Assembly: GCA_016875715.1 (NCBI GenBank)
Contig: VGOZ01000034.1
Location: forward strand, 1-32,217
DNA from: Chloroflexota bacterium
GTDB lineage: Bacteria; Chloroflexota; UBA6077; FW602-bin22
Reading direction: 5' to 3'
Length of the DNA: 32,217 bases
Made by a program: the position numbers and the translations under genes. Positions 1-32,217 of this stretch are shown one piece after another; positions within the stretch are counted from its first letter, which is position 1, and each line of letters opens with the position of its first letter. Below the pieces are notes generated by a model. That model saw only the letters and a list, made by a program, of their open reading frames with translations. It ran no database searches and was not told the DNA's origin.

Positions 1-2
1 GC

Positions 3-128
3 TTCCACCGCGCCAGCGCCGCCGGCATCGTGCGCACGCCCGTGTCCTCCCGCCCAATCGACCCCAGTCCGACTGAGCCGAGTGAACATAACATGGCGGC
101 TGCGCATCTCACCGGGAACTCACTTTAG
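3..128 (+). CDS. possible 3' end of an upstream gene (partial)
   Basis: A plus-strand frame is open from the window edge and ends at a TAG at 126-128. Its last base is the first base of the GTG that may start the next gene (TAGTG), which would allow translational coupling. The roughly 41 residues show no recognisable domain. The minus strand of the first 67 bases is also open, so a gene running leftward out of the window is an equal alternative. A TANNNT hexamer (TAACAT, 89-94) could be a promoter for the next gene. Weak call. Confidence 0.2.
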   Translation, partial: FHRASAAGIVRTPVSSRPIDPSPTEPSEHNMAAAHLTGNSL

Positions 129-1357
129 TGCCCTCACCCCACCGGCCGGCGCCGACCGCGGCCGTCCGGCGGGGACCGCGCGCAGACGCCAACGACCGTC
201 GGACGCCACGTCCGACTCGCGCTCGCCCGCCCACACGCCGCGTGGATCGCCCGGCGCCATTGGCGCCGGAGGAGAGCCGCGATCGGCGAATCCTCGTCCA
301 CGTTGTGCCCGGACTCGAGGAGCTCGCGATGGAGGAGATCCGCGCGGCGATCCCCGAGGCCCGACCGATCACCTCCTTTCGCCGCTTTGACGATCGCACC
401 TCGATCCTGGAGTTCAGCGGGACGAGGCAGACCCGTCTCTGGCTGCGACTGCGCACCGTGGAAGACGTGTTCATCCTCGCCGCGCGCGGCCGGGATATCC
501 GGCACGGATCGGCGGGGCTTTCCGACATCTCCGCCGTGGTGCTCAAAGCGGCGCGAGTGGACGATGCCCTGCGCGGCTTCATGCAACAGCGCCGCGCCGC
601 GCCGAAGACCTTCCGGGTCGTGGCACGATTATCGGGCGCACAGGGATTCCGTCGCGTCGACGCGCAGAGCGCGGTGGAGAGCGCGCTCCGGCAACGCTGG
701 CGCGGCGTCCGACCGGCATCTGGCGACGAAGCAGACGTGGAGGCCTGGCTCAGCATCGTCGGTGGCATGGCGCTTGTTGGCGTCCGCGTCAGTGGCGGCG
801 AAATGCGCGCGCTGCCCGAGGGCGTCCGGCCGCTTCCCGGCTCGCTGAAGCCGGCGGTCGCGCGCGCGATGGTCCTTCTGTCCGAACCGAAACCGACGGA
901 CTTCGTCGTCGACCCGTTTTGCGGTGCGGGCACGCTCCTCATCGAGCGCGGCCTCACCGAAGAGTTCGCGGCGCTACTTGGCGGCGATAGCGATCGATCT
1001 GCTGCCCAGCGCGCCCGAGTGAACGCGCGGGCTGCGGGCGTGAACATGGCCGTGAAGCAGTGGGACGCACTCGAACTTCCGCTCGAGACGGCCAGCGTCG
1101 ATGTGATCCTGACCAATCCTCCCTTCGGCCGGCAATTCGGCCTGCCTGACGGCGCCGTCGATCCGGCGGCGCTGTATGCCCGATTCCTGAGTCAGGTGGG
1201 TCGCGTGCTCCGAGCCGAGGGGCGCGCGGCCATCCTCACCGCGGCACAGGATGCGCTGGAGGGCGCGCTTGCCGGTACCGGGCTGCGTGTCCAGCGCCGG
1301 GTCGGCCTGGGCCTCCGAGGACTGCCGGCGACGATTTACCTCCTTCGCCGTGGCTGA
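128..1357 (+). CDS. THUMP-domain class I RNA methyltransferase (Trm14/RlmL-like)
   Basis: Predicted SAM-dependent N2-guanine-type methyltransferase acting on tRNA or rRNA. The middle of the protein resembles a ferredoxin-like plus THUMP region. The C-terminal Rossmann domain has the SAM-binding motif VDPFCGAGTLLIE and the catalytic motif TNPPFG, as in RlmL, Trm14 and TrmN. The GTG at 128 gives 409 aa, but the first ~44 residues are Pro/Arg-rich and resemble no domain. A TTG at 260 or the ATG at 329 are possible starts, and no clear Shine-Dalgarno decides between them. The 3' end overlaps the antiporter start by 8 nt. The family is confident; the target RNA and exact start are not. Confidence 0.8.
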   Translation: MPSPHRPAPTAAVRRGPRADANDRRTPRPTRARPPTRRVDRPAPLAPEESRDRRILVHVVPGLEELAMEEIRAAIPEARPITSFRRFDDRTSILEFSGTRQTRLWLRLRTVEDVFILAARGRDIRHGSAGLSDISAVVLKAARVDDALRGFMQQRRAAPKTFRVVARLSGAQGFRRVDAQSAVESALRQRWRGVRPASGDEADVEAWLSIVGGMALVGVRVSGGEMRALPEGVRPLPGSLKPAVARAMVLLSEPKPTDFVVDPFCGAGTLLIERGLTEEFAALLGGDSDRSAAQRARVNARAAGVNMAVKQWDALELPLETASVDVILTNPPFGRQFGLPDGAVDPAALYARFLSQVGRVLRAEGRAAILTAAQDALEGALAGTGLRVQRRVGLGLRGLPATIYLLRRG

Positions 1358-3077
1358 GGGTGCCGACGGGCGGATCATCCAGGATCTGGTCACCGCGATT
1401 GTTGCCGCCTACATCGGCGGACTGATCGCGCAGCGCCTCCGTCAGCCGGTCATCCTCGGGTACTTCCTGGGTGGGTTCGCGATGAACGTGATCCCGATCC
1501 ATTTCGTCGACAGCCACAACGTGGAGATCTTCGCCGAACTCGGAGTCGCACTCCTCATGTTCGCCGTGGGCATCGAGATCAGCCCGCGCGAGATTCGCTC
1601 CTTCGGGCGCTCCGGCTTGCTGGTCGGGTTCGTACAGGTGGCTCTGACTGTCGCGCTCGGTGTCGCGATCGCGCCGATGATGGGTATGTCGCTTCGTCAG
1701 GGCATTCTCATCGGCGCGCTCCTCGCGCTGACGAGCACTGTCGTCACGATTCGCGTGCTGCTGGCGCGGAGCGAGACCGGTGCCCCCCACGGTCGATTCG
1801 CGGTGGGCGTCTGCGTGGCGCAGGACATTGCGATGGTGCCCATGGTGGCGCTCCTGCCTATCCTCACCAGCGCCTCGGTGGAGGACCCCCTACCCACCCT
1901 GGGAAGCGCGTTCGTCAGCGGAGCCATGCTCGTGGCGGCAGTCTACCTGGTCGGGTTGAAGGTCGCTCCCTGGCTGCTCGATCGCGCCGCGTTCATGCGC
2001 TCGCATGAACTGTTTCTGCTGGGCTCGGTGAGTTTCGCGCTCGGCGTCGCCGCGCTCAGTCAGTTCGCCGGATTTTCGCTGGCGTTTGGCGCGTTCCTCG
2101 CCGGTCTAGGCCTGGCGACCTCGGGTTATCGCGCCCAGATCATCGGCGAGGTGAGGACGCTCCGGGATCTCTTCGCTTCGCTCTTCTTCGTCTCGCTCGG
2201 CCTGCTGCTTCAGCCGTACGTTGTCGTCACCCGGGCGGACGCTCTCGTCACTCTGCTCGCGGCGACGCTCCTGGGAAAGGGGGCAATCGTCGTCGCGGCT
2301 GGCGCTCTTCTCGGGCAGCGCGCGCGGATGCTCGTCCCCGCCGCACTCGTGCTCGCGACGATGGGCGAGTTCTCGTTCGTGCTCGCCCGTCTGGGCATCG
2401 CGTCCGGTGCGCTCTCGTCCGAGGACTTCGATCTCATCGTCGCCACGGCGCTGATCTCGATCCTCATTGCCCCGTTCCTTCCCCGCCTCGCCGATCCCCT
2501 TATCACGCTCGGCGAGCGCATCCCGCTGCTCCGCACCAGCTTCACCCAGCCCGTCGAGATCCACGGCGATACCGAGGGTCTGCGCAATCACACCGTCATC
2601 TGCGGCTACGGCAGGGTCGCCCGCGAACTCGCCAGCGCGCTCGCGGCGCGCAGGTTCACCTACGTCGTCGTCGAGCTGAATCCCGAGATCGTCGCCACCC
2701 TCCGAGCGCGCGGGGTGCCAGTCGCCTACGGCGATGCGGCGAATCCCGTGGTGATGGAGCACCTTCGCCTTGAACGGGCGCGTCTGCTCGCCGTGCTCAT
2801 CCCGGATGGCGTGACCGCGGAACTGATCTGCCAGCATGCACGATCGCTCCACCCTCGTCTCGACATCGTCGCGCGTGCGGTGGACGAACGGGTCGTCAAC
2901 CGGCTCCGCGCGATACCGGTATCCGAGGTGGTCCAGCCGGAGTTCGAGGCCGGCATAGAGGTCATCAACCACGCCCTGCGTCGGTACGGCGTCGTGGGTC
3001 CGGAGCTTGCCCAGGCGACGATGGGCCGGCGGGCCGCGTTCTATCGCCGCGTGACGTCCGAGGAGGAGGGGGACTGA
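1350..3077 (+). CDS. CPA2 monovalent cation:proton antiporter with RCK/TrkA-N domain (KefB-like)
   Basis: Inner-membrane K+ or Na+/H+ antiporter of the CPA2 family. Residues ~10-400 form about a dozen hydrophobic helices, with family-like stretches such as GYFLGGFAMN, FAVGIEISPRE and FSLAFGAFLAGL. Residues ~430-550 form a cytosolic RCK_N/TrkA-N domain beginning TVICGYGRVARELA (a Rossmann GxGxxA variant), which in this family gates transport through nucleotide binding. The chosen GTG overlaps the methyltransferase stop by 8 nt and gives 575 aa. An ATG 33 codons upstream is open, but the added residues lie wholly in the methyltransferase gene and look like its shadow. No TrkA-C domain is evident. 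The transported ion cannot be read from sequence. Confidence 0.88.
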   Translation: MAEGADGRIIQDLVTAIVAAYIGGLIAQRLRQPVILGYFLGGFAMNVIPIHFVDSHNVEIFAELGVALLMFAVGIEISPREIRSFGRSGLLVGFVQVALTVALGVAIAPMMGMSLRQGILIGALLALTSTVVTIRVLLARSETGAPHGRFAVGVCVAQDIAMVPMVALLPILTSASVEDPLPTLGSAFVSGAMLVAAVYLVGLKVAPWLLDRAAFMRSHELFLLGSVSFALGVAALSQFAGFSLAFGAFLAGLGLATSGYRAQIIGEVRTLRDLFASLFFVSLGLLLQPYVVVTRADALVTLLAATLLGKGAIVVAAGALLGQRARMLVPAALVLATMGEFSFVLARLGIASGALSSEDFDLIVATALISILIAPFLPRLADPLITLGERIPLLRTSFTQPVEIHGDTEGLRNHTVICGYGRVARELASALAARRFTYVVVELNPEIVATLRARGVPVAYGDAANPVVMEHLRLERARLLAVLIPDGVTAELICQHARSLHPRLDIVARAVDERVVNRLRAIPVSEVVQPEFEAGIEVINHALRRYGVVGPELAQATMGRRAAFYRRVTSEEEGD

Positions 3078-3092
3078 AAATTCCATAGCATC

Positions 3093-3119
3093 GGCAGGCA
3101 GCGGTTGTTTCCGCCTGCC
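3093..3119. terminator. hairpin between convergent genes
   Basis: GGCAGG and CGG pair with CCGCCTGCC across a TTGTTT loop, with a 3-nt bulge on the left arm. It lies between two convergent stop codons and has no T-run, so it is a plausible bidirectional terminator or mRNA 3' stabiliser only. Confidence 0.4.
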
Positions 3120-3131
3120 CGTACCGAGCGG

Positions 3132-3566
3132 CTATCCGCCGAGGCCGGTGTACTCGTCCCGGAAGTCCCAGATCCGGGTGCGCTCGGCGTCGATCCGCAA
3201 GAGCATCCCCTCCCAGTTGAAGCCATCCACGTAGGCGTTGCCGACCTTCTCACCCAGGTAGCGGATCGCGATGCGCCGCACCGCTTCCCGCTCTCCCTCG
3301 ATGATGAGCGTGGCGCGCCCGCGCATTTCGATCCCGCAGTAGGGCGGCGTATCGTCGTACAGCACGAGACTGACCCGTGGATCGCTCCGGACGTGCTGCC
3401 CTTTGACGTCGTTGCGTCCGACGTGGACCCAGAACGTCCCCTCGCGCCACTCGTGCCAGACCGGCGAAAGGAGCACCATACCGTCTCTACGGTAGGTCGC
3501 AAGGGTCGAACACTTTGGGGCGTGCAGCAGGTCGGCGATATCGTCGGGCGTCAGGTCGCGTCGCAC
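3132..3566 (-). CDS. PPOX-class (pyridoxamine 5'-phosphate oxidase-fold) F420/FMN-binding protein
   Basis: A 144-aa split-beta-barrel protein of the PPOX superfamily. Typical features are STLATYRRDGMVLLSPVWHEW at the N-terminus, the VGRNDVKGQHVRSDPRVSLVLYDD block (cofactor phosphate binding in relatives) and the RGRATLIIEGE strand. Family members reduce small substrates with F420H2 or flavin, or bind heme or biliverdin. The neighbouring LLM oxidoreductase makes F420 the likelier cofactor. The GTG start follows GAGGAGG, which sits in the 9-nt gap after the LLM stop, so the two genes form one operon. The physiological substrate is unknown. Confidence 0.82.
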   Translation of the reverse strand: MRRDLTPDDIADLLHAPKCSTLATYRRDGMVLLSPVWHEWREGTFWVHVGRNDVKGQHVRSDPRVSLVLYDDTPPYCGIEMRGRATLIIEGEREAVRRIAIRYLGEKVGNAYVDGFNWEGMLLRIDAERTRIWDFRDEYTGLGG

Positions 3567-3575
3567 GGGGCCTCC

Positions 3576-4529
3576 TCAGGTCTCCAGCCGGGAAACGACG
3601 TGTTCGGCGAAGTACGCGGCGCTGTCCATTGCCGGGAAATCCGCGAAGCGCAGGATCACGTGACCGACGCCAAGCTCGGTGAAGGCGCGGATCTGGTCGG
3701 CCACATCGCCCGGCTCACCGATCAGGCAGGCCTCGTCGCCGCCTGAAGCCTGGTAGAAGCGGCTCGCCTGGGCGAGACGGCGGGCCTCGGCGCGGGTGGG
3801 CGCCACCGCGACGACGCCGGTCTCCCACGTCAGTGCGATGGTGGCCGGATCGCGTCGGATCGTCGCGCAATGCCCGGAGAGAACGTCGAGTTTGCGCCGG
3901 TACGTCGCGGGTGACCCGCCCGGCATGTTCCACCAGTCGGCGTGACGCGCGACCGCGCGGAGTGTCAGTTGCTCACCGGCACCGCCGATCATGATCGGGA
4001 TCGGTGGGTCCGGCATCGGGTTGCAGTACGCGTCGGTGACCGAGAAGTGGCGGCCGTGGAACGTCGCGGGCGAGGCCGTCCACATCGCGCGCATGATCTG
4101 CACTCCGTCCTCAAGTTGGCCGATGCGGATTGCCGGCGGGGGATACGGATAGCCGTAGGACGTGTACTCATCCTCCTTCCACCCCGCGCCGATACCCATG
4201 ATCAGCCGCCCGCCCGTGAGTAACTGCGTTGTCGCGGCCATCTTGGCCAGAAGCGCGGGATTTCGAAACGAGTTATTCATCACCACATGGCCAAACCGAT
4301 AGCGCGGAAACACCGCCGCAAAGTGGCAGATTGCCGACCAGGCTTCGAGCGTATCCGGGTGCGGCCCGCGCCACCCGTTCCCGGGCACGACGTGATCGGA
4401 GAGCCAGGCGGTCCGAAAGGCACCGTCGAGATGGCGCAGGTGGTTCTCGATCTGCCGGACGAGCACGGTGCCCGGCGCGTCGTCGGCCGGCCACATCGGC
4501 ACTCGCCAGCCAAGCTCGACCCGCACCAC
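3576..4529 (-). CDS. LLM-class (luciferase-like) F420-dependent oxidoreductase
   Basis: A TIM-barrel flavin/F420 oxidoreductase of the bacterial luciferase-like family, 317 aa. Recognisable parts are WLSDHVVPGNG near the N-terminus, GHVVMNNSFRNPALLAKMAATTQLLTGGRL (split here by nothing but quoted in part), GIGAGWKEDEY, and PIMIGGAGEQLTLRAVARHADWWN, typical of F420-dependent members. It first reads from GTG at 4529; a second GTG follows directly. There is no Shine-Dalgarno. Instead the palindromic promoter at 4535-4552 places a -10 hexamer 8 nt before the GTG, so a leaderless mRNA is likely. It is co-transcribed with the PPOX gene. Substrate unknown. Confidence 0.85.
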   Translation of the reverse strand: MVRVELGWRVPMWPADDAPGTVLVRQIENHLRHLDGAFRTAWLSDHVVPGNGWRGPHPDTLEAWSAICHFAAVFPRYRFGHVVMNNSFRNPALLAKMAATTQLLTGGRLIMGIGAGWKEDEYTSYGYPYPPPAIRIGQLEDGVQIMRAMWTASPATFHGRHFSVTDAYCNPMPDPPIPIMIGGAGEQLTLRAVARHADWWNMPGGSPATYRRKLDVLSGHCATIRRDPATIALTWETGVVAVAPTRAEARRLAQASRFYQASGGDEACLIGEPGDVADQIRAFTELGVGHVILRFADFPAMDSAAYFAEHVVSRLET

Positions 4530-4534
4530 GAGGC

Positions 4535-4552
4535 GCCATCCTATAGGATGGC
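4535..4552. promoter_or_regulatory. 18-bp perfect palindrome acting as symmetric divergent -10 element
   Basis: GCCATCCTATAGGATGGC is a perfect palindrome filling most of the 26 bp between two divergent GTG starts. It contains TAGGAT (a TANNNT -10) on each strand: plus at 4544-4549, 6 nt before GTG 4556, and minus at 4543-4538, 8 nt before GTG 4529. That spacing fits transcription starting at or next to the start codon. A regulator could also bind the symmetric site. Neither gene has a Shine-Dalgarno here. Confidence 0.6.
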
Positions 4553-4555
4553 CCG

Positions 4556-4954
4556 GTGAGCCGTCGGCTCGACGACTGGGATCTCGCCGATCGCGAGGGA
4601 GAGCGACCCCGGTCGCCCGTCACGCCCGACGTACTCGTTGCCGCGGAGCGGATCCTTCACGAAAGGCGAGCCGTCCTGTTGGGCGAGGTTGGCGCGCTCG
4701 CGCGGCAAGCGGCCGACGTCGGTGCGAGGCCGCAGTACGGCAAGAGGATCGGCGACCACACCCCCGACGCGGTTGAGTCGCGGAAGAATGCGATCGTCGA
4801 GGGGGCACTCCGGGCACGACTTGCCGAGGTCGACGCCGCGTTGGAGCGGATCGCGCGTGGTTCCTATGGCCGCTGCGCGCGGTGCGGGCGAGTCATCGAT
4901 GCCGAGCGCCTGCGGGCGCTGCCGTGGGCAACCGCGTGCGTGATTTGCCCGTAG
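4556..4954 (+). CDS. DksA/TraR-family C4 zinc-finger protein
   Basis: A 132-aa protein. Residues ~25-100 are charged and probably alpha-helical (coiled coil), followed by the family hallmark ALERIARGSYGRC and a C4 zinc finger with Cys107, Cys110, Cys128 and Cys131. DksA-like proteins enter the RNA polymerase secondary channel and alter initiation, often with ppGpp. The acidic coiled-coil tip of DksA (D-x-x-D-x-A) is not evident; GDHTPDAVES lies near there, so a DksA-like role is inference. The GTG start lies 6 nt after a TAGGAT -10 shared with the divergent oxidoreductase, and no Shine-Dalgarno is present. Convergent to rhaM. Confidence 0.82.
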   Translation: MSRRLDDWDLADREGERPRSPVTPDVLVAAERILHERRAVLLGEVGALARQAADVGARPQYGKRIGDHTPDAVESRKNAIVEGALRARLAEVDAALERIARGSYGRCARCGRVIDAERLRALPWATACVICP

Positions 4955-4976
4955 GGCCACGGCAGGACAGAACTGA

Positions 4977-5001
4977 GCGGGCGGCACTTGCGGGCGCCCG
5001 C
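4977..5001. terminator. GC-rich hairpin between convergent genes
   Basis: GCGGGCG (4977-4983) pairs with CGCCCGC (4995-5001) across an 11-nt loop, in the 53-bp gap between convergent stops. No T-run follows. Confidence 0.3.
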
Positions 5002-5007
5002 CGTCTC

Positions 5008-5325
5008 TCAGTCCAGGTGGAAGACCTCATCCAACTGCAGCATCGCCTGGTCCGGTCGACGCCCGGACTCGATCTCGAAGAACGGCGCCATGTCCCGCTG
5101 CCAGCGCAGGTTGACCTCTCGTTCGGCCATCAGTGCCCGGGCGCGATCGAAGTCGTCCGTCTCCAGGTAGCCAAAAAGCAGGCCATCGTCCCGCATGAAG
5201 AGCGAGTAGTTCTTCCAGCCAGTCTCACGCAGCGCCTGGAGCATCTCCGGCCAGACCTCGCGGTGCCGGCGCCTGTATTCGGGGATCATCGACTCCTTGA
5301 CCTTGAAGCAGAACCCGACCCTCAC
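5008..5325 (-). CDS. rhaM: L-rhamnose mutarotase-like protein
   Basis: A 105-aa dimeric alpha+beta barrel protein. RhaM interconverts the alpha and beta anomers of L-rhamnose. Family features are YRRRHREVWPEM with the catalytic-type His21, RWQRDM matching the RWWKYM of the E. coli enzyme, and the C-terminal EVFHLD matching EVFYLP. The GTG start follows GAGGAGG closely; the frame is open for 32 codons upstream but has no better signal there. It lies 14 nt after the DUF218 stop, so they share a transcript. No other rhamnose gene (isomerase, kinase, aldolase) is in the window, though a fuconolactonase-like gene lies 26 kb away, so the sugar may not be rhamnose. Confidence 0.82.
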   Translation of the reverse strand: MRVGFCFKVKESMIPEYRRRHREVWPEMLQALRETGWKNYSLFMRDDGLLFGYLETDDFDRARALMAEREVNLRWQRDMAPFFEIESGRRPDQAMLQLDEVFHLD

Positions 5326-5339
5326 GCCATCCTCCTCGT

Positions 5340-5963
5340 TCAGAGCCGCCCTGAGACCCGCCCCAGGAGCAGCAGCATCCAGTTGTAAAAGACCTGCGTC
5401 CGCCACTGCGTGTCCGTCCACCAGAGTCGGTCGCCAATTTCGGGGTCACGCACCAGGATCTGACCGACTGCGATCCCCTCGCCGCCGAGGATGCGATCGG
5501 CGGCCAGGAGGACGCGTCGACTGCCACCCGGCGCGCCGACGAACTGGACGCGGCGCCATCCGCGCGCCCGTGCCTCCACCGCCAGCGCACTCAGCGACTC
5601 GTACAGATCCTCACCGTGCGGCACCGCCACGATCCGCTCCGGCGGTACTCCGGCGGCGGCGAGGTGGTCCGCGCGGGGACTACCCACCGCCGGCGCCAGG
5701 ACATCCGGTGAAAACGGCCTGCCCAGCACAACGATCGGCACCCTCGCTTCACGGGCGACCTCCGCAATCCGCGCGTCCGACCATGTCGTCCTCAGGTTAG
5801 CGCCGACGATGAGGGCCTGGGGGTCGGCGATCGGCCTCTCGAGATCGAGCGACGCGAGGGTCGCCGCGAGGAAGGCGTGGCGCTGCGTGAGAGCGACGAC
5901 GAGCCCGGCCAGCAGCGTGAGAAGGAGCACCGCGGCCGCGACCTGGATCGGGCGACGGGGCAA
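5340..5963 (-). CDS. DUF218/YdcF-family (SanA/ElyC-like) membrane-anchored protein
   Basis: A 207-aa protein with an N-terminal hydrophobic helix (about residues 6-26) and a DUF218 domain: ALIVGANLR, the RADHLAAAGVPPERIVAVP core, and a repeated alpha/beta pattern. The family includes SanA and ElyC, linked to envelope integrity and peptidoglycan precursors; the biochemical activity is unsettled. The start is uncertain. TTG at 5963 is the first usual start codon and has no Shine-Dalgarno. The frame stays open upstream with protein-like sequence (GTRDPALYYR) to a CTG at 5996 that sits 6 nt after TACTCT, the arrangement of the leaderless starts seen elsewhere in this window. Confidence 0.65.
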   Translation of the reverse strand: MPRRPIQVAAAVLLLTLLAGLVVALTQRHAFLAATLASLDLERPIADPQALIVGANLRTTWSDARIAEVAREARVPIVVLGRPFSPDVLAPAVGSPRADHLAAAGVPPERIVAVPHGEDLYESLSALAVEARARGWRRVQFVGAPGGSRRVLLAADRILGGEGIAVGQILVRDPEIGDRLWWTDTQWRTQVFYNWMLLLLGRVSGRL

Positions 5964-6002
5964 GCGGTAGTAGAGCGCGGGATCGCGGGTGCCCAGATGA
6001 CC

Positions 6003-6012
6003 AGAGTAGCAT
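6003..6012. promoter_or_regulatory. overlapping divergent -10 elements, leaderless type
   Basis: On the plus strand TAGCAT (6007-6012) lies 6 nt before GTG 6019, with no Shine-Dalgarno. On the minus strand TACTCT (6008-6003) lies 6 nt before CTG 5996 of the DUF218 frame. The two hexamers share the central TA step. Confidence 0.45.
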
Positions 6013-6018
6013 GGCCCC

Positions 6019-6480
6019 GTGGACGCGCCGGAGGTTCAGCAGCACGCTGAGCGGATCGTCGAGGCGATCGCCCATCGCTCGGCGCAGGATGCCGGTCTGT
6101 CGATCGAGCAGGTTCAGAGCCTTCTGGTCCTGCGCGTGCGCGAGGAGGCCGAACAGCTGGGGATCCGTCCGCGCGCGCTGATGGGCGCGGTCTGGCGCGC
6201 CTGGGAGCGGCGCGATCGTCCACCGCTGCTTGGACCGAGCGAGACAATGAGGGTCCTCGAACGGCTCGCCGAGCGCGGCCTGGTGACGATGCGCCGGCAG
6301 GAGCAGGGCGACCCGCAGGTGATCTGGTGCGGCCTGCCCGACGACCAGGTCGATGCCCGGTTGGCGCAGATGGACCCGCCACTCAGCCACGAGGAGCGAC
6401 TCTTCGTCGAGGGCATCCGCCGGCACCTCGCCGCCCGCGCTCGGGGCGTGTGGCACTCGTGGGAGGCCGAGCGCCCGTGA
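6019..6480 (+). CDS. hypothetical protein, possible winged-helix
   Basis: Not recognised. The 153 aa are soluble and mostly helical by composition. The middle part (about residues 75-105: SETMRVLERLAERGLVTMRR, then a polar turn and VIWCGL) looks like a recognition helix plus wing of a winged-helix domain; this is an impression from pattern only. It has no signal peptide or membrane segment. The GTG start is supported by a -10 (TAGCAT) 6 nt upstream, implying a leaderless transcript. Its stop overlaps the GTG of the acyl-CoA synthetase by 4 nt (GTGA), so the two are co-translated and may be functionally linked, for example as regulator and enzyme. Confidence 0.75.
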   Translation: MDAPEVQQHAERIVEAIAHRSAQDAGLSIEQVQSLLVLRVREEAEQLGIRPRALMGAVWRAWERRDRPPLLGPSETMRVLERLAERGLVTMRRQEQGDPQVIWCGLPDDQVDARLAQMDPPLSHEERLFVEGIRRHLAARARGVWHSWEAERP

Positions 6481-8426
6481 GCGTCCCGGCCTGGCATCCC
6501 GGGCCTCGCGAGTTTGCCCGTGCCCGGGTTCTGCACTTCGCACGGTCCCTGGGCGTCGCGACCCCGGCGGACCTCAACGCGATCGCGCGGGCTGATCCCG
6601 GCGCCTACTGGGAGGGCGTCTCCCGGTTCCTCGGCATCCCGTGGTCGCGGCCGTTCGAGCGCGCGCTCGATCTGACCGATGGTCTGCCCTTCGCCCGCTT
6701 CTTCGTGGGTGGTCGGATCAACTACGCCGCGGCATGTCTCGCCGCCCGAAGCGAGGGCGACGATCGCGCGGCGATTGTGTGGGAGGGCGAGGAGGGCAGT
6801 CGCGCGACGATCTCGCGCGCCGAACTGCGGCACCGCGTGGGTCGCTGCGCGCAGGCGCTTCGAGATCTTGGTGTCCGGCAAGGCGATCGGGTAGGGGTCT
6901 TCATGCCGCTCACACCGGAGTGCGTCGTCGCGGTACTCGCCTGCGGCCTCGTCGGCGCCATCTACACGCCGCTATTCTCCGGTTACGCCGCCGAGGCGAT
7001 TGCACAGCGCCTGAACGACGCGGAGGCGGTGCTCCTCATCACGGCCGACGGAGTCCAGCGCCGCGGCCGGTTCGTGCCGATGCTCGCAATCGCGCGCGAA
7101 GCGGCCGTGCGGGCGCCCTCCGTGCGCCATCTCCTCGTCCAGCGCCGGGTGGGGCATCGAGAGATTGGCTGGGAGCCGGGCCGCACCCACTGGTGGCACG
7201 AGATCGTCGACCCGGGTCCCTCCGGTGTTGAAACGCCCCCGGCAGACACCGCGGCCGATGACCCGTTCATGCTCATCTACACCTCCGGCACAACCGGGCG
7301 GCCGAAGGCGATCGTCCACGTCCACGGCGGCTTCCCCATTAAGGCCGCGCACGATCTGGCGATGTGCTTCGACGTCCAGGGCGATGACCGCGTTTTCTGG
7401 CTCACTGACCTCGGCTGGATGATGGGACCCTGGCTCATCGTAGGGACACTGCTCCTCGGCGCGACGATGGTTCTCTACGACGGCGCGATCGACTACCCCG
7501 AGGCGGATCGGCTCTGGGGCATCGCGGCGCGGGCTCAGGCGACAGTCGTCGGCGTCGCGCCCACTGCGGTGCGCGCGCTGATGCGCCACCCGGTCGACCT
7601 TGTCCGGCGCCACGATCTCTCGCTCATCCGCGCGCTGGGCTCGACCGGCGAGCCGTGGAACGAGGCTCCGTGGTGGTGGTTCTTCACGCACGTCGGTGGC
7701 GGCCGCTGCCCCATCGTGAACTACACCGGCGGCACGGAGATCGGCGGTGGCATCCTCTCCGGGTCGACGGTGCAGCCGAATTGGCCGTGCGGCTTCTCCA
7801 GCCCCACTCCAGATATGGCCGCCGACGTCCTCGACGAGGCCGGACACTCCGTTCGCGACGCGGTGGGCGAACTGGCGATCCGTCAGCCCTGGGTCGGGAT
7901 GGCGGCCGGGTTCTGGAACGACCACGATCGGTATCTTGAGACCTACTGGTCCACGTGGCCCGACATCTGGCGCCACGGCGACTGGGCACGCCGGGTCGGC
8001 ACGGGCGACGACGAGCGTTGGTACATCGACGGCCGATCGGATGACACGATCAAACTCGCGGGGAAGCGGGTCGGTCCAGCCGAGGTTGAATCCGCGGCCA
8101 CGACGCATCCCGCCGTCGCCGAGGCGGTCGCAATTGGCGTTCCCGATCCGCTTCGTGGGGAGATCCTCGTCCTGCTCGTCGTCCCGACGGTTGCCGCGGA
8201 AGCGGGCGACGCCCTGAGGCACGCGATAGCCGATCACATCGCTGCGCACCTGGGTCGCCCCCTCCGGCCCGCGCGCGTGGGCTTCGTTCGCGAGATCCCC
8301 CGGACGCGCAACGCGAAGATCGTTCGCCGCCTGGTGCGCGCCTGCTACCTGGGCCTCGACGACCGGGGTGACGTCAGCGCGGTGGAGAACCTGAGCGCGC
8401 TCGAGGCACTGCGCGAGATCGGGTGA
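6477..8426 (+). CDS. AMP-forming acyl-CoA synthetase, ACS-like
   Basis: Activates a carboxylate to an acyl-AMP and then acyl-CoA. It is 649 aa, with an N-terminal cap like that of acetyl-CoA synthetases (YWEGVSRFLGIPW). The P-loop is YTSGTTGRPK (268-277), the A5 motif YTGGTEIGGG (from 416), the A7 motif HGDWARR, the A8 hinge GRSDDTIKLAGKRVGPAEVES and the C-terminal RTRNAKIVRR with the catalytic-type Lys. In acetyl-CoA synthetases A5 reads WQTETGG; here Gly occupies the position of the acyl-pocket Trp, so a substrate longer than acetate is likely. The GTG start overlaps the preceding stop by 4 nt; a longer open frame upstream lies in that gene. Confidence 0.87.
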   Translation: MSVPAWHPGPREFARARVLHFARSLGVATPADLNAIARADPGAYWEGVSRFLGIPWSRPFERALDLTDGLPFARFFVGGRINYAAACLAARSEGDDRAAIVWEGEEGSRATISRAELRHRVGRCAQALRDLGVRQGDRVGVFMPLTPECVVAVLACGLVGAIYTPLFSGYAAEAIAQRLNDAEAVLLITADGVQRRGRFVPMLAIAREAAVRAPSVRHLLVQRRVGHREIGWEPGRTHWWHEIVDPGPSGVETPPADTAADDPFMLIYTSGTTGRPKAIVHVHGGFPIKAAHDLAMCFDVQGDDRVFWLTDLGWMMGPWLIVGTLLLGATMVLYDGAIDYPEADRLWGIAARAQATVVGVAPTAVRALMRHPVDLVRRHDLSLIRALGSTGEPWNEAPWWWFFTHVGGGRCPIVNYTGGTEIGGGILSGSTVQPNWPCGFSSPTPDMAADVLDEAGHSVRDAVGELAIRQPWVGMAAGFWNDHDRYLETYWSTWPDIWRHGDWARRVGTGDDERWYIDGRSDDTIKLAGKRVGPAEVESAATTHPAVAEAVAIGVPDPLRGEILVLLVVPTVAAEAGDALRHAIADHIAAHLGRPLRPARVGFVREIPRTRNAKIVRRLVRACYLGLDDRGDVSAVENLSALEALREIG

Positions 8427-8676
8427 TAGTGGACAGTGGCTTGGGCTGCAGGTTAGGTAGCGGACATGCCGGTAAAACAGTGTGAAATGCTGAATCCGAA
8501 CCCGCTGGATTCACCCGCATCACATTCGCGGCACGTATTCAGTTGGCTGATTGTGCTTCCCGTCGATGTGCGGGTCATTGAAAAACTGTTCGTGAGTATG
8601 TAGTCGCACGGCGGAACTGCACCACCTCTATCAACACCTGCTTCATCACGCGCCACCTACTGGCCACTATCCACTA
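8427..8676. repeat. inverted-repeat-bounded, AT-richer insert (MITE-like)
   Basis: TAGTGGACAGTGGC (8427-8440) begins directly after the synthetase stop. Its reverse complement, GCCACTATCCACTA (8663-8676), matches at 13 of 14 bases. The right arm encodes the last codons of the S9 peptidase. The interior is clearly less GC-rich than the genes around it and contains a perfect 7-bp hairpin (TGAATCC 8491-8497 with GGATTCA 8507-8513). No transposase or convincing gene is present: short frames exist on both strands but have no homology I recognise. No target-site duplication is obvious. A non-autonomous mobile element or decayed insertion is the best reading. Confidence 0.5.
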
Positions 8677-10591
8677 GCCATTTCTCAAACCATCCCACCA
8701 CCCGCGTCAGGTAATCGGCGCGGTGAGAGGGCGGTCCGATCCGCTGGAACAGGTGCGAACCTCCCGGGTAGCGGACGAATTCGACTTCGCAGCCCGCCAC
8801 CTTGAGCGCGGTGTACATCTCCTCGCCCTGGCCGATCGGGCAGCGATCGTCCGACTCCCCGTGGACGATGAGTGTGGGCGTGGTCGCGCAGTGGGCGTGC
8901 GTTGAGGGCGATCTCGCCAGATACCAGTCACGGTTTGCGTGGGGCGGGCCGCCCCAGTGGTGCGCGCCGAAACTGTGGCCGATGTCGCTCGAGCCGTACA
9001 TCGAGGTGAGGTTGAAGCAGGGCGCGCCGCACACCGCAGCCCGGAACCGATCGGTCTGACCGATGATCCAGGACGTCATGTACCCGCCGTAGCTGTAGCC
9101 GAAGACGCCCAGTCGGTGGTGGTCGATGTACGGTCGCGCCGCGACGTGATCGACCATCGCCATGAGGTCGCCGTAATCGTGGCCACCCCAGTCGTTGAAG
9201 ACCGCACTGGTGAACGCGCGGCCGTACGAGGTCGACCCTCGCGGGTTGCAGAACAGCGTCACGAATCCGGCCGCGGCGAGCGCGAGCTGGACCGTCGTGA
9301 AGCCGTACCCATAAAACGCCTGCGGTCCACCGTGGATGTCCATGACGAGGGGATAGCGGGTCGCAGGACTGAACCCCGGCGGCTTGAGGATCCATCCCTC
9401 GATCGCGTACCCGGCGTGGGTCGTCTCCACCCGCTCCCAGGTAAGTCCCGCCCCGCCCACCAGCGGCCGTGAGAGGTTGGTGAGCGCGCGCGAGGCGCCC
9501 GTCCGACGATCGCGCAGGACGATCTCGCCCAGCGCCTCGGGAGATGCCTCCGTCTGGGCGACCAGGGTGCCCGTGCGGTCGGCACTGAAGTCGTTCCGCT
9601 GCGTCGCGGCGATCTCCTCTTCGGCGACCGTTCCCGTCATCACATCGAGCACGTACAGCCCGCTACGCGCGTTGCGTGCCGCCGCGAACAGCACCCGATT
9701 CTCGTCGAGCCACAGGGGTTGCGCCGGAGGGATGAGTGCCGGGAAGCCGCCGTTGGGCAGGATCGCCAGGTCGGTCGTGATCCGACGGGTCGCTCCACTC
9801 GCGAGGTTGTGGAGGAAGAACTCCGTCTGACCCGATCGATCTGGGTCACTGCTGAAAAGAAGAGACTGACTGTCCGGTGCCCAGGCCCAGGTCGCGATCG
9901 CGCCATCCTCTTCGCCGAGGCGTCGCGCGTCACCCGTATCGACGCGAATGATCTCGAGCTGGCTCGTGATGACTCCGGCGGTGGCGACCTGCGTCACGAT
10001 CCAGAGTCCGTCGGGTGACCAGGCCGGCGCCGCCCGATCGAGCGCCCCCCGCGTCAGACGGCGGCGCGAGCCGTTGGCGAGATCGACGACAAAGATGTGC
10101 CGCCGGTCGTCGCCGAGGTAGCCCTGTGAATCGCGCTTGTAGTCGATCCGGGCAGTGGTTCGCGGCGCGTTCGCGGTCGGTGACGCGGCATCGGCATCAA
10201 GCGGTTGCCGGGCGCAATAGGCGATGGCGCCGCCGTGCGGTGCCCAGGCAAGATCGCTGATCTCCGCATCGTGGCGCACGATCTCGCGGGGATCTCCGAC
10301 CGCGTCGACCTCGCAGACGAATACGGCGCTGCGCGGCGCGCGATCGGAGACGAACGCGATCCGATCGCCGCCTGGCGCCCACCGCGCGCCCCGGTTGCGA
10401 TCGCCGGTCCGTGTGACCTGCCTGTGGGTGCCGCTGGCCAGATCGGCCACCCAGATCTGTCGGGTGTTGAGGTCGCGGGCGCGATCGGCACGCGCCACGC
10501 TGTAGAGGACTCTCCGCCCGTCGGGCGACACCGCCGGCTCCGCGGCCGTGCTCACATCGTAGACAAGCGCGTCCGGCGTGAGTCCATGCAT
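8657..10591 (-). CDS. S9-family serine peptidase (prolyl oligopeptidase/acylaminoacyl-peptidase-like)
   Basis: A 644-aa peptidase with an N-terminal seven-bladed-propeller-like region (repeated SPDGRRVLY, APGGDRIAFVSD, SPDGLWIV blocks, about residues 20-340) and a C-terminal alpha/beta hydrolase domain. The catalytic triad is visible: Ser500 in GYSYGGYM, Asp581 in GESDDRCP and His613 in GGSHLF. Such enzymes cleave short peptides or N-acyl amino acids. No signal peptide is seen, so it is probably cytosolic. The ATG follows AGGAGGG at good spacing. It is divergent from the thiamine riboswitch gene. The final seven codons lie in the right arm of an inverted repeat, so the C-terminal end may have been altered by an insertion. 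Confidence 0.9.
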   Translation of the reverse strand: MHGLTPDALVYDVSTAAEPAVSPDGRRVLYSVARADRARDLNTRQIWVADLASGTHRQVTRTGDRNRGARWAPGGDRIAFVSDRAPRSAVFVCEVDAVGDPREIVRHDAEISDLAWAPHGGAIAYCARQPLDADAASPTANAPRTTARIDYKRDSQGYLGDDRRHIFVVDLANGSRRRLTRGALDRAAPAWSPDGLWIVTQVATAGVITSQLEIIRVDTGDARRLGEEDGAIATWAWAPDSQSLLFSSDPDRSGQTEFFLHNLASGATRRITTDLAILPNGGFPALIPPAQPLWLDENRVLFAAARNARSGLYVLDVMTGTVAEEEIAATQRNDFSADRTGTLVAQTEASPEALGEIVLRDRRTGASRALTNLSRPLVGGAGLTWERVETTHAGYAIEGWILKPPGFSPATRYPLVMDIHGGPQAFYGYGFTTVQLALAAAGFVTLFCNPRGSTSYGRAFTSAVFNDWGGHDYGDLMAMVDHVAARPYIDHHRLGVFGYSYGGYMTSWIIGQTDRFRAAVCGAPCFNLTSMYGSSDIGHSFGAHHWGGPPHANRDWYLARSPSTHAHCATTPTLIVHGESDDRCPIGQGEEMYTALKVAGCEVEFVRYPGGSHLFQRIGPPSHRADYLTRVVGWFEKWLVDSGQ

Positions 10592-10629
10592 CGGCGTGAC
10601 CCTCCTGCGCGGCAGTGCCGCGCCGCCCG

Positions 10630-10635
10630 TATAAT
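10630..10635 (+). promoter_or_regulatory. -10 element of the thiY-tenA transcript
   Basis: A perfect TATAAT about 30 bp before the TPP aptamer. No convincing -35 lies 17 bp upstream, so initiation may need an activator or depend mainly on the -10. Confidence 0.5.
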
Positions 10636-10663
10636 GGCTGAAGCGACAACTTCAGATTGCCTG

Positions 10664-10753
10664 TCCCGCGGGGGAGCGAGTAGCTGAGAGGCGGTATCAG
10701 GACCACCAACTCTTACAACCTGATCTCGTTAGTACGAGCGAAGGGAAGCGGGA
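10664..10753 (+). ncRNA. TPP riboswitch aptamer (THI element)
   Basis: The conserved THI-box landmarks are in order: GGGGAGC, the GCTGAGAGG of J3-2, ACAACCTGATCT, the GTTAGTACGAGC helix, and the terminal GCGAAGGGAAGC. The closing P1 stem is TCCCGC (10664-10669) with GCGGGA (10748-10753). TPP aptamers of this class usually switch off thiamine biosynthesis or transport genes when thiamine pyrophosphate is plentiful. The downstream genes, thiY and tenA, fit exactly. The expression platform is probably translational (see 10861-10892). Confidence 0.93.
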
Positions 10754-10860
10754 ATCGTCATCGCGGCGCGCGGCCGGGGCTGGTTTGGCTCTTGGGCCCG
10801 TGCGTGGCGGTGGGGCGTGCCATGTCGCGGCGGTAACGCCGGTCGTGGCCTGTGTGCATG

Positions 10861-10892
10861 TGCTCCTCCCAGGTTCTGTCGATGGAGGAGCA
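10861..10892 (+). promoter_or_regulatory. thiY: Shine-Dalgarno-sequestering hairpin of the TPP riboswitch
   Basis: TGCTCCTCC (10861-10869) is perfectly complementary to GGAGGAGCA (10884-10892), which contains the thiY Shine-Dalgarno; the loop is 14 nt. The alternative partner GGGGGAGC (10670-10677) in the aptamer 5' side can pair with GCTCCTCC (10862-10869) with one G-U pair. TPP binding would fold the aptamer, free the anti-Shine-Dalgarno and hide the ribosome site. The pairing is seen in the sequence; the switch is inferred. Confidence 0.7.
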
Positions 10893-10896
10893 ACGC

Positions 10897-11892
10897 ATGT
10901 CGTCCTTGCGCACGTTTCTGACCCTTGTGACCCTCGCGGCGCTGGCCTGCGCGCCCGCGGCAGCTCCGACCTCACCGCCGCCTTCACCCACGCCGGTGCC
11001 GGAGAAAGTCACGCTCGTGCTCGACTGGTTCCCGAACACCAATCACAGCGGCCTCTACATTGCGCGGGAGAAGGGGTGGTTCGCCGAGGCGGGCGTCGAA
11101 GTCGAGATCCAGCAACCCTCCGACCCTTCGGCCTCGATCAAGCTCGTCGGGGCAGGCCAGGCCGAACTGGGGATCAGCTATCAGCCGGCGGTCGAGATCG
11201 CCCGGGCCCAGGATGTTCCGGTCGTGTCGGTCGCCGCGCTTCTTCAGCACAACACCGCGGCCTATGCCGCGAAGGAGGGACGGAGAGTCTCCCGTCCGAA
11301 GGACTTCGAGGGGAAGCGCTTCGGCACCTCGGGCCTGGCGCAGATCGAGCCGACGCTGCGCACCGTCATGCAGTGCGACGGCGCGACGATCCAGCGAGTG
11401 GAGATGATCAACGTCGGCCAGCGGCTCAGCCCCTCGCTCCTCGCCGATCAGGTCGACGTCGTGAGCATGCTCCCGGCCTGGGAGGGGATTGATCTCGAAC
11501 TGAAGGGTAACCGCCTCGTCTTCATCCCGCAGCGGGAGTGGTGCGTGCCGGACCTGTACACCATCGTCTTCATCTCCAGCGAGCAGACCATCGCAGGCCG
11601 GCCAGAGGCGTTGCGCCGCTTCGTCGCCGCGACCTCGCGCGGGTACGAATACGCGGTCTCGAACCCGACCGAGGCCGCCGACATCCTGCTCCGCGCCGCG
11701 CCGGACCTCGATAAGGAACTGGTCCGCCGGAGTCAGGCCGTTCTCAGCACGCAGTACCGGGCCGACGCGCCGAAGTGGGGCATCCAGACTGCCGAGAAAT
11801 GGCAGAAGCACGCCGACTGGATGCTGGAAAACAAGCTCATCGCGAAGGCGATCGACGTGAACCGGGCGTTCACGAACGCCTTCCTGCCGTAA
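10897..11892 (+). CDS. thiY: ThiY-like pyrimidine-precursor-binding lipoprotein (NMT1/THI5-like)
   Basis: A 331-aa substrate-binding protein of an ABC importer for thiamine pyrimidine precursors such as N-formyl-4-amino-5-aminomethyl-2-methylpyrimidine. The signal segment (residues 1-18) ends in LAALAC with Cys18 as a probable lipid anchor (the lipobox is imperfect), followed by a Pro/Ser/Thr linker. The NMT1/THI5-like domain starts at LVLDWFPNTNHSGLYIAREKGWF and includes GISYQPAVEIARAQDVPVVSVAALLQHN (an NMT1 signature). The ATG was chosen because GGAGGAG lies 6 nt upstream; a frame open 15 codons earlier lacks this. It is under the TPP riboswitch and followed 12 nt later by tenA. The permease and ATPase partners (ThiX, ThiZ) are absent here. 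Confidence 0.87.
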   Translation: MSSLRTFLTLVTLAALACAPAAAPTSPPPSPTPVPEKVTLVLDWFPNTNHSGLYIAREKGWFAEAGVEVEIQQPSDPSASIKLVGAGQAELGISYQPAVEIARAQDVPVVSVAALLQHNTAAYAAKEGRRVSRPKDFEGKRFGTSGLAQIEPTLRTVMQCDGATIQRVEMINVGQRLSPSLLADQVDVVSMLPAWEGIDLELKGNRLVFIPQREWCVPDLYTIVFISSEQTIAGRPEALRRFVAATSRGYEYAVSNPTEAADILLRAAPDLDKELVRRSQAVLSTQYRADAPKWGIQTAEKWQKHADWMLENKLIAKAIDVNRAFTNAFLP

Positions 11893-11904
11893 CGGAGGTT
11901 GTCG

Positions 11905-12582
11905 ATGGTCGATCTCGCGCTACGTCCGTCGGTCGCGCTGCGTCAGACGGCGATGCCGATCTGGGACCGGATCCTCGCGCACCCCTTCCTGCGCGATCTC
12001 GCCGCGGGGACGCTCGATCGGGCGATCTTCCGCCGGTATGTCATGCAGGACTGGCTCTACCTGGAGGAGTTCCTCCGCGCGACGGCGACGATCGCGAGCC
12101 GAGCCGCCGAGAGCGATCTGATGAAGGCTCTTCTGAAGCGCACCGAGTTCCTGGTTTCGATGGAGCACCATTTCCACCACAAGCACGCCAAGGCTCTGAA
12201 CCTGGACTTGACTCGCCGCGACTGGGAGATGAACGCCGCGAACTACGCCTACACCCGGCACATGCTCTACTGGGCGACGAACGGTTCGACCGTGGAGGCG
12301 CTGGGTGCGCTCCTGCCCTGCCCGTGCGTGTACATCCACGTCGGCGACGTGCTCTACCGGCAGCCGCGCCCGGCGGACCCGATTTACGCCGAATGGATCG
12401 AGTTCTACGGCCCAGGGATGCTCGCCGAGCGGACCCGACAGCTGGAGGAGATCTTCGACAGCCTCGCCGTCCACGCCTCCGCGGCCGAGCGTGCGCGCGC
12501 GACGCGGAACTATGTCCTCAGCAGCCGGTATGAGTGGATGTTCTGGGATGCGCCCTATCGGAGGGAGGACTGGCCGGTGTAG
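11905..12582 (+). CDS. tenA: TenA-family aminopyrimidine aminohydrolase
   Basis: A 225-aa all-helical cytosolic enzyme that hydrolyses aminomethylpyrimidine, the salvage product of degraded thiamine, to hydroxymethylpyrimidine. TenA_C-type active-site residues are present: Cys139 in LLPCPCVYIHVG and Glu210 in SRYEWMFW, the latter matching the proton-transfer Glu of B. subtilis TenA. The aromatic YRQP and EWIEFYGP blocks also fit. The ATG follows GGAGG at 6 nt; a TTG two codons upstream is less well placed. It is co-transcribed with thiY and thus under TPP control; together they suggest import and conversion of pyrimidine breakdown products. A hairpin overlaps the stop codon. Confidence 0.92.
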   Translation: MVDLALRPSVALRQTAMPIWDRILAHPFLRDLAAGTLDRAIFRRYVMQDWLYLEEFLRATATIASRAAESDLMKALLKRTEFLVSMEHHFHHKHAKALNLDLTRRDWEMNAANYAYTRHMLYWATNGSTVEALGALLPCPCVYIHVGDVLYRQPRPADPIYAEWIEFYGPGMLAERTRQLEEIFDSLAVHASAAERARATRNYVLSSRYEWMFWDAPYRREDWPV

Positions 12583-12593
12583 CGACACCGGTC
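12572..12593 (+). terminator. hairpin overlapping the tenA stop codon
   Basis: CCGGTGT (12574-12580) pairs perfectly with ACACCGG (12585-12591) around an AGCG loop and can extend by two pairs. It overlaps the stop. No T-run follows; it may act as a Rho-assisted terminator or mRNA stabiliser. Confidence 0.35.
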
Positions 12594-12685
12594 GGTCGCC
12601 ATCGCCGCACGGCTCGCCTCGAGGAGCGAGTCGGCCGGTGCGTCGGCGTGGTGGGGGCCGCGGTCTGCCGCCGCCCATCCGCTCC

Positions 12686-13447
12686 CTACAGGATGCGAAA
12701 GCCGCCGTCGACGTAGAGCGTCTGTCCGGTGACGTAACTGGCATCGTCCGAGGCGAGGAAGACCGCCACCCGGGCGACCTCGATCGGCTGTCCGGCACGG
12801 TGGAGGGCGATCTTGTCGAGGACGATCGGCAGGATCTGCGCGTCCTTCATCACCCAGTCGGTCATGTCGGTCTCGATGAGCCCCGGGTGGATGCAGTTGA
12901 CGCGAATGCCGTGAGGCGCCAGCTCGGCCGCGGCGTTGGCAGTGAGGGCTTCGAGGCCCCGCTTCGTCGGCGCGTAGTGTGTGCGGCCCGGCAGAGCCAT
13001 GCCCGCCTGGACCGACCCGATGTTGACGATCGCGCCGCCGCGTCCCTGGTGGACCATCGCCTTCGCGGCCGCCTGGGCGCAGAGCCACTCGCCCTTGAGG
13101 TTGATGTGGGTCACTCGCTCCCACTCTGCTTCGGTCAACGCCAGGAACGGCACGATCGATTCGACGCCGGCGTTGTTGACGAGGATGTCGATGCCGCCGA
13201 AGGCGGCGACGGTCGCATCGACCATCCGCAGCACGTCCGCGGCCCTCGAGACATCGCCCATCGCAACCGCGGCCCGGACGCCGAACGCGCGAGCCTCGGC
13301 CGCGACCGTCTCGGCACCCGCCGCCGACCCGACGCCGTTGATAACGACGTCGGCGCCCTCGCGCGCGAACTCGATGGCGATCGCCCGGCCAATCCCACGC
13401 CGCGACCCGGTGATGAGCGCCGACTTCCCCTCGAGTCGTCTTGCCAT
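12686..13447 (-). CDS. SDR-family oxidoreductase (classical)
   Basis: A 253-aa NAD(P)-dependent short-chain dehydrogenase. Visible are the cofactor loop TGSRRGIGRA (13-22), NNAG (91-94), Ser145 and the catalytic pair Tyr158/Lys162 in YAPTK, with the C-terminal VDGG common to FabG/glucose-dehydrogenase-like members. Substrate unknown; the neighbouring TIM-barrel gene suggests a sugar or sugar acid. The ATG is preceded by GGAGGT at 7 nt; the upstream open frame of 42 codons lacks a ribosome site. A TATGCT -10-like element lies at 13486-13481. Divergent from the isomerase gene at 13572 and convergent to tenA, with about 100 bp between them that hold no further gene. Confidence 0.88.
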   Translation of the reverse strand: MARRLEGKSALITGSRRGIGRAIAIEFAREGADVVINGVGSAAGAETVAAEARAFGVRAAVAMGDVSRAADVLRMVDATVAAFGGIDILVNNAGVESIVPFLALTEAEWERVTHINLKGEWLCAQAAAKAMVHQGRGGAIVNIGSVQAGMALPGRTHYAPTKRGLEALTANAAAELAPHGIRVNCIHPGLIETDMTDWVMKDAQILPIVLDKIALHRAGQPIEVARVAVFLASDDASYVTGQTLYVDGGFRIL

Positions 13448-13543
13448 GCGCGTCACCTCCGCGTCCTCGCGTTGTCGTTCAGCATAGCGGCCGCGAAGGC
13501 GGGCGCTGACCCGTATCTCCACGTCCACCCTCGCGACTGTTAG

Positions 13544-13561
13544 TGTCTGTTGCGTCAGACA
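13544..13561 (+). promoter_or_regulatory. inverted repeat before the isomerase gene
   Basis: TGTCTG and CAGACA are separated by 6 nt, starting inside a TAGTGT -10-like hexamer (13541-13546) and ending at the Shine-Dalgarno (GGAGGAG). It could be an operator or a short mRNA hairpin near the ribosome site. Weak. Confidence 0.25.
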
Positions 13562-13571
13562 GGAGGAGTCC

Positions 13572-14426
13572 ATGATCCCCAGTCTCAGTACCGGCGCGAT
13601 CGGTATCCGCGATCTCGATCTACGCGCCCAGATCGCGCTGGCCGGACAGACCGGCTGGGCCGGCCTTGTCGTCGACGCGCGTCAGGTGGCCGACCTGGGG
13701 GTGCCTGCGACGCGCCAGGCGCTCGCCGCCGCGGGGGTCCAGGCGGCGAGCTGGGGCCTTCCGTTTGCCTGGAACCGGGAGGAGAGCGTCCACACCGCCG
13801 GCATCCGTGATCTTCCCCTACTAGCCGCGACGATGGCGGAGCTCGGCTGTACGCGGGTCACGACCTGGATGCCTCCCGGGTCGAACGAGCGCCCCTACGG
13901 AGAGAATCTGGCCTGGCACGTCGCCCGGTTCCGCCCCATCGCGGAGATCCTGCGCGCAAGCGGCTGTGCGCTCGGCATCGAGTACATCGGTCCGAAGGCG
14001 TTCCGGACCCAGTTCGCCCACCCGTTCGAGTGCGATCTCGATGGCTACCGCCGCGTCCGTGAGGCGATCGGAGTCGCGGGCATCGGCCTGCTTCTCGACG
14101 CGTGGCATCTCTGGCATTCGGGGTCGATGGCCGATATCCGACGCCTGACCGCCGAGGAAATCGTCGTCGTCCACGTCAACGATGCACCTGCCGGCATGGC
14201 GCCGCGCGATGAACTCGTGGATACGGTGCGCGCGCTGCCCGGAGAAACGGGACGCATCCCCCTCGACGACTTCGTCCGCGAACTGGATCGCCTCGGCTAC
14301 GCGGGCCCGGTCACGCCGGAGCCATTCAGCGCCCGGCTCAACGATCTGGCCGGGCGTGATGCCGCGGCCGCATCCCGCGAAGCGCTGTCGGCGACGCAGG
14401 CGATGCTCGACCGTGCCCGCCGCTGA
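13572..14426 (+). CDS. sugar phosphate isomerase/epimerase-like TIM-barrel protein
   Basis: A 284-aa protein of the xylose isomerase-like TIM-barrel (AP endonuclease 2) superfamily. Four likely metal ligands are in family order: Glu in LGIEYIGPK, Asp in LLLDAWHLWHSG, His in VVHVNDAP and Glu in TPEPFS. Members isomerise, epimerise or dehydrate sugars and inositols and some act as glycoside lyases; the substrate is not predictable. The ATG is preceded by AGGAGG at close spacing. The FKBP gene starts 11 nt downstream and is likely co-transcribed. The upstream 124-bp region is shared with the divergent SDR. Confidence 0.82.
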   Translation: MIPSLSTGAIGIRDLDLRAQIALAGQTGWAGLVVDARQVADLGVPATRQALAAAGVQAASWGLPFAWNREESVHTAGIRDLPLLAATMAELGCTRVTTWMPPGSNERPYGENLAWHVARFRPIAEILRASGCALGIEYIGPKAFRTQFAHPFECDLDGYRRVREAIGVAGIGLLLDAWHLWHSGSMADIRRLTAEEIVVVHVNDAPAGMAPRDELVDTVRALPGETGRIPLDDFVRELDRLGYAGPVTPEPFSARLNDLAGRDAAAASREALSATQAMLDRARR

Positions 14427-14437
14427 GGGGAGTGCCG

Positions 14438-14791
14438 ATGGAACCGATCGATCTGCCGCTGGAGCAGCAACCGTCCGGACTGGCCTGGCAGGAGATCCTG
14501 ATTGGCGGAGGCGCGCTCGCGGTCGATCGCCGCGCCACCGTGCACTACACCGGCTGGCTGGAGAACGGTACGCAGGTCGACTCCTCACACGCCCGCGCGC
14601 GTCCGTTCAGCTTCCCGGTCGGCGCGGGGCGAGTGATCAAGGGATGGGACGAGGGCGTGGCGACGATGCGCGTCGGCGGGCGACGACGTCTGATCGTCCC
14701 GTCCCGGCTTGGCTACGGCGATCGCGCGGTAGGCCCCATCCCCGCCGGTTCGACGCTCATCTTCGATGTCGAATTGATCGCCGTCGAGTGA
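14438..14791 (+). CDS. FKBP-type peptidyl-prolyl isomerase
   Basis: A 117-aa single-domain FKBP. It catalyses cis/trans isomerisation of peptide bonds before proline in protein folding. The family blocks are clear: VHYTGWLENGTQVDSS, FSFPVGAGRVIKGWDEGV, RRLIVPSRLGYGDRAVG and IPAGSTLIFDVELI. No signal peptide, so cytosolic. The ATG follows GAGGGGAG; a GTG two codons earlier overlaps that site and is less likely. Convergent to the following SDR with only 27 bp between stops, filled by a palindrome. Confidence 0.93.
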   Translation: MEPIDLPLEQQPSGLAWQEILIGGGALAVDRRATVHYTGWLENGTQVDSSHARARPFSFPVGAGRVIKGWDEGVATMRVGGRRRLIVPSRLGYGDRAVGPIPAGSTLIFDVELIAVE

Positions 14792-14797
14792 TCGAAG

Positions 14798-14815
14798 GGC
14801 GCGGGCGCCCGCGCC
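14798..14815. terminator. 18-bp GC palindrome between convergent genes
   Basis: GGCGCGGGCGCCCGCGCC is a perfect palindrome in the 27-bp gap between two convergent stops. As RNA it forms a very stable short-loop hairpin from either strand. Bidirectional terminator or transcript end is the natural reading; no T-run. Confidence 0.5.
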
Positions 14816-14818
14816 GCC

Positions 14819-15601
14819 CTACTGGCAGGCCGTGACCCCGCCATCGATGAAGAGCGTCTGTCCGGTCACGAAGTCGGAAGCGCCCGACAGGAAGAACACC
14901 GTCGCGCCGATGAGGTCCTCGGTTTCGCCGACGCGCGCCAGCGGGATGCGCTTGACGAGGCCGTCGTAGAAGACCGGGTCAGAGAGCATGTCCGCAACCT
15001 GCTCGGTGCGGATAAACGTCGGCGCAATCGCGTTGACGAGGATGGCGTGCTCGGCCCACTCAGTGGCGAGCTGCTTGACCATGAGGTTGAGGCCACCTTT
15101 TGCGGAGACGTAGCCGACGTACCCGGCGCGGATCCCCAGCGCGCTGCGCACCGACGAAATGTGGAGGATCTTGCCGGCCAGCGTCGCGCCTGGCCGCCGC
15201 GGCTGCGCCATCATCTGCTTCGCCGCCGCCTGGGAGAGGACGAATGCCGAGGTCAGGTTCAGGTCGATCAGGCGGCGCCAGTCCTCCTCCGGGAAGTCTT
15301 CCGCCTCGTGTCTGGCGTTGCCGCCGATGCAGTTCAGCACCAGATCGACCCTACCGAAGTGGGTGGCCGTGTCGGCGACCAGTCGCCGGATCGAGGCCAT
15401 CTCGGTCGTCGCCGAGACGAGGCCGAGTGTGCCCGCGCCGAGTTCCGCCGCGACAGTCCGCGCTTTCTCGGCGGTCCGGCCGGAGACGGCGACCTTCGCG
15501 CCGTACTCGATGAGCGCCTGGGAGAGCGTATGGCCGATGCCGCCGGTGCCCCCGGCGACGAGGGCGACCTGTCCGTCGAGGTGAAAGAGGGTGCGCGCCA
15601 T
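14819..15601 (-). CDS. SDR-family oxidoreductase (gluconate 5-dehydrogenase/KduD-like)
   Basis: A 260-aa short-chain dehydrogenase. The nucleotide loop is GGTGGIG (17-23), the usual NNAG is NCIGG, and the active site is Ser in HISSVRS with Tyr164/Lys168 in YVSAK. FIDGG lies near the C-terminus. Closest in feel to sugar-acid dehydrogenases; the substrate is unknown. The ATG is preceded by GGAGG about 12 nt upstream, somewhat far. It is divergent from the metal transporter operon, whose promoter begins 57 bp upstream of this start codon. Confidence 0.85.
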   Translation of the reverse strand: MARTLFHLDGQVALVAGGTGGIGHTLSQALIEYGAKVAVSGRTAEKARTVAAELGAGTLGLVSATTEMASIRRLVADTATHFGRVDLVLNCIGGNARHEAEDFPEEDWRRLIDLNLTSAFVLSQAAAKQMMAQPRRPGATLAGKILHISSVRSALGIRAGYVGYVSAKGGLNLMVKQLATEWAEHAILVNAIAPTFIRTEQVADMLSDPVFYDGLVKRIPLARVGETEDLIGATVFFLSGASDFVTGQTLFIDGGVTACQ

Positions 15602-15657
15602 AGCGATTCTCTGCCTCCGTGGGAGACCATGGTACCAGCGAGCCGCCTCTGCATCGG

Positions 15658-15686
15658 TTGACAGCAGTTTCTCCGCCCGCTAGCGT
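15658..15686 (+). promoter_or_regulatory. sigma-70-type promoter of the metal ABC operon
   Basis: A perfect TTGACA -35 (15658-15663), a 17-bp spacer and a TAGCGT -10 (15681-15686). It is the best -35/-10 pair in the window. Predicted start is around 15693, about 28 bp before the first gene. Confidence 0.65.
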
Positions 15687-15690
15687 AAGG

Positions 15691-15706
15691 TTTTGTGAGG
15701 ACTAAA
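15691..15706. promoter_or_regulatory. operator-like palindrome over the transcription start
   Basis: TTTTGT, a GAGG spacer and ACTAAA make an imperfect 16-bp inverted repeat (5 of 6 positions symmetric), AT-rich against the local background and lying just after the -10. This is where DtxR/MntR or Fur/Zur-type metal repressors usually bind; no gene for a free regulator is adjacent. Confidence 0.4.
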
Positions 15707-15720
15707 GTCGAGGGGGCGTG

Positions 15721-16650
15721 ATGCTGCGTCTGATTCTTGCCGTGACGCTGCTTGTGGTTGCCTGCGTGCCTGCCAACGTGCCGTCCACGCGCGCCATTGA
15801 CATCGCCGGTCGGCGAATCCAGGTCGTGGCGACGACTGGAATGGTCGCCGATCTGGTCCGCAACGTCGGCGGAGTGCGGGTCGAGGTGGCCGCGTTGATG
15901 GGTCCAGGCGTCGATCCGCACCTCTACAAGCCATCGGCCGGCGACATCAACCGCCTCGAAAACGCCGACATCATCTTCTACAACGGCCTGGAGTTGGAGG
16001 GCCGGATGACCGACCTCTTCGTCAAGATGGCCCGGGTTGGTAAGCCCACTGTACCGGTGACCGATGGCGTGACGGAATCCAGGCTTCGTGAGCCACCCGA
16101 GTTTGAGGGCAAGTACGATCCGCACATATGGTTCGACGTCACGCTCTGGCAGGAGACCATCCCGGTCGTCGCACGGGAGCTCTCTCGCGTCGATCCGTCT
16201 TCCGAGAAGGTGTTCGAGGCGAACGCGGCGGCCTATACGAAGGAACTTGGAGACCTGCACCGCTACGTCCAGACGCTGGCGGGCGAGGTTGCTCAGCCTT
16301 CGCGCGTCCTGATCACTGCCCACGACGCATTCGGCTACTTCGGGCAGGCGTATGGCTTCGAGGTGAAGGGGCTCCAGGGCATCTCGACCGCGACCGAGGC
16401 CGGCGCGGCGGACGTCCAGGATCTCGCCGCATTCATCGCCGAACGGAAGGTCAAGGCGATCTTCGTCGAGTCTTCGGTCTCGCGTGCCGCGATCGAGGCT
16501 GTCCAGGCTGCCGTCCGCGCCAGAGGCTTCGACGTGCAGGTTGGCGGTGAACTGTTCTCCGACGCGATGGGTGCCGAGGGCACCCCGGAGGGAACGTACG
16601 TCGGGATGTTCAAGCACAACGCCGAGACGATCGCCAGGGCGTTGAAGTGA
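15721..16650 (+). CDS. Zn/Mn ABC transporter substrate-binding lipoprotein (TroA/ZnuA type)
   Basis: A 309-aa metal-binding lipoprotein; the signal ends in LVVAC with Cys15 as lipid anchor (a good lipobox). Cluster A-I fold with likely ligands His67 (DPHLYKP), His135 (DPHIWFD), His201 (TAHDAFGYF) and Asp281 (LFSDAMG). The third ligand is His, as in TroA and ZnuA, rather than the Glu of PsaA/MntC, and the His-rich loop of ZnuA is missing. Zinc or manganese is therefore equally possible. The ATG is preceded by AGGGGG; a GTG one codon earlier is too close to it. First gene of a four-gene operon; its stop overlaps the ATPase start by 4 nt. Confidence 0.93.
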   Translation: MLRLILAVTLLVVACVPANVPSTRAIDIAGRRIQVVATTGMVADLVRNVGGVRVEVAALMGPGVDPHLYKPSAGDINRLENADIIFYNGLELEGRMTDLFVKMARVGKPTVPVTDGVTESRLREPPEFEGKYDPHIWFDVTLWQETIPVVARELSRVDPSSEKVFEANAAAYTKELGDLHRYVQTLAGEVAQPSRVLITAHDAFGYFGQAYGFEVKGLQGISTATEAGAADVQDLAAFIAERKVKAIFVESSVSRAAIEAVQAAVRARGFDVQVGGELFSDAMGAEGTPEGTYVGMFKHNAETIARALK

Positions 16651-17417
16651 CGCCAGGTGAAGCCGACCCACTCCACGTCCACGATCTCACCGTCGCCTAC
16701 CGCGACAAGCGGGTACTCGAGGATGTGGATCTCACGATCCCGGCCGGGAGATTGGTCGCGATCATCGGACCGAACGGGGCCGGCAAATCGACGCTGCTCA
16801 GGGCGGTGCTCGATCTGGTCCCGCGGGTATCCGGTACGGTGGAGATCTTCCGCAGGAGGTACCGCGAGCAGCGCCGCCTGGTCGCTTATGTCCCGCAGCG
16901 TAACAGCGTCGACTGGGAATTCCCTACCGATGCGCTCGACGTGGTAATGATGGGTCGCTACGGGACACTCGGCTGGCTGCGCCGCCCGGGTCGATCTGAG
17001 CGGGATGCCGCGATGAGAGCGCTCGAACAGGTGGGCATGGCCGCGTACGCGGGAAGGCAGATCAGTCAGCTCTCCGGCGGACAGCAGCAGCGGGTCTTCC
17101 TGGCACGCGCGCTGGCTCAGAACGCGCAGATCTACCTGATGGATGAGCCTTTCGCCGGAGTGGACGCGGTGACCGAGCGCGCGATCGTCGATCTCCTGAG
17201 CGCACTCCGCTCCGAGGGAAAGACCGTTGTTTGCGTGCATCACGATCTCGATTCGGCGCCGTACTACTTTGATTGGGCAGTGCTCCTCAATGTGCGGATC
17301 ATCGCCGCCGGGCCCTTTTCGGAGGTGTTCACCCCCGAGAACGTGACGCGTACGTACGGCGGGAGCCTCTCCTCTTTCGGACGCCTGGTCCGGGGGATGT
17401 CCGCGGCCGTGGGATGA
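16647..17417 (+). CDS. metal ABC transporter ATP-binding protein
   Basis: A 256-aa ATPase of the Zn/Mn (ABC-3 partner) family. Walker A GPNGAGKST (41-49), Q-loop VPQRNSVDWEFPT, signature LSGGQ (142-146), Walker B YLMDEP (163-168) and the H-loop in VHHD are all intact. The phrase RNSVDWEFP is typical of manganese/zinc importers of the MntB/TroB kind. GTG start in a GTGA overlap with the binding protein; ends in an ATGA overlap with the first permease, so all are co-translated. Confidence 0.95.
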   Translation: MTPGEADPLHVHDLTVAYRDKRVLEDVDLTIPAGRLVAIIGPNGAGKSTLLRAVLDLVPRVSGTVEIFRRRYREQRRLVAYVPQRNSVDWEFPTDALDVVMMGRYGTLGWLRRPGRSERDAAMRALEQVGMAAYAGRQISQLSGGQQQRVFLARALAQNAQIYLMDEPFAGVDAVTERAIVDLLSALRSEGKTVVCVHHDLDSAPYYFDWAVLLNVRIIAAGPFSEVFTPENVTRTYGGSLSSFGRLVRGMSAAVG

Positions 17418-18301
17418 TCTTCTCCGATCTCCTTTTCGATTACACCCTCCGCAATGTCGCGCTCGGTTCAGCCCTGCTCGGGATCGTTTCAGGAGTGCTG
17501 GGGTCCTTCGCGGTCCTCCGCAAACAGGGGTTGCTAGGCGATGCCCTCTCTCACGCAGCGCTGCCGGGCATCTGCCTCGCGTTCCTCCTGACGGGGACGC
17601 GTGCGATCCTCGTCCTGTTGCTCGGCGCCGCGATCACCGGCTGGATCGGCGCGCTGCTGCTCATCCGCATCGTGCGCGATACGCGGATCGATGAAGACGC
17701 CGCGCTGGGCATCGTCCTCTCGACCTTCTTTGGGTTCGGGATCGTCCTGCTGACTTTCATTTCCAAACGAAACGACGCGAATCAGGCCGGGCTGGATCGC
17801 TACCTGTTCGGCCAGGCCGCGGCCCTGCGCGAAGAGAATGTCGTGACGATGGCGATTCTGGGTGCCGTCGCGCTCTGTGTTGTGTTCCTCTTCTACAAGG
17901 AGTTCAAGCTCGCCACGTTCGATCCTGAGTTCGCCGCCAGCCTGGGGTTTGCAACGGGGCGGCTCAACGTTCTCCTCACGAGCCTGATCGTCATCGCGGT
18001 GGTGATCGGGTTGCAGACCGTCGGCGTCGTACTGATGGCGGCCATGCTCGTCGGCCCGGCGGTGGCGGCCCGCCAGTGGACGGACCGCCTGGGCGTGATG
18101 CTGCTCCTCTCCTCCTTCTTCGGCGCGACAGCCGGTGTTGCCGGAGCGATGGTCTCGGTGACGCAGGCCCGTCTGCCGACCGGGCCCATGGTGATCCTCT
18201 CGCTCACCCTGATCGTGGTGGTCTCCATCCTGTTCGCGCCCCGGCACGGCCTGATCGTGGACCGGGTGCGGCGCTGGCGTCTGGCGGGAGCGCGCTCGTG
18301 A
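17414..18301 (+). CDS. metal ABC transporter permease 1 (ABC-3 family)
   Basis: A 295-aa integral membrane permease with about eight to nine hydrophobic segments. ABC-3 hallmarks are SGVLGSFAVLRKQGLLGDALSH, a coupling-helix region EFKLATFDPEFAASLGF, and QTVGVVLMAAMLVGPAVAA. It pairs with the next permease, as in TroC/TroD systems. The ATG within an ATGA overlap was chosen; the frame is open 47 codons upstream but only inside the ATPase gene. Its stop overlaps the next start by 4 nt. Confidence 0.94.
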   Translation: MIFSDLLFDYTLRNVALGSALLGIVSGVLGSFAVLRKQGLLGDALSHAALPGICLAFLLTGTRAILVLLLGAAITGWIGALLLIRIVRDTRIDEDAALGIVLSTFFGFGIVLLTFISKRNDANQAGLDRYLFGQAAALREENVVTMAILGAVALCVVFLFYKEFKLATFDPEFAASLGFATGRLNVLLTSLIVIAVVIGLQTVGVVLMAAMLVGPAVAARQWTDRLGVMLLLSSFFGATAGVAGAMVSVTQARLPTGPMVILSLTLIVVVSILFAPRHGLIVDRVRRWRLAGARS

Positions 18302-19398
18302 CGACGTCCGATCTGATCGTCGTCGGGACCGGGGTGCTCATCGCCAGCGCGTGCGCGCTTCTCGGCGTCTTTCTCGTGCTTCGTCGCATGGCGATGATGG
18401 CCGACGCGATCTCCCATGCGATTCTGCCGGGCATCGTGGTGGGGTACTGGCTCGCTCACGGCCCGGACCTTCTGTCAGGTTTCCTCGGCGCGGCGGCGGC
18501 CGGAATCATCTGCGTCGCGGCGGTAGAGGCCTTGCAGAGTTCCCGGCGCGTCGGCGGACAGGCCGCGATCGGCATCGTGTTTCCGGCAATGTTCGCGTTC
18601 GGGACGTTCCTCGTCTCGCGCTTCTTCGCCGACGTCCACCTGGATACGGATGCGGTGTTGTATGGCAACATCGAGTTTGCGGCACAGGACTATCTGGTCG
18701 TCGGAGGCACCGTCTTCGGCCCGCAACCGCTCTACGTGATGGGCGCGATGCTGCTGATGAACCTCCTGTTCGTCGGCATCTTCTTCAAAGAACTGAAGAT
18801 CGCGACCTTCGATCCCGGCCTGGCCGCAGCGCTCGGATTCTCGCCTGTGGCGATCCACTACGCGCTCATGACGGTCATGTCGATCACCACCGTCGGGGCC
18901 TTCTCCGCGGTTGGCGCGATCCTCGTCGTCGCGCTCATGATCGTGCCCGCGGCGACGGCGTACCTGCTGACTGATCGGCTGTCCACCATGATCGGTCTGG
19001 CCGTGCTCGCAGGCGCCCTCTCGGCGATCACCGGTTTCGTGCTCGCCGTGGCGCTCAATGCCTCGGTCGCCGGGGCGATCGCGTCCATGACCGGCGTGTA
19101 CTTCGGACTGGCGCTACTCTTCTCACCGCTCCACGGCCTAGTCGCCCGGGCGCGGCGCCTTCGCCGGCAGCAACTGAGGCTGGCCGCCGAATCGCTTGTC
19201 ATCCATCTCGCTAATCACGAGGGGGATGAGGCTGAGTCGGCGGTCGCACACCTGAGCGAGGAGTTGCGCTGGTCGGCCGATTTCGCCCAGCGGGCAGTCC
19301 GCACGGCCGAGCGCCAGGGCCTAATCGAGCGCCAGGGGAGTCATCTCATTCTCACCGCGTCGGGTCGATCCGCGGTGCGGACGCTGCGGTCGACCTGA
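18298..19398 (+). CDS. metal ABC transporter permease 2 fused to a C-terminal winged-helix domain
   Basis: A 366-aa protein. Residues 1-~290 are an ABC-3 permease: FLVLRRMAMMADAISHAILPG, FFKELKIATFDPGLAAALGF and GAFSAVGAILVVALMIVPAA, ending at the common SPLHGL. The last ~74 residues are a soluble extension. It contains a helix-turn-helix-like stretch (LSEELRWSADFAQRAVRTAERQGLIE, quoted here as two parts: LSEELRWSADFAQ and RAVRTAERQGLIE) and a wing with HLILTASGRSAV. This resembles the DNA-binding domain of DtxR/MntR-type metalloregulators without their metal/dimer domain. The GTG lies in a GTGA overlap. A cytosolic sensor or DNA-contacting role is inference. A short hairpin follows the stop. 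Confidence 0.88.
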   Translation: MTTSDLIVVGTGVLIASACALLGVFLVLRRMAMMADAISHAILPGIVVGYWLAHGPDLLSGFLGAAAAGIICVAAVEALQSSRRVGGQAAIGIVFPAMFAFGTFLVSRFFADVHLDTDAVLYGNIEFAAQDYLVVGGTVFGPQPLYVMGAMLLMNLLFVGIFFKELKIATFDPGLAAALGFSPVAIHYALMTVMSITTVGAFSAVGAILVVALMIVPAATAYLLTDRLSTMIGLAVLAGALSAITGFVLAVALNASVAGAIASMTGVYFGLALLFSPLHGLVARARRLRRQQLRLAAESLVIHLANHEGDEAESAVAHLSEELRWSADFAQRAVRTAERQGLIERQGSHLILTASGRSAVRTLRST

Positions 19399-19901
19399 TG
19401 ACACCGCGGTCGCCGCGGCGAGCAGTTGGCATCAGCGCACGTCTCGGGTGAATCGCAAGCCGGCCTGCCCAGACTGTCGAGACGTTCACGATGAGTCAGT
19501 GGACGCGGCTCCTCGGATCCCGGATGGCCCGTCCGTGCTCGTGTCGATCGACGCCGCGCGCTCCTGAGCGCCGCAGGCTGATCTCCCTCCGGATCGCGCC
19601 TCATCCAGTTGCGGGGGTCGATGGGCGCGCCCTGTCGCATCCACTGGCCAACGGGGTCATCGTCGAACCGCGTCGCGCTGGAGGTAGGCCGCCGCAGCGC
19701 CTACAGGTTGAGAACCCCGGAGCCCGCGCACGACCCGCTCGCCGGGGGGTTGTCTCGCACTTCCGTGTCGGTCGGTCCGCGCGCGGACGTTGCGGTCGAC
19801 CCCACAGGGCGCCCCAGAGCGGTCCTCGAGGGAGCAGGGCGGGCGGCCGGCGTCGCGCTCCGCCGTACACTTGAGGCGAGACAGGTGAGCGGAGAGGGTC
19901 G
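19399..19901. other. 503-bp stretch with no convincing gene
   Basis: No frame on either strand has recognisable protein sequence, a good ribosome site or normal codon feel. Contents: the hairpin at 19404-19418, an 8-bp inverted repeat ACGTCTCG/CGAGACGT (19439-19446 and 19478-19485), and a TACACT -10-like hexamer (19866-19871) that may serve the next gene. It could be a decayed gene. Confidence 0.6.
19404..19418 (+). terminator. short hairpin after the metal operon
   Basis: CCGCGG, a TCG loop and CCGCGG begin 5 nt after the stop codon. No T-run. Possible operon terminator. Confidence 0.3.
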
Positions 19902-20618
19902 ATGGTTGCTGATTCGGACGTGAGGGCCGCGGAGGTCACCGCCGAACTGCGGCTGTTTGGCAAGCCGAATACAGCGCGGATCTACCGCACCCACGGCGTG
20001 CGTTCGGAGACGGTCGGCGTGAGCCTGCCCGACCTGGGCACGCTGCGGAAGAGATACGCGGGCGAGCCTCATCTCGCACTCCCCCTCTGGGACTCCGGCC
20101 TGCACGACGCGCGCATCCTCGCGCTCCAGATCGCCGACGCGCGGAACCTCTCGGTCGAAGAGATCGATGTCTGGCTCGGCGCGCTGGACAACTACATCCT
20201 CACCGCCGCATTCTCGGGGACGATCGCGCGCCGCGACGACGCGGTCGCCCGGGCAATGCGCTGGATCGACGCACCCGGTGAGTGGATCTCGACCGCGGGA
20301 TGGAGCATCCTCAATCTCGCGGCGCTGGATGGCCGCCTGACCCCAGACCTCGCCACGGCGCTCCTCGGCCGCATCGTCGCGACGATCCACACGGCGCCCA
20401 ACCGGACCCGCTACGCCATGAACAACACCCTCATCGCGATCGGCGCCGGTGTCGCGGGCCTCAAGGATGCCGCCGTCGCCACGGCGCAAGCGATCGGGAC
20501 CGTGCACGTCGATCACGGCCAGACAGGATGCAAGACGCCGGACGCCGTGCCCTACATCGAGAGGACGTACGCGCACCGGAATCGCCGCACCCGCGTGACA
20601 GGCGGGCGGACCGGCTGA
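19902..20618 (+). CDS. AlkD-like DNA alkylation repair family protein (HEAT repeats)
   Basis: A 238-aa helical-repeat protein of the DNA alkylation repair family. Family blocks are ARIYRTHGV, GVSLPDLGTLRKRY, LALPLWDSGLHDARILALQIAD, ALDNYILTAAFSG and the C-terminal HVDHGQTGCKTPDA. AlkD-type glycosylases excise alkylated bases without flipping and use an Asp in a W-D-x-x-D segment. The corresponding stretch seems to be Y98-I-L-T-A102, with Ala where Asp is expected, so activity is doubtful. Other members of this group have unknown roles. The ATG is preceded by GGAGAGGG. It appears monocistronic. Confidence 0.8.
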   Translation: MVADSDVRAAEVTAELRLFGKPNTARIYRTHGVRSETVGVSLPDLGTLRKRYAGEPHLALPLWDSGLHDARILALQIADARNLSVEEIDVWLGALDNYILTAAFSGTIARRDDAVARAMRWIDAPGEWISTAGWSILNLAALDGRLTPDLATALLGRIVATIHTAPNRTRYAMNNTLIAIGAGVAGLKDAAVATAQAIGTVHVDHGQTGCKTPDAVPYIERTYAHRNRRTRVTGGRTG

Positions 20619-20680
20619 GACGGGCCGTACCCGATCTCTCATCGGGCCATCCTGGCCGCACCTGGCGCGACGATCCCCTA

Positions 20681-20705
20681 TCCTGAGAGCACCAACCTCT
20701 CAGGA
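20681..20705 (+). promoter_or_regulatory. 9-bp inverted repeat covering -10 edge and Shine-Dalgarno
   Basis: TCCTGAGAG (20681-20689) and CTCTCAGGA (20697-20705) are perfectly complementary with a 7-nt loop. The left arm overlaps a TATCCT -10-like hexamer (20679-20684); the right arm includes most of the AGGAG ribosome site of the cyclase gene. It is either a DNA operator or, if transcription starts upstream, a hairpin that hides the ribosome site. Confidence 0.45.
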
Positions 20706-20713
20706 GCCGTCCC

Positions 20714-21436
20714 GTGGCACAGCGCCTCGTCGATCTCAGCATGCTCGTGCACAACGACATGATCACCTTTCCGCGCATCGTCCGGCCCGCGCTCGTGATG
20801 TACGAGTCGTGGGAGGAGTTCGCCGAGCGGATCGGCGCCGCGAAGTACGGGGCGGGCGAACTGACCGCCAGCTACATGGTCGTGGTGAGCGATCACGTCG
20901 GTACCCACATCGACTCATTGAAGCACATCCGCAAGGGTGCGCCGGGACCGGAGGGGATACCGCTCGACCTGTGCTACAGCGATGGCGTCGTCCTCGACTT
21001 CACCTGGAAGGAGAAGGGCGGCGGCATCAGCGCCGCGGAGATCCAGGAGGCGCTCCGCAAGATCAACTACCGGGTCAAGCCGAAGGACATCGTCCTCATC
21101 CACACCGGGGCTGGCGCGATTCAGGACAGCGACAAATACCTCACCGACCAGTGCGGCATGACCGCCGAGGCGACGATCTGGCTCATCGAGAAGGGCGTAC
21201 AGGTGATGGGCGTTGACGCGATCACGTTCGATCCGCCGGTGTGGGCGATGTTCGAGCGCAAGCAGTTCTGGGAAGCCCACCGCGTGATGGTCACGCACGA
21301 TTACTGGCACCTCGAAAACCTCACCAACCTCGACAAGATCGGCCGGTCGCACGGATTCAAAGTCGCCTGCTTCCCGGTGAAGTGGTCCGGGACCACCGCC
21401 GCGCCGGTGCGGGCGGTCGCGATCGTCGAGGACTGA
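20714..21436 (+). CDS. cyclase-family metal-dependent hydrolase (kynurenine formamidase-like)
   Basis: A 240-aa protein of the cyclase family, which includes kynurenine formamidase, isatin hydrolase and related amide or lactone hydrolases. The metal-binding motif HxGTHxDxxxH is present as HVGTHIDSLKH. VLIHTGAG, GVDAITFDPP and the C-terminal KWSGTTAAPVRAVAIV fit the family. No tryptophan-catabolism gene is nearby; the neighbours are an SDR and sugar-type enzymes, so a lactone or cyclic amide in the same pathway is possible. GTG start with AGGAG 7 nt upstream, part of an inverted repeat. The SDR begins 30 nt downstream. Confidence 0.85.
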   Translation: MAQRLVDLSMLVHNDMITFPRIVRPALVMYESWEEFAERIGAAKYGAGELTASYMVVVSDHVGTHIDSLKHIRKGAPGPEGIPLDLCYSDGVVLDFTWKEKGGGISAAEIQEALRKINYRVKPKDIVLIHTGAGAIQDSDKYLTDQCGMTAEATIWLIEKGVQVMGVDAITFDPPVWAMFERKQFWEAHRVMVTHDYWHLENLTNLDKIGRSHGFKVACFPVKWSGTTAAPVRAVAIVED

Positions 21437-21466
21437 GCGAGGCGTCGAGTCCGGGGGAGGTCGGCC

Positions 21467-22225
21467 GTGGCACGTGTCGAGGGGAAGGTGGCGCTCATCA
21501 CCGGCGTCGGGTCTGGTATCGGCCAGGCGACGGCGCGACTCTTCGCGCGCGAGGGTGCTCGGGTGGTCGGCGCGGATCGCAACGCCGTCACCGGCGCGGC
21601 GACGGTCGCGGCGATCAACGCCAGCGGCGGTACGGCGACGTTCGTCGCGGCGGACATCTCGCGCGAGGCCGACTGCGAGAACATGGTGAAGGTGGCGGTC
21701 GAAACCTATGGCCGACTCGATATCCTCCATAACCACGCCGGCATCCTCCACCCGCTGGATGGGCCGATCACGGAGTTGAGCGCACAGGCGATCGACGAGA
21801 CGTTCGCGATTAACTGCAAGGGCATGCTCTTCACCGTGAAGTACGGCGCAAGGCAGATGATCAAGCAAGGCGGCGGCGCGATCGTCAACACCGGCTCCGA
21901 CCTCGCTTACATCGGCCTGGCCAATCTCACGGCGTATACGGCGTCGAAGTCGGCGGTCGTTGGCGTCACTCGGACGCTCGCGGTCGAGTTGGCTCCCCAT
22001 CGGATTCGGGTCAACGCGGTCTGCCCGGGCTTCACCTTCTCGGGGATGAACACGGCGCTTCAGGCAGATAGGGCGTTCATGGATCAGATGCGGCTCGATT
22101 ACCTGGTGCCGGAACTCGGCCAGCCAGAGGATGTCGCGCAGGCCGTGCTCTACCTTGCCTCGGACGAGGCGCGCTTTACGACCGGGGCAGCCCTCGTGGT
22201 GGATGGGGGACACACGATCAAATAG
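21467..22225 (+). CDS. SDR-family oxidoreductase
   Basis: A 252-aa short-chain dehydrogenase. The cofactor loop is TGVGSGIG (12-19) with Asp37 in GADRNA suggesting NAD(H) preference. HNHAG replaces NNAG; the active site has Ser144, Tyr157 and Lys161 (YTASK). It ends in VDGGHT. GTG start with GGGGGAGG upstream. Probably second gene of a catabolic operon with the cyclase. Substrate unknown. A hairpin overlaps its stop codon. Confidence 0.88.
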   Translation: MARVEGKVALITGVGSGIGQATARLFAREGARVVGADRNAVTGAATVAAINASGGTATFVAADISREADCENMVKVAVETYGRLDILHNHAGILHPLDGPITELSAQAIDETFAINCKGMLFTVKYGARQMIKQGGGAIVNTGSDLAYIGLANLTAYTASKSAVVGVTRTLAVELAPHRIRVNAVCPGFTFSGMNTALQADRAFMDQMRLDYLVPELGQPEDVAQAVLYLASDEARFTTGAALVVDGGHTIK

Positions 22226-22238
22226 CCACCGGGTGGCT
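22224..22238 (+). terminator. hairpin at the SDR stop codon
   Basis: AGCCACC and GGTGGCT flank a single G, so as RNA about five pairs with a small loop form. It overlaps the stop and precedes a TAAGAT -10-like hexamer (22275-22280) for the next gene. Confidence 0.3.
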
Positions 22239-22301
22239 CAGGGCAGACCATCTCCGGTTCACCCCGACGACCGGTAAGATGGCCCCGCTGGAGGAGCGAG
22301 C

Positions 22302-23354
22302 GTGACGATACGCGTCGGAGTTCTGGGGCTGACCCACGATCACATATGGAGCAACCTCGAGAACCTGGCGAAGGTCGAGGGCGCCGAGATCGTCGCCGCG
22401 GCCGAGCCCCATGCACCGCTCCGGGAGCGATTCGCCCAGCGCTATGGTCGCCCGACCTACGACCGGTACGACGCTCTGCTGGAGACGGAGCGTGATCTTC
22501 AAGCGCTGTTCCTCTTCGGCGACAACCGCTGGTCGGCCCACTGGGGTGCGATCGCGGCGGCGCGCGGGCTCCACGTGATGCTCGAGAAGCCGATGGCCGC
22601 CGACCTCGCCGGCGCCGACGAACTGTTCCGGGCTGCCGCGCGCGCCAGAACCCACCTGATGATCAACTGGCCGCACAACTGGAATCCGAAGTTGCGTCAT
22701 GCCTACGCGCTAGCGCGCAACGGCGCGGTAGGTGATGTCTTCAAGCTCCGTTACTCGGGCGGGCACGCCGGCCCGCGCGAGATCGGCTGTTCTCCCATCT
22801 TCTGCGACTGGCTGTACGACGCTCACCTCAATGGGGCTGGCGCGCTCGTCGATCAGGGTGGGTACGGCGCGACGGTCTGCCGCTGGTTCCTCGGTCGGCC
22901 GACCCGCGTGATGGCGATGGGAGGCCGCCTCACCAAGGACGCGGACTCGGATGTCGATAACGTCGTGATGCTGCTGCGTTATGACCGCGCCATCGCGGTA
23001 TCCGAGACGAGCTGGTCCTGGGTTGGTGGGCAGCCGTCCGCCGGGCCGGTCGTCTATGGCACCGAGGGGACACTTTACACGCTGGGTGCGCGCGACGCGG
23101 CCGGGGTGGGGATCGTCCGCAAGGGCGATCGCGAGCCGGCGATGCTCGACGCGCCGGCGATCCCTCTCGGGGATCGCAACGCCCCGGAGTACTTCATCTC
23201 TCGCATTCGGGCCGATCGCCCCATCGAGGGCATGGTCTCCGCTCACGTCAGTCGCGATGCGCAGGAGATCCTCGAGTGCGCGCGTGTCTCGATCGCGACC
23301 GGGCGCGAGGTGGCCTTCCCGTACGACGCGGCGCTGCCCGGTATCGGCGCCTGA
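22302..23354 (+). CDS. Gfo/Idh/MocA-family oxidoreductase
   Basis: A 350-aa NAD(P)-dependent sugar-type dehydrogenase. An N-terminal Rossmann domain (VGVLGLTHDHIW) is followed by the family EKP motif (95-97, HVMLEKPMA), whose Lys takes part in catalysis or cofactor contact in relatives, and a C-terminal beta-sheet domain. Members oxidise sugar or inositol hydroxyls, often at C3 before lyase or epimerase steps. GTG start, with GGAGGAG 7 nt upstream. The next gene, a TIM-barrel isomerase, begins 22 nt downstream, so dehydrogenase and isomerases act in one pathway. Confidence 0.87.
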   Translation: MTIRVGVLGLTHDHIWSNLENLAKVEGAEIVAAAEPHAPLRERFAQRYGRPTYDRYDALLETERDLQALFLFGDNRWSAHWGAIAAARGLHVMLEKPMAADLAGADELFRAAARARTHLMINWPHNWNPKLRHAYALARNGAVGDVFKLRYSGGHAGPREIGCSPIFCDWLYDAHLNGAGALVDQGGYGATVCRWFLGRPTRVMAMGGRLTKDADSDVDNVVMLLRYDRAIAVSETSWSWVGGQPSAGPVVYGTEGTLYTLGARDAAGVGIVRKGDREPAMLDAPAIPLGDRNAPEYFISRIRADRPIEGMVSAHVSRDAQEILECARVSIATGREVAFPYDAALPGIGA

Positions 23355-23376
23355 ATCAGCTAAGGAGAGAGATCGC

Positions 23377-24228
23377 ATGAAGTTGGGTTCCGTCATCACT
23401 CTGCTTCCGCCGCCCGAAGGCGCCGATCCGCTGATCTGGCGCGTCGACAAGGCCGCCTCGCTGGGGCTGACCTGTCTCGGAGTGTTCGTCCGGGAGGAAT
23501 GGAAGGCGCCCGACTACCTGCGCAAGGTCGCCGAGCACGCCGCGCGCAAAGGTGTGGAATTGCGGTTGGGCACCGGCGGTAACTTCTACCTGCACGGTGC
23601 CCAGGCGCGTGCGGAGATCGACCGCGTGGCCGAACAGGTCATCCATGCCCGCCGGCACCTCGGAACGACGTTCTCCAGCCTCGCCCCCGGACCGATGCTC
23701 ACGCACCATCGGTTCGCCGCCGGGCCGCCACTGTCGGAGCGAAAGGCGAGGCTCTCCGAGAACCTCGGCACGCTCGCCGACGCGGTGCGCGGCGAGGGCA
23801 TCACCCTCGGCCTGGAGAACCACTGCGACTGGCGCGGCCACGAGGTCGTTGAGATCGTCCGTGGAGCGAACCGGACTAACCTGATGATGCAGATCGATAC
23901 CGGCAACGCGTTCTCGGTCTTCGAAGAGCCCGTCGACTGCGCGCGGGCGATGGGACCGTGGGTGGTCAGTTCTCACCTGAAGGACGTCCACGTGACACCC
24001 TTCGCGACCGGTGACATGAGGGGCTCTCGAGCAGTCAGCGTGCCCCTCGGACAGGGGCACGTCGACAATGTCGAGATTTGCCGGATCCTCGAGCGCGAGT
24101 CGCCGGACCCGGCTTCGCTCACCTTGCTGATCGAGCCGTTCTACGTTCCCGAGGGTGTCGACCCACTGAAGTTCCTCGAAGAGAGCGTGGCGTGGGGCAA
24201 GGTGCACCTCGCCGAGTTCTTGAATTGA
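23377..24228 (+). CDS. sugar phosphate isomerase/epimerase-like TIM-barrel protein (tandem copy 1)
   Basis: A 283-aa xylose isomerase-like barrel. Likely metal site Glu147 (LENHCDW), Asp174 (QIDTGN), His200 (SSHLKD) and Glu253 (LIEPFY), the E-D-H-E set used by tagatose epimerases, IolE/IolI and related lyases. ATG chosen because AAGGAGAG precedes it; the frame runs 132 codons further back only through the dehydrogenase gene. It is a co-linear paralogue of the next gene. Co-transcribed with the Gfo/Idh/MocA gene. Confidence 0.87.
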   Translation: MKLGSVITLLPPPEGADPLIWRVDKAASLGLTCLGVFVREEWKAPDYLRKVAEHAARKGVELRLGTGGNFYLHGAQARAEIDRVAEQVIHARRHLGTTFSSLAPGPMLTHHRFAAGPPLSERKARLSENLGTLADAVRGEGITLGLENHCDWRGHEVVEIVRGANRTNLMMQIDTGNAFSVFEEPVDCARAMGPWVVSSHLKDVHVTPFATGDMRGSRAVSVPLGQGHVDNVEICRILERESPDPASLTLLIEPFYVPEGVDPLKFLEESVAWGKVHLAEFLN

Positions 24229-24247
24229 CCCATCGAAGGAGAGGGCG

Positions 24248-25099
24248 ATGAGACTGGGAGCCACGCCGAACCTGATCGTCACCCCGAATGGGAAGGACGA
24301 CCTCCCGTCGCAGATCGACGCTGCTGTCGCGGCGGGCCTGAACGCGCTGAACGTGCGCCTGCGCGACCTGAGCACTGACAACGCGTATCTGGAAAACGCC
24401 GCAGCCTACGCTGCGAAGAAGGACGTGATGCTCGTCGGTTTCGGGACGGGCGCGAATTTCTACCTCACCGGCGCGGAGGCCGATGCCCAGCACGAACGGC
24501 TTACCGAACTGATCCTCCGCGCGCGAAAGCATCTCGGCCTGACGATCGTGGGCACGCCGCCAGGTCCGATGTCGATGCAGCGCTGGGCGCCTGGGCCGCC
24601 CCTGGGCGAGCGGAAGGCGCGTGTTGCGGCGAACCTCCGCCGCCTCGGCGCGGCCGTGCAGTCGTCCGGTGTCACTCTGGCGCTGGAGAACCACTGCGAC
24701 TGGCGGGGCCACGAGGTCGCGGACATCATCGTCCGGGCCGGGCAGGCGAACCTGGGCGTTCAGATCGACACGGGCAACGCCTTCTCCGTCTTCGAGGAAC
24801 CGGTCGAGTGTGCGCGTGCGCTCGCGCCGTACATCGTTAGCAGCCACTTCAAGGACGTGCTGTGCACGCCGTTCGCGACCGGCCCGGCGCGCGGATCGCG
24901 CGTGACGAGCGTGCCGCTGGGTCAGGGCAGTACAGATAACCGGACTATCTGCGACATCATCGTCCGAGAGACGCCGAACGGGCGGAGCATCCCGCTGCTC
25001 ATCGAGCCGTTCTATCTGGACGACGATCAGTCACCCCGCGAGTTCCTCGCTGCCTCAGTGCGATGGGCGAAGGAGAATCTGGCCGAGTATCTCGACTGA
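24248..25099 (+). CDS. sugar phosphate isomerase/epimerase-like TIM-barrel protein (tandem copy 2)
   Basis: A second 283-aa barrel whose metal residues fall at the same numbers as copy 1 (Glu147, Asp174, His200, Glu253). Long shared blocks include LENHCDWRGHEV, QIDTGNAFSVFEEPV, TPFATG and SVPLGQG, while the first 60 residues diverge much more. This is an old tandem duplication with retained active sites; either a heteromer or two related steps. ATG preceded by AAGGAGAGG, 19 nt after copy 1. Last gene of the plus-strand operon; a 12-bp palindrome follows the stop. Confidence 0.87.
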   Translation: MRLGATPNLIVTPNGKDDLPSQIDAAVAAGLNALNVRLRDLSTDNAYLENAAAYAAKKDVMLVGFGTGANFYLTGAEADAQHERLTELILRARKHLGLTIVGTPPGPMSMQRWAPGPPLGERKARVAANLRRLGAAVQSSGVTLALENHCDWRGHEVADIIVRAGQANLGVQIDTGNAFSVFEEPVECARALAPYIVSSHFKDVLCTPFATGPARGSRVTSVPLGQGSTDNRTICDIIVRETPNGRSIPLLIEPFYLDDDQSPREFLAASVRWAKENLAEYLD

Positions 25100-25673
25100 G
25101 CTCGCCGGCCGGCGGGAGGTCGCCGGTAGTGTCGCCGTCCGGACTCGTTCTCTCCGGATGCCGAGAGCTCCCCGGATCAGATCGGGGTGACCTTCTGCCC
25201 GGTAACAGAGCGCGAGCGGGTCGATCCGGACGATGCCCGGTAGATCGTCGAAGTGGCGGCCGCCGCTGATGTTTCTGTCCACGCCGTGACTTTGCATGAA
25301 ACGCGACGTGAGCGCGTCCCGCACACGGATCCGCAGGTACCGTTCCAGCACCTAGGTCGGGACAACGCCCTTTCTGCCGTTACTGTCGGCACAAGCGGGA
25401 TAGCGGCGAGGCGTGGGTTGCCGCCGCCCATCCTCGCTCGGTCAACGTTAGGCGCCAGGATAGGCGCCGACGACCGCCACGGCTGCCGTACACACTCGGT
25501 GACCGGTTTCGGTTGGACCGCTCGGGAGCGCCGCGGGAGGTCACATGTTGATCGCTCAGCCATGAGGGCACCGGCCGGCGTGCAACCGTCCTGCGCGCGG
25601 ACGCCTGCCGTGGGCCACGAATGCTGGAGGCTCGCCCTGCGGGAGTCCTCGTTCAACGCCGGGCGCGCGCTCC
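25100..25673. other. 574-bp region between convergent genes, no supported gene
   Basis: The region lies between the stop of the tandem barrel gene and the stop of the IolE-like gene. The most protein-like frame is on the minus strand, from about 25351 down to 25055 (with LERYLRIRVRDALTSRFMQ and LPGIVRIDPLALCYRAEG), but it runs into the neighbouring gene's 3' end, has no clear ribosome site and no family I recognise; it could be a gene remnant. A short direct repeat TAGGCGCC occurs twice near 25448-25468. Confidence 0.5.
25103..25114 (+). terminator. palindrome after the isomerase pair
   Basis: CGCCGGCCGGCG begins 3 nt past the stop. An alternative hairpin pairs CCGGC (25109-25113) with GCCGG (25122-25126). 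No T-run. Possible operon end. Confidence 0.3.
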
Positions 25674-26537
25674 CTAGCGCAGAATCCGGTCGATGTACTC
25701 CTTGCTCAGGCGCGCGGCCTCGCCGCCCGGTCGCTTCGCCTCATCCAGTTCCGCCATCAACCAGCCGGTGAAGTTGACCGACTCCAGCGCCGAAATCATC
25801 CGCCGGAAGTCAATGACGCCCTGTCCCATCTCGCAGTACCCCTCAGGGCTGCGCAGAGGCACGCCCGCGCGACGCTTCTCCTCCCAGTCCTTCGCCAGAT
25901 CCTTCATGTGGACGTAGCGGATCATCGACTTCCAGCGATCCATGATCGGGAAGGGATCCGCGCCTCCCTTGGCGATCTGCCCGGTATCCGGCGCGAAGCC
26001 AATCAGTTTCGGGTCGAGGCTGTCCAGCAGAACCTCAATCTCGAGGCGGCTCTCCGCGGCCGTGCCCCAGTGGGGGTGCATCGTCGCGTCGATTCCGGCG
26101 CGCTGCGCGATCTCGCCGGCCCGGTTCATCGCCTCGGCCATTACCTTGAAGTCGTCCAGGCCGAACGGCTCGACAGGCTCGCCGCGCGAAGCATCGATGT
26201 CCTGCCCGCCCCGCCGCCCGGGCACGAGCATGAGCATCTCGCCGCCCATGTCGCCGATCGCGTCGGACCAGCGACGCGCTCTCTCCAGCAGGTCCGGCGC
26301 GGCGGCCGGATTTGTCCACTCCCCGGAGTGGAACAGCGTGACCATGGGGATCCCGGCCTCGCGCAGGATCGCCTTCAATCTCCCCGGACGGTTGGCCTCC
26401 CACCAATCGTAGAGACCGCCGCCCGTCTCGGTCCCCTCGAAGCCGAGGGCGGCGATATCGCGAATGCCCTGCTCGATGTTCGCCGGCTCGCGGAAGACGT
26501 CCCAGGTGAGAAGCGTATGCCCATACCGCACGTTCAC
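25674..26537 (-). CDS. IolE-like sugar/inosose TIM-barrel protein
   Basis: A 287-aa xylose isomerase-like barrel. HPHWGTAAESR, FAPDTGQIAKGG, YVHMKDL and MAELDEA give the likely metal and substrate residues; HPHWGT and DTGQIAKGG are reminiscent of inosose dehydratase (IolE). It could dehydrate, epimerise or cleave a keto-sugar. The GTG at 26537 forms a 4-nt GTGA overlap with the VOC gene; another GTG 6 codons earlier is open but lies deeper in that gene. Last gene of a four-gene minus-strand operon. Confidence 0.82.
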   Translation of the reverse strand: MNVRYGHTLLTWDVFREPANIEQGIRDIAALGFEGTETGGGLYDWWEANRPGRLKAILREAGIPMVTLFHSGEWTNPAAAPDLLERARRWSDAIGDMGGEMLMLVPGRRGGQDIDASRGEPVEPFGLDDFKVMAEAMNRAGEIAQRAGIDATMHPHWGTAAESRLEIEVLLDSLDPKLIGFAPDTGQIAKGGADPFPIMDRWKSMIRYVHMKDLAKDWEEKRRAGVPLRSPEGYCEMGQGVIDFRRMISALESVNFTGWLMAELDEAKRPGGEAARLSKEYIDRILR

Positions 26538-26965
26538 GCCGCCGGTCCCGTCCACTCAAGCAGTTCGACCCGGTTGCCGTCCGGATCAACGATCCAGGAG
26601 ACGTTGATCGCCGCGCCGACCCAGCCGGGGTTGCTGCGAATCGGCTGTGTGAACGGATGGCCTGCCGCGGCAGCCCGGCCCTCCAGACCGGCGAGATCCT
26701 CCGCCCAGAGGCAGATGTGGTTCAGGCGCAGCGACTGCGGATCGGCCGAATCCACCGCCGCGTCGGGCCGGTTCTGGAAGATCTCCAGGTAATCCTGCTG
26801 CAGACCGAGCGCGGCCATCCGGACGCCGGGAGGCGGCGGATCACGCCGTTCGACGATGGGCATGCCCAGGAGACCGTGGTAGAAGGCCACGGAGGCATCG
26901 ATGTCCTTGACGCGAATGCACGTGTGGCACAGTGTGCCGGGCTGGGGTCGAATCATCGGGCTCAA
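26534..26965 (-). CDS. VOC-family (glyoxalase/dioxygenase-like) protein
   Basis: A 143-aa protein with two beta-alpha-beta-beta-beta modules: HTCIRVKDIDASVAFYHGLLGM and NHICLWAEDLAGLE, ending in WIVDPDGNRVELLEW. Metal ligands of the family would be His14, Glu62 (YLEIFQ), His83 and Glu138 (VELLEW) approximately. VOC proteins include glyoxalase I, epimerases and ring-cleaving dioxygenases; its role with sugar isomerases is unknown, an epimerase being plausible. The TTG start is chosen because AGGAGG lies 7 nt before it; the first ATG, three codons later, is too far from that site. Confidence 0.83.
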   Translation of the reverse strand: MSPMIRPQPGTLCHTCIRVKDIDASVAFYHGLLGMPIVERRDPPPPGVRMAALGLQQDYLEIFQNRPDAAVDSADPQSLRLNHICLWAEDLAGLEGRAAAAGHPFTQPIRSNPGWVGAAINVSWIVDPDGNRVELLEWTGPAA

Positions 26966-26977
26966 GGCTGCACCTCC

Positions 26978-27844
26978 TCAGTTCTCGAACGGGACGCCGA
27001 TCGATCGCGCGACTTCGAGGAGATGGGCGCGCGCCGCTGCCATCTCCTCGATTTTCAGATGCTCGATAACGACGAAGAATCCGGGCGGCATCGTCGACGC
27101 GGCCCGCAGAAGGGCGGCGTGATCGAAGATGTCGTCAGCCTGACCGGTCACGGCCTCACTGATATGGATGATGAGTCGATCCTCGACTGCCGCACCCTTA
27201 TCGTGGGCGCCGAGCAGTCGATCCGCGCCCAGCGTATCGAACATCCGCTGAATCGCCGGGGCCTGGTTGTAGATCGTCTCCCACGTCATCCAGTTGATGG
27301 GGTCGAGGTGAACCTTGAGCGCCTTCGAGCCCACCTCTTCGAGAATGCTCTTCGTCGTCGCCGCGTCGCTCAGCGGGGTCACGGTATGGCACTCCAGGCC
27401 GAGCAGGACACCTTCATCCTCGGCGTACTTCACCGCCTCCTTCAGTGAAGCCACCAGACGGTCCCGCGTAGCCGGTGCAGAATTATCACGATGCGGGAAC
27501 CACGCTCCACGCGGGTTCATGCTTCCCGCACCGGTGATCACCGCTGGGCACCCCGCCGCGCGCGAGACGCGACAGGCTTGCCCCAGGCTGGCGATGTGCG
27601 CGCGACGCGCCGCGCCATCGAGGGTTACCAGGTTGGTCCCGTATCGACCGTATTCCACGAGCTCGACCCCGCCGTCGGCGAACATCCGGCCGATCTGACG
27701 GGCGCGGTCGGTGGTGACCCCGGCGGGGTCGTCTCCCGCTGGAAGGCCCGTGCCGACGAACCCCATCGCCCGCACGCCGCGGATAGCCTCTTCCGTTAGC
27801 TCACCGAAGGTGCGAGGCAGTGCCCCGAGGACGCCAAGCTTCAT
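26978..27844 (-). CDS. sugar phosphate isomerase/epimerase-like TIM-barrel protein
   Basis: A 288-aa xylose isomerase-like barrel, a different subfamily from the tandem pair and the IolE-like protein. Probable metal ligands: Glu in LGLECHTVTPL, Asp in VHLDPINWM, His in LLGAHDKG and Glu in FFVVIEHL. ATG start in an ATGA overlap with the Gfo/Idh/MocA stop, so the two are co-translated. The VOC gene follows 12 nt downstream. Substrate unknown. Confidence 0.85.
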   Translation of the reverse strand: MKLGVLGALPRTFGELTEEAIRGVRAMGFVGTGLPAGDDPAGVTTDRARQIGRMFADGGVELVEYGRYGTNLVTLDGAARRAHIASLGQACRVSRAAGCPAVITGAGSMNPRGAWFPHRDNSAPATRDRLVASLKEAVKYAEDEGVLLGLECHTVTPLSDAATTKSILEEVGSKALKVHLDPINWMTWETIYNQAPAIQRMFDTLGADRLLGAHDKGAAVEDRLIIHISEAVTGQADDIFDHAALLRAASTMPPGFFVVIEHLKIEEMAAARAHLLEVARSIGVPFEN

Positions 27845-28944
27845 CGTGGCGCTCCCGCCGCCACCAGGGGCAACCGGATCTTTCGACCCTCAGCGTGCGA
27901 TCGATACCCTGCCATCAGAATCTCCAGAACCTTTCGACCGAAATAGCCGTCGCTCACGACCGGTTTGTCGTTGATGCAGCAATCGACGAAGTGGCGATGT
28001 TCGTCGACCCACGGGTTCTCGTCCGGATTGAAGTGATTCGAGTAGGCCCGTTCCAGGGGAGGAGAAGGCTCGAGCCGTGGTGCGATCCATCCGCCGCCCA
28101 GACTCTCCCGCAACTCGTTCCCCTCGATGTAGACGCGCAGCGATGGTCGCTCGGTCGGGTCGATGTGGATCGTGCCCCTCGATCCAAAAATCTCAATCCA
28201 CTCCTTGAAATAGCGGCCAGACTGAGCGTTCGGCTCCAGGAGCCGGTTCGATCCAGAGATCTCTGCGATCGCCTTCGCGGTGCGGATGAGCGTGACTCCG
28301 GTATCTTCGACCGCCGCGGTGGAGTTCAGCGCTCCGAACTCGGAGTAGACGCTCTCCACCGGCGGATCGCCCAGGAGCCACTGGAAGTACGCGATGTGGT
28401 GGACATGGCCGTCCATCAGAATGCCGCCGCCGGAGATCTTCGGGTCGAACCGCCACGCCGTCATGCTGGGCATGTACCACGCCATGATCGCTTTGAAGAA
28501 GAAGACATCCCCGATCAGGCCCTGATCCACGATCTCTTTGGCGCGGCGGAAGGCAGGATGGAAGAACTCAAAGAACGAGACCATCAGCTTACGGTTCGCC
28601 CGATTCGCGGTCGCGATCATCACGTCCGCCTCGGCCAGGGTCAGCGCCATCGGCTTCTGTACCAGGACGTGTTTGCCGGCCTCGAGAGCCTTGACGGAGA
28701 GCGGCGCGTGCGTGTCGTTCGCCGTCGTCACCACCACCGCGTCGACATCATCCCGACCGAGTACCGCCCCGAGATCCGCCGCGTGCGTCTCGAAGCCATA
28801 GCGATGGACGAAGTCCTTCGCCCTTGCCTCGTCAATATCGACCGAGGCGATGAGCTTGACTTCGGGAATCCGCGCAAGCGCCGCAGTGTGACAGTTGCTG
28901 ATGCCGCCGCATCCGACCACGACGATGCCCAGCTGCTTCCCCAT
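27841..28944 (-). CDS. Gfo/Idh/MocA-family oxidoreductase
   Basis: A 367-aa dehydrogenase. Rossmann start GIVVVGCGGISNCHTAAL (GCGGIS at 11-16), cofactor Asp in ASVDIDEARA suggesting NAD(H), and the catalytic-type motif reading QKP (96-98) instead of EKP. The C-terminal half contains the GGGILMDGHVHHIAYFQWLLG signature of the family. ATG chosen on position and a weak GAGGAGCAGGGG ribosome site; 42 more codons are open upstream in the promoter region. First gene of the minus-strand operon, divergent from AOR. Confidence 0.87.
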   Translation of the reverse strand: MGKQLGIVVVGCGGISNCHTAALARIPEVKLIASVDIDEARAKDFVHRYGFETHAADLGAVLGRDDVDAVVVTTANDTHAPLSVKALEAGKHVLVQKPMALTLAEADVMIATANRANRKLMVSFFEFFHPAFRRAKEIVDQGLIGDVFFFKAIMAWYMPSMTAWRFDPKISGGGILMDGHVHHIAYFQWLLGDPPVESVYSEFGALNSTAAVEDTGVTLIRTAKAIAEISGSNRLLEPNAQSGRYFKEWIEIFGSRGTIHIDPTERPSLRVYIEGNELRESLGGGWIAPRLEPSPPLERAYSNHFNPDENPWVDEHRHFVDCCINDKPVVSDGYFGRKVLEILMAGYRSHAEGRKIRLPLVAAGAPR

Positions 28945-29087
28945 TGCCCCTGCTCCTCTCGGCCCCGGAGGACCGGCGGTGGACCGTGCGCGCAGTCTAT
29001 ACCGCACCCCTCGACTGCATTGACGCGGCGTGACGCCAGTAGAATGGGCCGAGCACCAGGCACCCAACATCCTCTGGAGGCTCGGTC
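28945..29087. promoter_or_regulatory. divergent promoter region, Gfo/Idh/MocA and AOR operons
   Basis: Plus strand: TAGAAT -10-like hexamer (29040-29045), with TTGACG (29020-29025) only 14 bp upstream, short for a -35. Minus strand: TAGACT -10-like hexamer (28999-28994) facing the dehydrogenase. An inverted GGCG-TGA-CGCC lies between them. Shared regulation of the two operons is plausible but not shown. Confidence 0.35.
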
Positions 29088-30938
29088 ATGGCACTCCCCG
29101 GCGGCTACATGGGTCGAATCCTGCGCGTCGATCTCACGCGCGGGACCATTGGCCACGACGATCTGGACGAGGGGACGATCCGACGATGGGTCGGCGGCAC
29201 CGGCCTCGGCGTCCACTACCTCACGCAACTATGCCCGGCGGGCACGGCGTGGGACGCACCGGAGAACCCGGTCGTCATCGCCAGCGGTCCGATGGCGGGC
29301 ACCAAGGTCTCTGGCACCGGACTCGTCTCCGCGGTCTTCAAAGGCCCCATGACCGGACAGGCCGGCGCGACTCAGGCGAATGGGTACATGGGGGTGTTCC
29401 TGCGCCAGAACGGCTACGACGGGATGATCGTCACCGGTCGGGCCGACGGACTGGTCTACCTCTATGTGCACGATGGTGTCGCCGAACTGCGCGATGCGGA
29501 AGACTATCGAGGTGTCGATACCTGGACCCTCGAGGATCGAATGCGCGCCGCCCACGGCACGAATGAGCGCGGGATGTCCGTGTTCTCCATCGGTCCGGCC
29601 GGCGAGAAGATGGTGCGCTTCGCCGCCCTTGTCGGCGATCGGGGCCACGTGATGGCGCATAACGGCATTGGTGCGGTGCTCGGCGCGAAGAACCTGAAGG
29701 CCATCGCGGTTGCCCGCGGAAAGACGCCCATCCCGATCCGCGATCCGGCGAAGGTCAACTCGCTCATTGAGCCGTACTTCGTCGCCGCGAGCGAGAACCG
29801 GACCAGTTCTCTCTTCCAGTGGGGCACCGGCGGCGGCGTCTCCGGCGCGGCGGTCGGCGGTTGGCTGCCGATCCATAACTACCAGACCGGCGTCTTTCCG
29901 GAGCACGAGCAGATCAACGGTCAGTACATCCGGACCAAGTTCAAGATCAAGAACAACCCGTGCTGGGCGTGTCGGATGGGGTGCTGCAAACTCGTCGAGG
30001 TGACCGAGGGGCCGTACAGCGGATTCAAGGGGGAGGAACCAGAGTACGAGGGCATCGCGTCATTCGGTCCCCAGGTGGGGGTCACTGAGGCCGGCGCGGT
30101 AGTGATGCTCGCCAACGAGGTCGACGCCCACGGCTACGACATCAACGAAGCCGGCTGGGTCGTGGGCTTCGCGATCGAGGCCTACCAGCGCGGCCTGATC
30201 TCGCGGGAGAGCCTGGGCGGTCTCGAACTGCGCTGGGGCGACGCCGAGGCGATCCGCGCGCTGCTCCGGAAGATCGCGCTGCGGGAGGACTTCGGCGACG
30301 TGCTCGCCGAGGGGGCGAAGCGCGCCGCAGAGTTCATCGGCGGCGAGGCCCTGGCGATGGCCGTCTACACCCTGAAGGGGAACACGCCACGCAGCCACGA
30401 TCACCGGGGTCGCTGGGCGGAGATGTTCGACACCTGTCTGTCAAACACCAGCACGATCGAAGCGACGTTCGGCGGCATCCAGACACAGCGCATCGGCCTG
30501 CCGCCCCAGCGTAACCGGTTCGATCCCCACGAAGTAGCCGCACTCGCGGCGCAGTTCAACGGCTGGCACCAGTTCGACGACTGCCTCGGCATCTGCCGGT
30601 TCTGCAACACCCATGCGGATCTGGCGCTCCAGGTCCTCAACGCGATCACGGGCTGGGAGATGACCCTGGACGAGGCGATGACGATCGGCCGGCGCATCGT
30701 CAACCAGTTGCGTGTGTTCGGTTTCCAGCACGGTCTGGACCCCTCGCTGGAGCGACCCTCGGCGCGGTACGGCTCCACCCCCATTGACGGACCTAACGCC
30801 GGGATCGGGATTGGATCGCACTGGGAGGCGATGGTCCGGACGTACCGTGAGGGGATGGGATGGCGCCCCGAGGACGGCCGCCCGACCGAGGCGACTCTGC
30901 GCGAGGTCGGTCTGGGCCACCTGGTTGGGACTTTCTGA
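29088..30938 (+). CDS. aldehyde:ferredoxin oxidoreductase family (tungsten/molybdopterin) protein
   Basis: A 616-aa AOR-family enzyme, expected to oxidise an aldehyde to a carboxylate, passing electrons to ferredoxin, with a bis-pterin W (or Mo) site and one 4Fe-4S cluster. Cluster ligands are Cys292, Cys295 and Cys299 (CWACRMGC) and Cys503 in DCLGICRF, where Asp498 matches the pterin-contacting residue of the family. The N-terminal GGYMGRILRVDLTRG and IASGPMAGTKVSGTGL blocks are typical. Length matches AOR (about 600). ATG after GGAGG. A MoaD-like gene follows 16 nt downstream, as in many AOR operons. No ferredoxin or AOR partner subunits are seen here; substrate unknown. Confidence 0.93.
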   Translation: MALPGGYMGRILRVDLTRGTIGHDDLDEGTIRRWVGGTGLGVHYLTQLCPAGTAWDAPENPVVIASGPMAGTKVSGTGLVSAVFKGPMTGQAGATQANGYMGVFLRQNGYDGMIVTGRADGLVYLYVHDGVAELRDAEDYRGVDTWTLEDRMRAAHGTNERGMSVFSIGPAGEKMVRFAALVGDRGHVMAHNGIGAVLGAKNLKAIAVARGKTPIPIRDPAKVNSLIEPYFVAASENRTSSLFQWGTGGGVSGAAVGGWLPIHNYQTGVFPEHEQINGQYIRTKFKIKNNPCWACRMGCCKLVEVTEGPYSGFKGEEPEYEGIASFGPQVGVTEAGAVVMLANEVDAHGYDINEAGWVVGFAIEAYQRGLISRESLGGLELRWGDAEAIRALLRKIALREDFGDVLAEGAKRAAEFIGGEALAMAVYTLKGNTPRSHDHRGRWAEMFDTCLSNTSTIEATFGGIQTQRIGLPPQRNRFDPHEVAALAAQFNGWHQFDDCLGICRFCNTHADLALQVLNAITGWEMTLDEAMTIGRRIVNQLRVFGFQHGLDPSLERPSARYGSTPIDGPNAGIGIGSHWEAMVRTYREGMGWRPEDGRPTEATLREVGLGHLVGTF

Positions 30939-30954
30939 CCGCGGCTGGCGCAGC

Positions 30955-31275
30955 ATGGCGGACGATCTCGTCACGGTGACGATCCTTCCCTGGACCTCTG
31001 GCAAGCTGGGTTTGGGTCCGGGCCGGGCGATCCTCACTGAGTCGGTGGTAGAGCCGGACACGCTCGGGGCGCTGCTCGAGCGGCTCGCCGATCGCCTGCC
31101 GGGCTTCGTCGAGTGGGTGTACGATCGGCCGGAGGGCAGAGTGCACGAGCATTGCACAATCCTGGTGAACGGGCGCGCCGCGGAGGGGTTCGGCGGCGTG
31201 GCGGCTCCGATAGCCGCCGGCGACCAGGTCACGATCCTTCCGGGGTTCAGCGGCGGCGCACAGCAGGCGGCATAA
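30955..31275 (+). CDS. MoaD/ThiS-like ubiquitin-fold protein with a post-GG tail
   Basis: A 106-aa beta-grasp protein. MoaD-type proteins carry a thiocarboxylate at a C-terminal Gly-Gly and donate sulfur to molybdopterin. Here VNGRAAEGFGG..AAGDQVTILPGFSGG matches the family, but GG is at 100-101 and is followed by AQQAA before the stop, so it is not terminal. Trimming would be needed for activation, or the protein acts otherwise. The ATG has only a weak ribosome site, which suggests coupling to the AOR gene 16 nt upstream. It may serve the W/Mo cofactor of that enzyme. Confidence 0.82.
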   Translation: MADDLVTVTILPWTSGKLGLGPGRAILTESVVEPDTLGALLERLADRLPGFVEWVYDRPEGRVHEHCTILVNGRAAEGFGGVAAPIAAGDQVTILPGFSGGAQQAA

Positions 31276-31311
31276 TAGCCGCGCTCCCGCCACGGGACAG
31301 AGGATAACGCC

Positions 31312-32184
31312 GTGATTGACTTCCCCGTTGTCGATGCGCACCTGCATCTGTGGGATCCGACGCACTTTCGGATGTCCTGGATGGACGGCAACGCGGTGCT
31401 CGACCGTCCTTACGGTTTGACCGAGTATCGCGAGCACACGGCCGGCATCCCGATAGAGGCGATGGTGTACCTGCAGGTGGAGGTCGAGCCCGCCTACGGA
31501 TTGCTCGAGGTCGACTGGGTCGCCGCCCGCGCGAACGAAGACCCCCGCATACGCGCGATCGTCGCCTGGGCTCCGTGCGAGTTCGGCGAGCAGTCGCGGG
31601 CTTATCTGGAGGCGCTCGTCAAGGCGAGTCCGCTCGTGCGCGGCGTGCGTCGGCTCATCCAGGGTGAGTCGCTCGAGTTCGCGGTCCAACCCCGTTTCGT
31701 GCGTGGCGTCCAGATTCTCCCGGAGTACGGCCTAACCTTCGACATCTGCCTCAAACATCCGCAACTGAAGAACACACTCGAGCTCGTTCGCCAGTGTCCC
31801 GAGACCTCGTTCATCCTCGATCACATCGGCAAGCCGGATATACAGGCCGGTCTGCTCGACCCCTGGCGATCGGAAATCCGGACGCTGGCGTCGTTCCCCA
31901 ACGTCATCTGCAAGATCAGCGGAATGGTGACGGAAGCCGACTTCCGTAACTGGACGACCGCCGACCTCCGACCGTATGTCGATCACGTGATCGCGTGCTT
32001 CGGCGAGGATCGGATCGTCTACGGCGGCGATTGGCCGGTCGCGTTCCAGGCATCCACCTACGCGCGCTGGGTCGAAACGCTTGATGGGCTGACGGGGGGT
32101 TTGAGCTCCTCGGCGCGCCGCAAGCTCTGGCGCGAGAATGCGAACCGCTTCTATCGGCTGGAGTTGGGTAGCGGCTCCCTATGA
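31312..32184 (+). CDS. amidohydrolase, L-fuconolactonase/LigI-like
   Basis: A 290-aa TIM-barrel amidohydrolase of the group containing L-fuconolactonase and 2-pyrone-4,6-dicarboxylate lactonase. It has the HxH pair in DAHLHLWD, a conserved His in LDHIGKPD and the catalytic-type Asp in YGGDWPV. A lactone hydrolase acting after sugar dehydrogenation fits the neighbouring genes. GTG start with an AGAGGA ribosome site; 36 nt after the MoaD-like stop, so probably the same operon. The last 33 bases of the window hold nothing recognisable. Confidence 0.87.
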   Translation: MIDFPVVDAHLHLWDPTHFRMSWMDGNAVLDRPYGLTEYREHTAGIPIEAMVYLQVEVEPAYGLLEVDWVAARANEDPRIRAIVAWAPCEFGEQSRAYLEALVKASPLVRGVRRLIQGESLEFAVQPRFVRGVQILPEYGLTFDICLKHPQLKNTLELVRQCPETSFILDHIGKPDIQAGLLDPWRSEIRTLASFPNVICKISGMVTEADFRNWTTADLRPYVDHVIACFGEDRIVYGGDWPVAFQASTYARWVETLDGLTGGLSSSARRKLWRENANRFYRLELGSGSL

Positions 32185-32217
32185 CGTGTTCCCCTCGGCG
32201 CGCGAGCGGCGGGCGGA

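Follow-up and report, generated by a model that had tools for sequence, protein, structure and literature searches.

A putative two-way promoter built on a 12-bp palindrome between divergent, apparently leaderless genes in Chloroflexota

Results

The divergent genes and the palindrome between them

The window, a stretch of 32,217 nucleotides from a Chloroflexota bacterium (contig VGOZ01000034.1, assembly GCA_016875715.1), contains two divergent genes whose GTG start codons lie close together. The gene on the - strand (3576-4529) encodes an LLM-class (luciferase-like) flavin/F420 oxidoreductase, matching Pfam PF00296 with an E value of 9.8e-42. Its best NCBIfam model is TIGR03560, with a score under the cut-off of that model, and going by the nearest models the enzyme likely uses F420, the cut-offs of the F420 subfamilies all being missed. 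The next gene in the operon (3132-3566, - strand) is PNPOx-like (PF01243), starts 9 bp beyond the oxidoreductase gene and has a clear GAGGAGG Shine-Dalgarno (SD) sequence upstream. The order of these two genes is the same in G001, which represents a second genus of the same Chloroflexota family and is the sole other genome of the family among those searched.

On the + strand, the gene at 4556-4954 specifies a 132-amino-acid C4 zinc-finger protein of DksA/TraR type. The general family PF01258 is the only model passed above its cut-off, the best DksA scores being 45 bits for NF033459 (cut-off 105) and 36 bits for TIGR02420 (cut-off 115.5). The equivalog and subfamily models of TraR as well as DksA remain under their cut-offs, and we therefore call the protein DksA-like only. 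Beside this gene, the - strand region 5008-5421 encodes an L-rhamnose mutarotase (RhaM) domain (PF05336) that scores under the NCBIfam enzyme cut-off. Farther along the window, a ZnuA-type zinc-uptake binding protein (15721-16650, + strand) heads a run of + strand genes.

The GTG start codons of the oxidoreductase (4527-4529, - strand) and of the DksA-like gene (4556-4558, + strand) are separated by a gap of 26 nt. The original prediction placed an 18-bp palindrome in this gap, and we find GCCATCCTATAGGATGGC to be an exact palindrome at 4535-4552. It had also described TAGGAT on both strands at 8 and 6 nt from the starts, which agrees with the hexamers at 4543-4538 (- strand) and 4544-4549 (+ strand). 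Together these hexamers make up the 12-bp core ATCCTATAGGAT (4538-4549, both strands), in which one putative -10 element per strand abuts the other within a single short AT-rich site. The proposed -10 precedes the GTG by 6 nt in the DksA-like gene and by 8 nt in the oxidoreductase gene, both distances matching the peak of the motif TANNNT that is found 6-9 nt before start codons genome-wide. Within 300 nt upstream of the two genes no other TANNNT is present, either here or in G001. A sigma70 -35/-10 pair was not found at the palindrome locus, and no terminator was found within 4200-5000.

The length of the palindrome is by itself unremarkable, because 26 perfect palindromes of at least 18 bp were counted in 1.62 Mb of the window genome, where about 17 are expected from composition. 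A search for second copies of GCCATCCTATAGGATGGC with up to 3 mismatches yielded none in the window or in the whole assembly (3.38 Mb, 171 contigs), and this single-copy state rules out a general repeat or mobile element. What goes beyond chance at the site is the position of the TANNNT motifs and the retention of core and spacing in the second genus.

A leaderless signature across both genomes

For the genome-wide scan, genes were called by codon usage and start codons were picked without any motif, covering roughly one-half of the window genome and one-fifth of G001. TANNNT stands 6-9 nt before 146 of 1,143 starts in the window genome (12.8%) and before 46 of 467 in G001 (9.9%). The values fall to 2.3% and 1.5%, respectively, at 12-15 nt before the starts, and to 0.43% and 0.49% at 6-9 nt before internal in-frame ATG/GTG controls. 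The motif scan suggested by the original prediction yields a sharp peak at this distance in both genera, unmatched at any other position. No -35 signal appears in the upstream profile of the starts with TANNNT. The peak corresponds to the signature of leaderless genes reported from Actinobacteria and Deinococcus-Thermus (PMC3160421, PMC12340547). The commonest leaderless -10 hexamers of the window genome are TAGAAT and TAGACT, and TAGGAT accounts for 3 of 119, making it an acceptable -10 here, not a typical one.

Conservation in a second genus

The orthologous divergent pair is present in G001, with protein identities of 66% and 51%. All 12 bases of ATCCTATAGGAT are identical there (L031, 2983-2994), and the spacings to the two start codons, 6 and 8 nt, are the same as in the window. 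The aligned 26-nt gaps of the two genera read GAGGCGCCATCCTATAGGATGGCCCG and GAGGCGTGATCCTATAGGATCGACGC. The arms directly outside the core differ, and the additional symmetry that its GCC/GGC arms give the window copy is not kept. The alignment therefore rules out 18 bp as the functional unit and points to 12 bp. Six bases adjoining the - strand start are also conserved between the two genera.

ATCCTATAGGAT occurs once in the window genome and once in G001, both times at this gene pair, and is missing from all 27 others among the 29 class genomes searched (about 130 Mb). Across 400 genomes of the phylum it has 14 sites, compared with 5 for the reversed control. None of the other 12 sites is placed between two divergent starts with leaderless spacing, and we rejected ATCCTATAGGAT as a recurrent element of the phylum. 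The pairing of the oxidoreductase gene with the DksA-like gene is likewise conserved in these two genera only.

The perfect dyad symmetry raises the question of whether the palindrome is mainly an operator, bound by a dimeric repressor or activator of both genes, with promoter activity being secondary or coincident. In M. tuberculosis, for instance, the promoters of lysG-lysE overlap around a palindrome to which a regulator binds (PMC5648196). The conserved bases of ATCCTATAGGAT also include ones that a TANNNT -10 can do without: its N positions are more conserved than a bare -10 requires, so that an operator function may be added to it. The -10 hexamers of leaderless genes could be compared between the two genera in about four true orthologs, too few to calibrate a conservation rate. 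An operator would, however, be expected to recur, and neither genome has a one-mismatch site of ATCCTATAGGAT elsewhere, while in most sites with two mismatches the TATA centre is gone. With this lack of near-copies there is no sign of a regulon around ATCCTATAGGAT in the two genomes, and we rejected one. Neither neighbouring gene product is a typical DNA-binding regulator, and no HTH regulator is encoded beside the site. The spacing to both start codons, moreover, matches the -10 peak exactly. We therefore consider a primarily operator role unlikely.

Start codons and the Shine-Dalgarno question

The oxidoreductase GTG at 4529 coincides, when aligned, with the GTG at which four orthologs start (G001, G020, G002, and G026). 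Three of these, from other families (L003 in G020, L007 in G026, and L012 in G002), carry a strong SD sequence before the homologous codon, which supports the start assignment. The oxidoreductase start thus appears to be SD-led at the same codon in other families and not in this family, and its mode of initiation seems to have switched. The + strand start is homologous to an ATG at the same spacing in G001, the single ortholog aligned.

With the -10 hexamers as proposed, transcription of the DksA-like gene is predicted to begin at 4556, the first base of its GTG, giving a leaderless mRNA. The - strand start lies 8 nt from its -10, so a leader of 0-2 nt is possible, and the predicted +1 falls between 4531 and 4529.

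The original prediction held that neither gene has an SD sequence, which overstates the case. Each TAGGAT contains AGGA, 7 nt (+ strand) and 9 nt (- strand) before the start and within the SD spacing range of the genome. Each half of the palindrome could accordingly be a weak SD sequence, with the promoters located further upstream inside the opposite gene and with overlapping 5' ends. The pairing is weak, -6.1 kcal/mol in the window and -3.7 kcal/mol in G001, against about -10 kcal/mol for the SD-led orthologs. The upstream promoters needed for such an arrangement also find no counterpart in a further TANNNT, given its absence from the 300 nt upstream in both genomes, and the outer A/T and central TATA of ATCCTATAGGAT are conserved although AGGA needs neither. 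Together with a second conserved symmetric pair lacking AGGA, presented below, these points make initiation from weak SD sequences quite improbable.

Other divergent pairs with a shared -10

Divergent pairs less than 200 bp apart number 94 in the gene set of the window genome, and in 6 of them each of the two starts is preceded by TANNNT at 6-9 nt. With four control motifs, the same count gave a single match altogether. In four of the six pairs the hexamers overlap by 2-4 bp, and the predicted start sites of these four are 21-23 bp apart. The G001 sample has no two-sided pair among 24 divergent pairs. At its threshold, the codon-usage caller did not pick up the DksA-like gene, which is short; the window pair therefore stands outside the 94-pair count and adds a case in which the hexamers abut. 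Apart from the window pair, divergent pairs with overlapping TANNNT on both strands are found at L102 14010-14033, L101 4984-5009, and L101 12659-12684 (0-based gaps); their gaps measure 23-25 nt and both motifs are at leaderless spacing.

One of the pairs with TANNNT on both sides has another palindromic shared -10, CGATTCTAGAATCG, which lies between divergent MobA-like and CCA-transferase-like genes (G000:C1:94418-94447, L205/L209), with the starts 6-8 nt away. It is kept at the orthologous pair of G001 (G001:C24:264426-264453, L208/L210), on a contig outside the 24-pair sample, where the protein identities are 56% and 60%. CGATTCTAGAATCG is a different palindrome from ATCCTATAGGAT, has no AGGA and carries the modal -10 hexamer TAGAAT. 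The conservation of both palindromes points to two independent symmetric promoters, each retained in the two genera. That the second pair has another palindrome, itself a modal -10, also argues against the operator explanation.

One could further suppose that the promoter is used on one strand only, the mirror image being the by-product of a fortuitous second TAGGAT. Sequences with a TATA centre are to some extent self-complementary, and the count given above shows that palindromes of at least 18 bp are no rarity here. Yet each spacing lies inside the 6-9 nt peak and has been retained in the second genus, and no further TANNNT is present in the 300 nt upstream of either gene, so that we regard use of a single strand as very improbable.

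Discussion

The position, spacing, and conservation of ATCCTATAGGAT favour, with a probability of roughly three in four, a bidirectional promoter of abutting -10 elements that makes two leaderless or nearly leaderless mRNAs. The symmetric promoter for two leaderless genes put forward by the original prediction is supported in this form, and the junction alignment it called for retains the genes, the 12-bp core, and both spacings in two genera. The proposal needs amendment in three respects: the unit is 12 and not 18 bp, the outer arms being variable; weak SD sequences offer an alternative; and the - strand mRNA may have a leader of 0-2 nt.

The promoter would be of the sigma70 type, consisting of two inverted, abutting TAGGAT -10 elements without a -35, to which RNA polymerase could bind in either orientation. 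A polymerase bound in the + orientation would be expected to initiate on the GTG that opens the DksA-like gene; one bound in the - orientation would initiate on the GTG of the LLM oxidoreductase operon or 1-2 nt ahead of it. The two transcripts would then be leaderless or nearly so and presumably translated as such, and from the geometry a distance of 25-27 bp is predicted between their start sites. Since the polymerase footprints on ATCCTATAGGAT would overlap, the two orientations should exclude each other. Opposing polymerases cannot co-bind sites of this kind (PMC12825309), so the oxidoreductase operon and the DksA-like gene probably compete for polymerase. The two may also be coupled in their regulation, as the original prediction envisaged.

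The site resembles the bidirectional promoters described by Warman, Grainger, and colleagues (PMC12825309, PMC10268837), which have a short shared -10 that is read both ways, do not need a -35, and have divergent starts a few tens of base pairs apart, with mutually exclusive polymerases. According to the account in PMC10268837, start sites of bidirectional promoters are by definition 7-25 bp apart, with 18 bp being the commonest distance and 10 and 23 bp also common. In contrast to the promoters as presented there, the hexamers of ATCCTATAGGAT abut instead of overlapping, and the predicted 25-27 bp lie at the edge of the published range. Furthermore, all 12 bp of ATCCTATAGGAT are perfectly symmetric, and transcription is predicted to begin on or next to two start codons.

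The TANNNT promoters of leaderless genes in Actinobacteria and Deinococcus-Thermus (PMC3160421, PMC12340547) share with the site the right distance to the start codon, no -35, and no strong SD sequence; those reports deal with one-directional promoters, whereas ATCCTATAGGAT would work two ways. Of the 12 Chloroflexi genomes covered by a 2011 survey, 4 had leaderless genes, with a share of about 4.7% of genes (PMC3160421); the share here is about 10-13% of starts by a cruder count. The Rv1129c/prpD pair of M. tuberculosis has juxtaposed divergent promoters, and both mRNAs are reported to be leaderless (PMC3898074). The window pair is similar in its divergent genes and two predicted leaderless mRNAs, a likeness by description and not base by base; unlike here, a single palindromic -10 for both genes does not feature in the part of that report we draw on. 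Among papers on leaderless genes and on bidirectional or overlapping divergent promoters in the open-access literature, we found none in which a palindromic -10 is shared by two leaderless starts. Each ingredient, the bidirectional promoter and the leaderless divergent pair, is already known on its own, and their combination here is unusual.

A broader reading, which we offer tentatively and hold to be somewhat doubtful, is that, within this Chloroflexota lineage, -10s of perfect palindromic form are a selected class of minimal two-way promoters for leaderless gene pairs, with about 26 bp of regulatory DNA in total. The symmetry might equalise the outputs of the two genes or link them, both genes competing for a single polymerase, and no fewer than two promoters of this class would have survived intact since the genera split.

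If the bidirectional promoter is as proposed, one symmetric element of 12 bp would serve as promoter, start site, and translation start for two genes. ATCCTATAGGAT would thereby provide a clean test object for the choice of orientation by the polymerase and for the question of whether competition ties two genes together. The strong leaderless signature in this uncultivated Chloroflexota class also bears on the annotation of start codons that have no Shine-Dalgarno sequence.
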